DNA of 56,553 nt, from assembly GCA_017479285.1 (NCBI GenBank), contig JAFVCL010000020.1:1-56553 (forward strand). Direction: 5' to 3'. The position numbers were made by a program, and so were the translations under genes. Positions 1 through 56,553 of the stretch are shown one piece after another; position 1 is the first letter of the stretch, and the number at the start of each line of letters is the position of its first letter. The DNA comes from Lachnospiraceae bacterium. GTDB lineage: Bacteria; Bacillota; Clostridia; Lachnospirales; Lachnospiraceae. A model generated the notes under the pieces. It saw only the letters and a program-made list of their open reading frames with translations. It was not told the origin of the DNA and made no database searches.

Positions 1-1
1 A

Positions 2-118
2 TATAAGTATTTTGAAGAGATAAACGAGGATCCGATTGTATACAGATGGGGATGGAATCTTGACGACATCGATCCATCTGAGGAGGTTCAAGTAGATGCT
101 CTTTTTAAAAATGTATAG
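2..118 (+). CDS. C-terminal end of an unknown protein (partial)
   Basis: An open frame enters from the left edge and ends at TAG 116-118, giving 38 residues. The segment is acidic, with aromatic residues (WGWNLDDID) and an ending DALFKNV. I do not recognise the family. The start lies outside the window. Two-way terminator 321-360 lies about 200 bp downstream and may end its transcript, after a patch of small hairpins. Confidence 0.45.
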   Translation, partial: YKYFEEINEDPIVYRWGWNLDDIDPSEEVQVDALFKNV

Positions 119-222
119 TTAATTGGAAAGGGCTATACTAGATACATGAAAAATTGACTTCTCACTTCTCTGTGGGGTATTTTTCAAATTTATCGGAAGA
201 AGGGGTGCGGCGGAAATAGAAA

Positions 223-320
223 AAGGTCCGGTGGACCTTTTTCCCGCCGAACCGACCGAGCAGGTGCTCCGCACCTGCGAGTCCTTGAACCCTGAGGGTT
301 TTGGGCTTCCGCAGGAAGCC
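223..320. repeat. Four consecutive short hairpins
   Basis: Four perfect inverted repeats, each with a three-base loop, follow one another: AAAGGTCC-GGT-GGACCTTT (227-244 region), GCAGGTGC-TCC-GCACCTGC (about 258-277), AACCC-TGA-GGGTT (about 289-301) and GGCTTCC-GCA-GGAAGCC (304-320). They lie between the partial gene and the tRNA terminator. The spacing and loop size resemble extragenic palindromic repeats. The hairpins at 11.7-11.9 kb share the three-base-loop style but not the sequence. Confidence 0.6.
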
Positions 321-360
321 AAAAAAAGAAGGATAGCTTATTGCTATCCTTCTTTTTTTT
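321..360. terminator. Bidirectional intrinsic terminator
   Basis: The stem AGAAGGATAGC / GCTATCCTTCT (327-337 with 343-353) has a five-base loop. It is flanked by seven A on the left and a run of T on the right, so it can stop transcription on both strands. It serves the tRNA-Leu transcript on the minus strand and the incoming gene on the plus strand. Confidence 0.85.
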
Positions 361-365
361 ACTTC

Positions 366-449
366 TGCGGAAGAAGGGACTTGAACCCTCACGGTATTGC
401 TACCACAAGATCCTTAGTCTTGCTCGTCTACCAGTTCCGACACTTCCGC
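366..449 (-). tRNA. tRNA-Leu (anticodon AAG)
   Basis: On the minus strand the 84-base sequence folds as a class II tRNA. It has acceptor GCGGAAG/CTTCCGC with discriminator A, a D arm containing ACTGGTAGACGA, an anticodon stem CAAGA/TCTTG with loop CTAAGGA (anticodon AAG, leucine), a long variable arm GGTAGCAATACC, and a T arm with GGTTCAAGTCC. CCA is not encoded. The two-way terminator lies directly downstream. Confidence 0.95.
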
Positions 450-497
450 GCAACAGTAATAATTTACCACCAAGTTTAATAAATGTCAACTGTTTTT

Positions 498-2321
498 TCA
501 ACAATAATGCTTTAACATAAATTGAAGATTCTCATTCCCCCTGTAACGATTAATATCAATGGTATAGGCAACACTCATCTTAAATCCTGCTTTTCCCTGC
601 TCAAGCTTCTTAGCGCTTCCCACTCCGTATTTTTCATCAAGGAAAGCCAAAAAGATTGCCGGATCCTCGAAGGATGTAAGCTCGCACCTTTTCCCGCCGG
701 GGATTATTACGGTATATCTTGCATACTTTCCCTCAGAGCCAAACCTCTTTATGCCCACAAATTCCACATTCTTCATCGCAAAGAGCGGATGCGGATTTCC
801 CGTCCCGAAGGGTTCAAGCCTTTCAAACTCTCTGGCAAGCTTAAGAGTGGCATAATCCATAGGCATCGGCACATCTATTGAAACACGGGCATAAAAATCC
901 TCTTCCCCCAGCTTCGCCTCGCGGTTTAAAAATTCGTCAAGCCTTCCAAGGTTTTCTTCCTTTAGCGAAAGTCCCGCGGCCATGGCATGACCGCCAAATT
1001 TGTCAAGCAGGCCAGCAGCCGACATTAAGGCAGCCTGCATATGGTAGCTTTCTATTGACCGGCCGGAGCCCTTGATTCCCTCCTCGCCACGGGTAAGAAC
1101 GAACACGGGATGATTGTACTTCTCTCTTATCTTTCCCGCGATTATCCCCGCGATGCTCTCATGTACCTCCGGAAGGTAGATCAGCCACACCTTCTTTTCC
1201 GTAAGAGTATGCTCTTTAATATATTTCTCGGCAGAGGCGATTCCCTCATTTGTAAGGTTCTTTCTGCTGTCATTTAACGCCTTAAGGTCTGTCGCAACAG
1301 TAAGAGCCTCCGCCTTTGATGCCGCATTCAAAAGCTCAAACGCCCTCAGCGCAGTATCGAGCCTTCCGCTGGCATTGATACACGGACCTATAACAAAGCC
1401 GAGATGGTACGCCGAAAGCTTCTCCGGCGAAATACCATTAACCTCCATAAGAGCCCTTAAACCGACATTCGAGGAGTCACCCATTCTCTTTATTCCCTCG
1501 CGCACAACGATGCGGTTTTCATCCTTCAGCTCCATTACATCGCATACCGTACCGAGAGCGGCAAATTCGAGGAGTTCGTCCATGGATGCCTCAAGAGCCC
1601 TGGTACGCCCTGTCTGCTCTCCGTATGAAGCCGACGGGAAATCAATATCCGTTTTTTCTCCCTTGATAAGGCTAAGGCAGGCGCCCATAAGCTTATACGC
1701 CACCATTGCCCCGCATATTCCCTTAAAAGGATACCCGCAGTCGTCCCTCTTCGGGTCTACCACTGCAAGAGCCTCCGGAAGCAGCTGGATATGCCTTCCC
1801 TCGCCGTCTGTCTCAAAAGGGACCTCATGGTGGTCTGTAACTATAACATCCATTCCGAGGCTTTTTGCAAGCTTTGTCTGAGGAGCCGCGGAAATACCGT
1901 TATCACAGGTTACAATGAGCTGTACACCATCCTTTGAAGCCTCATACACAAGATTATCATTTAAGCCGTAGCCGTCATGTATCCTGTGGGGGATTGCGGT
2001 AGAGACATCACCTCCAAGGCATCGGATCCCCTTTGTAAGGATAAATGCGCTTGTAACTCCGTCCACATCATAATCGCCGATTACGCGGATTTTCTTTCCC
2101 TCCGCCACAGCCTTAAGAAGCTGCGCTGCAGCCCTGTCCATATCCTTCATAAGAAACGGGTCATTCAGCTCATTAAGAGAGCCGCCGAGAAAGCGCTGTG
2201 CTTCCTCGGCGGTCATTATATCCCGATTTCGCAGGATCCGGGCGGTAACAACATCTATGCCCAGTCTTCTGCTCCAATCTTCAAAATCTGCTTTTTTAGC
2301 CTGTACAAACCACTTTTCCAT
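498..2321 (-). CDS. recJ: Single-stranded-DNA-specific exonuclease RecJ
   Basis: RecJ degrades single-stranded DNA 5'->3' in recombination and mismatch/base-excision repair in the cytoplasm. The DHH phosphoesterase motifs are visible: DYDVDG at about residues 83-88 and the DHH triad at 163-165, followed by the DHHA1-type motif GPCINASGRLDTA near 312. At 607 residues it is close to E. coli RecJ (about 577) and shorter than the roughly 780-residue Bacillus form, so the extra C-terminal Firmicute domain seems reduced. Its ATG overlaps the secDF stop by one base (TAATG), so translation is probably coupled. The order scfA-scfB-secDF-recJ is typical of Clostridia. Confidence 0.95.
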   Translation of the reverse strand: MEKWFVQAKKADFEDWSRRLGIDVVTARILRNRDIMTAEEAQRFLGGSLNELNDPFLMKDMDRAAAQLLKAVAEGKKIRVIGDYDVDGVTSAFILTKGIRCLGGDVSTAIPHRIHDGYGLNDNLVYEASKDGVQLIVTCDNGISAAPQTKLAKSLGMDVIVTDHHEVPFETDGEGRHIQLLPEALAVVDPKRDDCGYPFKGICGAMVAYKLMGACLSLIKGEKTDIDFPSASYGEQTGRTRALEASMDELLEFAALGTVCDVMELKDENRIVVREGIKRMGDSSNVGLRALMEVNGISPEKLSAYHLGFVIGPCINASGRLDTALRAFELLNAASKAEALTVATDLKALNDSRKNLTNEGIASAEKYIKEHTLTEKKVWLIYLPEVHESIAGIIAGKIREKYNHPVFVLTRGEEGIKGSGRSIESYHMQAALMSAAGLLDKFGGHAMAAGLSLKEENLGRLDEFLNREAKLGEEDFYARVSIDVPMPMDYATLKLAREFERLEPFGTGNPHPLFAMKNVEFVGIKRFGSEGKYARYTVIIPGGKRCELTSFEDPAIFLAFLDEKYGVGSAKKLEQGKAGFKMSVAYTIDINRYRGNENLQFMLKHYC

Positions 2322-4555
2322 TAAGCCTTCTTCTTTCCGGGGAACTTGGTCCTAAAGGTGTACCAGAGCGCGCCGGCAATACATACGGATGAATAACATC
2401 CGCAGGCGATACCTACCATGAGAGGCAGTGCAAAATCGCGGATGCTTGAAACACCGAAGCCGTAAAGGAATGCCACCATTACGAAGGTTGTAAGGGATGT
2501 GAAGATACTTCTTGAGAGCGTCTGGGTAATACTCCTGTTTACGATCTCGGTAAGTTCTTCCCTTGTATTTATGCTTCTGTTCTCACGGATACGGTCGAAT
2601 ATAACGATGGTCGCATTGATCGAATAACCGACTATTGTAAGCAGGCAGGCAACGAAGGTGTTTCCCACGGATACCCTTGCTGCGGCATAGAAGGCGATAA
2701 CAACGAGCACATCATGCGCAAGCGCGATGATCGAGCTGATACCGAATCTCATATCCTTGAAACGTATTCTTATATAGATAAGCATAAGCACGATAGCTAC
2801 AACTACCGCTATAATGGTATCCCTCTTCATCTCCGAGCTGATGGTGGAGCTGATGGTCTCAGTCGTTATCTTTGACGCGGGAATACTGAACTTCTCTATA
2901 AACATATTCTCAAGATTTTCTCTTGTCTCGACATCAAGAGAATTTGTCTTGAAGATTACTTCATTTGTTCCGGAGATTGTCTGGATCTGTACATTGCTTC
3001 CGGTAACCTTTTCTATCTCAGGAGCGATCTGCGCGGTAAGACTGTCAATATCCCAGGTCTCGTTAAAGTCAACAGTCGTAGCGGTACCGCCCTTGAACTC
3101 GAGGGAATAGTTAAGCTCGTCGCGATGAAGCGCAAACTTGTTGACTCCCATAAATACAAAGCCCGAAACAACAACCGCAATGGATATTCCAAAGAAAAGT
3201 CCTCTCTTTGAAAGGAAGTTTACAGACTTTCTGTCCTTTGCCCTGCCGTAAAGCTTTTCACTCCTGCATCCGAGCGCATAAAAAGCTCTGATAAGCAGCC
3301 TTGTTATAACAAGTGCGGTAAACATTGAAAGAACGATACCAAGTACCAGAGTCTGGGCAAAGCCCTTAACCGAACCGGGACCTAAGATCCAAAGAACGAT
3401 AGCGGCGATAAGCGTCGTTATATTACCGTCGAGGATAGCTGAAAGAGCCTTGTTAAATCCGGTCTTTATAGCGCTGTCTACCGAAAATCCCGCTGCGATT
3501 TCCTCTCTTATACGGGCGAAGATGACAACATTTGCGTCTACCGCCATACCGATTGAAAGGATAATACCCGCGATTCCCGCAAGGGTAAGTGTCATATCAA
3601 ATCCGTTAAGTAAAAGGACTATAAGAGCCACATAAGCCACAAGAGCGATGGCTGCACAGAATCCCGGGAGCAGATATACAGCGATCATAAATACAGCAAC
3701 CGCGATGAATCCGAAAAGTCCGGCCTTAAGGGATGTAGAGATTGCATCCTGTCCCAGCTGTGCTCCCACAACCTTTGAGTGGAGCTCTTCAAGCTCAAGT
3801 GAAAGTCCACCGATACGAATTGTTGAAGCAAGCTTTTCTGCCTCCTCGTAGGTAAAGTCTCCGGTTATCTGGGCTTCACCGGTGGTAAGAGCGCCGTTTA
3901 CATTAGGAACGCTCACGAATGCTCCGTCATAATATATCGCAAGAGTTTCTCCCTTGGAGTAAGCCCTTGTGGTGGCATCGGCAAACTTCTGGGTTCCCTC
4001 CTCCGTCATGGAGAGCGAAACCGCATACGAGGTATTCTTTAAATTATCCTGGGTGGATACCGCTCTGGCATCGGCAACATCGGTTCCCTGAAGCTTTATG
4101 GAGCCATCCGCAAGAAGAGCGTCTATCGTCTTGTTGAGCACCCATCCGCTGGCGGTGTAGCTGTAATTGGCATTGCCCTCATCATCTGTCTCCGCGATAA
4201 AATAGAGAGTACCGGGCTGACCAAGTTCCTGAAGGATAGTGTTTGCATCGCTTACACCGGGGATTTCAATATTGATACGGTTGGTTCCCTCCTGGTAAAC
4301 GATTGCTTCAGTGCTGTATCCCTCAACACGCTGCTGAAGTTTGTAGATTGTGTCCGCCATATCGGTCTGGTCAGGATTCTCCTCGCCGACAACCTGATAT
4401 GTGATGCTGACTCCTCCCGCAAGATCAAGTCCGAGGGAAATATCCTTCGCACTTGCGGTCCCCTGTGAATCGGTTCCGTGGATATCGATAAATCCGATTC
4501 CGATAGTCAGCGCAAGAATAGCTATGAGCGTTATAATTGCCGTGCTCTTTTTCAT
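2321..4555 (-). CDS. secDF: SecD-SecF fused protein export membrane protein
   Basis: SecDF uses the proton-motive force to help pull proteins through SecYEG. The chain is 744 residues and joins SecD and SecF, as in many Firmicutes. It has an N-terminal membrane helix, a large outer P1 region, and SecD helices with the conserved motif GMAVDANVVIFARIREE. A second N-terminal helix then starts the SecF half, which carries VGYSINATIVIFDRIREN near residue 655. It is translationally coupled to recJ. A promoter-like sequence lies upstream at 4663-4691, so it may be expressed apart from the scf genes. Confidence 0.95.
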   Translation of the reverse strand: MKKSTAIITLIAILALTIGIGFIDIHGTDSQGTASAKDISLGLDLAGGVSITYQVVGEENPDQTDMADTIYKLQQRVEGYSTEAIVYQEGTNRINIEIPGVSDANTILQELGQPGTLYFIAETDDEGNANYSYTASGWVLNKTIDALLADGSIKLQGTDVADARAVSTQDNLKNTSYAVSLSMTEEGTQKFADATTRAYSKGETLAIYYDGAFVSVPNVNGALTTGEAQITGDFTYEEAEKLASTIRIGGLSLELEELHSKVVGAQLGQDAISTSLKAGLFGFIAVAVFMIAVYLLPGFCAAIALVAYVALIVLLLNGFDMTLTLAGIAGIILSIGMAVDANVVIFARIREEIAAGFSVDSAIKTGFNKALSAILDGNITTLIAAIVLWILGPGSVKGFAQTLVLGIVLSMFTALVITRLLIRAFYALGCRSEKLYGRAKDRKSVNFLSKRGLFFGISIAVVVSGFVFMGVNKFALHRDELNYSLEFKGGTATTVDFNETWDIDSLTAQIAPEIEKVTGSNVQIQTISGTNEVIFKTNSLDVETRENLENMFIEKFSIPASKITTETISSTISSEMKRDTIIAVVVAIVLMLIYIRIRFKDMRFGISSIIALAHDVLVVIAFYAAARVSVGNTFVACLLTIVGYSINATIVIFDRIRENRSINTREELTEIVNRSITQTLSRSIFTSLTTFVMVAFLYGFGVSSIRDFALPLMVGIACGCYSSVCIAGALWYTFRTKFPGKKKA

Positions 4556-4662
4556 GATGTCTAAATCCTTTCTATAATATGCAGTGCCGTTATTTCCGGG
4601 TCACTGCACCGATTGCAAAAAAAATGTATTTCAGATAAGCGCAAAATAATGCACACTAATCT

Positions 4663-4691
4663 AAAATACACTTATTTTTGAAATAAATCAA
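4663..4691 (-). promoter_or_regulatory. Candidate sigma-A promoter for secDF-recJ
   Basis: On the minus strand, TTGATT (4686-4691) and TATTTT (4663-4668) are separated by 17 bases. They lie about 110 bases upstream of secDF, in the 155-base gap after the receiver gene. Both boxes are near consensus. No start site has been mapped. Confidence 0.45.
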
Positions 4692-4710
4692 CCTTTTTTA
4701 GGCGAGAACT

Positions 4711-5106
4711 TTACTTATTTTCTTTATATTTTTCTTTGTATTCCTTTATCGCCGCATTTATCTCCGCAATCGCCTCTTTATGCTTGAAGGGCTTGCAGAT
4801 ATAGTGATTAACTCCCAGTTCTTCGCAGATTTCCTTGCTTATCTCACTGTCATCACCGGAGATAACGACCACAGGGAACTTTTTGTCCCATTTTCTCTCT
4901 CTTACTTCCATAAGAAACTCGTACCCGTTCATCTCGGGCATGAGAAGATCGAGGAGTACCGCGGTTATCTTACCCATCTGTATTGAAAGGATATGCAGTG
5001 CCTCGCGTCCGTTTCTCGCAAGTACCACCTCGTACTTATCCTCCAGAAGCTCCGCAAGAAGCTCTCTGCTCATTTCAGTATCGTCAACAATAAGGATTCT
5101 GTCCAT
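4711..5106 (-). CDS. Stand-alone receiver-domain response regulator
   Basis: This 131-residue protein is a single CheY-like receiver with no output domain. The acidic pocket is D8-D9, the phospho-acceptor is D53 in LLDLLMPEMNG, and the conserved lysine is K105 in CKPF. It probably acts through protein contacts, like CheY or Spo0F. A lysine-rich tail follows the domain. It sits between scfB (35-base gap) and secDF and reads the same way. No histidine kinase lies nearby, so its partner is unknown. Confidence 0.85.
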   Translation of the reverse strand: MDRILIVDDTEMSRELLAELLEDKYEVVLARNGREALHILSIQMGKITAVLLDLLMPEMNGYEFLMEVRERKWDKKFPVVVISGDDSEISKEICEELGVNHYICKPFKHKEAIAEINAAIKEYKEKYKENK

Positions 5107-5141
5107 AGCTCTCTCCCTTACGATAATAAACCTTCCGATAA

Positions 5142-6539
5142 TCAGTCTTCCGATTCCATTTCAGCCTCGGCAGCCTTCAGCATGATAGCGCACTCAATAC
5201 GCTTTCTCTGAAGCTCACATCCAACCTCATAAACATCCGTGATCTTTCCGTGGAAATTGTATGAGTTCGCCGCACAGCCTCCGCTGCAGTAGAATTTTGC
5301 AAAGCATTTTCTGCATTTTTCCTTTGCATACACATTGCATTGCTTGAACTCGTATCTAATATCATCCCGGACTATGCCGTCATCCACATTTCCCATGAGA
5401 AAGTCTTCGTTTCCCACAAACTGGTGGCAGGGATAGAAATCACCCCACGGCGTTACCGCAAGATATTCGCACCCCGAACCGCATCCCGAGAGTCTCTTTG
5501 CCACGCAGGGTCCGCCCTCGAGGTCTATCATGAAGTGGAAGAAATTAAAGGGTCTTCCCTCTTTCTTTCTCTTTAACATCTCAACGGCAAGTCTGTCATA
5601 CTCATCCTTAAGCTTCGGGATATCCTCCTCGCGGATCGCGTAATCGTCCGTGGGCTGGGCTACGACCGGCTCCACGGAAATCTGCTCAAACCCCAGATCT
5701 GCAAGATGGAGAACATCCTCCGCAAAATCCAGATTGTAATGTGTATATGTTCCGCGAACATAATAATTCATCTGGTTACGGCTCTCCGCAACATGGAGAA
5801 ACTTCGGGACTATGGTGTCGTAGCTTCCCTGCCCTCCCCTGAAGGGACGCATACGGTCATTCACTTCCTTACGCCCGTCTATGGAAAGAACTATATTTCC
5901 CATCTCCCTGTTGGCAAATTCAAGGATTTCCTCGTTTAAAAGCACCCCATTTGTCGTAAGCGTAAAGCGGAATTTCTTATTGCGTTCCTTCTCGATGGAC
6001 CTTCCGTATTCCACAAGCTGCTTTACCACTTCCCAGTTCATGGTGGGTTCACCACCGAAGAAATCCACCTCGAGATTTACCCTGTTTCCGGAATTTGCCA
6101 CAAGAAAGTCCAGAGCCTTCTTTCCCACCTCAAAGGACATAAGCGCGCGGCGGCCGTGGTATTCACCCTCCTCCGCAAAGCAGTATCTGCAGGCGAGGTT
6201 ACAGTCATGGGCGATATGCAGGCAGAGCGCCTTTACCACCGTCTGTCTGTCCTTGAAGGAATCGACATAATTCTCGTAAATATCCTTTGTAAAAAGCTGA
6301 CCGGAAGCGGCAAGCTCAAGGGCCTCGCCTATAGCCTCCTTTATCTCATTCTCGGGATATTTAAGTCCGCCGACATGAACCACGGCTGCGGTAAGCGTGT
6401 CCGCGTCCTTTATCCCCTGCTCATAAAGTGGCTCAACAAGCGGGATCATATCGTAGACAATATCGTCAACTATATGCACCGAACCGCTGTTTACATCTAA
6501 AACTATATTGTAACCATTATTTTTATAGCAATGAATCAT
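5142..6539 (-). CDS. scfB: SCIFF peptide maturase, radical SAM/SPASM enzyme
   Basis: ScfB installs a Cys-Thr thioether crosslink in the SCIFF peptide (known for the family). The radical SAM cluster is C113-x3-C117-x2-C120 in CNLACRYCFAEEGEYHG. An N-terminal RiPP-recognition-like region lies at about 1-95. A C-terminal SPASM/twitch domain carries CGSGCEYLAVTPWG and the Cys-rich stretch CRKCFAKFYCSGGC, which binds auxiliary 4Fe-4S clusters. At 465 residues it is the usual length. The substrate gene scfA lies 86 bases upstream, an arrangement conserved across Clostridia. Confidence 0.95.
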   Translation of the reverse strand: MIHCYKNNGYNIVLDVNSGSVHIVDDIVYDMIPLVEPLYEQGIKDADTLTAAVVHVGGLKYPENEIKEAIGEALELAASGQLFTKDIYENYVDSFKDRQTVVKALCLHIAHDCNLACRYCFAEEGEYHGRRALMSFEVGKKALDFLVANSGNRVNLEVDFFGGEPTMNWEVVKQLVEYGRSIEKERNKKFRFTLTTNGVLLNEEILEFANREMGNIVLSIDGRKEVNDRMRPFRGGQGSYDTIVPKFLHVAESRNQMNYYVRGTYTHYNLDFAEDVLHLADLGFEQISVEPVVAQPTDDYAIREEDIPKLKDEYDRLAVEMLKRKKEGRPFNFFHFMIDLEGGPCVAKRLSGCGSGCEYLAVTPWGDFYPCHQFVGNEDFLMGNVDDGIVRDDIRYEFKQCNVYAKEKCRKCFAKFYCSGGCAANSYNFHGKITDVYEVGCELQRKRIECAIMLKAAEAEMESED

Positions 6540-6625
6540 AATAATACCGAAAAAAGCAGCGACATAGAATCGCTGCTCAGATGTCTGATTTTTAGTAATA
6601 CTTTTAGCTGTCTGACCGGCTCAGA

Positions 6626-6769
6626 TCACTTAGCCTTTTCGCAGGTCTGGTTTCCAACTGTGCAGGAGGTCTTGCATGCTGACTGGCAGGAAGTCTGGCA
6701 CTCGCCGCATCCGCCCTTCTTCATTGACTCCTTGAGATCTCTTGTTGTTAAAGTCTTGATATGCTTCAT
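6626..6769 (-). CDS. scfA: SCIFF peptide (six cysteines in forty-five residues)
   Basis: This 47-residue peptide begins MKHIKTLTTRDLKES and has cysteines at 21, 24, 28, 32, 36 and 43 (CGECQTSCQSACKTSC then TCEKAK), which matches the SCIFF family nearly perfectly. AAGGAGG precedes the ATG with suitable spacing. It is the ribosomally made substrate of the radical SAM enzyme encoded just downstream. Its biological role is unknown. Conservation in almost all Clostridia suggests a housekeeping function. Confidence 0.97.
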   Translation of the reverse strand: MKHIKTLTTRDLKESMKKGGCGECQTSCQSACKTSCTVGNQTCEKAK

Positions 6770-6911
6770 GGAAAAAGCCTCCTTAAATTATACATGATCA
6801 AATTGAATAATCACCCACGAAGTCCGCAGGCAAAGAGTATTTTATCATAAACCCTGCCTGTTTTGCAATAGTTAAATGTAAGGTGATGGGAATATGCCGG
6901 AAAATCCGGCA

Positions 6912-8072
6912 CTACAGCATTGACTCCCCCGCCAATCTTTCATCAAGTCCGAGGAAATCCAGCGCAGTTGCCGCAATATCGGCAAAGGTCTTTCTCGTCC
7001 CGAGATTCTCCGGCTTTATCTTTTCTCCGAAAAGTATCATCGGTGTATACTCTCTGGTGTGGTCCGTAGTCCTTGTATAGGAAGGGTCGCAGCCGTGGTC
7101 GGCCGTTAGCAGAAGAGCGTCATCCCTTCTCAATTTCCCTAATATCGCGGGCAGCTTTTCATCAAAATATGAAAGTGCTGCGGCATACCCTTCCACATCC
7201 CTTCTGTGTCCGTAGAGCATATCGTAATCGACAAGGTTTATAAAGCATAAGCCGTCAAAATCCTTATCGAGGTATTCCAGTGTCCGTTCTATTCCCTCGG
7301 CATTCCCCGATGTGTATACATACTCGGTAATACCTTTTCCGGCAAAAATATCATTTATCTTTCCGACCGCGATTACATCCCTGCCCCCTGCCTTAAGAAC
7401 ATCCAGCATGGTATTGCCGGGAGGCAGAAGCGAGAAGTCATGTCTTCTCGGAGTCCTTGTATAATTACCGCTCTCTCCGATAAAAGGTCTTGCGATCACG
7501 CGGCCCACGCCGTGCTCACCGGTAAGGATCCTCCTCGCGATCCGGCAGTACTCATAAAGCGTCTCGCAGGGAACCACATCCTCGTGTGCCGCTATCTGGA
7601 ATACACTGTCCGCAGAGGTATAGACTATCAAATCCCCGGTCTTTATATGCTCGTCACCGAAATCGTTTATAACCTGGGTTCCGGAATAGGGCTTGTTGCA
7701 GAGTACTCCCCGTCCGGTCTGCTTCGAAAACTCATCGAGTATCTCCTTGGGGAATCCGCCGGGATATGTGGGAAGCGGCTTTGGAGATACAAGCCCCGCT
7801 ATCTCCCAGTGGCCGATGGTGGTATCCTTTCCGGCGCTTTTTTCCGTCATACGGGCTATCCTTGCGGTATGTGTCCTTCCGGGGTCGATCTTCTCCGAAA
7901 CCTTTACCCCTTCTATCTGGAATAAACCGAGCTCTTTTAGATTCGGGACTATTAATTTATCACTCTTTGAGACCGCTCCTATCGTATTTACATCAAAATC
8001 GCCGAATTTTTCCGCATCCGGCATCTGCCCAATTCCAAAGCTGTCCAATACAATTATGAAAAATCTGCTCAT
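6912..8072 (-). CDS. deoB: Phosphopentomutase
   Basis: DeoB interconverts ribose- or deoxyribose-1-phosphate and the 5-phosphate, linking nucleoside breakdown to the pentose phosphate pathway. It belongs to the metal-dependent alkaline phosphatase superfamily. The N-terminal metal motif is FFIIVLDSFGIGQMPDA, and the second metal site is in TADHGCDPSYTRTTDHTREY near residue 325. The threonine nucleophile is probably in KDTTIGHWE. The 386-residue length is normal (about 390). It follows nnr by 76 bases on the same strand. Other deo genes are not visible. Confidence 0.95.
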   Translation of the reverse strand: MSRFFIIVLDSFGIGQMPDAEKFGDFDVNTIGAVSKSDKLIVPNLKELGLFQIEGVKVSEKIDPGRTHTARIARMTEKSAGKDTTIGHWEIAGLVSPKPLPTYPGGFPKEILDEFSKQTGRGVLCNKPYSGTQVINDFGDEHIKTGDLIVYTSADSVFQIAAHEDVVPCETLYEYCRIARRILTGEHGVGRVIARPFIGESGNYTRTPRRHDFSLLPPGNTMLDVLKAGGRDVIAVGKINDIFAGKGITEYVYTSGNAEGIERTLEYLDKDFDGLCFINLVDYDMLYGHRRDVEGYAAALSYFDEKLPAILGKLRRDDALLLTADHGCDPSYTRTTDHTREYTPMILFGEKIKPENLGTRKTFADIAATALDFLGLDERLAGESML

Positions 8073-8148
8073 ACACCTGCCCCTTTATAAAAATTATATA
8101 AAAATAATGTATATTCCTTTTCGTAATATTACTTCACCGCAATCTGTT

Positions 8149-9834
8149 TTACCGGGAATCGCGTATCTGCTTTAAGACCCTTTGAAGCGATACGATAATA
8201 TCTCCTGCAGTAACGGAATCCTCCGCCATACTCTCAAGACATGCGGAGCCAGCTATTCCGTGGAGATAAACCGCGGATTCCACCGCCCTTAGAAGCTTAT
8301 CCGTGTACTCCGGGTTACTCTCCGCTCCCACAGGATTAAAAGTCCTCCCGGATTTTTCTATCCCCACAACATTTCCGAGCATCGCCGCTATCACGCCTGC
8401 GAGGACATCACCGCTTCCCGCGGTAGCCATCCCGCTGTTTCCGCAAGTAACAAGAACAGTCTTTTTTCCGTCCGTTACCGTAGTCACAGAGTCCTTTGCC
8501 ACGAGGCAGACATTGTTCAAAGCCGCATAATCCGCCGCCTCTTCAATTATACCGGACTTTAATTCGCCCGCTGTTTTTCCCGTAAGCCTTGATAATTCTT
8601 CGATATGAGGTGTAAGCGCCGTAAAGCCTTTTCTTCGCGCAGTCTTTTCCTTTAACAGGCTGTCGGTAGATATTATATTAAGCCCATCAGCGTCAATGAC
8701 CATCGGTTTATCCCCTGAATTATCGAGGATATAGGTAAGAAGTTCCTTTGCCCCGGCATCCGTGCCGATTCCGGGACCCGCAAGAATAACATCCGCCCAG
8801 CCGAGATCGGCATCAAGCCTCTCATATATGCTTTTTCCGGTGTTTTTTCCGCATTCCCCTTCCGGATAAGCGCGGTCTGTGTCCGAACCCCGGGGATCGA
8901 CCGATGTAACCATTGCTTCCGGAAGAGTCTTTTTTATAATATCCGCATTTGCCCTGTTGGTTATAACCTTTACCATCCCCGACCCCGTCTTAAAGGCGGC
9001 AAGGGACGAGAGAACGCACGCACCGCTTATCTCTTCCGAGCCTGCGAATATGAGGACTTTCCCGAAGGTCCCCTTATTTCCGTCCGCGGGTCTTACGGGC
9101 AGATTCCTCAAAAGATCCTCCGTCTCCATAACCCTTGGAAGTCCAGTCAAGACAGGGTCCGGCATATCCCCGGGCTGTTTTTCGTCTCCGAGGCACTCAA
9201 GGGATTTATCGGTTATACCTATATTTGCAATCAAAAGCTTCCCCGCGTATATTCTCCCCGGATCAAGCACCAGCCCCCTCTTGGCAAAGCCGTAGGTCAC
9301 GGTAAGGTCAGCCTCAAAAGCAGCCCCCATAACCTCTCCCGTGTCCGCATTAATACCGCTGGGAATATCCATTGCCACATGAAGACCGCCAAAAGAGTTA
9401 AGCTTTTCTATAAGAGCTGCCCTCTCCGGCGAAAGAGCTCTCGAAAGTCCCGTTCCGAACACCGCATCCACTATTATATCGTACTCATCACGGAGCCCGC
9501 CAAATTCCACCGGTGTAAGCCCGTATTTTTCAAGCGTGTCCAGCTGTCTGTCGAAAAGAGCACTGTGCCTGCCATCATCAAAGGGAATACAAAAATCCCC
9601 ACTGTATCCCCCCTCAAAAAGTATCCTCGCAAGCGCAAGACCGTCAGCCCCGTTGTTCCCCGTTCCGCATACCACAAGAGTCCTTGTATCCTCAAACATT
9701 TCACCCAGGTTACAGACGGAAATAAAGGTGGCGAGAGCCGCTCTCTCCATAAGGACCGCGCTGTCTATACCGAAATGCTCAGAGGTATAGTTGTCGCATT
9801 TTCTCATTTGTCCGGCATTAAGTACAACTCTCAT
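8149..9834 (-). CDS. nnr: Bifunctional NAD(P)H-hydrate repair enzyme (epimerase + ADP-dependent dehydratase)
   Basis: This protein repairs damaged NADH and NADPH hydrates. The N-terminal YjeF_N epimerase half (about 1-215) has VCGTGNNGADGLALARIL and DAVFGTGL. The C-terminal ribokinase-like dehydratase half (about 235-555) has LAGPGIGTD, VIDADGLN and the nucleotide/catalytic motif GNSGMATAGSGDVLAG. At 561 residues it is slightly longer than the usual 500-530, because of an insertion around residue 310. Its start overlaps the upstream small gene by four bases (ATGA), indicating coupling. Confidence 0.93.
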   Translation of the reverse strand: MRVVLNAGQMRKCDNYTSEHFGIDSAVLMERAALATFISVCNLGEMFEDTRTLVVCGTGNNGADGLALARILFEGGYSGDFCIPFDDGRHSALFDRQLDTLEKYGLTPVEFGGLRDEYDIIVDAVFGTGLSRALSPERAALIEKLNSFGGLHVAMDIPSGINADTGEVMGAAFEADLTVTYGFAKRGLVLDPGRIYAGKLLIANIGITDKSLECLGDEKQPGDMPDPVLTGLPRVMETEDLLRNLPVRPADGNKGTFGKVLIFAGSEEISGACVLSSLAAFKTGSGMVKVITNRANADIIKKTLPEAMVTSVDPRGSDTDRAYPEGECGKNTGKSIYERLDADLGWADVILAGPGIGTDAGAKELLTYILDNSGDKPMVIDADGLNIISTDSLLKEKTARRKGFTALTPHIEELSRLTGKTAGELKSGIIEEAADYAALNNVCLVAKDSVTTVTDGKKTVLVTCGNSGMATAGSGDVLAGVIAAMLGNVVGIEKSGRTFNPVGAESNPEYTDKLLRAVESAVYLHGIAGSACLESMAEDSVTAGDIIVSLQRVLKQIRDSR

Positions 9835-10103
9835 GGTCCCTGCTCCTGTCCCAGAAAGGCCTTCAGCGGCGTAACCCTGCCTGCTATGGCGGTTATATTA
9901 TCCCTGTCATTTTCCACATAGGCGACAAGTTTACTGATTTCCTCTTCAGAAAAACCCTTGTTTTTTAATACTTTAACTGTACTCCCCGGGTCCGGAAGAA
10001 GTATCTCTGCCATCTTGTCACCGTCGGTAAAGACCAGATAGATTTTCTTGGCACCGTCTTTTCTGTAGATCGGTGACACACTCATGTTCACTTCAGACTC
10101 CAT
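9831..10103 (-). CDS. Small conserved-looking protein of unknown function
   Basis: The product is 90 residues from the ATG at 10103, which follows AGGGAG by a good spacing. A GTG at 10130 would add nine residues but has no clear ribosome site. The sequence begins MESEVNMSVSPIYRKDGAKKIYLVF and looks like a small alpha/beta protein, with an acidic helix (KGFSEEEISKLVAYVEND). No family is recognised. It overlaps nnr by four bases and starts about 30 bases after the YD-repeat lipoprotein, so the three are probably one operon. Confidence 0.65.
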   Translation of the reverse strand: MESEVNMSVSPIYRKDGAKKIYLVFTDGDKMAEILLPDPGSTVKVLKNKGFSEEEISKLVAYVENDRDNITAIAGRVTPLKAFLGQEQGP

Positions 10104-10134
10104 ATACCGCTCCCTGCTAACCTGCCCCACAGTG

Positions 10135-11421
10135 TCAATCCTCTGCCGATACTTCGATTGCCGCGTATTCGTACTCCGTCGTCCCGGTTATTCCGTTGGC
10201 GTCGTATGAGGTGCTTTTGATCTCGTTACCGTGCTCATCGTACTCATACTCCGAACGATACTGCTCCTCATCCCCGTATCCGTTTACATAACTTATAAGG
10301 TTGCCGTCCTCATCATAGACAGAATCGTTCCAGGAATTCAGTTTCCCCTGGGCATCATAAGCTTCACATCTTATCTGCCTGTCCTCCGAGTCATATTTGT
10401 ATATCGTTGTATTGGTAATATTTCCGTCTTTGTCATATCCGACACTCTTTGTCATATTACCATGTCCGTCATATTCATATTCGTATGCATATGTAAGCTC
10501 ACCCATGCTGTAATATGCCGAGCTTATCACATTACCCTCTGAATCATATCCGGATTCGCTTCTGTAGGTTTCATTTCCATCCTGATCATACGATACGCTC
10601 AAAGTCTCGTTGCCGGCCGCATCATACCCGTATTCGCTCCAATAAGTCCGGTTCCCGTCAACTCCGTAGGAAATCGACGATATCATATTTCCGTTGTTAT
10701 CGTATGCATATTCATAGCCGTAAGTAGAATTACCGTCCGCGTCAAAGCCTGTCTGCTTCAGCGCTCTCCCCTCGTCATCGTAGGTATAGGCTGTTATATA
10801 CCCGATGGTGCCATCTGCATAAACCTGTCTTTCCTCCTCCAGCTTTCCGTCGGCCGTGTATGTGTATGCAGTCGAAGCATACACACTGCCGTCATCATTA
10901 TACGAAATGGATTCAATATTGTTTCCCCGGCTGTCATATCTGTACTCCGAGGAATGGTCATACCCCTCGGAATCGGAATAGTGCTGCTTTACGATCCGTC
11001 CCTCTGCGTCATACTCGTTATCGTACTGCGCACTGTAGGCATATTCCCCGTAGTATACCTCTTTTACGGTATATCCGTAGGTGTCATATTCGGTATAACT
11101 TTCCAGACTGCCGTCAGCACCGTAGCAGCTGATGCTCGTCACTACATAACTTATCTCCGTCTTGTTTTCGGCGATGTCGGGGATATCTGTTGCCTCTTCC
11201 CCTGTGTTCTGGTTTTCGGATCCCTGCTCTTCCGGCAAAGCTTCAATTTCCGTATTTTCGCCCACTTCGGCAGGAGCCTCATTCTCAGATACCGTGCTTT
11301 CCTGCTTTTTTCCCGCATTGACAGGTCCGGATGTCTGTCCTTTATTTCCCGTAAATCCGCAGGCCGTCAGGGACATGATAACTGCTGCCGTCATAATGAC
11401 AGCGATCACATTTCTCTTCAT
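10135..11421 (-). CDS. YD-repeat (RHS-like) lipoprotein
   Basis: The 428-residue protein has a lipoprotein signal: KRN basic start, hydrophobic core and lipobox LTAC with lipidated C21. A low-complexity Glu/Asn linker (about 25-85) follows. About a dozen YD repeats of roughly 24 residues then run to the end (for example EYDEHGNEIKSTSYDANG). YD repeats form beta-strand shells in RHS and teneurin proteins and wall-associated Firmicute proteins. No toxin tip or conserved RHS core (DPxGR) is seen, so this is probably a surface binding or structural protein. It heads the operon with nnr, and its promoter is at 11485-11513. Confidence 0.75.
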   Translation of the reverse strand: MKRNVIAVIMTAAVIMSLTACGFTGNKGQTSGPVNAGKKQESTVSENEAPAEVGENTEIEALPEEQGSENQNTGEEATDIPDIAENKTEISYVVTSISCYGADGSLESYTEYDTYGYTVKEVYYGEYAYSAQYDNEYDAEGRIVKQHYSDSEGYDHSSEYRYDSRGNNIESISYNDDGSVYASTAYTYTADGKLEEERQVYADGTIGYITAYTYDDEGRALKQTGFDADGNSTYGYEYAYDNNGNMISSISYGVDGNRTYWSEYGYDAAGNETLSVSYDQDGNETYRSESGYDSEGNVISSAYYSMGELTYAYEYEYDGHGNMTKSVGYDKDGNITNTTIYKYDSEDRQIRCEAYDAQGKLNSWNDSVYDEDGNLISYVNGYGDEEQYRSEYEYDEHGNEIKSTSYDANGITGTTEYEYAAIEVSAED

Positions 11422-11484
11422 GGTTACTCTCTCCTCTTTTTTTGCATCCGATTGATGTGTCTTATGTGAAAAACCTACATAATA

Positions 11485-11513
11485 ATTATGAATTTTGCGT
11501 ATTTATTTGTCAA
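11485..11513 (-). promoter_or_regulatory. Sigma-A promoter of the YD-lipoprotein operon, inside an inverted repeat
   Basis: On the minus strand, TTGACA (11508-11513) and CATAAT (11485-11490) have a 17-base spacer. An inverted repeat, GCGTATTT (11497-11504) with AAATACGC (11518-11525), straddles the -35 box. That placement would suit an operator. RBS GAGGAGA precedes the ATG. The promoter is divergent from the cobalamin-riboswitch promoter 30 bases away. Confidence 0.6.
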
Positions 11514-11543
11514 TTGCAAATACGCCTGGGACCATATTATTAA

Positions 11544-11572
11544 TTGAAATTGCCGGGGAAATGTGTTAAGAT
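11544..11572 (+). promoter_or_regulatory. Sigma-A promoter of the cobalamin-uptake operon
   Basis: TTGAAA (11544-11549), a 17-base spacer and TAAGAT (11567-11572) place a transcription start near 11579. That is just before the first paired strand of the riboswitch at 11583, the expected geometry. Confidence 0.6.
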
Positions 11573-11582
11573 TCTTCGTTGT

Positions 11583-11723
11583 GTGTGTAATATCCGAAGA
11601 ACCGCTTTTTTCACATCCTGTCGGGATTAAAAGCGATTCGGGGAACACGGAATGGAGTGGAAGTCTCCGCGAGTCGGTCACTGTGAAGCGCTGGATATCA
11701 GGTGGAGATATCAGATTACGCAC
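11583..11723 (+). ncRNA. Cobalamin (B12) riboswitch
   Basis: Several hallmarks fit the cobalamin riboswitch core. Closing helix P1 pairs GTGTGTAAT (11583-11591) with ATTACGCAC (11715-11723). A helix pairs CGCTTTT with AAAAGCG (11603-11635). The conserved GGGGAAC is followed by GGAG-TGGAAGT-CTCC (11654-11668), then GCGAGTCGGTCACTGTGAAG. The CACTGTGA box (11679-11686) and closing CAGATTAC (11712-11719) correspond to the family's ACTGT and CAGGAxACC segments. The loop before the closing strand is shorter than in the longest examples. It lies between a promoter and genes for a transcobalamin-like protein and an ECF importer, which supports the call. It was matched by eye, not with a covariance model. 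Confidence 0.8.
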
Positions 11724-11925
11724 AAGGAACTGCGTCATTCATTCGCAAACGGCACTTCGTGCCTTTTTGCGTATTGTGGTGGCGGTACACAAGGTACTGC
11801 GCCTTTCATTCGCAAACGGCACTTCGTGCCTTTTTGCTCATGAAGACGCAGTTCCGACTTCGTCGGTACGCCATCAGCATCCAAACGCTCCTCCCCATGC
11901 GAGCATGGTCGGAGCATTCGGACGC
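11721..11925. repeat. Hairpin-rich repeat array with two 33-bp exact copies
   Basis: A unit starting CACAAGG(A/T)ACTGCG occurs at 11721 and 11788 (period 67). Each copy contains the same 33 bases (11738-11770 and 11805-11837), which form the hairpin GCAAAcGGCAC-TTC-GTGCCttTTTGC. GGAACTGCGTC (11726-11736) is the exact inverse of GACGCAGTTCC (11845-11855). Further hairpins follow: CCGAC-TTC-GTCGG and CCATGC-GA-GCATGG. The last sits inside a 15-bp arm pair (11877-11891 with 11911-11925) whose three mismatches become G-U pairs only in minus-strand RNA. No protein is supported here, although short frames exist. Confidence 0.75.
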
Positions 11926-12023
11926 TGCCGGCTACCTTGTGCCGTAACATAGCGATAAGTCAGATACGTGGGTATTCACACTTGTTTTTGCCGGAACCGA
12001 AAACAAGAAAGGAAAATGAAAAA

Positions 12024-12419
12024 ATGAACATATTTATGAAGATTGTCCGCAGAGCCACTGCTCTTGCGGCTGTTTGCGTACTTGCATTCGGACTTACCGC
12101 ATGCGGCGCAAAGGGAAAGAAGATCACCATCGAGGTAACCGGACCCGACGGAGCAACGAGCTCTTACTCCGGAAAGACCGATGATGAGACTCTCTATGAT
12201 GCTATCAGCGATATCAATGGAGTAACCATCGACGGCTATGAAAGCGATTGGGGTTATTACATCACCACAGTAAACGGCGTTACAGCCGATTACGACGCTG
12301 ACGGAGCCTATTGGTCACTCTATGTGAACGGCGAATATGGACAGTACGGGGTATCCGAGCAGCCAATCACCGAAGGCGATGTTTACAGCTTCGTTTACGA
12401 GGTATATGCTGCACAGTAA
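12024..12419 (+). CDS. DUF4430 (transcobalamin beta-domain-like) lipoprotein
   Basis: A 131-residue lipoprotein with signal peptide and lipobox LTAC (C27). The rest (about 33-128) is one DUF4430 domain, the fold of the C-terminal beta domain of transcobalamin and intrinsic factor. Typical features are TLYDAISD, DWGYYITTVNG, AYWSLYVNG and ITEGDVYSFVYEVY. The ATG at 12024 was chosen because AAAGGA precedes it and the signal peptide follows directly; an earlier in-frame ATG at 11937 has neither. It is the first gene after the cobalamin riboswitch. It is probably anchored to the outer membrane face, where it could bind cobalamin or help load the ECF importer (inference). Confidence 0.8.
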   Translation: MNIFMKIVRRATALAAVCVLAFGLTACGAKGKKITIEVTGPDGATSSYSGKTDDETLYDAISDINGVTIDGYESDWGYYITTVNGVTADYDADGAYWSLYVNGEYGQYGVSEQPITEGDVYSFVYEVYAAQ

Positions 12420-12441
12420 CCCATAGCAATACCGTTCAACC

Positions 12442-12525
12442 GGCAGGCAAGTCCTGATACCACAGGCTTAAGCTTTCCCTTTGTTAAGACAGCAAGTCTC
12501 TCCACCTGCAAGAGAAAGGCCTGCC
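12442..12525 (+). other. Inverted repeat in the intergenic leader before the transcobalamin-like gene
   Basis: GGCAGGC (12442-12448) is complementary to GCCTGCC (12519-12525). The bases between contain smaller pairings, and the pair ends about 20 bases before the next ATG. It could be an mRNA processing or translation-control structure. No known RNA family is recognised. Confidence 0.3.
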
Positions 12526-12545
12526 ATGAACACCCTTAAAAGGAT

Positions 12546-14294
12546 ATGTTAAAACCGGAGTCCATGGTCGCAAAAATAAAACGCAATCTTCTGACCTGCA
12601 AAATAATTGTGGGTCTGTTGTCATTTTGCCTTTTTGCCGGATTATTCTCCGGTTTTGGCATCCCTTCCTTTGCTGCTGAAGCTGCTTCAGATACCTCTCC
12701 CTGCTCCCCCGAAGAAATACATAAGATAATAAGCGGTATTTACGCGTGGAAAATTGCTGAGGCAGGCGCTTATGATCTCCAGGCGCTTATAGATGAGGAA
12801 TTCTGCGCCGATCCTTTGAGCAGTACAAATCAAAACTACATTACCTCGATCATTCAGGATCCCTATATTTCTGCGGATCTTTCAAAATATATCAGTTCTC
12901 TGTCCGATGCTCTCGATAAGGGAGTCGCTTCCGACGAGGGAATCTTTCCTACAACACTTCAAAAATCCCTTGCAACCCTTGAGCTTTGTATCGAATACGA
13001 TCTCGGCAGAGAAAAAGCAAATATTTATTTTATCCCTGTAAAGGAATCAAAGCTTCCGGATTATGTAAACCAAAAAACCATCGACACCGCGCTGTTCCAC
13101 ACGATAGGCGAAAAAGGGATAATGTCTTATATCTGGGGACTTTATATGCTGTATGCATGGGATTTCTCCGAAAGCTCATACAGCCCGGAGGAAATAATAA
13201 ATACCCTTATCTCTATGCAGTGCAGTGACGGCGGATATACTCTCGCCGGAGCGGAAGGCGATATTGATGTAACCGCCATGACCCTGCAGGTGCTCGGAGA
13301 AAAATACAGGTGGCTTTTTTTGACCGGTACGCCCGGTGATCCGGACGGCGCTGCTTTATCAAAGTCTGTAAATGCTTCTCTACTATTCTTAAGCGAAAGA
13401 CAGCTGTCAACAGGCGATTATGAAAGCTTCGGAACAAGATGCAGCGAAAGCACCGCCCAGACCATCCTTGCCCTTAAAGCCCTCGGATTTGATATTTTTT
13501 CGCATCCGGACTTTTCCAAGGACGGCACAACACTTCTCGACGGACTTCTTTTATATTTGCAGGCGGATGGAGGCTTTTCGCATACCACGGACGGAATATC
13601 AAACGATATGGCAACTTCCCAGGCTCTGCAGGCTCTTGTTTCTCTTATTCCGGAAAAAACCGCAGTCCGGGATGTCGTCCCCGCTTCCGGAGTCGTCAAT
13701 GAGTCCTTCAGCGCGGAAAACGGGCACTTCCCGTACCGTATCTCAATCTGCATTGGCGTGTTTATACTGTCTGCCGGTGTGGGACTTTTCTTTACGCTCA
13801 AGAGAAAGAAGCCGATCCATCTTATTTCCGCTGTCGTTGCAGCGCTTTTAATATCAGGCGTTTTTCTTGTCCTTGATATCAGATCAAAGGAATCCTTTGA
13901 AAACGAAGAAAGCCGTATTCTTTTAAATGCCGGAGAAGAAAATGCCTGCTCCATTGAATTTACCATAAATGCAGACACCATCTCTGCAGATGAGATATAT
14001 CCCTTGACCACCCTCTATGTAGCGGAGGACTCAACCGTTTTTGATGTCCTTAAGGAGGTGTGCCGTACTGAAGGGATCCAGCTTGATTATGAGAGCAATT
14101 CCGTATACGGACTTGCTTATATAAAGGGGATTGACTCAATCTACGAGTTCGAGCACGGCAATCTTTCGGGATGGATGTACCGCGTCAACGGCATTACCCC
14201 CGGAATAGGCTGCGGATACTATAAAGTCAAAAACGGCGACAAGGTGGAGATTCTTTACTCCACCAACATAGGGAGGGATTTTGCTGATGATTGA
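12546..14294 (+). CDS. Transcobalamin-like membrane protein: alpha/alpha barrel + DUF4430
   Basis: The 582-residue protein has a signal peptide (about 15-45). A helical region (50-390) carries terpene-cyclase/prenyltransferase-type repeats: MQCSDGGYTL with DVTAMTLQVL (224-250), STGDYESFG with STAQTILALKALG (288-314), and LQADGGFSH with MATSQALQALVSL (338-367). Two membrane helices (398-418 and 425-445) enclose a short KRKK turn, and a C-terminal DUF4430 domain (about 468-575) has SGWMYRVNG and KNGDKVEILY. Topology therefore puts both domains outside. This is the two-domain plan of transcobalamin/intrinsic factor, with a membrane hairpin inserted between the domains. The start could instead be ATG 12564. 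The gene overlaps the ECF T gene, supporting a role in B12 capture (inference). Confidence 0.8.
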   Translation: MLKPESMVAKIKRNLLTCKIIVGLLSFCLFAGLFSGFGIPSFAAEAASDTSPCSPEEIHKIISGIYAWKIAEAGAYDLQALIDEEFCADPLSSTNQNYITSIIQDPYISADLSKYISSLSDALDKGVASDEGIFPTTLQKSLATLELCIEYDLGREKANIYFIPVKESKLPDYVNQKTIDTALFHTIGEKGIMSYIWGLYMLYAWDFSESSYSPEEIINTLISMQCSDGGYTLAGAEGDIDVTAMTLQVLGEKYRWLFLTGTPGDPDGAALSKSVNASLLFLSERQLSTGDYESFGTRCSESTAQTILALKALGFDIFSHPDFSKDGTTLLDGLLLYLQADGGFSHTTDGISNDMATSQALQALVSLIPEKTAVRDVVPASGVVNESFSAENGHFPYRISICIGVFILSAGVGLFFTLKRKKPIHLISAVVAALLISGVFLVLDIRSKESFENEESRILLNAGEENACSIEFTINADTISADEIYPLTTLYVAEDSTVFDVLKEVCRTEGIQLDYESNSVYGLAYIKGIDSIYEFEHGNLSGWMYRVNGITPGIGCGYYKVKNGDKVEILYSTNIGRDFADD

Positions 14295-15198
14295 CAGACT
14301 GCATCCCCTTACCATTCTTGTCTATTTTCTGTTTGCGGCTCTTACTCCCGCATTTTCCGGTAACCCTCTGTTCCATGCGCTTGCGTTCTTTACCGGTTTT
14401 ATAATGCTCTTTACCTGGAAAGATTTTTCCGGGATTTTAAAACAGCTGCCTTTTTATCTGCTCTTTTTTCTGGTGGTTTCACTGTTTAATCCATTCTTTT
14501 ATCACAACGGAAACACGGTGCTCTTCTATATGGCAGGAAGGCGCATAACTCTGGAAGCACTTTTATTCGGAGCCGACTCCGCTCTTATGGTCACAGGAGT
14601 ACTTATATGGTTCGAGAGTCTCTCCCACTATATGACAAGCGACAAGGTTCTCCTGCTATTCGGAAAAATCTCAACCAAAGCCTCAACGATAATATCCCTT
14701 GTACTTAGAATAATCCCCCATTACAGGGAGTACATAAGAAAATACAGGAAACACCAAAAGCTCCTCGGGCTGTATGGGGATGGCAGCTTTCTTGAAAGGC
14801 TCCGCGGGGAAGGAAAGCTCTTTGTCGGCTTCATAACATGGGCTCTGGAGCATTCCATGACAAGCGCGGATTCCATGACTGCAAGGGGATACGGTGTGGT
14901 TCGAAGGAAAAGCTACAGCTATTATAAAATAAGGACCCGGGATGTTTTGTTCTTACTCTTGGCGCTGGCGGCTACTGCTTTTTTATCCTTTTCCATATCC
15001 CGAAATGTCTTTGCTACGGTCTATTACCCCAATATCGTTTTATCCGAGCCCGGTGTGTTAAAAATCTCCGGCTTTATGGTTTACATAATTTCATCTTCGG
15101 TTATGCAGATATACTGTTTTACCGCTTTAAAAAAATTTGTAATACCCGGTAACGGATCCGGAAAAATACAACACATTCGGGAAATACAATCACAATGA
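14287..15198 (+). CDS. ecfT: ECF transporter transmembrane component T (CbiQ/EcfT family)
   Basis: EcfT couples the two ATPase domains to the substrate-binding S component in energy-coupling-factor vitamin importers. The 303-residue protein has several membrane helices and a cytoplasmic coupling region containing the typical Ala-Arg-Gly motif SADSMTARGYGVVRRKSY. ATG 14287 lies 10 bases after GGGAGG (14271-14276); TTG 14281, two codons earlier, is possible. It overlaps the end of the transcobalamin-like gene and overlaps the ATPase gene by four bases (ATGA). The tight packing implies one transcript with the B12-binding genes. Confidence 0.88.
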   Translation: MIDRLHPLTILVYFLFAALTPAFSGNPLFHALAFFTGFIMLFTWKDFSGILKQLPFYLLFFLVVSLFNPFFYHNGNTVLFYMAGRRITLEALLFGADSALMVTGVLIWFESLSHYMTSDKVLLLFGKISTKASTIISLVLRIIPHYREYIRKYRKHQKLLGLYGDGSFLERLRGEGKLFVGFITWALEHSMTSADSMTARGYGVVRRKSYSYYKIRTRDVLFLLLALAATAFLSFSISRNVFATVYYPNIVLSEPGVLKISGFMVYIISSSVMQIYCFTALKKFVIPGNGSGKIQHIREIQSQ

Positions 15199-16640
15199 AC
15201 ATACTTGAGATAAGCAATCTTAACTTCATATACAACACTTCCGGAACCCTAAACAATGGTCAATTACAAAATGTAAACGGCTCGAAGGATATTTTCAGCG
15301 CCCCCGCATTAAGGGACATAAATATCAAAATACCAAAGGGGAGTATAGTTACGGTCTGTGGACCTACAGGGTGCGGAAAATCCACCCTGCTAAAGCTTCT
15401 CAAGCAGGAGATAGCACCGGCAGGCGCTTTAAGCGGAGAGATCATTTTTGACGGAAAGCCTCTCTCCTCGCTCTCCGCCTTTGAACAGGGCTCCCGCATC
15501 GCGATACTGCTCCAGAACCCGGAGGATCAGATAGTTACTGACAAGGATTGGCACGAGCTGGCTTACGGGCTGGAAAATCTCGGCTATGAAAGGAGCAGTG
15601 TCGAAAACAGGCTTGCGGAAATGCTCTCCTTTTTCAGGCTCGAGCCCATAGCCAGGACAGATACCGACAAGCTCTCCGGCGGTCAGAAGCAGCTGGTGCT
15701 TCTCGCATCTCTTTTTGCTGTTTCACCGGAACTACTGCTGCTCGATGAGCCGATCTCACAGCTTGACCCCGAGACCTCCGAGCTTTTTATCGGGACTTTA
15801 AAAAGACTGCACGAAAAGCTCGGGACAACCATTATAATCGCAGAGCATAAGCTGAAAAGCCTGCTTCCTATCTCCGATTCGGTTATCGTTATGGATAAGG
15901 GCTCAGTCAAGGCATACGGGCCTTATAAAGAAGTAAAAACGGTGCTTGAGCAGACACTTCCGCCACTTATAAGCGAGAAGGATTCCTGCCCTGCTCCAGC
16001 TTCTCCCTCCCTCAGTCTTAAAAACATCTACTTCAGGTATTCATTAAAGTCCCCTGATGTACTCGAAAACCTCTGCGCGGATTTCCGGAAAGGGCTTATT
16101 TATGCCATATTCGGCTGTAATGCAGCCGGAAAGACAACACTGCTTAATGTTATTTCCGGGCTTTATAAACCCCAGGAGGGAAGGATAAAAACCCTCCAAA
16201 AGAAGCCTAAAATCGCCTATCTGCCCCAGAATGCCGACCTTCTTTTCATATCGGATACCGTTAAAGGCGAGCTTAAGGCTTCGGGTATCAGTCCCGGCAG
16301 GATTCCGGAGCATATAAGAAACCTCGACCCGGCAAGGAGCCCCTACGACCTCAGCGGAGGTGAAAAGCAGCTCCTCGCACTCACAAAACTCATCGGAAGT
16401 GATCCCGATATCATCCTTCTTGATGAGCCCACAAAGGGTACAGATGTTATTTTATCAAAAACCATTTTAAATGAGCTGAAAAGGTTTACAGAAAACGACA
16501 AAATCGTAATTATGTCAACCCACGATATTGCCTTCGCAAAATCCTCGGCAGATATGTGTGCCATAATGTCAATGGGCAGACTTACTGCATTTAAACCCGG
16601 TAAAGAATTCTTTGAGTCGAACCGGCTGTACAGGATTTGA
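15195..16640 (+). CDS. ecfA: ECF transporter ATP-binding protein with two ABC ATPase domains
   Basis: The 481-residue protein holds two complete ABC ATPase domains. Domain 1 has Walker A GPTGCGKST, signature LSGGQKQ and Walker B LLLLDEPISQLDP. Domain 2 has Walker A GCNAAGKTT, signature LSGGEKQ and Walker B IILLDEPTKGTD, each followed by a switch histidine (AEHK, STHD). Fused EcfA/EcfA' subunits are known in dedicated (group I-like) ECF importers. It sits between the T and S components, so this seems to be a dedicated vitamin importer rather than the shared ECF module. The domain-1 N-terminus has a 25-residue insertion before Walker A. Confidence 0.92.
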   Translation: MNILEISNLNFIYNTSGTLNNGQLQNVNGSKDIFSAPALRDINIKIPKGSIVTVCGPTGCGKSTLLKLLKQEIAPAGALSGEIIFDGKPLSSLSAFEQGSRIAILLQNPEDQIVTDKDWHELAYGLENLGYERSSVENRLAEMLSFFRLEPIARTDTDKLSGGQKQLVLLASLFAVSPELLLLDEPISQLDPETSELFIGTLKRLHEKLGTTIIIAEHKLKSLLPISDSVIVMDKGSVKAYGPYKEVKTVLEQTLPPLISEKDSCPAPASPSLSLKNIYFRYSLKSPDVLENLCADFRKGLIYAIFGCNAAGKTTLLNVISGLYKPQEGRIKTLQKKPKIAYLPQNADLLFISDTVKGELKASGISPGRIPEHIRNLDPARSPYDLSGGEKQLLALTKLIGSDPDIILLDEPTKGTDVILSKTILNELKRFTENDKIVIMSTHDIAFAKSSADMCAIMSMGRLTAFKPGKEFFESNRLYRI

Positions 16641-16762
16641 ATTATGTAAATCGCTTTTTACAATGAATAACCTGTGGTTTTTATTCCCTGTATGGCAGTT
16701 TAAGATAACACGCATAATTCTATTTTTCTGATTCAAAGCAGATTGTTCTTGGGATAGTTGAT

Positions 16763-17431
16763 ATGGTAATAGAAAAATATTACATTTTAATATCTCTTTT
16801 TCTTATCACGGGTGCCCTGGTGATCACTTTTATGCGCCTTGATAAAAGAAACACAGGTGTCAGAAGACTTACTTTAATTTCTGTTATGACAGCGTTGTCA
16901 ATCGTCAGCCGCTTTGTATTTGCTGCATTTCCTGCCTTTAAACCAATGTCAGCTATTGTAATTATGACAGGCGTGTATCTTGGCGGTGAGGCAGGTTTTT
17001 TATGCGGATGTCTGACTGCTTTTATCTCGAATTTTTACTTCGGACAGGGTCCCTGGACCCCTTTTCAGATGGTTTCCCTCGGTCTTATCGGTCTGCTGGC
17101 CGCCCTTATTTTTAAGGGCAGGGATTTCCTCGTCCCGGGGAGGAAGAAGAATAAACACGGTATCGAAGAAAAGGCGAAATATTTTAGTCTTAAGCTTCCT
17201 CTTCTTTGTCTCTACGGGCTTTTATGCGGAGTATTCTATTCTCTTTTTCTCGATACATGGACAATGCTCTGGACTTACGGCACCCTGAACCTCGAAGGTT
17301 ATCTGGCAACAATAGCCCTGGCAACCCCCTATACGATACTGTATGCCGCTTCAAATGTCATATTCCTGCTGATTTTCGAGCCCGTCTTCGGAAAAAGACT
17401 CGGCAGGATAATTTCAAAATACAGGATCTGA
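16763..17431 (+). CDS. ECF transporter substrate-binding (S) component, probably for cobalamin
   Basis: The 222-residue integral membrane protein has about six helices. It has an S-component-like core: RRLTLISVMTALSIVSRF, then AFKPMSAIVIMTGVYLGG, GFLCGCLTAFISNFYFGQGP and WTPFQMVSLGLIGLLAAL. The proline/glycine turns and the F-x-P/S loop are typical of ECF S components, which bind the vitamin and topple in the membrane. The substrate is inferred from the riboswitch and the transcobalamin-like partners, not from residues. It lies 122 bases after the ATPase gene, so a separate promoter is possible. Confidence 0.8.
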   Translation: MVIEKYYILISLFLITGALVITFMRLDKRNTGVRRLTLISVMTALSIVSRFVFAAFPAFKPMSAIVIMTGVYLGGEAGFLCGCLTAFISNFYFGQGPWTPFQMVSLGLIGLLAALIFKGRDFLVPGRKKNKHGIEEKAKYFSLKLPLLCLYGLLCGVFYSLFLDTWTMLWTYGTLNLEGYLATIALATPYTILYAASNVIFLLIFEPVFGKRLGRIISKYRI

Positions 17432-17477
17432 CCTTTATGCTTTTCTTCGCCTGTCTGTTTCCTTATTTTACCCACAC

Positions 17478-17506
17478 TTAACAATCACCCCTCATTATGT
17501 TATAAT
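17478..17506 (+). promoter_or_regulatory. Sigma-A promoter for trkA-trkH
   Basis: TTAACA (17478-17483), a 17-base spacer and a perfect TATAAT (17501-17506) lie 41 bases before the trkA start. Confidence 0.65.
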
Positions 17507-17546
17507 TCAAATGTTGTTTAAAAATGAATTTACCCGAGGATAGAAT

Positions 17547-18908
17547 ATGAACATTATCATCGTAGGCTGCGGCAAGGTAGGTCATACCTTGGTCGAACAG
17601 CTTGGCGGAGAACAGCATGACATTGTGGTCGTAGACCTTAATCCCGACAAAGTACACAGCATCACGGATGAACTTGATGCCCAGGGAATAGTCGGAAACG
17701 GAGTAAGCTACCAGACGCTACAGGAGGCTGGGATTGACAGAGCGGATCTTCTTATCGCGGTAACCGCTTCCGACGAGCAGAACCTTCTTTGCTGCTGCAT
17801 CGCAAGGCAGGCCGGTCATTGTAAGACCATAGCGAGGGTGCGTAACCCTCTTTACAACGAGGAAATCTCGTTCCTGCGTGACAAGCTGGGGCTTGACCTT
17901 ATAATAAACCCCGAGCTTCTGACCGCAAACGAGATCGCGCGGATATTCCAGTTCCCCTCAGCGGTCAAGATCGACACCTTCTCGAAAGGCCGGCTTGAGC
18001 TTATACATTTCAGGGTAACCAAGGAATGTCTCCTTAACGGTCTTAAGCTTATGAATTTAAAGGAAGTCCTCGGATTTAATGTCCTGATCCCTCTTGTAAC
18101 AAGAGGAGACGAGGTTATAATCCCCCGTGGTGACTTTTCCTTTGAGGAAGGCGATGTGGCTTCCGTGGCTACCACCGCAAAGACTGCATCCATGTTTTTC
18201 AGAAAGATAGGCTTTACCTCCGGCAGGACCCGCACCGCAATGCTTGTAGGCGGAGGAACCATTTCCTATTATCTTGCCAAAAGACTTCTTTCAGCGGGAA
18301 TCAACACCAAGATCATAGAAATAGACGATAAGGTGTGCAGCGAGCTTTCCGAAAAGCTCCCCGAAGCCACCATAATATGCGGAGACGGAACCGACGAGAG
18401 ATTGCTGCTCCAGGAGGGGCTCGAAAGTGCAGACGGCTTTGTTGCCCTTACCGGTCTTGACGAAGAAAACATACTGCTTGCGCTGCTTGCCAGAAAGCTC
18501 AGCAACACCAAAGCAGTAAGCAAGATAAACCGGATCAACTTTAATTCCCTGCTCGGAGATATAAAGCTTGATACCACTATTTTCCCCAGACTCCTTACCG
18601 CGAACCTTATACTGCGGTATGCCCGCTCGATGAACGACTCTCTCGGAAGTAATGTGGAAAACCTGTACAGACTCGAGGACGGAAAGGCAGAAGCTCTCGA
18701 ATTCTATGTAAAGGAACCGTCGGGAGTAACCGATACCCCCCTTATGCAGCTTAGCAGCAAGCTCAAAAAAGACATCAATATCTGCTCCATAACCCGTGGA
18801 AACCAGATCATATTCCCCACAGGTCAGGATGAGATAAAGGTGGGCGATTATGTTGTCATCGTAATGAAGCACTGCGGAATGACGGATATTAAAGACATCT
18901 TAAAATAA
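17547..18908 (+). CDS. trkA: Trk potassium uptake, NAD-binding regulatory protein TrkA
   Basis: TrkA is the cytoplasmic gating subunit of the TrkH potassium channel. The 453-residue protein has two RCK repeats. The first Rossmann domain starts NIIIVGCGKVGHTLVEQL with acidic VVVDLNPDK. The second starts MLVGGGTISYYLAKRL near residue 232, with IIEIDDK. Each is followed by an RCK_C segment (the last is KVGDYVVIVMKHC). Nucleotides regulate such proteins in the family. trkH begins 23 bases downstream. Confidence 0.95.
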   Translation: MNIIIVGCGKVGHTLVEQLGGEQHDIVVVDLNPDKVHSITDELDAQGIVGNGVSYQTLQEAGIDRADLLIAVTASDEQNLLCCCIARQAGHCKTIARVRNPLYNEEISFLRDKLGLDLIINPELLTANEIARIFQFPSAVKIDTFSKGRLELIHFRVTKECLLNGLKLMNLKEVLGFNVLIPLVTRGDEVIIPRGDFSFEEGDVASVATTAKTASMFFRKIGFTSGRTRTAMLVGGGTISYYLAKRLLSAGINTKIIEIDDKVCSELSEKLPEATIICGDGTDERLLLQEGLESADGFVALTGLDEENILLALLARKLSNTKAVSKINRINFNSLLGDIKLDTTIFPRLLTANLILRYARSMNDSLGSNVENLYRLEDGKAEALEFYVKEPSGVTDTPLMQLSSKLKKDINICSITRGNQIIFPTGQDEIKVGDYVVIVMKHCGMTDIKDILK

Positions 18909-18931
18909 ACGGCCCGTTTTGAGGAAGAAAA

Positions 18932-20374
18932 ATGAACTTTACAATGGTGGCCTATATTATAGGCTGGATACTACAGATAGAGGCTGCTTTTATGCTGCTT
19001 CCAACGATCGTAGGCTTTTGCTACGGCGAGACAGAGCACGCGGCGGTTTACATAATCACGGCACTCGTAAGCTTCGCTCTCGGTCTTGTTATCAAACTTA
19101 AAAAACCTAAAACGCGCGATCTCTACACCCGCGAAGGCTTTGCCACCGTAGCCATCGGCTGGATAGCGATGAGCGCGGTAGGGGCGGTTCCTTTTACCGC
19201 CACCGGAGATATTCCAAACTACATAGACGCCCTCTTCGAGTCCGTCTCAGGTTTTACTACCACCGGAGGAAGCATTTTGCCAAATGTCGAAACCCTCTCC
19301 CATGCCAACCTTTTCTGGAGAAGCTTCAGCCACTGGATCGGCGGTATGGGCGTATTTGTCTTCATTATGGCGATTTTCCCCATAATGGGCGGATACTCGA
19401 TAAACCTTATGCGTGCGGAAAGCACCGGACCCGCGGTCGGCAAGCTTGTTCCGAGAGTGCAGAAAACCGCAAAGATCCTCTACGCGATCTATCTCGGTCT
19501 AACCGTGATCGGCTGTATCGTATTTATGATCTGCGGTATGAGCTTCTTTGATGCCGCAACCACCATATTCGGAACGGTCGGAACGGGAGGATACGGAATA
19601 AAGGCCGACTCCATAACCTCATATTCTGCATCTGTTCAATGGGCGATTACAATATTCATGATACTGAGCGGTATTAACTATTCAGTATATTTCTGTCTTC
19701 TTCGCAGACAGTTTAAGGACGCTTTCTCCATATCCGAGGTAAAATGGTACCTCGGCATAATACTTGTAAGTACTGCAATTATCACATGGAATATACACGG
19801 CTTTTACTCTTCTGTCGGCGAATCCGCAAGACACGCGGCATTTCAGGTCAGCTCGATAATTACAACTACCGGTTTCTCGACTGCCGATTTTGATCTCTGG
19901 CCCTCGCTTTCGAAGACAATACTCGTTATACTGATGTTCTGCGGAGCCTGCTCGGGAAGCACCGGAGGCGGAATGAAGATATCCCGTTGGCTCATAATGG
20001 GGAAGACTATTTTCAAAGAGCTTTCGACCATGGTGCATCCCCGCCAGGTAAAGAAGATCCATATGGACGGTCATGTGGTCGAGCACGAGACCGTAAGAGC
20101 GACAAATGTTTATCTTGCGTCCTACTTCTTCATTATGCTTTTGTCACTCCTGCTCATATCGATCGACAATTTCGATTTTACAACCAACTTTACCGGCGTT
20201 GTTGCCATGCTGAACAATATAGGTCCCGGTCTCGGACTCGTGGGCCCCACCGGTAATTTCGCAGGCTTCAGCAGTTTTTCAAAGATAGTGCTCATCTTTG
20301 ACATGCTTGCAGGAAGACTTGAACTCTTCCCCATGCTTATAATCCTTAAGCCCGCCTGCTGGAAAAAGTACTAA
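18932..20374 (+). CDS. trkH: Trk/Ktr potassium transporter membrane subunit TrkH
   Basis: The 480-residue membrane protein has the four-fold M1-P-M2 plan of the Trk/Ktr/HKT family. Filter glycines appear in SVSGFTTTGGS, GTVGTGGYG, ITTTGFSTADF and NIGPGLG. It imports potassium together with the TrkA subunit encoded directly upstream. A terminator follows at 20402-20467, closing the two-gene operon. Confidence 0.95.
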   Translation: MNFTMVAYIIGWILQIEAAFMLLPTIVGFCYGETEHAAVYIITALVSFALGLVIKLKKPKTRDLYTREGFATVAIGWIAMSAVGAVPFTATGDIPNYIDALFESVSGFTTTGGSILPNVETLSHANLFWRSFSHWIGGMGVFVFIMAIFPIMGGYSINLMRAESTGPAVGKLVPRVQKTAKILYAIYLGLTVIGCIVFMICGMSFFDAATTIFGTVGTGGYGIKADSITSYSASVQWAITIFMILSGINYSVYFCLLRRQFKDAFSISEVKWYLGIILVSTAIITWNIHGFYSSVGESARHAAFQVSSIITTTGFSTADFDLWPSLSKTILVILMFCGACSGSTGGGMKISRWLIMGKTIFKELSTMVHPRQVKKIHMDGHVVEHETVRATNVYLASYFFIMLLSLLLISIDNFDFTTNFTGVVAMLNNIGPGLGLVGPTGNFAGFSSFSKIVLIFDMLAGRLELFPMLIILKPACWKKY

Positions 20375-20401
20375 ATTGTACTGAAGTCTGATAACTGTTT
20401 T

Positions 20402-20467
20402 AGCCACTGTTTGCTGTTTCTTTATTATAGACAAAACTTATAACAGTGGCTGTTTTTGTGTCTTATG
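20402..20467 (+). terminator. Intrinsic terminator after trkH
   Basis: AGCCACTGTT (20402-20411) pairs perfectly with AACAGTGGCT (20452-20461) across a 40-base loop, followed by GTTTTTG. The rest of the gap to 20630 is AT-rich and holds no gene. Confidence 0.65.
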
Positions 20468-20630
20468 GTTAGTTATTTCTAATTTTTGTTAGATAGTTTA
20501 TGTTATTTTTATTGTATTCTAACTGATGTTGTGGTAGACTTATACATACAGGTCGGTATATTTGGATATGATTTATTTACACATTAAATTTACACAGGAG
20601 CTTTAACACTAAAGCAAACAGGAGCTTATT

Positions 20631-21008
20631 ATGAAAAGCAATGAATCTTCAGAAGATTATTTAGAGACAATACTTATGCTGAGCGAGGTAAAACCTGTTG
20701 TCCGCTCGGTTGATATAGCGAATGAGCTGGGCTACAAAAAATCCAGCGTAAGCGTTGCAATGAAAAACCTTCGTGAGCGCGGTATGATAACCGTCACTGA
20801 CGAAGGCTATATCTATCTTACCGAGTCCGGTAAGGAAATCGCGGAGATGATCTACGAGCGCCACAAGCTTATCTCCGGCTGGCTGATGAAGCTCGGTGTC
20901 GATAAGGAGACTGCCCTCGAGGACGCCTGCCGTGTCGAGCACGACCTCAGCGCCGAAAGCTTCGCAGCGATCAAAAAATATATCCTTAAAGATAACAAGA
21001 AGAAGTAA
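20631..21008 (+). CDS. DtxR/MntR-family metal-dependent transcription regulator
   Basis: The 125-residue protein has an N-terminal winged helix (SSEDYLETILMLSE, then RSVDIANELGYKKSSVSVAMKNLRERGMI) and a metal-binding helix ending with the family motif DACRVEHDLS. The Asp/Glu in EDYLET and the Glu-His pair match MntR manganese ligands. It lacks the SH3-like domain of DtxR, so it is of MntR size. It has its own leader of 160 bases after the trkH terminator. No manganese or iron transporter is in the window, so its targets are unknown. Confidence 0.85.
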   Translation: MKSNESSEDYLETILMLSEVKPVVRSVDIANELGYKKSSVSVAMKNLRERGMITVTDEGYIYLTESGKEIAEMIYERHKLISGWLMKLGVDKETALEDACRVEHDLSAESFAAIKKYILKDNKKK

Positions 21009-21011
21009 GGC

Positions 21012-23180
21012 TTACAATCCGTTTTGCTTGGTCGCATACTCCGCCTGCTCACTGGTAAAGCCATCTTCAATCAGCTTTTTAACCAGAGAGTCGTGATCAT
21101 ATTTAACAGTAGTCGCTGCGGCAATATATTCTTTAGCCTTCTTTGAAGCCTGCTCTTTCCAGTCAGCTCCGCAATTTGCGATGGCATAATCGGCTTCTTT
21201 CTCTGAATACTTATCAGTTTCCATAAGGATTTTCTTTAGGGCATCGGCGGAATATGCGTTTGAGGCAAGATACTCTTTTGCCTTTGCAAGTGCCTTTGTC
21301 TCGTTTTCCGTCGCAGTAGTGCTTGTACTTGTACCGCTATTCGTATTGGTGGCTGTACCGGTGTTTGTATTAGTATCGGTATTGGTGTTTGTATTTGTAC
21401 CGGTGTTGGTGTTCGTATTTGTACCGGTATTAGTATTTGTGTTCGTGTTCGTATTTGTATTCGTACTCGTTCCGGTATCCGTATTCGTTGTAGTGCCCAT
21501 GCCGCCGGTCGTCGTATCCGTTCCGGTGGCGGTGGTCTCCTCCTTCCAGCTTACAACATTGTGGTAGAGCTTATAGAATCCGCCACTCATTCTCTCCGCC
21601 TGGATCTGGATGGAAAAATTCGTCATCCCGAGGCTCTTTAGCGCATCATCCACATACCCCTTCTTATACCCGCCTGTTCCGTACTCGGATTCAATCTTGC
21701 TAAACAGGGATGCCGGTACGATATTGGAAAAATGCTGGTCTCCGCTGCCTGCTGCCACAAGCTTCTTCTTGCAGTCCGCATAATACTCCTCCAGAGTCCA
21801 GACCGCATCCGTTTCCTTAAGTCCCTGTGCATTCAGCGCAGCCACAAGTTCTTCTTTTGTAGGCGTGGCTGTTGTGCTACCGGTTGTACCGCTGTTTGTG
21901 CTTGTGCCTGCATTGTTGCCTGTCTTATCGTCCTTTTTCTCCGGATATAGGTCATCGTACTTTAAGGGCTCAAACTGCTCCCCTGAAGAAACCGTAGACG
22001 CATCTCCCGGCGCTACCTCAGCCACAGCTCCCTTCTCAAGCCCGCGATACTGCGTAGCGTTGCAGGGCGGCAGATTAACGGAGAGACTTGTTCTCGTATG
22101 TGTCGGAGCGAAATCACTGTCAGTCCTGTTGAAATAATCGTATGTCGAAGGATTTGTGTCGTCCCATGTTATATCTTCATTGTAGTAACCGTCGGAAAGC
22201 TTTACGATATTCCATGCATGATCCTCGCCGGCGTATCCTGTGCAGTAATAGCAGGGAATTCCCAGTTTTTGGAGAACATACTGGTTTGCCCTCGCGTATC
22301 CGGCACAGACACTGCTTCCGTTTACAAGCGCGCTGTATGCGCTTTGGCTTAAAGCCGCATTGGAATTATATGTAACATGCTCCACAAGGTAATCATGTAC
22401 ATATTTTTCCTTCTCGTAGTCGCTTCCCAAATTCTGTGCACCCGCAACTATTGCGTTTGCAGCGGTTTCAAAGTTTGTCTTTGCGCTATCGAGAGCATTT
22501 ACAAGAGTATAATACGCAAGCTGAATCTCAACCACGGAGCCGGACTTTGTGTATTTAACGGAATAACTGGTGTCGAGATAAAAAAGCTCTGGATGGTCGT
22601 TTACCACCGCCTCAAAAATATTTGCAAGCTGTGAGTTATTTATTGCCTTTACCGGTGCAAAGGATGAATTGTTCGCAACGGCATTTGCGTAAATCTGCCT
22701 GTAAACCGCCTTCTCATCATCGTTAAGCATCTCATAGTAGGGATATATCGTCGCATCAAAGGTCAGATTCTCTCCGGTTTCGCCCGTGCTTAGGGATTTC
22801 TTTATGGTCTCTGCCACATCATCCTCTACCTTCTCCTCTTCGCTCTCTATAGGCATGTAACCCGTGAGCTTTGAAAGGTCTGCGGGAACCTCATTCTCTG
22901 CCGGAAGCTCTACAATAACAACAGGTTCCTCTCCGGTAACGGAATCCGGTATGGTAACGCTCACATTGCCGTCCTCGTCCGTGACAACATCGATATCACC
23001 GGACTCCTCCCCGGAGATCTTTCCAAAAAGCTTTGACAATCCGTTAAGGAAACTCACTCCGTTAACAGCATCGGAAACTGCCGCCGTAAGCTTGGGATTG
23101 ACGGCGCACAACAATATGAAAACGCAGAGGGCTATTACAAGTGCCGCAAGCGTATAAAATATTCCCTTTAAAACCTTCAT
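21012..23180 (-). CDS. Secreted/membrane transglutaminase-like protein with C-terminal Ltp domains
   Basis: The 722-residue protein has an N-terminal membrane anchor (about 5-27). A transglutaminase-like domain (about 170-350) has catalytic residues C292 (SSVCAGYA), H321 (DHAWNIV) and D336 (EDITWDD). A linker follows, then a middle domain (about 440-540) and a Thr-Asn-Gly repeat spacer (about 555-620). Two C-terminal repeats of the Ltp type (host-cell surface-exposed lipoprotein domain) contain KAKEYLASNAYSADAL, ADWKEQASKKAKEYI and DGFTSEQAEYATKQNG. It could cross-link or cleave wall peptides at the cell surface. Its stop lies four bases from the end of the convergent DtxR-type gene. Confidence 0.82.
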   Translation of the reverse strand: MKVLKGIFYTLAALVIALCVFILLCAVNPKLTAAVSDAVNGVSFLNGLSKLFGKISGEESGDIDVVTDEDGNVSVTIPDSVTGEEPVVIVELPAENEVPADLSKLTGYMPIESEEEKVEDDVAETIKKSLSTGETGENLTFDATIYPYYEMLNDDEKAVYRQIYANAVANNSSFAPVKAINNSQLANIFEAVVNDHPELFYLDTSYSVKYTKSGSVVEIQLAYYTLVNALDSAKTNFETAANAIVAGAQNLGSDYEKEKYVHDYLVEHVTYNSNAALSQSAYSALVNGSSVCAGYARANQYVLQKLGIPCYYCTGYAGEDHAWNIVKLSDGYYNEDITWDDTNPSTYDYFNRTDSDFAPTHTRTSLSVNLPPCNATQYRGLEKGAVAEVAPGDASTVSSGEQFEPLKYDDLYPEKKDDKTGNNAGTSTNSGTTGSTTATPTKEELVAALNAQGLKETDAVWTLEEYYADCKKKLVAAGSGDQHFSNIVPASLFSKIESEYGTGGYKKGYVDDALKSLGMTNFSIQIQAERMSGGFYKLYHNVVSWKEETTATGTDTTTGGMGTTTNTDTGTSTNTNTNTNTNTNTGTNTNTNTGTNTNTNTDTNTNTGTATNTNSGTSTSTTATENETKALAKAKEYLASNAYSADALKKILMETDKYSEKEADYAIANCGADWKEQASKKAKEYIAAATTVKYDHDSLVKKLIEDGFTSEQAEYATKQNGL

Positions 23181-23222
23181 AACAAATACCTGTAAAATAA
23201 TATTCCCTGTCTGCCAAAAACT

Positions 23223-23477
23223 CTAAATCCTCGATGTACCCAGAAATGACCTGTTCACAAGACTCATCCGCAAAATCCTGTCACACAGCTCATCGTAGGG
23301 AATGCCCACAGCCTCCGCCTCTATGGCAAGATCCGAATCGGGGTAAAGCCGGGGAAGCGAATCGCATTCCGAACATATATATGTATCGTCATCTTTTAAA
23401 ATAAAATCAACCTTTGAGTATGCAAAAGTTCCCAAAACTTCCGATATGATCTGTACCGTCTCCTCGATAAGAGTCAT
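23223..23477 (-). pseudogene. Relic of the C-terminal end of D-Ala-D-Ala ligase
   Basis: The 84-residue product resembles the last part of D-alanine--D-alanine ligase. GTFAYSKVDFILKDDDTYIC aligns with the family's CSRVDFFLTEDGEIYLNE. IPYDELCDRILRMSL matches the C-terminal YxELxDRLIxLA helix. The catalytic metal-binding E-x-N motif (NEINTLPG in active enzymes) reads SECDSLPR, so the ligand residues and the glycine are changed. The first three quarters of a ligase are absent and nothing upstream resembles them. It is either a pseudogene or a recruited small protein. It has ATG and an intact frame. Confidence 0.55.
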
Positions 23478-23628
23478 CCCGCCAAAGACTGTATGCTTCT
23501 TTCATAGTTTATTTTACACTATTTTAAAGCTTTTTTATACTGTTTTCTGTTTTGGTTTAAACCGGGCAGCTAAATACCCTGTCTGGCTGAAGCTACTGCC
23601 CAAATGCTGCCCAAATGTTTAATCCGTC

Positions 23629-23657
23629 TTGAAAAGAAAGCCATTAAATGGTAAAAT
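23629..23657 (+). promoter_or_regulatory. Sigma-A promoter for the nitroreductase gene
   Basis: TTGAAA (23629-23634), a 17-base spacer and TAAAAT (23652-23657) lie 37 bases before the ATG, with AGGAGGG close to the start. Upstream, CCCAAATG is repeated (CTGCCCAAATGCTGCCCAAATG). Confidence 0.6.
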
Positions 23658-23693
23658 ATCAGCTTAGAGAATTATATTTCAGGAGGGCCAAAA

Positions 23694-24227
23694 ATGGAAG
23701 CAATTGAATGCATCAAAGGACGCAGAAGCATCCGTAAATTCGACGAAAGACCCGTATCCCATGAACTTATCGAAAGCATAGTTGCCACCGCGGCAATGGC
23801 GCCAAGCTGGAAAAACACCCAGGTTACCCGCTATATTGCTCTTGAGGGAGCGGCAAAGGATGCTCTCGCGAAGTGTACAACTATATGGCCTAAAAACGGC
23901 GATATAATAAACGGAGCACCGATGGTCATTGCGGTGTGTGCTGTTTCCAAGCGCAGCGGATACGAAAAGGACGGTTCTTTCTCCACAAACAAGGGTGATA
24001 AATGGGAAATGTTCGATGTGGGAGCGGCAAGCGAGGCTTTTTGTCTTGCGGCACACGAAGCAGGACTCGGAACCGTTATCCTCGGTCTTTATGATGATAA
24101 CGCTCCAGAGGTAATAGGCGTTCCCGAAGGACAGGAGCTTATCGCTCTTATCCCCATAGGGTTCCCCGCAGAATCCCCCAAAGCCCCAAGACGCAAAGAG
24201 GTTTCGGATCTCCTTTCATTCAGATAA
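23694..24227 (+). CDS. Nitroreductase-family FMN oxidoreductase
   Basis: This 177-residue member of the nitroreductase superfamily uses FMN and NAD(P)H to reduce diverse substrates. The FMN phosphate-binding motif is in RRSIRKFDERPV near the N-terminus. PSWKNTQ carries the flavin-contact Asn region, and AAHEAGLGTVILG and the C-terminal PAESPKAPRRKEVSDLL match the family. Length is typical for the short single-domain type. Substrate cannot be read from sequence. A strong terminator follows. Confidence 0.9.
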   Translation: MEAIECIKGRRSIRKFDERPVSHELIESIVATAAMAPSWKNTQVTRYIALEGAAKDALAKCTTIWPKNGDIINGAPMVIAVCAVSKRSGYEKDGSFSTNKGDKWEMFDVGAASEAFCLAAHEAGLGTVILGLYDDNAPEVIGVPEGQELIALIPIGFPAESPKAPRRKEVSDLLSFR

Positions 24228-24234
24228 ACAGACA

Positions 24235-24270
24235 GGTTGCCGGTGAAATATTCATTGGCAGCCTTTTTTT
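24235..24270 (+). terminator. Intrinsic terminator between nitroreductase and pyrB
   Basis: GGTTGCCGGTGAA (24235-24247) pairs with TTCATTGGCAGCC (24251-24263) over 13 positions, counting G-U pairs, with a three-base loop and seven T after it. It ends 23 bases before pyrB, so pyrB may need a start within or read-through past it. An attenuation role is possible, but no PyrR-binding leader was recognised. Confidence 0.8.
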
Positions 24271-24293
24271 CGTAAATTCAGTGAGGTATATTT

Positions 24294-25205
24294 ATGCGAC
24301 ATTTAATGAGTCCTCTGGACTTTACAGTAGACGAGCTTGATAAGCTTTTTGATCTTGCGGGGGATATAGAGAAAAACCCCGGAAAGTATGCACATTCCTG
24401 CGACGGAAAGATTCTCGCCACATGCTTTTACGAGCCCAGCACAAGGACAAGGCTTTCCTTTGAATCCGCCATGACAAGATTGGGCGGCAGGGTTATCGGC
24501 TTTTCGGATGCCAACTCCTCATCCGCCGCAAAGGGCGAGAGCGTTTCGGACACGATAAGGGTTATCTCCTGCTATGCCGACATCTGCGCGATGAGACATC
24601 CCAAGGAGGGCGCTCCCATGGTAGCCGCCTCAAAGTCCCTTATCCCCGTGATAAATGCGGGCGATGGCGGACATCAGCATCCGACCCAGACTCTCACCGA
24701 CCTTTTAACTATCCGGAGCCTCCACGGCAGTCTCGGGGGATACACCATCGGACTCTGCGGAGACCTGAAGTTCGGACGAACGGTACATTCACTGATAAAT
24801 GCCCTTGTCCGTTACGACAATATCAAATTTGTATCCATCTCCCCCATGGAGCTCCGCGTTCCCGACTATGTTACGGATATGCTGAATGAAAAGGGAATCG
24901 CCTACGAAGAGGTAATAAAGCTGGAGGATGTTATCGGCGACCTCGATATGCTCTATATGACAAGGGTGCAGAAGGAGCGCTTCTTCAACGAGGAGGACTA
25001 TATAAGACTTAAAGACTTTTATATTCTCACACCGGAAAAAATGCTTCTTGCAAAGAAGGATATGCTCGTACTCCACCCTCTCCCGAGAGTAAACGAGATC
25101 TCCGTGGAGGTTGACGACGACCCGAGAGCCGCTTATTTCAAGCAGGCGCAGTACGGAGTCTATGTAAGAATGGCACTTATACTTACGCTTTTGGGGCTTG
25201 CGTAA
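24294..25205 (+). CDS. pyrB: Aspartate carbamoyltransferase catalytic subunit
   Basis: PyrB joins carbamoyl phosphate and aspartate in the first committed step of pyrimidine synthesis. The carbamoyl-phosphate motif [13 protein letters not shown] is at 48-60, followed by the SSxxKGES loop (SSAAKGES). HPTQTLTDL and the aspartate-side motif HPLPRVNEI are also present. The 303-residue length is normal. pyrI follows after 121 bases, giving the E. coli-like PyrB-PyrI holoenzyme. Confidence 0.97.
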
Positions 25206-25326
25206 ATCTGTAGTCAGAATCTGCACGGATCTGTATTAGCAGTCTGCATATTTTATAAAGATTTAAGCTAAAAACCCGAAATTACAGGAAAACCCGAAAT
25301 AAAGGAACCCCCGGAAAGGATAAATC

Positions 25327-25755
25327 ATGCTGAATGTAGGAAAAATCGAAGAAGGCTTTGTTCTTGACCATATAAAGGCAGGAAAAAGCATGGATATATA
25401 TGAGCACCTCGGGCTCGACAGGATGGACTGCACCGTGGCAATAATAAAAAACGCGCGCAGTAAGGTTATGGGAAAGAAGGACATCCTTAAAGTGGAATGT
25501 GATATAAACACCCTCGACCTTGATGTGCTTGCTTTCATCGACCATAATATCACGATCAATGTCATAAAAAACGGCGAGATAATCGAAAAGCGCGTCCTTG
25601 AGCTTCCCAAGCAGGTAAAGAATGTTATACGCTGCCACAATCCCCGCTGCATTACCTCCATCGAGCAGGGACTCCCCCACATTTTCTTCCTTGCGGACGA
25701 GGCCACCGAGACCTATCGCTGCAAATACTGTGAGGAAAAATATGCAGAGAGGTAA
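25327..25755 (+). CDS. pyrI: Aspartate carbamoyltransferase regulatory subunit
   Basis: PyrI binds CTP/ATP and adjusts the activity of PyrB. The 142-residue protein has the N-terminal allosteric domain (about 1-95) and a C-terminal zinc domain. The four ligands are C103 and C108 (CHNPRC) and C132 and C135 (CKYC). The next gene starts five bases after its stop, so a CTP-using surface-polymer enzyme is cotranscribed with pyrimidine synthesis. Confidence 0.96.
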   Translation: MLNVGKIEEGFVLDHIKAGKSMDIYEHLGLDRMDCTVAIIKNARSKVMGKKDILKVECDINTLDLDVLAFIDHNITINVIKNGEIIEKRVLELPKQVKNVIRCHNPRCITSIEQGLPHIFFLADEATETYRCKYCEEKYAER

Positions 25756-25760
25756 GAAAA

Positions 25761-27566
25761 ATGCAGGCAATAATACTCGCCGCCGGGATGGGTAAGCGTC
25801 TTAAAGACCTTACAAGGAACAATACAAAATGTATGGTAAAGGTCGCCGGAACAACGCTTATAGAAAGGCTGTTAAGACAGCTCGAAAGCTACCGCTTCAG
25901 CCGTATAGTGCTTGTTGTGGGATATGAAGCCCGGAAGCTGACCGATTTTATTAAAACACTCAACATCAAAACTCCCATTGAGTTTATAAGCAATGAGGTT
26001 TATGACAGGACAAACAATATATATTCCCTCTATCTCGCCAAGGATGTCCTCTGCCACGATGACACCCTGCTTTTTGAGTCCGATATTATCTTTGAGGATT
26101 CCGTATTGAAAGCTCTTATCGAGGATCCGAGAAAAACCCTTGCCCTCGTAGACAAATACGAGAGCTGGATGGACGGCACCTGCGCCATTTTAAGGGATGA
26201 TGACTCCATCGAAAAGATTGTATCGGGAAAATACTTTGATTACCGCGACAGCTCGAGATATTTCAAAACCGTAAATATCTATAAATTCAGCAGGGATTTC
26301 TCCGAAAACATATATGTACCGTTCCTCGAGGCATACTCAAAAGCCCTCGGAAACAACGAGTACTACGAACAGGTGCTGCGGGTCGTTACAATGCTCGATA
26401 ATTCGGGCATCTACGCAAAGCGGCTTGACGGTCAGAAATGGTACGAGATTGATGACATCCAGGATCTCGACATCGCGGAATCCATCTTCGCGGACAGGGA
26501 GACTGTGACAAAAAAGCTCGCCGCAAGGTACGGCGGCTACTGGCGCTATCCCAAGATGCTCGATTTCTGCTATCTTGTAAATCCTTATTTTCCTCCAAAA
26601 AAGCTGGTGGACGAGCTGCAGGCAAGCTTTAATACTCTCCTTACCCAGTACCCGTCCGGTATGAGAGTCAACTCACTCCTCGCCGCAAGAAACTTTGAGG
26701 TTCCCATTGACAATATCCTTGTGGGCAACGGCGCGGCGGAGCTTATAGGAAACCTTTCGGATCATCTCGAGGGAACCATCGGTTATATCCGTCCGACCTT
26801 CGAGGAATATCCAAACAGACTTAAAAAGGACCATAACTGCGAAGAATACACCCCTTCCGCTCCGGACTATCGTTACTCAGCGGATGATATAATTGATTAT
26901 TTTTCGGACAAAAACATACAGAATCTTGTGCTGATAAATCCCGACAATCCTACCGGAAATTACATCCCCACCGCGGATGTAAAACGCATCGTCTCCTGGG
27001 CTGCGGCTTTGGGTATACGGCTTATATACGACGAGTCATTTTCCGATTTTGCGGATGAAGAGATCCACACCCTGTTAGACGGCTGGTATATGGATGAAAA
27101 CCCTCATCTTGTCATTATCAAAAGCCTCTCAAAGTGCTACGGGATTCCGGGACTACGGCTTGGAATACTCGCCTCGGGAGATAAGACTCTTGTGGAATCC
27201 CTGAAAAAGGAAGTCGCCATCTGGAACATAAACTCTTTTGCAGAGTTCTTTATGCAGATCTACAAAAAGTACCAGAAGGAATACATTTCCTCCACAAAAA
27301 AGCTTTCTGCGGAGCGTAAACGCTTTATTTCCGGGCTTTCGGATATCCCCGGTGTACGCGTTCTTCCCTCCGAAGCCAATTTCGTTATGGCGGAAATAAA
27401 CGGAAAACTGAGCTCCCACGAGCTTACCGTAAGGCTTCTTACCGAATACAACATTCTTATAAAGGATCTTACATCAAAGACAGGCGGCGGAAATTACATC
27501 AGGCTTGCAGTGCGCGGAAGCGAGGATAACGATCTTTTGATAAACGCCCTTAAGGAAATATTATGA
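25761..27566 (+). CDS. Nucleotidyltransferase-aminotransferase fusion (CDP-activating enzyme, predicted)
   Basis: A two-domain protein of 601 residues. Residues 1-235 form a LicC/sugar-nucleotidyltransferase-type domain (AIILAAGMGKRLKDLTRNN with MVKVAG, and acidic metal residues in FESDIIF and YEIDDIQDLDIAE). Residues 255-601 form a fold-type I PLP aminotransferase resembling histidinol-phosphate aminotransferase. That half has NPDNPTGN at 393-400, YDESF near 423, PLP lysine K458 in SLSKCYG, and GLRLG at 464-468. Similar fusions are known for phosphocholine or aminoethylphosphonate activation. Here it probably makes a CDP-amino compound for a surface polymer (inference). It is coupled to the next gene by ATGA overlap. 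Confidence 0.82.
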   Translation: MQAIILAAGMGKRLKDLTRNNTKCMVKVAGTTLIERLLRQLESYRFSRIVLVVGYEARKLTDFIKTLNIKTPIEFISNEVYDRTNNIYSLYLAKDVLCHDDTLLFESDIIFEDSVLKALIEDPRKTLALVDKYESWMDGTCAILRDDDSIEKIVSGKYFDYRDSSRYFKTVNIYKFSRDFSENIYVPFLEAYSKALGNNEYYEQVLRVVTMLDNSGIYAKRLDGQKWYEIDDIQDLDIAESIFADRETVTKKLAARYGGYWRYPKMLDFCYLVNPYFPPKKLVDELQASFNTLLTQYPSGMRVNSLLAARNFEVPIDNILVGNGAAELIGNLSDHLEGTIGYIRPTFEEYPNRLKKDHNCEEYTPSAPDYRYSADDIIDYFSDKNIQNLVLINPDNPTGNYIPTADVKRIVSWAAALGIRLIYDESFSDFADEEIHTLLDGWYMDENPHLVIIKSLSKCYGIPGLRLGILASGDKTLVESLKKEVAIWNINSFAEFFMQIYKKYQKEYISSTKKLSAERKRFISGLSDIPGVRVLPSEANFVMAEINGKLSSHELTVRLLTEYNILIKDLTSKTGGGNYIRLAVRGSEDNDLLINALKEIL

Positions 27567-28810
27567 TACTTTTGTATATTGATCCCGGCACCGGGAGTAT
27601 GCTCTTTACAATTCTTATAGGCATACTGTCGTCCCTGCTTTTCGTTTTCAGAAAGCTTTTCATCCGGTTGAAATTTACTTTCTCGGCAGGACGCGACAGC
27701 AGGCTCGCCTCAAAGCAATACCCTTTTGTTATCTTCAGCGACAGCAAAAGATACTGGAATGTTTTTAAACCTGTCTGTGACGAGTTTGAGAGGCGCTGTA
27801 TCGAGCTTATATACTGGACGGCTTCCCCGGACGATCCCGCTCTTGCGGCCGACTATAAGTATGTAACCTGCAGTTTTATAGGCGAGGGAAACAAGGCCTT
27901 TGCAAAATTAAATACTCTTAATGCGGATGTGGTTCTCTCTACGACTCCGGGGCTTGATGTCTACCAGTGGAAAAGGTCAAAGGGAGTTAAATACTATGTC
28001 CATATTTTTCATGCGGTTGACGAAGCCCTGGGCTATCGTATGTTCGGCATGGACTATTATGACGCGGTACTCCTTACGGGACAGTTTCAGGGGGAGAACA
28101 TACGGAAGCTCGAAAAGCTTCGCTCTCTTCCGGAAAAGGAACTCCGTGTCACCGGATGTACCTATATGGATGAGCTTTATGAAAAACACATGAATACCCC
28201 CGAGCCCGCACATGAAAAAACCGTTCTTATCGCTCCGTCCTGGGGAAAGAGCGCCATCCTTAGCAGATTCGGCGGGGCTCTTATCGAGGCTCTTCTGGAA
28301 ACAGACTACCGGATAATAATAAGACCCCACCCACAGTCCGCGGTGTCCGAAAAGGAAATGCTTGACGAGCTTATACAAAGGTTTCCTGATAATGAAAGGC
28401 TGTGCTGGTCCTTCGACAATAACAATTTTGATGCCATGAACCGCTCGGATGTGATGATAACCGACTTTTCCGGTATAATCTTTGATTACTCGCTCGTCTT
28501 CGGAAAGCCCATCCTTTACGCCGACACCTCTTTTGACAGATCACCCTATGATGCGGCCTGGATAGATGAACCCCTTTGGCGTTTTGAGGTGCTTCCTGAA
28601 CTCGGAAAGCCTCTCGATGCAAAGGACTTTCCCTCTATACAGCCGCTTCTTGATGATCTTATCGCGAATCCCTCATTTGCGGAGGGCCGGAGAAAAGTCA
28701 CCGGGCAGGCATGGCAAAAGATCGGTCAGTCCGCTGTGCTTACCGTGGATTACCTTATAGAAAAACAAAAACAAACCGAGGATAACTGTTATGGGGAACC
28801 TGCTATATAA
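27563..28810 (+). CDS. CDP-glycerol/CDP-alditol phosphotransferase (TagB/TagF-like)
   Basis: The 415-residue protein starts with a membrane helix (about 8-30) and then a glycerophosphotransferase domain of the TagB/TagF type. Catalytic-type histidine motifs appear in VHIFHAVDEALGY and IIRPHPQSAVSEKEM, and the nucleotide-binding end in DVMITDFSGIIFDYSLVFGKPILYAD (about 293-318). TVLIAPSWG matches the family's PTWR segment. Family members transfer glycerol-, ribitol- or similar phosphate units from CDP donors when building teichoic-acid-like chains. It overlaps the genes on both sides. Confidence 0.85.
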   Translation: MILLYIDPGTGSMLFTILIGILSSLLFVFRKLFIRLKFTFSAGRDSRLASKQYPFVIFSDSKRYWNVFKPVCDEFERRCIELIYWTASPDDPALAADYKYVTCSFIGEGNKAFAKLNTLNADVVLSTTPGLDVYQWKRSKGVKYYVHIFHAVDEALGYRMFGMDYYDAVLLTGQFQGENIRKLEKLRSLPEKELRVTGCTYMDELYEKHMNTPEPAHEKTVLIAPSWGKSAILSRFGGALIEALLETDYRIIIRPHPQSAVSEKEMLDELIQRFPDNERLCWSFDNNNFDAMNRSDVMITDFSGIIFDYSLVFGKPILYADTSFDRSPYDAAWIDEPLWRFEVLPELGKPLDAKDFPSIQPLLDDLIANPSFAEGRRKVTGQAWQKIGQSAVLTVDYLIEKQKQTEDNCYGEPAI

Positions 28811-30383
28811 CCTTTTCATACAGCCCCTCGAGCTCCTTATAGAACTCATTTTTACCATTATGAGCCGCATAAGCGGAAATTACGGGCTTGCCATAATAAT
28901 GGTAAGCGTCGTGGTAAATATCCTGATATTCCCCCTTTATAAAAGGTCGGATGCCATGCAGGAGCTCGAGCATAAAAAACAAAAAGAGATGGAGCCCTGG
29001 GTAAAACACATCCGCAAAACCTTCCGCGGAGATGAGCGCTTTATGATGCTCCAGACATACTACAGACAGCAGGATTATCAGCCTGCAAGCGCCATAAGAG
29101 GTTCATTCTCTCTTCTGCTTCAGATACCTTTTTTCATAGCGGCCTACCATTTTCTTTCGAGCATTGATATGCAGGGAGTATCCTTTTTGTTCATTCCGAA
29201 TCTCTCCTCTGCCGATCACCTCATAAAGCTCGGACCGCTCGCCTTAAACCTGCTGCCGATCCTTATGACTGCCTTTAACCTGCTCTCAGCCGCCATTTAC
29301 CTTCACGGCTCGAGGCTTCGCGACAAGATCCAGACCCTTGTTCTGGCTCTTGCCTTTCTCGTGATCCTGTACAGAAGCCCCTCCGGACTGGTTCTCTACT
29401 GGACCATGAACAATTTCTTTTCACTCCTGAAAAACCTAATAATGAAACTTATAGGTCCTGCCATCTCAAGGCTTGGACTCTTTTCCCATGGCAAAAAAGA
29501 AAGACCCGTGATGACAAAGAAGGAGACAATCGGAAATACCCTTACATTCGTTCTCGGAGCGCTCCTCATTTCCCTTATCTCCGGTTTTCTCATTCCCGCC
29601 GCAGCGGTAAGCGCATCACCGGAGGATTTTCTCTCGGTAAACAGTTATGTAAACCCGGTAAGCTTTATATTTAACACATTCTTTGTCACCCTGGGAATCT
29701 TTCTTGTCTGGGGCGGCATAATATTCTTCGTAAGCAGAGATCATCAGAGAAAGACTCTTTCTGCTGTTTTCTGGTGCATCTCCGTCTGTGCCGTACTCAA
29801 CTATATGGCATTCGGAAGAAAGCTCGGAACCATATCTCCCCTTATGCGGATAAACGACGGACTTAAATTCTCCGCGCCGGAGCTTATCATAAGTACCGCT
29901 CTTGTTATCCTTCTGACCGCGGGCTGTGTGATCATATTTATAAAGGTGAGAAATCTGACCCGTCCCGTTCTCGGAGTACTTATCGCCGGAGTTCTTATCC
30001 TCGGCATAAGACAGACTTATCTCGCCACAAACGAGATAAAAGACGGCGGCTATACCTTCAGCCCGCAGACCGGCGAGGATGAAACCATAACTCCCATCCT
30101 TCCCCTTAGCAGAGAGGGCAAAAATGTTGTAGTCATAATGCTCGACCGTGCGATAAACGATTATTTCCCTTTCATTCTTGAGGAAAAGCCCGAACTTAAG
30201 GAAGCCTTCGACGGTTTTGTCTACTACCCCAATACCATATCCTACGGTATGTACACGGTTTATGGCACGCCCACTCTCTTCGGCGGATACGAATATACCC
30301 CGAAGGCAATGAACGAACGCTCCGATGTCAGCCTCGAGGAGAAGCAAAACGAGGCATTGAAGGTATGCCCGTCACATTTTTGA
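28791..30383 (+). CDS. YidC-like domain fused to alkaline-phosphatase-superfamily phosphotransferase, N-terminal part (frameshifted)
   Basis: The first ~225 residues resemble YidC/Oxa1 insertase: YGLAIIMVSVVVNILIFPLY, the cytoplasmic helical hairpin QELEHKKQKEMEPW, then LLQIPFFIAAYHFLSS and VLYWTMNNFFSLLKN. About six more membrane helices follow. The frame then enters a sulfatase/LTA-synthase-type domain with first metal motif NVVVIMLDRAIND and a likely threonine nucleophile in YGTPTLFGGYEYTP. It stops early at TGA 30381-30383 after EALKV, in the middle of the domain. The next reading frame continues the domain exactly there. YidC fused to this domain is unusual; it may insert or polymerise surface-chain precursors. 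Confidence 0.75.
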   Translation: MGNLLYNLFIQPLELLIELIFTIMSRISGNYGLAIIMVSVVVNILIFPLYKRSDAMQELEHKKQKEMEPWVKHIRKTFRGDERFMMLQTYYRQQDYQPASAIRGSFSLLLQIPFFIAAYHFLSSIDMQGVSFLFIPNLSSADHLIKLGPLALNLLPILMTAFNLLSAAIYLHGSRLRDKIQTLVLALAFLVILYRSPSGLVLYWTMNNFFSLLKNLIMKLIGPAISRLGLFSHGKKERPVMTKKETIGNTLTFVLGALLISLISGFLIPAAAVSASPEDFLSVNSYVNPVSFIFNTFFVTLGIFLVWGGIIFFVSRDHQRKTLSAVFWCISVCAVLNYMAFGRKLGTISPLMRINDGLKFSAPELIISTALVILLTAGCVIIFIKVRNLTRPVLGVLIAGVLILGIRQTYLATNEIKDGGYTFSPQTGEDETITPILPLSREGKNVVVIMLDRAINDYFPFILEEKPELKEAFDGFVYYPNTISYGMYTVYGTPTLFGGYEYTPKAMNERSDVSLEEKQNEALKVCPSHF

Positions 30384-31366
30384 AAGAGGGCTATGAGGTT
30401 ACGGTCTGCGATCCGCCTTATGCAGGTTATGAGGAGATCCCGGATCTTTCAATCTATGATGAGTACCCTGAGATCAATACATATATAACCCAGGGAAAAT
30501 ATGTCGGCTCAAATGCAATGTACGTGCGTTCCGTCTATTTGACCCAGAAAAGAAACTTCGTATATTACGGACTGATGAAGATAATTGCCCCGGTTCTTCA
30601 AAAATATGTGTACGATTACGGAAACTACTATGAGATAGAGAAAAAGCATATCCAGGAGCCTGAATTTATCGGGGCTTACACCGTCCTTGACAATCTTGAT
30701 CTGCTTACCGGGATCAGGGAGGGCAGCGGCAACACCTTCTTTATGATAGATAATAATACCACTCACGCTCCCTGCCTTTTGAGCCAGCCGGATTATACGC
30801 CAAGCGATTCTCCGACGGACAACAACTATGATATGCCTACCAGCCTTACTCTTGACGGCAGAACGATGGATCTTGGCAATTCCATGTATGTCCAGCATTA
30901 CCATGTAAATGTCGCCGCCTATTTAAAGCTCGGAGAATGGTTTGACTACCTGCGGGAACAGGATGTTTACGATAATACGAGAATAATCATAGTCGCCGAC
31001 CACGGACGCGATATGAAGCAGTTTGAGGATCTTATTGTTGACGAATATCTGGATGTGGAAGGCTTCCACCCCATCCTCTTGTTTAAGGATTTTAACAGTA
31101 CGGGGCTTACCACCGATATGAGTTTTATGACAAACGCAGACGTACCGGTCATGGCGTTTAAAGACCTTATCGACAGCCCGCTTAATCCCTTTACGGGAAA
31201 GGCTTTAAACGATAATGAAAAATACGCTCACGACCAGTACGTTACTACTTCACCGCATTTTGAACTTAAAGAGAACACAGGAAATACCTTCAATACCGGG
31301 GATTCATATTGGTACTCCGTTCATGACAATATCTTTGACAAATCCAATTGGAAAAGAGAGGAATAA
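30365..31366 (+). CDS. C-terminal part of the YidC-phosphotransferase fusion, in the next frame
   Basis: The 333 residues continue the alkaline-phosphatase-superfamily domain of the preceding frame: MPVTFLKEGYEVTVCDPPYAG fits directly after EALKV. Metal ligands for the second half are in IIIVADHGRDMKQ (Asp-His) and GFHPILLFKDF (His). FFMIDNNTTHAPC is a substrate-side segment. There is no signal peptide and no separate ribosome site of note at its ATG, so it is probably not an independent gene. One missing A (GTATGCCC for GTAATGCCC) would restore a single ~860-residue protein. The cause may be mutation, sequencing error or recoding. Confidence 0.7.
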   Translation: MPVTFLKEGYEVTVCDPPYAGYEEIPDLSIYDEYPEINTYITQGKYVGSNAMYVRSVYLTQKRNFVYYGLMKIIAPVLQKYVYDYGNYYEIEKKHIQEPEFIGAYTVLDNLDLLTGIREGSGNTFFMIDNNTTHAPCLLSQPDYTPSDSPTDNNYDMPTSLTLDGRTMDLGNSMYVQHYHVNVAAYLKLGEWFDYLREQDVYDNTRIIIVADHGRDMKQFEDLIVDEYLDVEGFHPILLFKDFNSTGLTTDMSFMTNADVPVMAFKDLIDSPLNPFTGKALNDNEKYAHDQYVTTSPHFELKENTGNTFNTGDSYWYSVHDNIFDKSNWKREE

Positions 31367-31367
31367 G

Positions 31368-32306
31368 CTATGAAAAACTTATGACCGCGTTCTTCGGCTC
31401 TCTCGATTTTTCTACCGAGATTGCATGAAGAACCGGGCCTTCTCCCTTGTAGTCCTCGAAATACTCCTTGGTAAGAGTGGCAGTAACCACCACCCAGTCC
31501 TTTTCCTTTAACTCCTCCGCCTTTTCATACTTACAGGCATATCCAAGGAATGCCATATCCTCCGCACAGCAGGTCATTGCCATTCTTCCGGGAACAAAAT
31601 ACCCCTTGGGGAAATTCGCAGGCTTCATGATCATGGTCTGCATCACAAGTCTCTTTCCGAAGTATCTCTCCGGGTGATCCATGCAATCCAGATACCAGAT
31701 ACCGTATGAATTCTCATCGAGTACGATCTCATCCTTCGAAAGATCGTAGGGAAGATCCTCCTCGAAGATCTCGTCTATCTCTCCGTTTGCGTCCTCAAAT
31801 ACAACATCCGCGGTCTGGTTTACCGCCTTCACATTGCGGCGGTAGGACGGCAGTTCCTCCCTTACCGTGTCGCAGCGGTTGAAAATAATGAGCTCCGACT
31901 TTCTTATCATCTCCGCAAGAAGGGATTTCATATTTGTATAGTACATCGGGAAGGTCGCGCCGTCGATTACGGTGATCTGCTGCTCTATCTTCCAGTTCCA
32001 GGGAAGCTTGCAGTTCTTATAATTCCAGATACCGTTCCACTCAATGATTATCCGGTCCGGCTTAACCCGGCGCTCTATCCCGCTTAAGGTGGAGGTCGAA
32101 AAATCCTCCTCATTGTCTATAACAACAAGTTCGGTATTCGTCTGCCTTAGAAGCTCCGGATCGTATTCGACCTCTCCCTCCTCGCATACAAGCAGGAGCG
32201 TCTTTCCCTTTATCTTGAAATACGGCTGGGCGATGGTAAAGGAGATGAACTCCGATTTACCCGCCTCAAGAAAACCGTTTATCATATATACTGACTGATT
32301 TTTCAT
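31368..32306 (-). CDS. Divergent COG0523 (CobW-like) GTPase
   Basis: The 312-residue protein has a P-loop GFLEAGKSEF, a CobW-like N-terminal GTPase region and a C-terminal TIGR03943-like segment (DWVVVTATLTKEYFEDYKG). The zinc-binding CxCC motif of metal chaperones is absent: the expected place reads VCEEGEVEYDP. RIIIEWNGIW replaces the usual IEPSG. It therefore may bind GTP but transfer metal differently or not at all. It follows the His-rich paralogue by 23 bases on the same strand, as part of one operon. Confidence 0.8.
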   Translation of the reverse strand: MKNQSVYMINGFLEAGKSEFISFTIAQPYFKIKGKTLLLVCEEGEVEYDPELLRQTNTELVVIDNEEDFSTSTLSGIERRVKPDRIIIEWNGIWNYKNCKLPWNWKIEQQITVIDGATFPMYYTNMKSLLAEMIRKSELIIFNRCDTVREELPSYRRNVKAVNQTADVVFEDANGEIDEIFEEDLPYDLSKDEIVLDENSYGIWYLDCMDHPERYFGKRLVMQTMIMKPANFPKGYFVPGRMAMTCCAEDMAFLGYACKYEKAEELKEKDWVVVTATLTKEYFEDYKGEGPVLHAISVEKSREPKNAVISFS

Positions 32307-32329
32307 TTTCTTAGTCCTTATAAGATATT

Positions 32330-33514
32330 TTAAGCCTCAAAAAGCTCCTTCAGCTTGTCTTCCTTAAGCTCTGCACCGATAACACATATCTTGCCGGTAA
32401 CCTGGGGCTTGCCTTCACGAACATCGGTCTCTTCGGGAACATAATCGTAATAGATCCAGGTTCCGTCCTCGGCAGGCACCATTCCCTTTGCGCGAAGGAT
32501 CTGACCGTACTCACCGGAATCAAGTGCGTTAAGGATCTCCGTGATCTTGTCCCTGGTATATTTCTTTGGTGTCTCAAATCCAAAGCTGTCGAAGACTTCA
32601 TCCGCGTGATGATGATGGTGGTGTCCGTGCTCGTGGCCGTGGTCATGATCATGATCATGGTGGTGATGATGCTCATGCTCGTCCTCATCGTCGTGATGAT
32701 GGTGATGCTCATGCTCGTCCTCATCCTCGTCATCGTCATCGTCGTGATGATGGTGATGCTCATGCTCGTGGTCGTCCTCATCATCATGATCGTGGTGGTG
32801 ATGATGGTGCTCATGCTCGTCCTCATCCTCATCGTCATGATCATGGTGGTGATGATGCTCGTGCTCCGGCTCCGCCTTAGCCTTCTCCATCATCTCCGCA
32901 AGGAGATCATCTATCTTGTCGGCTCCCTCGATGGTCGCAAGGATATCCTTTCCGTCAAGCTCCGAAAGAGGAGTCGTTATTATCGTAGCCTGGGTATTGT
33001 GCTCACGGATAAGGCTGACAGCCTCCTGAATCTTCTCTGGAGTTGCCTTGTCGGTTCTGCTGAGGATAATTGTTCCGGCGTATGCGATCTGATTGATAAA
33101 GAACTCTCCGAAGTTCTTGATATACATTTTTGCCTTTGTTGCATCTACTACGGCAACCGCGCTGTTTATCTGCACATCAAGGGCTCCTGCGGTATTTTCA
33201 ACTGCCTTGAGCACATCGGAAAGCTTGCCGACGCCGGAGGGCTCTATAAGAATCCTCTCAGGGGCGTAGGTGCTTATAACCTCCTTAAGGGAAGTTCCGA
33301 AATCTCCCACAAGAGAGCAGCAGATACATCCGGAATTCATCTCCTTTATCTCGATACCGGACTCCTGAAGAAAGCCTCCGTCGATTCCGATCTCTCCGAA
33401 CTCATTCTCGATAAGTACGGTCTTGCTTCCGTTTAACGCTTCTCCGAGAAGCTTTTTGATAAGTGTGGTCTTTCCCGCTCCGAGAAAGCCTGAAACAACA
33501 TCGATCTTTGTCAT
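32330..33514 (-). CDS. COG0523 GTPase metal chaperone with very long His/Asp-rich loop
   Basis: The 394-residue CobW/ZNG1-type GTPase has Walker A GFLGAGKTT, the metal motif GCICC in NSGCICCSLVG, LIEPSGVGKL (switch/Walker B region) and NKxD-like SRTDKATPE. Between about residues 215 and 310 lies a run of His, Asp and Glu (HEHHHHHDHDDEDEDEHEH and similar blocks), which should bind many zinc or nickel ions. A short CobW_C domain closes the protein (GQILRAKGMVPAEDGTWIY). The family inserts metals into client enzymes in the cytoplasm. The loop is much longer than in most members. No Zur-like box was recognised upstream. Confidence 0.92.
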   Translation of the reverse strand: MTKIDVVSGFLGAGKTTLIKKLLGEALNGSKTVLIENEFGEIGIDGGFLQESGIEIKEMNSGCICCSLVGDFGTSLKEVISTYAPERILIEPSGVGKLSDVLKAVENTAGALDVQINSAVAVVDATKAKMYIKNFGEFFINQIAYAGTIILSRTDKATPEKIQEAVSLIREHNTQATIITTPLSELDGKDILATIEGADKIDDLLAEMMEKAKAEPEHEHHHHHDHDDEDEDEHEHHHHHHDHDDEDDHEHEHHHHHDDDDDEDEDEHEHHHHHDDEDEHEHHHHHDHDHDHGHEHGHHHHHHADEVFDSFGFETPKKYTRDKITEILNALDSGEYGQILRAKGMVPAEDGTWIYYDYVPEETDVREGKPQVTGKICVIGAELKEDKLKELFEA

Positions 33515-33679
33515 TGTATTCGCCTCATTTCCTTTCGCCGCTTTTCAATAAACAAAACTGTATCACTTTAACAGTTAGCGGCAACAAACTATTTACATTT
33601 GATGATAATTTTAACACCTTTTTATCAAAAAGTATATTAAATAAGTATAAAGAATAAAGAGTCGCCTGCGACTATGCCA

Positions 33680-33712
33680 TAATGAAAAACAACCCCACGG
33701 TTTCCCGTGGGG
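33680..33712 (-). terminator. Terminator of RNase P RNA
   Basis: On the minus strand, CCCCACGG-GAAA-CCGTGGGG (33693-33712) is an 8-bp stem with a GAAA tetraloop, followed by TTGTTTTTC. It sits directly after the rnpB 3' end. The rest of the gap to 33514 is AT-rich with no gene seen. Confidence 0.85.
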
Positions 33713-33716
33713 CGCT

Positions 33717-34106
33717 CGGCAGAACTGTAAGCCGGGTTATGTCTGGGAGCAAAGCTCCCCGGGTGATCATCTATCTAGTACGGTCGTTACCGACCGCATC
33801 AAGCGACCTACCTGAAGGATGGACGGGCAGCCCGTAGCCCTTCTGCTTGGTCTTGCTTCGGATGGAGTTTACACGGCGCGTATGTTACCATACGCCCGGT
33901 GGTCTCTTACACCACCTTTTCACCCTTACCTATAGCCGGCTTGAGACTAACTCAATAAGCTATAGGCGGTTATTCTCTGTTGCACTGGTCTGGGAGTCAC
34001 CTCCACCGGATGTTATCCGGCATCCTGCCCTATGAAGCCCGGACTTTCCTCACCCCTGAAGGGGCTTTCGCACCTGCAGGGCCGCGACCACCTGTTCTGC
34101 GTACAT
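33717..34106 (-). ncRNA. rnpB: RNase P RNA, bacterial class A
   Basis: RNase P RNA is the catalytic RNA that removes tRNA 5' leaders. On the minus strand the conserved cores are clear: GGTGAGGAAAGTCCGGGCT near the 5' end, GTAAGGGTGAAAAGGTGGTGT with TAAGAGACCACCG in the middle, and TAGATAGATGATCAC with ACATAACCCGGCTTACAG at the 3' end. The outer helix P1 pairs GCAGAAC (34094-34100) with GTTCTGC (33719-33725). Ends are estimated from P1 and the promoter. Confidence 0.96.
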
Positions 34107-34112
34107 TCACAT

Positions 34113-34142
34113 ATTATAATTATCCCGTTTATTCCTTGTCAA
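34113..34142 (-). promoter_or_regulatory. Strong sigma-A promoter of rnpB
   Basis: On the minus strand a perfect TTGACA (34137-34142) and a perfect TATAAT (34113-34118) are 18 bases apart. A start is predicted near 34106. It lies just past the stop of the nucleoside kinase gene. Confidence 0.85.
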
Positions 34143-34178
34143 GAAGAACAATCGCTTATGAGCCAAAGCAAAATCTTT

Positions 34179-35834
34179 CTATACCCTGAAGCAGCTTCCA
34201 CCCACAAATTCCCTGCAGATTGAATTATTCGGGAGAAACTCACTCGGCACGCTCAAGAAATAGTCCAGGAACTTAAGAAGTCTTTTTGCCTCATAATATG
34301 CCGGAGAATCCTTTTCTATCTGGAAAAGAAGCGGCTCTGCAAAAGGCTTCAGACATGCAAGCTCGTATATAAGTACCGAGTTGAACATCGCATCAGCCTG
34401 CTCCTGGAATGGGAATATATTTTCCTCCTCGCCCCTTCTTACCGAAGGCCACATACATATGGTTCTTGCAGCGTCCGAGCCGCGGGTTCTTGCGTCCCGC
34501 ACCATCCTCCTTAAGAGTCTTGCGTCGGTGGTGGGAATCCTGTTGTGGGCATCAATATTTATCGTAGTCAAGGCGCTTATGTATATCTTGTACTTGCTCT
34601 CATCGGGAAGGGAGTAACTCATCTTGGGATTAAGTCCGTGGATTCCCTCTATAACAAGCACATCCTCGGGACCCAACTGCAGAAATCTGCCGTTGTACTC
34701 CCGGCGTCCGATCTTGAAATTAAAATCGGGAAGTTCGACCCTCTCTCCGGCAAGAAGCTTTGTCATATCCTCGTTAAAGCTCTTAGTATCGATAGCTTCA
34801 ATACACTCGAAATTGTAATTGCCGTTCTCGTCCAAAGGAGTCTCCTCACGGTTTACGAAATAGTCATCGACCGCGATAGGATGAGGATTAAGTCCCAGGG
34901 TTCTCAGCTGGATGGAGAGTCTGTGGGAGAAGCTGGTCTTTCCGGAGGATGAGGGTCCGGCGATCATAACGAATTTTACTCCGCCACGGTTTACTATATC
35001 CCGGGCGATCTCCGCGATACGGCGCTCCTGCTCCGCCTCCTGAACAAGGATAAGATCGTTCATCTGGTTCTTGCATATCCAGCTGTTCAGATCGCCGACA
35101 TTGTTGATTCCGATCTGGTTGTACCATTTCTCCGTACCGATAAAGGTCTCGTAAAGCTTTCTTCTCTCCTCAAAAGGCTTTAAGCTGTTGGGCTCTGCCT
35201 TTGTGGGAAGCACGAGCATAAAGCCCTCGCCGTACTGGAAGAAATCAAAATATTTTACATAGGATGCGTTCGGGAGCATATATCCGTAATAGTAATCGTA
35301 AAAGCCGTCCATCTCATAGACATTGACCTGCGATGTGCGCCTGAACTTGAAAAGCTCGTTCTTATCGTTCATTCCGTGACGCTCAAAAAGGTCCATTGCC
35401 TCGTCCAGGGGGTAGATGGCCTTGTTGATGGGAGTTCCGAGATTAACAAGCTCCTCCATGCGTTTTTTTATCTTTTCCGCCGACTCATCGGTAAGCGGGA
35501 TTCCCTCTCCCCCTCTTATAAACAAGCCGTTAGCGATGGTAAAATCCACTCTTGATGTATTTGCGGCCTTCTCTCCGAAAACATCGAATATGGACTTTAT
35601 CGTAAGCATTGTTGCGGTGCGGCTGTAGGTAAGCTTTCCCACATCGTCCTTCAGCGTAAAGAAATCCACCTCCGCGCTCTTATTGACACGCTTGAAGAGT
35701 TCTCTGATCTTTCCGTTTACGGACACTGCCGCAATGGGGGAATCGAATTTATCCTGCACAATGGCAGCGACATCCTCCCAGGTAGCTCCCCTCTCTACCT
35801 CTATTTCGTTTCCCAATACCTTAAGCTTATACAT
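34179..35834 (-). CDS. Nucleoside (uridine-type) kinase with N-terminal TGS and ThrRS-like domains
   Basis: The 551-residue protein combines a TGS domain (about 1-65, YKLKVLGNEIEVERGATW), a threonyl-tRNA-synthetase second-additional-domain-like region (about 70-250) and a C-terminal P-loop kinase of the uridine kinase/phosphoribulokinase family. The kinase part has Walker A AGPSSSGKTSF, followed by VDDYFVNREETPLDENG, LVIEGIHGLNP and RRMVRDARTRG. Such three-part kinases are common in Clostridia and have been named nucleoside kinase. Substrate specificity is not clear from sequence. It ends the dgt-dnaG-rpoD-trmK operon, 22 bases after trmK. Confidence 0.88.
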   Translation of the reverse strand: MYKLKVLGNEIEVERGATWEDVAAIVQDKFDSPIAAVSVNGKIRELFKRVNKSAEVDFFTLKDDVGKLTYSRTATMLTIKSIFDVFGEKAANTSRVDFTIANGLFIRGGEGIPLTDESAEKIKKRMEELVNLGTPINKAIYPLDEAMDLFERHGMNDKNELFKFRRTSQVNVYEMDGFYDYYYGYMLPNASYVKYFDFFQYGEGFMLVLPTKAEPNSLKPFEERRKLYETFIGTEKWYNQIGINNVGDLNSWICKNQMNDLILVQEAEQERRIAEIARDIVNRGGVKFVMIAGPSSSGKTSFSHRLSIQLRTLGLNPHPIAVDDYFVNREETPLDENGNYNFECIEAIDTKSFNEDMTKLLAGERVELPDFNFKIGRREYNGRFLQLGPEDVLVIEGIHGLNPKMSYSLPDESKYKIYISALTTINIDAHNRIPTTDARLLRRMVRDARTRGSDAARTICMWPSVRRGEEENIFPFQEQADAMFNSVLIYELACLKPFAEPLLFQIEKDSPAYYEAKRLLKFLDYFLSVPSEFLPNNSICREFVGGSCFRV

Positions 35835-35856
35835 GTGCTACCTCCGTTTTTCTATT

Positions 35857-36702
35857 TTATTCTTCCTCAGATCTTTTTATAAATTCTCTGTCAAACATAC
35901 TCCGGAGCTTCTCATCGATACCGCAGAACAGCGTATTCATCTCCAGTGCTGTCTGGGCGCTTTCCTTTTTCAGCTCCAGCATCTTTATCTTTTCAAAATC
36001 CGGCTTTTTTGCCTCCGAAAGCTTTTTCAGCGCTCCCTCCCATTCACCGATCACATGGGACAGATAGTATGCCATCTCCTTGTCGGTGTAGATAAGATCA
36101 AGCCCGAAGAGTGTATCAAGAGTTTTTGAATACCTTTCAAGCTCGGGGACATCCTTTTTCTCACGGAGCTTTTTTACAACGAAGTTTTCTTCCCCGGGAG
36201 CCGTACTGTGCTTTGCCGAGGCAAGGATGGCAAAATAGTACTTCTCCCCCTCCCTCATAAGCCTGTTTTTAAGGACAGTGTATCCGTTTTCCTCGAGATA
36301 CTCACGCATCTCGGGTATCTCGCTCTGGGGCTGCAAAACAAGGTATTCCGCATTCCCGGCGATCTCCGGATTGTCATCAAGAATGCCCGCGATGGTCCTT
36401 TGACCCATACCGGCTATCACTATAACCTCCGCCTCCGCGCCGCTCACGGAAGAAAGCCCCGGCGCGCATCTTACATCTATAGTATCCGACAGCCCGGCCT
36501 TCCCGATATTCTTTCTCGCATGCTCAAGGGGTCCTTCCTTGATATCACAGGCGACAGCTCTCTTTGATATCCCCCGCTGCAAAAGAGCAATGGAAACATA
36601 TCCGTGATCGCACCCTATATCCGCAACGCTGCCGCAGGGCGGAACGAGGGAAACGATACCCTCAAGGCGAGGAGACAGCTTAGGCGTATATGTTTTTGCC
36701 AT
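35857..36702 (-). CDS. trmK: tRNA (adenine-22-N1)-methyltransferase
   Basis: TrmK methylates N1 of A22 in tRNA, using SAM. The class I methyltransferase motif VADIGCDHGYVSIALLQRG is at about 21-39, with acidic AVACDIKEGPLEHARKN and the family motif VIAGMGQRTIAGIL near 95. A C-terminal coiled-coil region (about 215-280) follows. At 281 residues it is a bit longer than the Bacillus protein (about 235). It sits 15 bases after rpoD, the standard Firmicute order. Confidence 0.92.
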   Translation of the reverse strand: MAKTYTPKLSPRLEGIVSLVPPCGSVADIGCDHGYVSIALLQRGISKRAVACDIKEGPLEHARKNIGKAGLSDTIDVRCAPGLSSVSGAEAEVIVIAGMGQRTIAGILDDNPEIAGNAEYLVLQPQSEIPEMREYLEENGYTVLKNRLMREGEKYYFAILASAKHSTAPGEENFVVKKLREKKDVPELERYSKTLDTLFGLDLIYTDKEMAYYLSHVIGEWEGALKKLSEAKKPDFEKIKMLELKKESAQTALEMNTLFCGIDEKLRSMFDREFIKRSEEE

Positions 36703-36717
36703 AGTAAACCTCTGTAT

Positions 36718-38013
36718 CTACTCCAAATAATCCTTAAGCTGCTTGCTGCGGCTGGGATGGCGAAGCTTGCGGAGCGCCTTTGCCTCTATCTGACGGATAC
36801 GCTCACGGGTTACATTGAATTCCTTTCCAACCTCCTCAAGGGTTCTTGCCTTTCCGTCGTCAAGCCCGAAACGGAGACGGAGAACCTTCTGCTCTCTCTC
36901 CGCAAGAGTATCAAGCACCTTGTTGAGCTGCTCCCTTAAAAGAGTAGCTGTGGCGGCATCTGCGGGAGCCGGTACATTGTCATCCTGTATAAAGTCGCCG
37001 AGATGGCTGTCCTCCTCCTCGCCGATGGGAGTCTCCAGTGAAACAGGCTCCTGGGAGATCTTAAGGATTTCCCTAACTCTCTCAACCGGGATATTCATCT
37101 CCTCGGCAATCTCCTCCGGCATGGGCTCACGGCCTTTTTCCTGAAGAAGCTGGCGGCTTACACGGATGAGCTTGTTTATGGTCTCTACCATGTGCACAGG
37201 GATACGGATGGTTCTTGCCTGGTCGGCGATGGCTCTGGTAATGGCCTGTCTGATCCACCAGGTTGCATAGGTGGAGAATTTATACCCTTTGGTATAGTCG
37301 AACTTTTCAACAGCCTTTATAAGTCCGAGATTACCCTCCTGTATAAGGTCAAGGAAGAGCATTCCGCGTCCCACATATCTCTTTGCGATACTTACGACAA
37401 GACGGAGGTTTGCCTCGGCAAGGCGCTTCTTTGCAGCCTCTCCGGCATCAATGTCCTTCTGCATTGCCGCAATATCCTTTTCAAGCTTTTTTGCCTTTTT
37501 GGACTTTTTGTCTTCTGTTTTCTCGTATTCCGCCTTTGCTTCGTCTATATTTGCAATAGCGGCGTCGCCTGCCTCCATCTTCTTTGCAAGCTCGATCTCC
37601 TCATCGGCGGAAAGAAGCGGTACCTTACCGATCTCCTTGAGATACATCTTAACCGGGTCCTCGGTGCTGATTCCCTCGGGAACGGAAAGATCGATCTTTT
37701 CCATATCGACCTCTTCGGCCTCGGCCATGATAAGATCGTCATCCGGGTCATCTCCGATATCTCCATCCGGATCCGGCCCCAGATCGAGATCAAACCCGAG
37801 ATCGTCATCTGTGGGCTCCTCGGTGGTTGAAAGCACCTCTATTCCCACTGTATCGAAATATTCCTCAATACGGTCCCTGCTCTCCTCATCGAGATCAAAT
37901 TCGGAGAAAGCCTCCTCGATCTCCTTTTCTTCAAGCACATTCTTTTTCTTGTTGGCAAGTGCCTGAAGCTCCTTGAGCTTTTCATCAAATTTAGCCGTCA
38001 TGTTCTCGTCCAT
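36718..38013 (-). CDS. rpoD: Primary sigma factor SigA (RpoD)
   Basis: This is the housekeeping sigma factor. The 431-residue protein has region 1.1 (about 5-55), an acidic linker, and region 1.2 ([21 protein letters not shown]). A Lys/Glu-rich stretch (about 165-190) follows. Regions 2.1-2.4 end in [20 protein letters not shown]. Region 3 contains [13 protein letters not shown]. Region 4.2 is [20 protein letters not shown], the -35-binding helix-turn-helix. The -10/-35 boxes noted elsewhere fit its expected consensus. dnaG ends four bases upstream. Confidence 0.97.
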
Positions 38014-38017
38014 TTTT

Positions 38018-39778
38018 TCATATTCCTTTCTTCTTTAAAGCCTCAAGCTCTTTTTTCAGCCTTATCGACTCCTGAAGCTTAGTTATGTCATTTCCGTAGT
38101 GCTCTGTAAAATAGTTATAGCTGTTCTCCCGCACCTTTATGATAATATCGGAAAGAGCCTTCATCCGCTCCTCTCCGTTCTCCGTCTCCGGAAGTCTCGC
38201 CTGAAAGAGTCCTGCAACCTCTTTTTGCTCATCCTCTTCAAAAAGATCAACAATGGCCGCCGCGGAAAAATTATTTTCCTCAAGGTCCTCGAATACCCTC
38301 TCCGCAACCTTTCTGTATACCTCATCCGTAAAATCGGTCACGGAAATATATTTTTTTATCAAAGGTAAAAGCTCCGGCTCATCCGTAAGCCAGGTAAGCA
38401 GCATCGCCTGGGCAGCCTTCTCCGGCTCTTCCTCCGCGCTTTTTTGCACGGTCGGCTTCGGCTTTGTGTAGTTTTCTATTCCCACACCGTTTGCCGCAAA
38501 ACCGGCAACCATTGCTCTCATATTCGCAGCATCTATCCCGTATTTCGCGCAGATTCCCTGAAGATAATTTTCTCTCTCCAAAGGCTCCGGGAAGGATACG
38601 CAGAGCTTTTCCGCGATACTTTTATAAAACCGTGTCATCTGCTCCGGATCGCTCTTATCCGTAGCGTCGTAAATGGTCCTTATAAGGAAGTAGAAGCTGT
38701 TTTCGGCATTCTCTATGCGCTTCTGGAATTCCCCGGTTCCGTATGTCTTTATAAATTCATCCGGATCCTTGGCGGGCCGCATATCGATAACCCTGCCGGA
38801 CAACCCGACATTTTTCAGTATCTCGATTGCCCGCAGAGCAGCCTTTACCCCGGGGCCGTCGCTGTCGTAGGCAAGATAAACCTTCTCGGTGTACCTTGCA
38901 AGCAGTCTTGCCTGATCCTCCGTAAAAGCCGTACCAAGGGAAGCCACCGCCTGTGAAAAACCTGCCTGGTGCATGGCGATGACATCCATATATCCCTCAC
39001 AGAGGATAAAATTACCGGCTCTGGAATTTCTCGCAAATACAAAGCCGTAGAGATTTTTCCTTTTATCAAAGATCAATGTCTCCGGGGAGTTAAGATACTT
39101 CGGCTCTCCGGTTCCCATAACTCTTCCGCCAAAACCTATAACGCGGTGATTCGCATCCATTATCGGGAACATAACCCTGTTCCAGAACTGGCTCGAAAGC
39201 CCGTATTTTTCGGAGGAGGAAGCCAGACCGGATTCCTTTATCTCATCATCCGAAAAGCCCTTGCTTCTAAGATACTCCGTCACTTCCCGTCCGTTTACCC
39301 CCGCGTAGCCCAGACCGAATTTCTGCATCGTCTCGTCGGTCAGCTCACGCTTTCTGAAGTACTCCATTCCCTTCTCACCGCGGGAAGACCTTAAGCATCT
39401 GTAAAAATATGTCGCCGCCTCCTTGTTGACCTCAAGGAGCCTAAGCTTCTTTCCGGCACGCTTTTTTTCCTCATCGGAAACCTCGATCTCCGGAAGCTTT
39501 ATTCCCGCCCGGTCCGCAAGGGTCCTCACCGCCTCGGGGAATGTTACATTATCGTAATTCATAACAAAGGTGATCACATTACCCGCCTCACCGCAGGCGA
39601 AGCATTTGTATATCTGCTTTGCCCTGCTCACGGAAAAGGACGGCTTATGATCGTTATGGAAAGGACACACTCCTACATAATTGGCCCCCTTCTTGGTAAG
39701 ACTTATGTAGGAACCGATCACATCCACGATATCGCTTCTCGAGCGAACCTCTGCTATCAGATCTTCGCTATAATACAT
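38018..39778 (-). CDS. dnaG: DNA primase DnaG
   Basis: DnaG makes RNA primers at the replication fork. The 586-residue protein has the zinc finger C-x2-H-C-x2-C ([11 protein letters not shown] and [10 protein letters not shown], about 38-65) and the catalytic core with the TOPRIM glutamate in [16 protein letters not shown]. It also has the metal Asp pair in [10 protein letters not shown], and a C-terminal DnaB-helicase-binding helical domain (about 440-586). The length is normal (about 580-600). It lies 39 bases after dgt and 4 before rpoD. Confidence 0.97.
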
Positions 39779-39817
39779 TTATCTTCTCCAAATAAACATA
39801 AGAAAAAACGATCAGTC

Positions 39818-40822
39818 TCAATACTCCCAGCTCTTTGGAACAAAAAGCTCGTCAAAGACATCTATGGCGTAGCGGTCGCTCATGGAAGCCACATAATCGC
39901 AGGTTACCCGTGCGCGTTCCTCGCCCTTGTTCATAAGCTCCTTGTACTGCTTTGGAAGTTTGTCCGGGTTTCTGTAGAAATACTCGTAAAGTCTCTCCAC
40001 AAGCTCCTCCGCTTTTCCCTCCTCCGACTTTGCCGCCGGGTTGGTATACACGCTTTCAAACATAAACTGTCTGATTGCCCTCATGGCCTTCCAGACCTCA
40101 TCGGACATCACAATATCGTTTTTATCCGCGCTGTTGGTTACTATGTCATGGATAAGCGTATCGAGTCTGGCACCCGGAGTAGAGCCGAGAACCGCCCGTA
40201 TTTCCGCAGGGACATCCATCTCGGTAAGTATTCCCGCGCGGACGGCATCATCCATATCGTGATGAATATATGCTATTTTGTCGGACAGCCTTACAACCTT
40301 TCCTTCAAGGGTCGAGGGAGAACCGGATGTCTGGTGATTAAGTATCCCGTCCCTGGTCTCCCATGTAAGATTTAATCCGGCGCCGTCCTTTTCGAGTATC
40401 TCCACTGTCCTTACGCTTTGGACATTATGCTCAAAGCCGAGGGTACAAACCCTGTTAAGCGCTCTCTCCCCCGCATGTCCGAAGGGAGTGTGCCCGAGAT
40501 CGTGTCCGAGTGCGATAGCCTCCGTCAGATCCTCATTGAGCCTTAATGCCTTTGCGATGGTTCTCGCGTTCTGGGATACCTCGAGTGTATGGGTAAGCCG
40601 GGTTCTGTAATGATCTCCCTCCGGCGCAAGAAACACCTGGGTCTTATCCTTTAAACGCCTGAACGCCTTGCAGTGGATTATCCTGTCACGGTCCCTTTGA
40701 TAAACCGGGCGTATATCACACTGGGGCTCATCCCTGTCCCGCCCCCGTGACTCACAGCTCAGCGCCGCGTACCTGCTTAAATATTCCTTTTCTCTCTGTT
40801 CAAGACTTTCCCGAATCGTCAT
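39818..40822 (-). CDS. dgt: Deoxyguanosinetriphosphate triphosphohydrolase-like protein
   Basis: This HD-domain dNTP triphosphohydrolase lowers or balances cellular dNTP pools. The 334-residue protein has CKAFRRLKDKTQVF at the N-terminus. The HD metal ligands are in RTRLTHTLEVSQNARTIAKAL (His) and AIALGHDLGHTPFGHAGE (His-Asp), and the distal Asp is in VRLSDKIAYIHHDMDDA. It is the short Firmicute form. It heads the operon dgt-dnaG-rpoD-trmK-nucleoside kinase. Confidence 0.93.
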   Translation of the reverse strand: MTIRESLEQREKEYLSRYAALSCESRGRDRDEPQCDIRPVYQRDRDRIIHCKAFRRLKDKTQVFLAPEGDHYRTRLTHTLEVSQNARTIAKALRLNEDLTEAIALGHDLGHTPFGHAGERALNRVCTLGFEHNVQSVRTVEILEKDGAGLNLTWETRDGILNHQTSGSPSTLEGKVVRLSDKIAYIHHDMDDAVRAGILTEMDVPAEIRAVLGSTPGARLDTLIHDIVTNSADKNDIVMSDEVWKAMRAIRQFMFESVYTNPAAKSEEGKAEELVERLYEYFYRNPDKLPKQYKELMNKGEERARVTCDYVASMSDRYAIDVFDELFVPKSWEY

Positions 40823-41024
40823 AGAATCCCTCCGGATAACTGCCGCAGCGAAGCTGTCTGTTTTGCGCTCCCGCTCAAAGCAGTCACATTTATATTATTC
40901 GCTGTGCGGGGCAGAATTCCTTTTTTTATCCGGTAAAAATTTTTATTTTTTTACGACGGTTTACAGGCTGTTGTTCCGCGGAAAAAACAGGGAAAAAGCT
41001 GAAAGAAGAGTTTATCTGTTATAA

Positions 41025-41053
41025 TTGACTTTTTCGATTTAAAGTGTTATGCT
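41025..41053 (+). promoter_or_regulatory. Sigma-A promoter for the symporter-amidohydrolase pair
   Basis: TTGACT (41025-41030), a 17-base spacer and TATGCT (41048-41053) precede the symporter ATG by 75 bases. RBS TCCGGAGGAA lies before the ATG. The 306-base gap 40823-41128 between divergent dgt and the symporter holds no other recognised feature apart from AT-rich tracts. Confidence 0.6.
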
Positions 41054-41128
41054 TTAAAGCGTTGAAGTATTAAAGAGTAGTTTTCTTTATTCTTCTGAAC
41101 CCAAAACTTACATCCGGAGGAACCTGAA

Positions 41129-42673
41129 ATGGTCATCAAAATCTTAATGCTTGTTCTTTTCTTTGCGGTAATGCTGGTAATAGGCTTTATCTGCCGCAAA
41201 AACGCCACCGATGTAAACGGCTTTGTGCTCGGCGGACGCTCTGTCGGTCCCTGGGTTTCAGCCTTTGCATTCGGAACTTCTTATTTTTCGGCGGTTGTTT
41301 TTGTCGGATATGCGGGACAGTTCGGCTGGAAATACGGAATCGCCACAACCTGGGTCGGGATTGGAAACGCCCTTATCGGCTCCTTCCTCGCCTGGAGGAT
41401 ACTCGGCCGCCGCACAAGGATCATGACCCAGCATCTGGGCTCGGCAACCATGCCCCAGTTTTTTGAAGCCAGATTCGGAAGCCCCGCGTTAAAGATCGTC
41501 GCTTCCATAATCACATTCATTTTCCTTATTCCATACACAGCCTCCCTTTATAACGGTCTTTCAAGACTTTTCGGCATGGCCTTTAACCTCGACTACACTG
41601 TATGCGTTATAGTAATGGCTGTCCTTACCGGTGTTTATGTAATTGCCGGCGGATACATGGCAACAGCCATCAACGACTTTATACAGGGAATAATAATGCT
41701 TATCGGCATCACCGCCGTTATCCTTGCCATATTAAAGAGTCAGGGCGGATTTATGGCAGCGCTTGACAGCCTCGCAAGAGTGAGCGATGAAAGCGTGGCT
41801 TCCACTCCCGGAGTGTTCGCTTCATTCTTCGGACCTGATCCGATTAATCTTATCGGAGTTGTTATCCTCACATCCCTCGGCACCTGGGGGCTTCCTCAGA
41901 TGGTACAGAAATTCTATGCCATCAAAAGTGAGAAATCCATTTCGACGGGGACTGTAGTATCCACTGTATTTGCTTTTATAGTTGCAGGCGGATGCTACTT
42001 TCTCGGCGGATTCGGAAGGCTTTTTTCCGACAAGATCGATATCGCTGCAAACGGTTATGACTCAGTCATTCCGACAATGCTCTCCGGACTCCCGGATCTG
42101 CTCATTGCCGTTGTGGTGGTTCTCGTCCTTTCAGCATCGATGTCAACTCTCTCATCTCTGGTTCTTACCAGTTCCTCCACTCTTACCCTTGACCTTTTAA
42201 AGGGTCATATCGTAAAGAAGATGAGCGAGAAGAAACAGCTCCTTATCATGCGTGCCCTGATAGTTGTCTTCATCGTTATCTCCGTTGTTATAGCGATAAT
42301 CCAGTACAAGGCAAATGTTACCTTTATCGCCCAGCTCATGGGCGTTTCATGGGGTGCTCTTGCAGGAGCCTTCCTTGCGCCATTCCTCTACGGTCTTTAC
42401 TGGAAGGGAACCACAAAGATCACTGCGTTTGTAAGCTTTGCCTTCGGCTCTGTTGTAATGCTCCTTAATATGTTCTTCAGGCCTTACTTCCCGGCGCTTC
42501 TGCAGTCTCCCATCAACGCGGGTGCATTCTGCATGATAGCCGGACTGATACTTGTTCCCATCGTATCGCTCTTTACAAAAAAGCCGGACAAAAAGCTGGT
42601 TGAGGATGCCTTCGCATGCTATAATGCCAAGGTAAGCGTTCCCCAATACGTAGCCCTCTCTGACGAACAGTAG
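41129..42673 (+). CDS. Sodium:solute symporter family transporter
   Basis: The 514-residue protein has about 13 membrane helices and the LeuT-fold SSS pattern. It has NGFVLGGRSVGPWVSAFAFG near the N-terminus (helix 1 sodium-site region), FIQGIIMLIGI (helix 5), GTWGLPQMVQKFYAIKSEKS (helix 6 region) and VLSASMSTLSSLVLTSSSTL (the helix 8 region with serines that bind sodium). Possible substrates include proline, pantothenate and sugars. The N-terminal motif is closest in feel to PutP/PanF. The next gene is an amidohydrolase 24 bases downstream, which might act on the imported compound. Confidence 0.9.
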   Translation: MVIKILMLVLFFAVMLVIGFICRKNATDVNGFVLGGRSVGPWVSAFAFGTSYFSAVVFVGYAGQFGWKYGIATTWVGIGNALIGSFLAWRILGRRTRIMTQHLGSATMPQFFEARFGSPALKIVASIITFIFLIPYTASLYNGLSRLFGMAFNLDYTVCVIVMAVLTGVYVIAGGYMATAINDFIQGIIMLIGITAVILAILKSQGGFMAALDSLARVSDESVASTPGVFASFFGPDPINLIGVVILTSLGTWGLPQMVQKFYAIKSEKSISTGTVVSTVFAFIVAGGCYFLGGFGRLFSDKIDIAANGYDSVIPTMLSGLPDLLIAVVVVLVLSASMSTLSSLVLTSSSTLTLDLLKGHIVKKMSEKKQLLIMRALIVVFIVISVVIAIIQYKANVTFIAQLMGVSWGALAGAFLAPFLYGLYWKGTTKITAFVSFAFGSVVMLLNMFFRPYFPALLQSPINAGAFCMIAGLILVPIVSLFTKKPDKKLVEDAFACYNAKVSVPQYVALSDEQ

Positions 42674-42697
42674 CGACGCGAGTAATTTGAGTTAGTT

Positions 42698-43567
42698 ATG
42701 ATTATAGATTTTCACACACATACATTTCCGGATAAGATTGCTTCCAAGGCAATAGACAAATTAAGCCATGAAGCCCATATAATCCCGCACAGGGACGGAA
42801 CAGCCTCCTCCCTTGCAAGCACATCGGCCGCATCCGGCGTAGACCTGTCGGTCATACTGCCGGTTGCAACAAGTCCCGGTCAGGTCGAAAGGATAAACGA
42901 TACCGCAGCGCTCCTCAATGAATCCCAGAACATGAAGGAACCGGGAGCGCTCCTTTCCTTCGCCTCGATCCACCCGGATTACGCTGAACCAAAAAAAGAA
43001 ATCCTCCGCATTAAGGAGCACGGTTTCAAAGGTATAAAGATCCATCCGGTGTACCAGAATACCGATATCGATGATATAAGGTTTCTTCGCATTATCAGCC
43101 TCGCCGCGGAGCAGGATTTGATCGTGGTAACCCACGCGGGGCTGGATATAGGCTTCCCCGGACGGCTCGAATCCTCCCCTGATAAATGCAAAAAGGTTCT
43201 CGATGAAATCGGGAGTTTTAAATTTGTTCTGGCTCATATGGGCGGCTGGAAAAACTGGGAAGATGTAAAGACTCTCCTTTCCGGTTACGATATATGGCTC
43301 GACAGTGCCTTCTCAACCGGAGAGATAGAGCCTCTAACCGATGGTTATTGGGATGACAAAGATAAAAGTCTTTTATCCCCGGAAGGGTTTATGGAAATGG
43401 TTCAAATCTTCGGATTGGACAGAATACTGTTCGGAACCGACAGCCCCTGGAGCGATCAGAAAAAGAGCATGGATTTTATTAAAAATCTCCCTCTTTCCGA
43501 TAAAGAAAAAAATATGATACTCGGTGAAAATGCAAAAAACCTCCTGTCATTACGGCAGTGTTCATAA
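42698..43567 (+). CDS. Amidohydrolase family (PF04909-type) metal-dependent hydrolase
   Basis: The 289-residue TIM-barrel hydrolase has metal histidines in IIDFHTHTFPD (HxH), KGIKIHPVYQ, VVTHAGLD and LAHMGGWKNWED, and the C-terminal Asp in ILFGTDSPWSDQKKS. Members hydrolyse or decarboxylate ring and amide compounds. The substrate is unknown. It shares a promoter with the upstream symporter. Its final codons lie in a 14-base tandem repeat, GGCAGTGTTCATAA at 43554 and 43568; the stop is in the first copy. Confidence 0.87.
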   Translation: MIIDFHTHTFPDKIASKAIDKLSHEAHIIPHRDGTASSLASTSAASGVDLSVILPVATSPGQVERINDTAALLNESQNMKEPGALLSFASIHPDYAEPKKEILRIKEHGFKGIKIHPVYQNTDIDDIRFLRIISLAAEQDLIVVTHAGLDIGFPGRLESSPDKCKKVLDEIGSFKFVLAHMGGWKNWEDVKTLLSGYDIWLDSAFSTGEIEPLTDGYWDDKDKSLLSPEGFMEMVQIFGLDRILFGTDSPWSDQKKSMDFIKNLPLSDKEKNMILGENAKNLLSLRQCS

Positions 43568-43581
43568 GGCAGTGTTCATAA
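43554..43581 (+). repeat. 14-bp tandem duplication over the amidohydrolase stop codon
   Basis: GGCAGTGTTCATAA occurs twice back to back (43554-43567, 43568-43581), and a third partial copy (GACAGTAA) follows. The annotated TAA is the last triplet of the first copy. This looks like recent slippage. Confidence 0.85.
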
Positions 43582-43658
43582 GACAGTAACGCAAAATGAG
43601 CACTGTCGCGGGAGCATACTCTTTCAGTCGGTCAAAATGCTCGGAACTAAATAAGGCC

Positions 43659-44552
43659 TCACAGATATTCTTTCAGCACTTCAGGGTGGTTAAATAGTCT
43701 TCTTGCATATCTTACAAGCGGCAGACCGGCTCCTGCATCAAGTGCCCTGTGGTCTATGACTCCCGTTACGGTCAGGACCTTTGCAGCCTTGATATTACCG
43801 TCCCTGTCCACCACCGGCTTATCTTCCACAGAGCTTATGGCGTAAGCTGAAATCTGCGGCGGAATAAGTTCAAGTATTGTACATATTCCTGTTGTTCCCT
43901 TTAAGGTACCGAGATTCGATACCGTTATGGTTCCCTGCTTCAGATCGTCCACCGTAAGGCGGTCTGAGGCAGGGATTTTGTTATATTCTCTTTTTTCTTT
44001 TCCGCGGAGGAGCCTTGCGTATCCTCCTTCCAGTGCAAACCCTATGAATCTGCCGAGAGCTTTGATAATGTGAAAATGCCTGAGTTCTCTGAGCGTATCG
44101 CTGAGGGCCACTTCGTACATGGCCTGATTTACATTGGTATTCTTAAGTCTTCTGAAAATATCGTTTATCTCATCCTGCAGTTGCGAAAGGGATTTGCTTT
44201 CAACATTCTTTATCGTGACGGCAAGTGTCTCCGACCTGCTGAGGAAAAATGGTATGGTTATATCCACGTTGTCGTACAGAGTAACCTTTCCCCCTGCAAG
44301 AATGCGGTTGTACTTGATATGTCCGTTCATTTCCGGGCATATCCTCATTCCTTCAGCAATTATCTTCAGCATCACCGTATTGAGTGTTATCCTGTTTTTT
44401 ATTGAGCGTTCCCGGTTGATATCCTTTATCACTTCAAGGAGCTTTGTCACATCATATTCGTATATTATGCATGCGTGGGGAGCGCTCCACCCTTCGGTTG
44501 TCATATTTGCGACTATTTTTCTTGAAAGGCCGAATTTAATTACCTTTTTCAT
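43659..44552 (-). CDS. Stand-alone acyltransferase related to E2 catalytic domain / CAT fold
   Basis: The 297-residue protein resembles the catalytic domain of 2-oxoacid dehydrogenase E2 and chloramphenicol acetyltransferase. It has the substrate-channel segment ITLNTVMLKIIAEGMRICPEMN, QGTITVSNLGTLKGTTG, and the catalytic histidine motif GVIDHRALDAGAG (HxxxDG, with Ala for the last Gly). Lipoyl and E1/E3-binding domains are missing, and no dehydrogenase genes are nearby. It starts four bases from the end of an ABC-2 permease gene. It may therefore acylate the molecule that transporter exports (inference). An alternative is a CoA-dependent lipid acyltransferase. Confidence 0.8.
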   Translation of the reverse strand: MKKVIKFGLSRKIVANMTTEGWSAPHACIIYEYDVTKLLEVIKDINRERSIKNRITLNTVMLKIIAEGMRICPEMNGHIKYNRILAGGKVTLYDNVDITIPFFLSRSETLAVTIKNVESKSLSQLQDEINDIFRRLKNTNVNQAMYEVALSDTLRELRHFHIIKALGRFIGFALEGGYARLLRGKEKREYNKIPASDRLTVDDLKQGTITVSNLGTLKGTTGICTILELIPPQISAYAISSVEDKPVVDRDGNIKAAKVLTVTGVIDHRALDAGAGLPLVRYARRLFNHPEVLKEYL

Positions 44553-44555
44553 AAT

Positions 44556-45704
44556 CTAATTCTCATCCATGTTTTTTTTCTTTTTCAGGGCGATTCTTAT
44601 ATAGGATACCCCTATTCCGCATACTACCCACATCAGGCTGACAAGACAGGCCAAAACAGGTGATCCCTCTCCGTTAAATGACAGTACAAGCCATCTGCCG
44701 GGCAGGATCCTCATCACATTTTCAAGATGGGCCGCCCATGCAGGAAGTTCAGTGATAAGGCCGGAAAACAGAGCCGCAATCAGACTTGTGACCGGTGCAA
44801 GGTAGATTAGAGATATCATACCGCCGGAAAATGAACAGATAATAAGTGTCATTCCCATGCAGCCTATGCTGTATATGAAGTAAGCGGGAACTGCAGTAAG
44901 CCCTCCCGTTTCTACAGCGGAGACGACTGTAAAGCCTATAAGCGTCACCACAAGGGAAGGTATTGCCTGACAAAGATATACGGCATAGAGTTTACCTCCC
45001 TTTTGAAGGATCCTTTCCGCCAGATGATTTCTTCCGTAGGAGACCATCCACATTCCGCCGATCACATAATAAAACAGTGTCAGCGCAGCAAAGAGCTTTG
45101 CTCCGCGCCCTGATGCAGCGGCTGTACTTTCCTCCGTTTCTTCGGCCTTTGTCTGTATGTGATCTCTCACAACTATCGATGATCCGTTAATCCAGAGCTC
45201 TGCGGTCTTTCTCCTGAATTCTTCTTCTGTCTCGTCCGTCATACCCACAAGGCTGCGCACATCATCTATGGTCTTTTCTTCCATCCAGAGCTTTAAAACC
45301 CCATTTATTACTGGCTCACTGATGTTGGCAGTGTAGGGGTTGTCCGGAACAACCGTCAGCTCCACAATATTCTCAAATCTGCCGTTCTGCAGGGTCTCAG
45401 AGAAATTCTCTCTAATATAAAACTTGCATTTTGCTCTGCCGGTTGACAGCCATCTGTCGGCGGTTTCTTCGTCGGTAAGCACCACATCAAGACCGGCTTC
45501 CCGCCTGACCTCGTCTATAAGCTTTTTCCCAAGTTCACCGCTGTCCGTGTTTACCACTGCCAGTCTGAAATTGCTCTTTTCGGCGTCCCTTTCGTTAATT
45601 ACTATCACAAGGGAAACCACCAGCATCATTACAAGAATGATCGTCGAACCGGCTTCACGGAAAAGCGCCTTTGCTCGCATCAGGATAAGAGAGGGATAGT
45701 TCAT
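44556..45704 (-). CDS. ABC-2 type transporter permease (second of pair)
   Basis: This permease has an N-terminal membrane helix (GSTIILVMMLVVSLVIVI), a large outer domain (about 35-220) and five or six C-terminal helices, the ABC2_membrane_3 plan. The start is taken at ATG 45704 (MNYPSLILMRAKALF), which has GGAGG eight bases before it and overlaps the upstream permease stop as ATGA. A longer frame to 45767 would overlap too far. The product is 382 residues. It pairs with the permease encoded just upstream to form the membrane core of an exporter. Confidence 0.85.
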   Translation of the reverse strand: MNYPSLILMRAKALFREAGSTIILVMMLVVSLVIVINERDAEKSNFRLAVVNTDSGELGKKLIDEVRREAGLDVVLTDEETADRWLSTGRAKCKFYIRENFSETLQNGRFENIVELTVVPDNPYTANISEPVINGVLKLWMEEKTIDDVRSLVGMTDETEEEFRRKTAELWINGSSIVVRDHIQTKAEETEESTAAASGRGAKLFAALTLFYYVIGGMWMVSYGRNHLAERILQKGGKLYAVYLCQAIPSLVVTLIGFTVVSAVETGGLTAVPAYFIYSIGCMGMTLIICSFSGGMISLIYLAPVTSLIAALFSGLITELPAWAAHLENVMRILPGRWLVLSFNGEGSPVLACLVSLMWVVCGIGVSYIRIALKKKKNMDEN

Positions 45705-46957
45705 GTGTGCCTCCTCTCCGACCAGCCCGCAAGCAGAAAGACGAGCAATCTGATAAGGATCAGGCAAACCGCAAATGCCATGATTTTTATAATCGAATAA
45801 AGAAATGTCAGCGGGTCAAAGGCAAACATGCTGCATCCGATTATGTTGATGACAGACTTTAAAGGAAGAATGCCACCTATAAATGCCAGTGGTTTTGGAA
45901 GCGCATATTCGCTGATAAATATGCCTGACAGCGCGGTCATTCCGGCGCAGACATAAAGCCCCGTCCATATTGCAGAAACGGTGTCTTTAAAGAAGGAACC
46001 GATGGTTACTCCTATGGAAGAAAAACAGATTCCTATTATGGGCAGAGAAAAAATCAGTGCAATAATCCCGATCTCGGATGCAGACTTAGCCCAGTACAGG
46101 CCGAATCTCTGTATCAGCAGTGCCATCGGAATCATAAGTACTATTGAAGCGATAACAAATACCGCTGAAGAGAGCAGTCTGATAAAGTATGCCCGTACAC
46201 GCCTTCCTGTGCTGCACGCAATGCGTCTGTATACTTTGTCTTCATCAAGGGATGTCAGATAAAGTCCCGGGAATATGGCAAAAAGGGCACAGAGTGAAAA
46301 CAATGCGGACAGGTAAAACTCCAGGGGCATAAAATCCATAAGCTCGGAAAAGGTTCCTTCACTCCCCAGAATTTTCTTTCGCTGCATGTATTTTTCCACA
46401 TCATACACGATGCAGTCATTTACAAACTGATCGCTTTCTTCGGCACTCTTTCCGCCCTCAAACACAATGTCCCACGCCACTGACAGGATATTCCTGCTCT
46501 TTCCGACAACCGAAAGGGAGCTGTTCAGCACGATTTTGATCATCTCTGCTTCGAAGGTGTGTCTGGGATAATAGTACATTTCCAGAACTGCGTCCTCCCC
46601 GCCAACCATTCTCTGGTAAAAATCGCCGGGAACATATACGAAAACGCTGACCTTATCATTTTCAAGAAGATTCATTCCGGTTTCAAAGTCTTTTACCGGA
46701 TACGGGGTCGAAGCCTTTCTGAGAGCATCACCCTTAACGATAAAATCTATAAACTGCCTTACCTCTTCAGATTCATCTTCCTCGTATACCGCGTATGGAA
46801 CAGAGATGTCTCCGGCAGATACAACCAGCGGGAACACCACCACCGCAACAAGCAGAATGACAATAAGCGGTGAAGCTAGAGCCAGCACCGCTATTTTGCC
46901 ACGTCCGAATATTCTTTTGATATCGTAAGCCGTAAGTAAAAAAAACTTAGTTATCAT
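45701..46957 (-). CDS. ABC-2 type transporter permease (first of pair)
   Basis: The 418-residue protein has the same plan as its neighbour: a membrane helix (AVLALASPLIVILLVAVVVFP), an external domain with FVYVPGDFYQRMVGG, and then about six helices (for example FYLSALFSLCALFAIFPGLY). The YhgE/Pip-like and drug- or lipid-exporter permeases share this layout. Its start overlaps the ABC ATPase gene by 11 bases, and its stop overlaps the next permease by four. Confidence 0.85.
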   Translation of the reverse strand: MITKFFLLTAYDIKRIFGRGKIAVLALASPLIVILLVAVVVFPLVVSAGDISVPYAVYEEDESEEVRQFIDFIVKGDALRKASTPYPVKDFETGMNLLENDKVSVFVYVPGDFYQRMVGGEDAVLEMYYYPRHTFEAEMIKIVLNSSLSVVGKSRNILSVAWDIVFEGGKSAEESDQFVNDCIVYDVEKYMQRKKILGSEGTFSELMDFMPLEFYLSALFSLCALFAIFPGLYLTSLDEDKVYRRIACSTGRRVRAYFIRLLSSAVFVIASIVLMIPMALLIQRFGLYWAKSASEIGIIALIFSLPIIGICFSSIGVTIGSFFKDTVSAIWTGLYVCAGMTALSGIFISEYALPKPLAFIGGILPLKSVINIIGCSMFAFDPLTFLYSIIKIMAFAVCLILIRLLVFLLAGWSERRHT

Positions 46958-47573
46958 CCGATACGATCTGCCCGTTTTCTATTCGCACAATTCGTGTAAC
47001 CCGGTCTTTAAGGAAGGATTCGTTGTGTTCACAGATAATGACACACTTACCCTCACTTTTTAATCTGTTAAGAAGTCCCAGCAGAAGGTCTGCGCCCTGC
47101 CTGTCAATGCCGGCAAAGGGTTCATCCATCACTACATACCGGCGGTCATTTATCAGTCCCGCTGCGATGCTGACGCGCCTTCTCTGTCCTCCGGAAAGCC
47201 TGGAGACTCTTTTCTTCATAAAGTCCTTCATCCCAAGCTCCTGCGAGAGGCTCTCTATCGTGGCTCCGGTTTCTCCCATTGCCTTATCAGACCAGCAATA
47301 CAGGTTCTCCACCGCATTCAGCTCTTCAAACAGCACAATGTCCTGAGGAACATAGGAGACCTGCCCTTTGGCCGCTCCGCCTTCTTTCCCGTCAATGGAT
47401 ACCTGTCCCCCATCGGGTTTTATTGCGGAGGCGATGATTGACAACAATGTGCTCTTTCCGCTGCCGTTTGGTCCCAGTATCATAACAAACTCTCCGGGTT
47501 CAAAGCTTATGGACAGCGAATCCAGGACAGTCTGTTTCCCATATTTTTTTGTGATGTTGTTAAGACTGAGCAT
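46947..47573 (-). CDS. ABC transporter ATP-binding protein
   Basis: The 208-residue single ABC ATPase has Walker A GPNGSGKST, Q-loop VSYVPQDIVLF, signature LSGGQRRRVSIAAGL, Walker B YVVMDEPFAGID and switch His in IICEHNE. It powers the two ABC-2 permeases encoded directly downstream. It begins eight bases after the large zinc-ribbon protein gene, so all are cotranscribed. The substrate is unknown. Confidence 0.93.
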   Translation of the reverse strand: MLSLNNITKKYGKQTVLDSLSISFEPGEFVMILGPNGSGKSTLLSIIASAIKPDGGQVSIDGKEGGAAKGQVSYVPQDIVLFEELNAVENLYCWSDKAMGETGATIESLSQELGMKDFMKKRVSRLSGGQRRRVSIAAGLINDRRYVVMDEPFAGIDRQGADLLLGLLNRLKSEGKCVIICEHNESFLKDRVTRIVRIENGQIVSDDN

Positions 47574-47581
47574 GCTGTCAC

Positions 47582-49426
47582 CTACATTAGTGATATGTAT
47601 ACTGCAAGAGTTCTGATAAAGCAGTTTTTGCTTTCAAACATACTGTCGTCTGCCTTGCGGAGATTTTCTGTCAGCATATCCTTGTCGCTTCCTACATTTA
47701 CACCGGAACCCTCTATAAATATCGGAGGATCGATGGAAGGAGTTACGAACCTGGATGTGGTTTCATTTCTGATGGTTCCGTTCATTTCCTGATTTTCTGT
47801 CTCTTCATCCGCCAGTTCAGAAGGAATGATGGGAACAATTTTAAAGTCGATCACATTCGAAGATGTCTTTGATGAAGATGAAGTGCTCTCGGAAATTGAT
47901 ATCTTTCCGGTAACAAGCCAGTCTGATTCATTGTTACCGGTTGTCTGAACTTCGAAATCACCACTCATCTTTCTGGAACTGTCACTGATGGTTCCGGAAA
48001 GTTCCGTATTCATCTTGAAAGTGCCGGATTTTATATCTGTCTCATACTTATAATTCCCGCCACCCTTTGAGAAAACCTTGTCCACGTAAGAAACCTCAGT
48101 GTACTCACTGGTCTCGTCTGCCACATAATCAACATCCTCCAGATAATGTGTAGGAACATTTATAGTGAACTGAGTATGCTCCTCGTTTCCGTCATAGAAC
48201 GCAAATACAACAGCCTTTATGCTTTCGCCTCTGATATTGGCGGTAATGCGCAGCCCGACGGGTACATTTCTGTAGGAGATTGCATCAACAGTAACTTCGG
48301 CACCGGCCTTTTCATCCTCTGTCATCATTTCCTCATTCATGGCGTTTTTAAGAGGATCCGTGAAATCAGGGTAGTCCGCAACCATGTTGATGCGGCTGAA
48401 TATCTCGTTGAACAGAATGACACCCTCTGCACCATGCTTAGTGGTTGTAACAACCTCGCATTTGCAGTTGCCTTCAAGAATGTCTATGCTGTCACTTGTA
48501 ATCTCAAAATCATCGTCCGTATATTCTGCAAATACTCCGTTCTTCAGCTGATCCATCTGTTCTTCCCAGCTTATTACTTCCTCGGAATACTTGCCCATCT
48601 TGATCATGGCGAATTTGTCGGCCGCGCACATATTTCTGATTCCCGCTTTCTGCTCATCGGGAATATTGTACTGAACAACAACTCCGTTCTTCTTCAGGCA
48701 GTTCATCTCATTACCGGTAAAATATACACCGGTATTACAGACAGCATCTCCGTACTCATAGTTAAGACCCATGGAGGCATCTCCGGTATCTTTGTTGAAC
48801 GTGGTAAACTGGGAGATACCAACATTTTCCTCTTCGCCCTCCATATTGCGAAGAGAGACGGTGGTCTGGGTATCTGTCTGATGGGATTTTCCGCTCTCGT
48901 CAACGCCCATGCTGAAGAAAAGGTCAAACTGCTTTGTTCCAAGATCGCTGAACTTCTCTTCGATCATGGGGAAGCTGTTCTCCAGGAAGAAAAGATATCT
49001 CTCCTTCGGAGCATTGGGTATATTGGTCATGGCAACTTCGGATTTTTTAAATCTGCCAAGATCGATAAACTTGGGATATACAAACAGCGCAAAGCAAACC
49101 TCTGCCGTAAGTATCACTCCCAGAATGATGCATGCAACTCTTCTTCCGACGCCGGAGCTCTGGGGCTTCTCCTGAGGAGCCGGCTGATAATAAACAGTCT
49201 GCTGGGGCGGTGCCTGCCGGGGCTGCTGATTATAAACATACTGAGGCTGGGGCTGAGGAGGTACCTGTGCCGGAGGCAGCGGCTGTACTGTCATTTGAAC
49301 CTGCGGCTGTACGGGCTGAGGCTGCGGCGCTGTATTCTGAACAGCGGGATTAGGAGCTCCGCACTTAGTACAGAATTTCATGTTTTCGCCAAGAGGTGAT
49401 CCGCACTTAGTACAAAAATTACCCAT
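47582..49426 (-). CDS. Zinc-ribbon membrane-anchored protein, large
   Basis: The 614-residue protein starts with a double zinc ribbon (CTKCGSPL and CTKCGAPNP, C-x2-C pairs at about 5-27). A Pro/Gln-rich linker (30-90) follows, then one membrane helix (about 93-115, ACIILGVILTAEVCFALFV) and a large outer domain (about 120-610) of unknown fold with beta-rich repeats. The ribbon is cytoplasmic and the large domain is outside. It is directly upstream of the ABC genes, so it could be a regulatory or substrate-handling subunit of the exporter. No signal for lipidation is seen. Confidence 0.75.
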   Translation of the reverse strand: MGNFCTKCGSPLGENMKFCTKCGAPNPAVQNTAPQPQPVQPQVQMTVQPLPPAQVPPQPQPQYVYNQQPRQAPPQQTVYYQPAPQEKPQSSGVGRRVACIILGVILTAEVCFALFVYPKFIDLGRFKKSEVAMTNIPNAPKERYLFFLENSFPMIEEKFSDLGTKQFDLFFSMGVDESGKSHQTDTQTTVSLRNMEGEEENVGISQFTTFNKDTGDASMGLNYEYGDAVCNTGVYFTGNEMNCLKKNGVVVQYNIPDEQKAGIRNMCAADKFAMIKMGKYSEEVISWEEQMDQLKNGVFAEYTDDDFEITSDSIDILEGNCKCEVVTTTKHGAEGVILFNEIFSRINMVADYPDFTDPLKNAMNEEMMTEDEKAGAEVTVDAISYRNVPVGLRITANIRGESIKAVVFAFYDGNEEHTQFTINVPTHYLEDVDYVADETSEYTEVSYVDKVFSKGGGNYKYETDIKSGTFKMNTELSGTISDSSRKMSGDFEVQTTGNNESDWLVTGKISISESTSSSSKTSSNVIDFKIVPIIPSELADEETENQEMNGTIRNETTSRFVTPSIDPPIFIEGSGVNVGSDKDMLTENLRKADDSMFESKNCFIRTLAVYISLM

Positions 49427-49822
49427 TTAAGCCTCCTTTCCCGCAACGAAAAACGTCACGACAGGTTCTGAGTCTTCACCTTCAAATACAATTTCCTCCC
49501 CCTTCTGTGCAGTAATCCTTTCTCCTTCATATTCAACTTCGCCGAAGGTCAGATCGTCCATAAAATCACTGACTGCCCCGCGGATTTTTTCAACTACATA
49601 CCAACCCAGAATAAACAGCGGGACAATTATCACAAATGCGATAAGCAGTCCCAGAAGCGGGCCTTTCCTGCGCTTTGCAGGTTTCTGAGGTACCTGCTGT
49701 GAATATTGCTGCTGTACCTGCTGGTAGTTTTGCGTGTTGTTCTGAACCGGAACGGGATTTCCGCACGCGGAACAGAATCTGGAGTCCCCGCTGAGCGGTT
49801 TGCCACAATAAATACAATTCAT
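49427..49822 (-). CDS. Zinc-ribbon membrane protein, small
   Basis: The 131-residue protein has an N-terminal zinc ribbon (CIYCGKPL and CSACGNPV), a Gln-rich linker (about 28-48), one membrane helix (about 55-77, LLGLLIAFVIIVPLFILGWY) and a short acidic outer tail. It is a small relative of the large zinc-ribbon protein next to it. One base separates their coding regions, so they are cotranscribed and probably work together. Confidence 0.78.
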   Translation of the reverse strand: MNCIYCGKPLSGDSRFCSACGNPVPVQNNTQNYQQVQQQYSQQVPQKPAKRRKGPLLGLLIAFVIIVPLFILGWYVVEKIRGAVSDFMDDLTFGEVEYEGERITAQKGEEIVFEGEDSEPVVTFFVAGKEA

Positions 49823-49864
49823 GCCTGTACCTCTCTTTCTTTTTAAACTATCTTTTACATGCTG

Positions 49865-49981
49865 CTATTTAACTTTTGTCAGATCAAGAACTTCGAATCC
49901 GTCCTCTTTGCCCTTTAGCTTGATGGTAGCGCCCAGAGAATACCCGTCATTGTAGCCGTCGGTTTTTGCAGAATAGTCCAT
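49865..49981 (-). CDS. Small peptide gene or remnant at the head of the zinc-ribbon/ABC operon
   Basis: A 38-residue frame starts at ATG 49981, nine bases after GGAGGG. The product begins MDYSAKTDGYNDGY and ends FEVLDLTKVK. It resembles the tail of a larger beta-domain protein, and the same frame is open for 33 more codons upstream without a good start, so it could be a truncated gene. It lies 42 bases before the small zinc-ribbon gene. Its ribosome site lies inside hairpin 49987-50012. Confidence 0.4.
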   Translation of the reverse strand: MDYSAKTDGYNDGYSLGATIKLKGKEDGFEVLDLTKVK

Positions 49982-49986
49982 ATTGA

Positions 49987-50012
49987 ACGACCCTCCAAAT
50001 TGGGAGGGTCGT
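49987..50012 (-). promoter_or_regulatory. Perfect 10-bp hairpin containing the GGAGGG ribosome site
   Basis: On the minus strand, ACGACCCTCC-CAATTT-GGAGGGTCGT is a perfect 10-bp hairpin. Its 3' arm holds the GGAGGG ribosome-binding site of the small frame at 49981. Closed, it would block translation. It has no T run after it, so it is not a standard terminator. Confidence 0.5.
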
Positions 50013-50096
50013 ATTTGTAGCATATCTTGTATTTTAAATAAATCCTTCTTCAGGATATTGATCAGTTTGATACCACAGCATCATGTTCATGGATTC

Positions 50097-50126
50097 ATTA
50101 TAGCATGATGTGACAGTTCGTACCAA
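50097..50126 (-). promoter_or_regulatory. Candidate sigma-A promoter of the zinc-ribbon/ABC operon
   Basis: On the minus strand, TTGGTA (50121-50126), an 18-base spacer and a perfect TATAAT (50097-50102) would start transcription near 50090, giving a 110-base leader with the hairpin at its end. Confidence 0.5.
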
Positions 50127-50296
50127 CGGTTTTTTCTTGTTCATCCGGACAGCCGGTCAAAATGCCTTTGGGCAGTTTTTCTGTTGGTAATGCTAACTAC
50201 TACAAGAAGTATATCATGGTCTTTTTATTTACCTTTTTTGTTAAGCGGATATAAAAGATTGCACAGCTATTAGAGGATTACAGCAAGAGCAATGAA

Positions 50297-50494
50297 CTAT
50301 TTCAGAATCTGCCGCTGATTAGCGGACAGGTTTCCGGCAATAATCCGGAAGTTTAAGTATTTTTCCTGGTTGATGCTATAGTGAAGCCCTACAGCGGCCT
50401 TTATTGCATCGGAGTAATCTCTCCGAGCATGTGCCTTATCTGAGATCTGGGATAAGATCCATGTAAGGAGCAATCCGGTATTCAGAAAAAGCAC
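50297..50494 (-). pseudogene. Possible IS66-type transposase remnant
   Basis: A 65-codon frame contains SDAIKAAVGLHYSINQEKYL, which resembles the IS66 TnpC segment GKALxYxxNQxxYL before its DNNxAE catalytic motif. That motif is absent here and the frame ends soon after. The flanks 50013-50296 hold no intact gene and no clear terminal inverted repeats. The match is short and was made by memory. Confidence 0.4.
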
Positions 50495-50503
50495 GGATTA
50501 AAC

Positions 50504-50923
50504 CTACATATCCTTTTTTACCATATTGGCCATTTTAATAAAATCATCCGCCTTCGCAATGGCAATGCCCATTCCCTCGTCTCCGAGAACAACAAGGCGC
50601 TCGCCTGCCTTTATATCAAAAACCTCTCTCGCCTTAGCCGGGATAACGATCTGCCCCTTATCTCCGACCTTTACGATCCCGAAGAGATGCTTACCCTTCG
50701 GCGGCATACCGAGTCCAAGCTCATTCTTAATATCATAATTTGCGAGATCATCAAGGGAAACGCTGAAAATATCCGCAAGTATCTTACATTTATCAAGATC
50801 CGGAACAGTTTCTCCGGACTCCCATTTGGCAACGGACTGGCGGCTTACGCCGACCTTTTCCGCTATATCCTCCTGCGTTAAATGATTGATTTTTCTAAGC
50901 TCTGTAAGGTTTTCGGAAAACAC
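50504..50923 (-). CDS. XRE-family helix-turn-helix fused to AbrB-type swapped-hairpin domain
   Basis: The product is 139 residues from GTG 50923, which has AGGAAGGAG eight bases upstream; a longer frame back to 50995 would overlap the acyltransferase gene. The N-terminal XRE domain is LTQEDIAEKVGVSRQSVAKWESG. The C-terminal AbrB/SpoVT domain is GIVKVGDKGQIVIPAKAREV with RLVVLGDEG. Two DNA-binding domains in one chain is a known Firmicute regulator design. It is downstream of the acyltransferase gene by 23 bases, so it may control it or its own operon. Confidence 0.88.
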   Translation of the reverse strand: MFSENLTELRKINHLTQEDIAEKVGVSRQSVAKWESGETVPDLDKCKILADIFSVSLDDLANYDIKNELGLGMPPKGKHLFGIVKVGDKGQIVIPAKAREVFDIKAGERLVVLGDEGMGIAIAKADDFIKMANMVKKDM

Positions 50924-50946
50924 TTTATTTCTCCTTCCTGAAGCCG

Positions 50947-52044
50947 TTACCGCGTCTTCGGCTCCTTCTTTTTCCTGATTCCAAGGACAGCCCATCTGTA
51001 GCCGGGTATCCTTTTGATTATTTCAAAAAGCCCATACCCAAAGACAAAAGCAGCTATGAGGCTTAGAATGTAGCCTGCAACAGGCGGCAGATATCCGGGT
51101 TTTACAAGGAAAAAAGCTACCATGGTAATACCGAGATAATGGAAAACATACAATCCGAAGCTCCGGCTGTTCATCGCAGACATAAACGGTGTTGTAAAAT
51201 CAAGATATCTTGCCATCCCGGTAATAAGGGCAAGGGACGCAAAGTACGCATAACAGGTAAAGACAGGTGTCCTGTTTACCGGCACATCGGAGTACACAGT
51301 TCCGAAGTACATTATACAAAAGGCAACGCAAAGACCTGCTGCCAGAATCGCAAATAAAAGGCTGAACTTCTTTATTCTCTCTATAACCTCGTCATGTGAA
51401 AACACATAGTATCCGAGCAAAAACAGTATGCCATAAAATCCAAACCGGTAGACTACTATCATCGGGGTATTTAGTATCTGCGCCGCTCCCCATACCGGCA
51501 GCGCAAAGAGGATAACCGCGAGCATATTTGCCTTTGAGCCTGCTTTTAAAAGACGCCCTCTCTCGATCACTCTTATAAGCATAAGTACAAGACAGAATAC
51601 CCAGAGGATCTGCATATACCAGAGAACTCCGATACCGCTGACGCAGTAAATAATGTATGCAACCGGAAGAGGAATCTTATTTCCTCCGAAAGGATCCCCT
51701 GCAAGATGGGCATTAATGTATCCCTGAATAAACTGGAATGCGAAAAGTCCTATTGTCGAAGGAACCAGCAGCTTGAGAGTCCTGCTCTTAAAGAATTCCT
51801 TTGTCGTATGGTTGTCGAGATAGAGCTTTGCACTTATCCCGGAAACGATAAAAAGAAGCGGCATTATCCAGGGGTACACGATATACATGAAGACATCGTA
51901 ATACTGGACTTCAAGATCCGTTATCTTTCCCAGCCCTCCGGATATTCCTTCCCCGTTGTACATATAAAAAACATGGTAAATCACTACAACGACAACGGTT
52001 ATCCATCTAAGGTTATCCAAGTAGTATTTTCTCATAAAAGTCAT
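50947..52044 (-). CDS. Acyltransferase 3 family membrane protein
   Basis: The 365-residue protein has about ten membrane helices. It begins like O-acyltransferases: RKYYLDNLRWITVVVVVIYHVFYMY, with the catalytic-type histidine in the first helix, followed by PWIMPLLFIVSGISAKLYLD. The family moves acyl groups onto sugars, peptidoglycan or surface polymers. The start could be ATG 52044 or the methionine three codons on. It shares an operon with the XRE-AbrB regulator. Confidence 0.88.
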   Translation of the reverse strand: MTFMRKYYLDNLRWITVVVVVIYHVFYMYNGEGISGGLGKITDLEVQYYDVFMYIVYPWIMPLLFIVSGISAKLYLDNHTTKEFFKSRTLKLLVPSTIGLFAFQFIQGYINAHLAGDPFGGNKIPLPVAYIIYCVSGIGVLWYMQILWVFCLVLMLIRVIERGRLLKAGSKANMLAVILFALPVWGAAQILNTPMIVVYRFGFYGILFLLGYYVFSHDEVIERIKKFSLLFAILAAGLCVAFCIMYFGTVYSDVPVNRTPVFTCYAYFASLALITGMARYLDFTTPFMSAMNSRSFGLYVFHYLGITMVAFFLVKPGYLPPVAGYILSLIAAFVFGYGLFEIIKRIPGYRWAVLGIRKKKEPKTR

Positions 52045-52068
52045 ACCTCCGCAACTGATTTTAACATC

Positions 52069-52097
52069 ATTGTATAGGAGGTATAATTACTTGTCTA
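52069..52097 (-). promoter_or_regulatory. Candidate sigma-A promoter of the acyltransferase operon
   Basis: On the minus strand, TAGACA (52092-52097), a 17-base spacer and TACAAT (52069-52074) lie 25 bases before the acyltransferase ATG. An inverted repeat, ATACCTCC/GGAGGTAT, spans the spacer and the ribosome site. Confidence 0.5.
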
Positions 52098-52178
52098 TCA
52101 AGAAAAGCAAACAATCAGGGGGATTTGATGTTAGAATTGGTTGCGGGATAAAACCTCCTAAACCACCGACAAACCCGA

Positions 52179-52655
52179 TTAATCGTATACATATTCTTCA
52201 TGGTTTATCAGGTTTCCGTCATCGTCATATACAAGCTTTACGGAAAAAAAGGGCGCCCCGTCCTCCATAAGCTTAAAGAATATCTTGTCCCCTTCCCAGA
52301 TAGGAAGATCACAGACCTTGTCGATATCCACCCACTCAAGCTCACCCTCGTCACATTCCTTCATCTTACCCGAAAAATCATCGGATGTGAAAAGATGCAT
52401 ATACTCGGTAATATTCTGATAGATAAAGGTCACTATCCCCCTGTAAGTCATCTTCCCGACAGAAAGTCCGGTCTCCTCCAAGGTCTCGCGTCTTGCGCAG
52501 TCCTCCGGTGACTCCCGGGGTTCAAATTTTCCTCCGACACCGATCCACTTGTCCTTGTTATAATCGCCCTCTTTCTTCACGCGGTGGAGCATAAGGTATT
52601 TATTGTCCCTTATAAGGTGGACAAGGGTTGAGTTGATAATCCTTGAATTACTCAT
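52179..52655 (-). CDS. Nudix hydrolase (8-oxo-dGTP diphosphatase type)
   Basis: The 158-residue protein has a full Nudix box, GKFEPRESPEDCARRETLEETGL (G-x5-E-x7-RETLEETG), at about 42-64. Such enzymes hydrolyse nucleoside diphosphate derivatives such as 8-oxo-dGTP. The N-terminal TLVHLIRDNKYLMLHRVKKEGD is typical of MutT-like clostridial members. It overlaps the Dabb gene stop/start by four bases (ATGA), so the pair is coupled. The true substrate is uncertain. Confidence 0.92.
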   Translation of the reverse strand: MSNSRIINSTLVHLIRDNKYLMLHRVKKEGDYNKDKWIGVGGKFEPRESPEDCARRETLEETGLSVGKMTYRGIVTFIYQNITEYMHLFTSDDFSGKMKECDEGELEWVDIDKVCDLPIWEGDKIFFKLMEDGAPFFSVKLVYDDDGNLINHEEYVYD

Positions 52656-52960
52656 TTAGAAGCCTCGTAGTCCATGCAGACTCTGGACTTTGTATAGGGT
52701 CTTACTTTTCCGTCAGCCACAGCGACATGCTCCGGGTGAACGGCATAGTCCTTTAACGAAGCCTCATCCTCAAATGAAGAATCCAGCATCACATCACAGT
52801 TTGAGCTTTCAAGCGGGTCAATATTTACCTTTATATCTGTAAGTCCGGGAATCTTTCCATTAAGCCCCTCAAGTCCCTCCTTGATGCCTTTCTTTACAGC
52901 TTCCTTTTCTGATACCCCAAGCTCGTCCTTTAAATTCCATAGAATTATGTGCTTAACCAT
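52652..52960 (-). CDS. Dabb (stress-responsive A/B barrel) domain protein
   Basis: The 102-residue protein is a single ferredoxin-like Dabb domain: MVKHIILWNLKDE at the start, VNIDPLESSNCDVMLDSSFED in the middle and YAVHPEHVAVADGKVRPY at the end. The conserved histidine pair (H4, and HPEH) is visible. Members form dimeric barrels; many have no known function. It is coupled to the Nudix gene. Confidence 0.9.
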   Translation of the reverse strand: MVKHIILWNLKDELGVSEKEAVKKGIKEGLEGLNGKIPGLTDIKVNIDPLESSNCDVMLDSSFEDEASLKDYAVHPEHVAVADGKVRPYTKSRVCMDYEASK

Positions 52961-53039
52961 TCTGCAATGCCTCCTTAATATGATATATTTTCATGTCAGC
53001 TAAAAATGTATGCATAAATGTGCGGCTTTTTTTACCCGA

Positions 53040-53969
53040 TCAGGAATACATATATTCCCGTATCCTGTTTTTATCAAGCCCCGTGCCGATAACAATAAAA
53101 ACTCCCTGCCCAATGGAAATAAGATCTACAAGTATTTCATGCTTTGTGGCATTTATCTGGTAGCCGCCTTCCTTATCGCATACAAAACCTTTAACGCGGA
53201 TAATGTTTCCGAAGCTTTCGTCTTCAAAAAGTGTCTTTATCTTTTTTTGCATTCCTTCGAGTCCGTCCTTTAAATCGAGGAAGCAAACCGAATCGAATTC
53301 CGGGCTCTTTCCGGCGATAACCTTCATATAATCGTTGGAAAAATAGCCGCTTCTTTCTATCTCTTCAAAATCACCATCGGTTAGTTTCTCCCAGTCCTTG
53401 GCGATATATTTTCCTCTGATCCTGCAGCCTATAGCTTCTCCGGCTCTTTCTATGTGAGCCTTTGTCCCGGCTATCGCTTCATCCCCGGACAGCTGAACCC
53501 TGCTTAGAAGAATGCAGCCCGCACTCGCCGCCTGTGAAGCCAAAAAGAAATCCTCTTCCTTATCTCCGTTGTCCTTCAGATTAGCGTTTACAACGGTTAT
53601 TACGCTCCCGATTTCATACATTCTCTCAAGGGTATCATCGTCCCTTAAGGTATCGAAAAACATATCCATATCGAAGACGCCGGAGGGTTCGACAATAACT
53701 CTGTCGTAACCCGTCATAGCCATTGCGATAAGCTTCGTTCGAAAGCGCCTCTTAAGGCAGTCCTCATCGCAGGCGGCGGCAACCATCTCAAGCTCGCACT
53801 TATCTCCCCTCAGCTTATTAAGAAGCAGCATATCCACATTTACCGCTCCGTAATCATACTCGAGTATTCCTATCCTCAGCCCCTTTGACATAAGATATCT
53901 TGCATATTTCAAAAGAAATGTTGTCTTTCCGGAGCCGAGGAAACCCGTGATAAGATCGATCCTAACCAT
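53040..53969 (-). CDS. COG0523 (CobW-like) GTPase without canonical CxCC motif
   Basis: The 309-residue protein has Walker A GFLGSGKTTF, IVEPSGVFDMDMF (switch/Walker B region) and VTVVNANLKD, placing it in the CobW/COG0523 group. The metal motif GCxCC is replaced by CDEDC in MVAAACDEDCLKRR, and there is no His-rich loop. A short C-terminal CobW_C-like segment (IIRVKGFVCDKEGGYQINAT) closes the protein. It is the third family member in the window. It lies about 80 bases upstream of the Dabb gene and reads the same way. Confidence 0.82.
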   Translation of the reverse strand: MVRIDLITGFLGSGKTTFLLKYARYLMSKGLRIGILEYDYGAVNVDMLLLNKLRGDKCELEMVAAACDEDCLKRRFRTKLIAMAMTGYDRVIVEPSGVFDMDMFFDTLRDDDTLERMYEIGSVITVVNANLKDNGDKEEDFFLASQAASAGCILLSRVQLSGDEAIAGTKAHIERAGEAIGCRIRGKYIAKDWEKLTDGDFEEIERSGYFSNDYMKVIAGKSPEFDSVCFLDLKDGLEGMQKKIKTLFEDESFGNIIRVKGFVCDKEGGYQINATKHEILVDLISIGQGVFIVIGTGLDKNRIREYMYS

Positions 53970-54032
53970 CGCACTGTCTCCCTGTTCACAATAAGGCTTA
54001 TAAATAAATGCAGTAACCCGTCCTGCTTATTC

Positions 54033-55283
54033 TCAATACTGCACAAGCTTCACAAGAAGCTCCGTTATCTTCTCCATCGACTCGGCACATACATACTCAA
54101 ACCTTCCATGGAAATTGTGACCTCCTGCGCAAAGATTCGGGCAGGGAAGCCCCATAAATGAGAGCCTTGCTCCGTCGGTTCCCCCACGGATTGGCTGTAC
54201 CTTGGGAGTTATTCCCAGTTCCTCCATAGCCCTCTTAGCGTTTTCTACGAGGAAGAGATTTCCATCCTCAATCTTTTCACGCATATTGTAATAAGAGTCC
54301 TTCAAAACAAGCTCCGCCGTGCCCTCACCGTACTTTTCGTTGGCATAGGATACCGCTGCGGATATAAGTCTTTTCTTTGCCTCGAATTTCTCCCTGTCGT
54401 GGTCGCGGATAATATACTTAAACTCCGCTTCCTCCGTGGAGCCCTTCATTTCCGTAAGGTAAAAGAATCCCTCATACCCTTCGGTAAACTGGGGCTTTTC
54501 CTGTGCCGGAAGCATAGCGTCTATCTCCATTGCTATCCTTGAGGCATGCTTCATCTTGTTCTTAGCCTCGCCGGGATGAACCGTTACGCCATGAACCTTT
54601 ACGGTTGCTGCGGCAGCGTTGAAATTCTCATACTCCAGCTCTCCGATCGCCCCACCGTCAACGGTATATGCATAATCCGCGTTCAGCCTCTCCATATCAA
54701 TGTGGTCAACGCCGCTTCCAATCTCCTCATCGGGAGTAAAGCAAACAGAAATCTCACCGTGGGAGATCTCCGGATGATTTAAGAGGTAGGATGCCGCAGT
54801 CATGATCTCCGCAACACCTGCCTTGTCATCCGCCCCGAGGAGAGTAGTGCCATCGGTTACTATAAGGCTCTGTCCGATGTAGGCCTTCATTTCCGGATAC
54901 TGTGCAGGGCTCAGCTTAAGTCCGCTCGCATCCCCCAAATAGATGTCTCCTCCATCGTAATTCTCCACAATACGGGGCTTTACATCCTTTCCGGAGGATT
55001 CCGGAGAAGTATCCATATGCGAGATAAGAGCAAGCTTCTTTGCACCGAAGGAGGTCTTCCCATCCGCATTATTAGCGGGAATCCTTCCATAAACATAGCA
55101 ATGCTCCTCATCGAAATAAACATCACTTGCCCCTATTTCCCTGAGTTCCTTTTCAAGAAGTCGCCCGAGGTTCTTTTGCTTCTCACTGCTTGGAGATGCT
55201 CCGCTCTCCTCATCGGACTGTGTATCTATCGCCACATAACGAAGAAATCTTTCGATAACTTCACTTTTATCAAACTTTCCCAA
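54033..55283 (-). CDS. pepT: Tripeptide aminopeptidase (peptidase T)
   Basis: PepT removes the N-terminal residue of tripeptides in the cytoplasm. The 416-residue M20 metallopeptidase has ligand motifs ALISHMDTSPES (His, Asp), TTLLGADDKAGVAEI (Asp), TPDEEIGSGVDH (catalytic Glu, metal Glu) and GGTDGARLSFMGLPCPNL. HNFHGRFEY carries the distal His. A dimerisation lid lies at about 205-320. The start codon is TTG at 55283, with AAAGGAG eight bases upstream. Length is normal (about 410). Confidence 0.95.
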   Translation of the reverse strand: MGKFDKSEVIERFLRYVAIDTQSDEESGASPSSEKQKNLGRLLEKELREIGASDVYFDEEHCYVYGRIPANNADGKTSFGAKKLALISHMDTSPESSGKDVKPRIVENYDGGDIYLGDASGLKLSPAQYPEMKAYIGQSLIVTDGTTLLGADDKAGVAEIMTAASYLLNHPEISHGEISVCFTPDEEIGSGVDHIDMERLNADYAYTVDGGAIGELEYENFNAAAATVKVHGVTVHPGEAKNKMKHASRIAMEIDAMLPAQEKPQFTEGYEGFFYLTEMKGSTEEAEFKYIIRDHDREKFEAKKRLISAAVSYANEKYGEGTAELVLKDSYYNMREKIEDGNLFLVENAKRAMEELGITPKVQPIRGGTDGARLSFMGLPCPNLCAGGHNFHGRFEYVCAESMEKITELLVKLVQY

Positions 55284-55301
55284 TTTTTAAATCTCCTTTC
55301 A

Positions 55302-56138
55302 TCACCAGTCGGAATCCCAGTCAGAGCCCCAGTCAGAATCCCAGTCCGAGTCCCATGAAGAGTCCCAATCATCGCTTCCCCAGTCATAATCGTCGTCATC
55401 GTCCCAGGAGGAGTCAGTCGTTCTGGTATTGTACTCTTCGACATGGTCAAAGTAATCGTCTGCGGAATCCTCAAGCTCCGTGGGAGCGTCAACGGTCTCA
55501 TAATCATCCGTGATTGAGTTGTACAGATACCAAAGACTTGTGCCGGTATCGTACATATAGCTCGAACCGTTATAGTTGTAAAAGCTTTTAGACTCCCTGG
55601 AACTGCACCGTGATATGCGGGAAAAAAGGAATAAAGCAATGGCAATCCCTATTACCAATACAGTGATTACCCTATTCATAACGCCGGATATTCCTTTTGA
55701 ACTTCCGGTGTCAGCCGATGTCCTCGCGTGACCGGAGGACGCTCCCCTGCTCTTTTCTTTCTGAAGTCTGAAATTCTTATAATCGCTGACCTGTTCCTTC
55801 AGCTTCTGGTAGATCTCATTTACCGCGTATGCCTCGTCATTACCCTCATATCTGACCGATCGCTCTCCGTCGCTTTTATTCTTATAGACAACAAAGTTTC
55901 CGCTGCTTTCATCCTTATAGATTCCGAAGGCCTTCGGCCCACGGTAATCCTCACCGATAAAAAATCTGAATTTATCTACCGGTATATTCTTCTCCCGGAC
56001 AAATGTCTTTAACTCCTCTATTGTATGCGGCACTCCGCCCGAAGTCCTCTTTACTCCCTCATTCGGTGCATTGCAGTGAGGGCAGACCGGATCTGTATCA
56101 GAAATAAAATTACCACAATAGCTGCACTTTATTTGCAT
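55302..56138 (-). CDS. Zinc-ribbon membrane protein with Asp-Trp-Asp-Ser repeat tail
   Basis: The 278-residue protein has an N-terminal zinc ribbon (CSYCGNF and CPHCNAPN), a globular cytoplasmic domain (about 35-120, HTIEELKTFVREKNIPVDKF and YRGPKAFGIYKDESSG), one membrane helix (about 158-176) and an outer acidic region. The tail repeats DWDSSWDSDWDSDWGSDWD units from about 253 to the end. No family is known to me for the tail. It resembles the two zinc-ribbon membrane proteins at 47.6-49.8 kb in overall plan. It is 18 bases upstream of pepT. Confidence 0.78.
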   Translation of the reverse strand: MQIKCSYCGNFISDTDPVCPHCNAPNEGVKRTSGGVPHTIEELKTFVREKNIPVDKFRFFIGEDYRGPKAFGIYKDESSGNFVVYKNKSDGERSVRYEGNDEAYAVNEIYQKLKEQVSDYKNFRLQKEKSRGASSGHARTSADTGSSKGISGVMNRVITVLVIGIAIALFLFSRISRCSSRESKSFYNYNGSSYMYDTGTSLWYLYNSITDDYETVDAPTELEDSADDYFDHVEEYNTRTTDSSWDDDDDYDWGSDDWDSSWDSDWDSDWGSDWDSDW

Positions 56139-56243
56139 AAACTTCCCTCTCTTAGCTCATTAATCATGTTTTCCGGGCATATTGCCATGATCCGCTTCAC
56201 AGACAGCGCCGGATTTTTACCGGATTTACACATCCAAGCAATA

Positions 56244-56553
56244 TTATAATACTTTCCTCGGACTCTCTCCATATCTTTTTACATATGCTCTGTAAAAGGA
56301 GGAATAATCTCCAAATCCGCATTTTTCGGCCGCAGCTCCGGCGCTCTCCCCGTCTTCTATCATCTCCCGGGCGGCGATCAGCCTTTTTGCGGTTATATAC
56401 TCCCAGCAGGATGCCCCTGTTGATTTCTTAAAAAGCCTTCCTATCTGGGACTCACTGACATAAAACTTTTCCGCGAGAAACGGAACCGAGAGGCCCTCAT
56501 AAATATGCTCGTTCACATACCTTAATATCTTTTCCGAAAGAGAGCTGTCTCTC
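56244..56553 (-). CDS. AraC-family transcription regulator, C-terminal part (runs off window)
   Basis: The frame is open through the right edge (upstream residues read RDSSLSEKILRYVNEHI), so the gene starts outside the window. The visible 102 residues are an AraC/XylS DNA-binding domain with two helix-turn-helix units: SVPFLAEKFYVSESQIGRLFKK and SAGAAAEKCGFGDYSSFYRAYVKRYGESP. An internal GTG at 56516 is only a possible start. The sensor domain, and so the ligand, is not visible. Confidence 0.9.
   Translation of the reverse strand, partial: RDSSLSEKILRYVNEHIYEGLSVPFLAEKFYVSESQIGRLFKKSTGASCWEYITAKRLIAAREMIEDGESAGAAAEKCGFGDYSSFYRAYVKRYGESPRKVL

Follow-up and report, generated by a model that had tools for sequence, protein, structure and literature searches.

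A candidate corrinoid-scavenging locus with its own ECF importer and a divergent, split riboswitch-like leader

What is taken up by a bacterial locus that encodes transcobalamin-like proteins beside the components of an ECF importer? The question arises from a window (the whole stretch of DNA analyzed) of 56,553 nucleotides from a Lachnospiraceae bacterium. A sequence-only reading of this window had described a promoter, cobalamin-riboswitch motifs, two DUF4430 proteins and an ECF transporter, and had proposed B12 capture joined to a dedicated importer.

Gene content of the locus

All genes named in that reading lie at the positions it gave, as judged by the window's open reading frame list. 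The features of the locus are as follows.

11544..11572, + strand: promoter-like site, TTGAAA-17-TAAGAT with extended -10 TG (sigma-70-like, 9/12; leader alignment)
11577..11712, + strand: putative riboswitch 5' half: P2 5' strand, P3, P4 5' strand, P5, CACTGTGA core, P6 with GGTGGA hairpin
11713..11950, + strand: P6-arm insert, about 240 bases long, containing two GGCACTTCGTGCC-TTTTT hairpins; its size differs among relatives
11951..12007, + strand: putative riboswitch 3' half: P6 3' strand, AAGTCAGATACGTG (P4 3' strand), P2 3' strand, terminal hairpin CTTGTTTTTGCCGGAACCGAAAACAAG
12008..12014, + strand: Shine-Dalgarno-like AAAGGAA, directly 3' of the terminal hairpin (sequence)
12024..12419, + strand: lipoprotein, 131 residues, lipobox LTAC (open reading frame, Pfam; lipobox judged by eye)
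12189..12398, + strand: DUF4430 (beta-grasp) domain of the lipoprotein (Pfam)
12546..14294, + strand: transcobalamin-like protein, 582 residues, with N-terminal signal segment, toroid-type repeats (residues 50-390, approximately), membrane hairpin and DUF4430
13740..13871, + strand: membrane hairpin of this protein: residues 399-417, KRKK turn, residues 424-442 (hydropathy)
14028..14261, + strand: its DUF4430/transcobalamin-like C-terminal (SLBB) domain (66.9 bits)
14281..15198, + strand: EcfT-like transmembrane protein with one ARG motif (weak CbiQ score, place in related operons, motif)
15195..16640, + strand: EcfAA, double ABC ATPase (two Walker A, two LSGG, two Walker B)
16763..17431, + strand: EcfS, CbrT-type S component (Pfam; profile and single-sequence match to 6fnp_A)

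The coding regions of the 582-residue protein and EcfT overlap by 14 bases and those of EcfT and EcfAA by 4 bases, while the remaining two intergenic gaps are 126 and 122 bases long. EcfT starts with TTG at 14281; an in-frame ATG follows at 14287. A scan of named genomes, in which the best 79 of at least 578 relatives were kept, recovered all four genes together in 65 of these 79 loci. The 79 include many rumen and gut Clostridia as well as Ruminococcus flavefaciens FD-1. Of 250 genomes sampled from the family, 60 match one or both domains of the 582-residue protein. Within the genus, the system was found in 9 of 31 genomes; the other 22 gave no match to the 582-residue protein at E 1e-5.

DUF4430 was detected by Pfam in both the lipoprotein (39.1 bits) and the 582-residue protein (residues 495-572, 63 bits; cut-off 23.8), and is present in all 14 members of the family alignment. 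The terpenoid-cyclase-like repeats that had been described upstream of it gave no Pfam match in the window protein itself. PF00432 was found at E up to 10 in 10 of the 14 alignment members, the window protein not being among them, with scores below the cut-off among the matches listed. The family profile does match terpene cyclases of known structure (E 2.9e-7 for the whole sequence, profile positions 193-341; 1.3e-4 for the best stretch), and the N-terminal domain may be of the alpha/alpha-toroid type. PF01122, the eukaryotic cobalamin-binding family, is absent from the three families listed for the window protein and from the 25 of 65 families listed for the alignment. A search of the PDB with the DUF4430 profile did not find transcobalamin.

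In 30 of 32 operon loci, blastp and Pfam place toroid and DUF4430 side by side, either within one protein or in neighboring genes, the exceptions being one locus where they are not together (L069) and one where they occur only apart (L036). The hydrophobic segments of the membrane hairpin are present as had been described. The hairpin resembles both the segment at the C-terminus of split toroid proteins and that at the N-terminus of split DUF4430 proteins, and relatives encode these two anchored proteins as separate genes. It most likely arose by fusion of a C-terminally anchored toroid protein to an N-terminally anchored DUF4430 protein, an origin that tempers its earlier description as unusual.

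Sequence comparison identifies the S component as a homologue of CbrT, whose role as an ECF S component for B12 is proven. The profile built from 21 S proteins matches 6fnp_A (E 2.6e-18, residues 4-176 of 182), the next solved chain being 4hzu_S (E 5.5e-4), and a search with the single sequence finds no solved S component other than CbrT (6fnp_A, E 5.2e-7). In Pfam, the protein matches PF07155 (36.4 bits; cut-off 26.7) and PF12822 (35.4 bits), in keeping with its initial assignment as an ECF S component; in NCBIfam, TIGR04518 reaches 26.4 bits, far under the cut-off of 60. The families reported are ECF_trnsprt, ECF-ribofla_trS and, weakly, folT; neither Pfam nor NCBIfam returned CbiM or CbiN. 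The dual ATPase likewise proved to consist of two complete halves with full motifs. EcfT scores 17.8 bits against CbiQ, below the cut-off of 25, and its place beside the ATPase gene is conserved in related operons.

The leader RNA and its distribution

All seven aligned leaders, that of the window and those of six genus orthologues, conserve the promoter-like site, which upholds the promoter originally proposed. The call is weak on its own, since promoter-like sites are common by chance (16 in the region, compared with 9.8 in shuffled sequences).

A cobalamin riboswitch had been placed at 11583-11723. A covariance search with RF00174 gave no score there because the element is divergent and interrupted, and its predicted 3' half (11951-12007) falls outside that interval. 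No Rfam cobalamin family was found at threshold across the window, or at E up to 10 in 11450-12030 or 11540-11740, and RF00174 has no match in the whole window genome, which is 87.5% complete. The leader likewise does not reach the gathering threshold (50 bits) of RF01482, the AdoCbl family in the clan of RF00174. Two insert-free orthologues also fall below that threshold (L084, 19.1 bits; L088, 21.2 bits), the L088 match having an E of 0.078 and covering the full model. The riboswitch motifs GUGnAAnUC, CACUGUGA and AGUCAGAUAC are present in order, with matching arms and a terminal hairpin in the RF01482 alignment.

Pairing of the two halves is supported by covariation. All 23 named pairs are standard in all seven sequences, with double changes at four pairs; the pairing, double changes and covariation were each matched by none of 500 shuffles, and the further pair types by 12 of 500. 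In a nine-sequence set, six of which were not used for the model, double changes occur at 11 of the 23 pairs (0/500 shuffles; further pair types, 38/500). The P2 strands pair best with their own partners, only 15 of 5040 assignments being as stable. The stretch separating the conserved blocks ranges from 22 to 261 bases in the seven sequences. In the window it carries terminator-like hairpins at 11751 and 11818, and no second copy of this insert was found in the window's own genome. The core motifs stand in order and are closed by covarying helices, which makes the element a putative member of the cobalamin clan in the wide sense. The predicted structure is a divergent riboswitch of the AdoCbl type whose halves lie about 240 bases apart; the proposed element is present, but in a form that no Rfam cobalamin model detects at threshold. 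The terminal hairpin and AAAGGAA would form its expression platform.

A model (R1) built from the leader sequences matches eight of the nine genus genomes with the system, seven of these eight hits having supplied its sequences, and none of the 22 without it. R1 also matches upstream of L043 (1 of 33 family loci in total) and, among the named loci, upstream of L115, L116, L117, L132, L165 and, weakly, L146, with no match at 70 of 76. RF00174 exceeds its cut-off in 21 of the 31 genus genomes, and system and RF00174 occur together in a single one, a near-exclusion with p=4.7e-5. Of these 21 RF00174 sites, 11 precede a DUF4430 protein; at 10 of the 11 the adjoining protein is homologous to a CbrT-like one, so that 10 sites precede an anchored DUF4430 protein together with a CbrT-like protein. 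Four other sites checked by Pfam precede CbiK (three) or Peripla_BP_2 and FecCD (one). Across the family, 11 of 32 operons have an RF00174 site no more than 2 kb upstream, where approximately 0.02 would be expected; in the other 21 none was found over cut-off within that distance. Scanning 15 loci with all of Rfam returned no cobalamin riboswitch at threshold, and no known leader was found at many of the remaining family operons. These results suggest that a clade of cobalamin riboswitches escapes the Rfam models, and B12 regulons in these bacteria may therefore be under-counted.

Ligand and proposed mechanism

Neither the window genome (87.5% complete) nor seven of the other eight genus genomes with the system yielded CbiC. 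Judged by CbiC, the host appears to lack a key B12 synthesis gene. A B12-binding domain is present in all 31 genus genomes, including that of the window. A point against the B12 reading of the locus is a 2009 survey in which BtuFCD homologues are reported in >90% of B12-uptaking prokaryotes without synthesis (PMC2667541).

The locus is very probably a corrinoid (vitamin B12 family) scavenging system with a dedicated ECF importer and a riboswitch. The original B12 reading holds up because of the CbrT homology, the riboswitch-like RNA, the reciprocal distribution of RF00174 and the operon links, and the CbiC result agrees with it. We infer that the two extracellular DUF4430 proteins, the lipoprotein and the toroid-DUF4430 protein fused through its membrane hairpin, capture corrinoid on the outer side of the membrane. 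The toroid and beta-grasp domain would probably clasp the ligand, as in transcobalamin and intrinsic factor, before it is handed to the CbrT-type S component and carried inwards by the locus's own EcfT and double ATPase. Plentiful corrinoid would lower expression of the first gene through the riboswitch, probably at translation start, as the terminal hairpin abuts the ribosome-binding site.

Most descriptions of ECF importers have them work without a separate binding protein. That an ECF importer here has its own extracellular receptor is about as likely as not; this receptor would be a membrane-tethered transcobalamin-type clasp, its two parts anchored as separate proteins or joined through a hairpin, that passes cobalamin to a CbrT-type S component. 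If the B12 reading is right, it would identify the B12 importer of many bacteria with such loci, offer a bacterial equivalent of transcobalamin for structure solution, and reveal a receptor dedicated to an ECF transporter.

The ligand might instead be an incomplete corrinoid or precursor, such as cobinamide or alpha-ribazole. CbrT is reported to carry cobinamide as well (PMC5997447), and the failure to find CbiC makes salvage plausible. However, the host has a B12-binding domain protein, and uptake of complete and incomplete corrinoids need not exclude each other; restriction to precursors is doubtful. A division of labor in which DUF4430 alone handles the ligand, with the toroid binding cell wall or polysaccharide or acting as an enzyme, is unlikely. 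It would suit the resemblance of the toroid profile to terpene cyclases, the 22 of 31 genus genomes that gave no match to the 582-residue protein and the RF00174 operons that hold only a DUF4430 and a CbrT-like protein, but it sits poorly with the near-constant pairing of toroid and DUF4430 across operon loci.

Different ligands altogether fare worse. The Pfam and NCBIfam names of the S component point to riboflavin or folate, and a heme-importing ECF system reported in Staphylococcus lugdunensis provides a precedent (PMC7299338). Against such ligands, TIGR04518 is far under its cut-off, CbrT is the only solved S component matched by the single sequence, and the leader and those of relatives are of cobalamin type, which leaves this alternative very improbable. 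A CbiMNQO-type cobalt or nickel importer with DUF4430 proteins as accessory metal proteins would account for the weak CbiQ resemblance of EcfT, and cobalamin riboswitches can also control the import of cobalt. Yet the S component matches CbrT and, in Pfam and NCBIfam, neither CbiM nor CbiN, and a host in which CbiC is not found would gain little from cobalt for making corrin; a metal importer is likewise very improbable.

Comparison with known systems

The idea of corrinoid scavenging dates from 2007, when Burroughs, Balaji, Iyer and Aravind predicted Gram-positive B12-scavenging operons with SLBB (transcobalamin-like) domains (PMC1796856). These are described as encoding a fusion of SLBB and alpha/alpha toroid, a second extracellular SLBB protein, a CbiO-like ATPase and a CbiQ-like membrane protein, in hosts usually without key B12 synthesis enzymes. 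We read SLBB of that clade and DUF4430 as the same domain. The present locus unites such an SLBB protein, a second one and CbiO and CbiQ homologues in one operon, the CbiQ homologue being recognized only by its sub-threshold score and place. The CbrT-type S component, riboswitch and membrane hairpin are additional here, and are not named in the sections of that paper describing the operons. The present analysis contributes the match to a known importer, the concealed candidate RNA switch and a probable origin for the hairpin. In contrast to RF00174 and RF01482, below both of whose thresholds it scores, the leader has a P6 arm with inserts of up to about 240 bases, and CACG/CGUG in P4.

ECF-CbrT of Lactobacillus delbrueckii (6FNP) has a homologous S component and, as is predicted for the present system, an ECF T/A/A' motor. 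The purified complex is reported to transport cobalamin and cobinamide, in the case of B12 without an extracellular receptor (PMC5997447), whereas here two receptor-like proteins and the motor are encoded with the S component.

Within the genus, loci increase in complexity from an anchored DUF4430 protein beside a CbrT-like one up to the complete putative clasp, which has a motor of its own. The receptor may have been assembled stepwise, in which case the carriers of animals would be related to a receptor of this kind, a kinship proposed by Burroughs et al. (PMC1796856). Animal transcobalamin and intrinsic factor share with the bacterial proteins a DUF4430-type beta-grasp domain and, by prediction, an alpha/alpha toroid; the C-terminal part of TCN proteins is assigned to DUF4430 (PMC4350170). 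In contrast to the animal carriers, PF01122 is absent among the bacterial family matches listed, and the bacterial form is predicted to be anchored in the membrane by an inter-domain hairpin or, in relatives, divided between two genes.

Gene content of the locus and homology of the S component

The five genes proposed in the sequence-only reading are all present as open reading frames. In Pfam, the lipoprotein matches DUF4430 with 39.1 bits, and the C-terminal part of the 582-residue transcobalamin-like (TCN-like) protein does so with 63 bits. The 481-residue protein shows two ABC domains, and the last gene matches ECF S families; EcfT has a weak CbiQ likeness under the Pfam cut-off. The double ATPase carries two copies each of the Walker A, LSGG and Walker B motifs. 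The window genome (G000, 2.67 Mb, 87.5% complete) contains just two DUF4430 matches, both at this locus, which is real and functionally coherent as a system.

A profile built from 21 S proteins, encoded in this operon and its relatives, retrieved chain A of PDB entry 6FNP at E 2.6e-18. The match covers residues 4-176 of 182, and the second-best solved chain scored 5.5e-4. With the window S protein as single query, the same chain was found at 5.2e-7 and was the sole S component among the matches. 6FNP is ECF-CbrT, for which the available text of the original report describes demonstrated transport of cobalamin and cobinamide, and no competition by hemin (PMC5997447). By homology, the S component points to B12 as the ligand of the window system; this CbrT-based evidence is new relative to the sequence-only reading.

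As to the terpenoid-cyclase-like repeats attributed to the 582-residue protein, the window protein itself gives no Pfam toroid match. PF00432 was detected at E up to 10 in 10 of the 14 members of the family alignment A1 (best 9e-6), and the family profile matches PDB terpene cyclases (whole-sequence E 2.9e-7, best stretch 1.3e-4); the putative barrel assignment is based on these profiles. A1 was built without relative L083, whose TCN gene contains a stretch of N. A PDB search with the DUF4430 alignment reached a best E of 0.21, which is chance level. Residue 346 of the 582-residue protein (12546-14294), a histidine in the motif GGFSHT, is invariant in 14/14 aligned proteins. Transcobalamin uses a histidine as cobalt ligand, and by analogy His346 may be a candidate for this role.

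In all 13 fused proteins examined, in which toroid and DUF4430 share one chain, the two domains are separated by two hydrophobic segments and a basic turn. Among 19 split operons, in which the domains are encoded by neighboring genes, 15 have a predicted segment near the C-terminus of the toroid protein, and the N-terminus of the DUF4430 protein looks like a plain anchor in 14 operons and like a lipoprotein signal in the other five. Given these segments in fused and split proteins, the hairpin is most simply read as a fusion of two anchors, which would place both domains outside. Five of these 15 toroid proteins (L040, L042, L045, L051, L065) have a C-terminal LPKTG-like/TGD stretch followed by a hydrophobic stretch and a basic tail, which suggests sortase-type wall anchoring instead; some species may therefore attach the toroid to the cell wall. 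Visual inspection was the basis for all calls of lipoboxes, sortase-like tails and anchors. On the EcfAA tree, the fused/split label needs two changes, with fused L053 and L072 inside an otherwise split group at a weakly supported fork; the tree has several long branches, and its well-supported branches alone are compatible with one change. One genome, G098, holds both a split (L056) and a fused (L072) operon, on two contigs.

A predicted divergent riboswitch in the leader

Rfam cobalamin families gave no match in the window, searched as 56 kb, as 581 bases (11450-12030) and as 201 bases (11540-11740), the two shorter stretches even at E up to 10, and RF00174 was not found across the window genome. 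This miss in the window is explained by a leader that is divergent and insert-bearing, as was seen once insert-free orthologues had been found.

Rfam matches of other kinds in the window
33712-34103, - strand: RNase P RNA class A
366-449, - strand: tRNA gene

Alignment of the window leader with six genus orthologues revealed a conserved block, GGGGAACACGGAATGGAGTGnAAgTCTCCGCGAGTCGGTCACTGTGAAGC (window 11640-11689), and a second block, GATAAGTCAGATACGTG, followed by a hairpin (window 11951-12007). The blocks lie 22 to 261 bases apart in the seven leaders, and in the window the hairpin directly adjoins the ribosome-binding site on its 5' side. The window sequence ATCAGATTACGC near 11711 was ruled out as the 3' box, since the alignment puts the conserved one at 11951. 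Insert-free orthologues gave sub-threshold matches to RF01482, the AdoCbl family (L084, 19.1 bits; L088, 21.2 bits, full model).

The structure tested for covariation was the one named from the riboswitch family, instead of the RNAalifold pairing; over the full 180 columns RNAalifold paired the 5' strand differently, with a covariation term of -0.27 kcal/mol, and this fold was rejected. Across the seven aligned core sequences, the 23 named pairs are standard without exception, and four show double changes. In none of 500 shuffles was the pairing, the count of double changes or the covariation score as high as in the real alignment; further pair types were matched by 12 of 500. Nine sequences found with R1 (the covariance model of the seven leaders), six of them outside the model, have double changes in 11/23 pairs (0/500 shuffles), with further pair types reached by 38/500; alignment A7 was fitted to the covariance model, which favors the structure. 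For the outer helix P2, omitted from R1, the support is a strand-assignment test, in which its own partners fit best and 15 of 5040 assignments were equally stable. A core-motif pattern search had its sole match in L038, at chance level. We call the leader element a putative divergent AdoCbl-type riboswitch, formally under both Rfam thresholds. The cobalamin riboswitch proposed earlier stands as a divergent element, but differs in place and type from what was expected.

The P6 arm of the window element contains an insert of ~240 bases (11713-11950) with two copies of the hairpin GGCACTTCGTGCC-TTTTT, which looks like a terminator. Orthologue leaders lack the insert or have one of different length. 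A mobile repeat was considered and rejected, a second copy not being found in its own genome. The minus strand of the insert has a weak likeness to Clostridiales-1 RNA (30.9 bits vs a threshold of 48).

R1 matched eight of the 31 genomes of the genus. Each of these belongs to the nine that have the system, and the 22 without it gave no match; seven of the eight supplied model sequences, and G251 alone is independent within the genus. In G251, the match and the TCN gene lie on separate contigs, the latter contig beginning at that gene, as does the contig of G267, the ninth system genome. One of 33 family loci, L043 from another genus, has a match (53.9 bits) upstream of the same operon; RF00174 was not found in its genome. 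The scan of named loci covered 76 of the best 79, leaving out three that are genus loci again; some named loci are contigs already among the earlier loci. It added L115, L116, L117, L132 and L165 (51.6 to 99.7 bits; best identity to the 582-residue protein 27-33%) and, weakly, L146.

Putative R1-type riboswitches before the same operon in loci from relatives
L115, 5188-5314
L116, 5228-5354
L117, 4965-5089
L043, 4555-4672
L132, 4527-4648
L165, 4865-4973

Distribution and probable need for the vitamin

Nine of the 31 genus genomes encode the 582-residue protein, and these same nine encode the S component. RF00174 exceeds its cut-off in 21 of 31, together with the system in G267 only (p=4.7e-5); system and canonical cobalamin riboswitches are reciprocally distributed. 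All 21 RF00174 sites were inspected: 11 precede a gene for a DUF4430 homolog of the window lipoprotein, nine precede other genes, and one has no readable gene. The RF00174-linked DUF4430 proteins have an N-terminal anchor and no lipobox (by eye, in the subset read), and in 10 of 11 a second membrane protein follows, the eleventh locus ending at a contig edge. These 11 loci come from sister species that lack the toroid/ECF system. In L090 (8211-9620), the genes after RF00174 encode an anchored DUF4430 protein and then a membrane protein without Pfam match, whose sole solved relative is 6fnp_A (E 1.1e-4); the other nine second membrane proteins are its homologs by blastp. Pfam analysis of four of the nine other genes identified CbiK in three and Peripla_BP_2 with FecCD in one. 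The CbiK cobalt chelatases under RF00174 (L096 4178-5422, L099 5464-6786, L104 332-1588) have a lipoprotein-like signal by eye, and hence are apparently extracellular; in L099, a periplasmic-binding-protein family member (Peripla_BP_2) lies downstream.

Across the wider family, 11 of 32 operons have a same-strand RF00174 no more than 2 kb upstream, vs ~0.02 expected from a genome total of ~109.7-113 Mb (rounded sum). The 32 are those of 40 loci with both ECF and TCN-like genes, leaving out L034, L035, L038, L047, L048, L049, L060 and L062; in L036 and L057 the TCN-like gene is downstream of the ECF genes. Matches below the 31.5-bit cut-off, such as that before L070 (27.9 bits), were not counted. 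No cobalamin riboswitch was found in 15 loci scanned with all of Rfam, and many family operons have no known leader. At least one domain of the 582-residue protein was matched in 60 of 250 sampled family genomes, and all four genes are present in 65 of the best 79 named loci, with the ECF genes first in five of the 65. A contig scan of genomes with a single protein gave no match; an alignment-based scan did. The system is widespread in part.

All 31 genus genomes match a B12-binding domain at E 0.001, 30 of them above the cut-off. The match of the window genome lies inside an 835-residue frame that, judged by size, could be methionine synthase. CbiC was not found in the window genome (87.5% complete). 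Eight of the 31 genus genomes carry it, one of them together with the system; the association is not significant (p=0.38). As the B12-binding domain is present and CbiC was not found, the host probably uses a corrinoid without making it.

Proposed mechanism and relation to known systems

In the proposed mechanism, the lipoprotein and a clasp would gather corrinoid at the membrane. By analogy with transcobalamin, toroid and beta-grasp domain would then close on it, and the S component, in a purely conjectural hand-over, would receive it and carry it inwards with its own motor. Because sister species have only an anchored DUF4430 protein and a CbrT-like protein, we suggest that a DUF4430 protein suffices as a minimal receptor, to which the toroid protein has been added.

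The core of the sequence-only reading is already 19 years old. In its available text, Burroughs et al. (2007; PMC1796856) describe bacterial proteins that join a transcobalamin-like SLBB domain to a toroid. These proteins are widespread in low-GC Gram-positives, and their operons also encode CbiO and CbiQ homologs and, in many cases, another SLBB protein; the hosts usually lack key enzymes of B12 synthesis. B12 scavenging was predicted, and transfer to animals proposed. In the accessible portions of the open-licence literature, no experimental follow-up of the predicted scavenging was found, nor did the CbrT link, the leader or the hairpin come up there. Rodionov et al. (2019; PMC6593275) describe, in the text available, B12 transport as an open problem in numerous gut genomes. 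Relative to this background, the new elements are the CbrT-type S component assigned by homology, the predicted divergent split riboswitch, the likely fusion origin of the hairpin, and the reciprocal distribution of the system and canonical cobalamin riboswitches.
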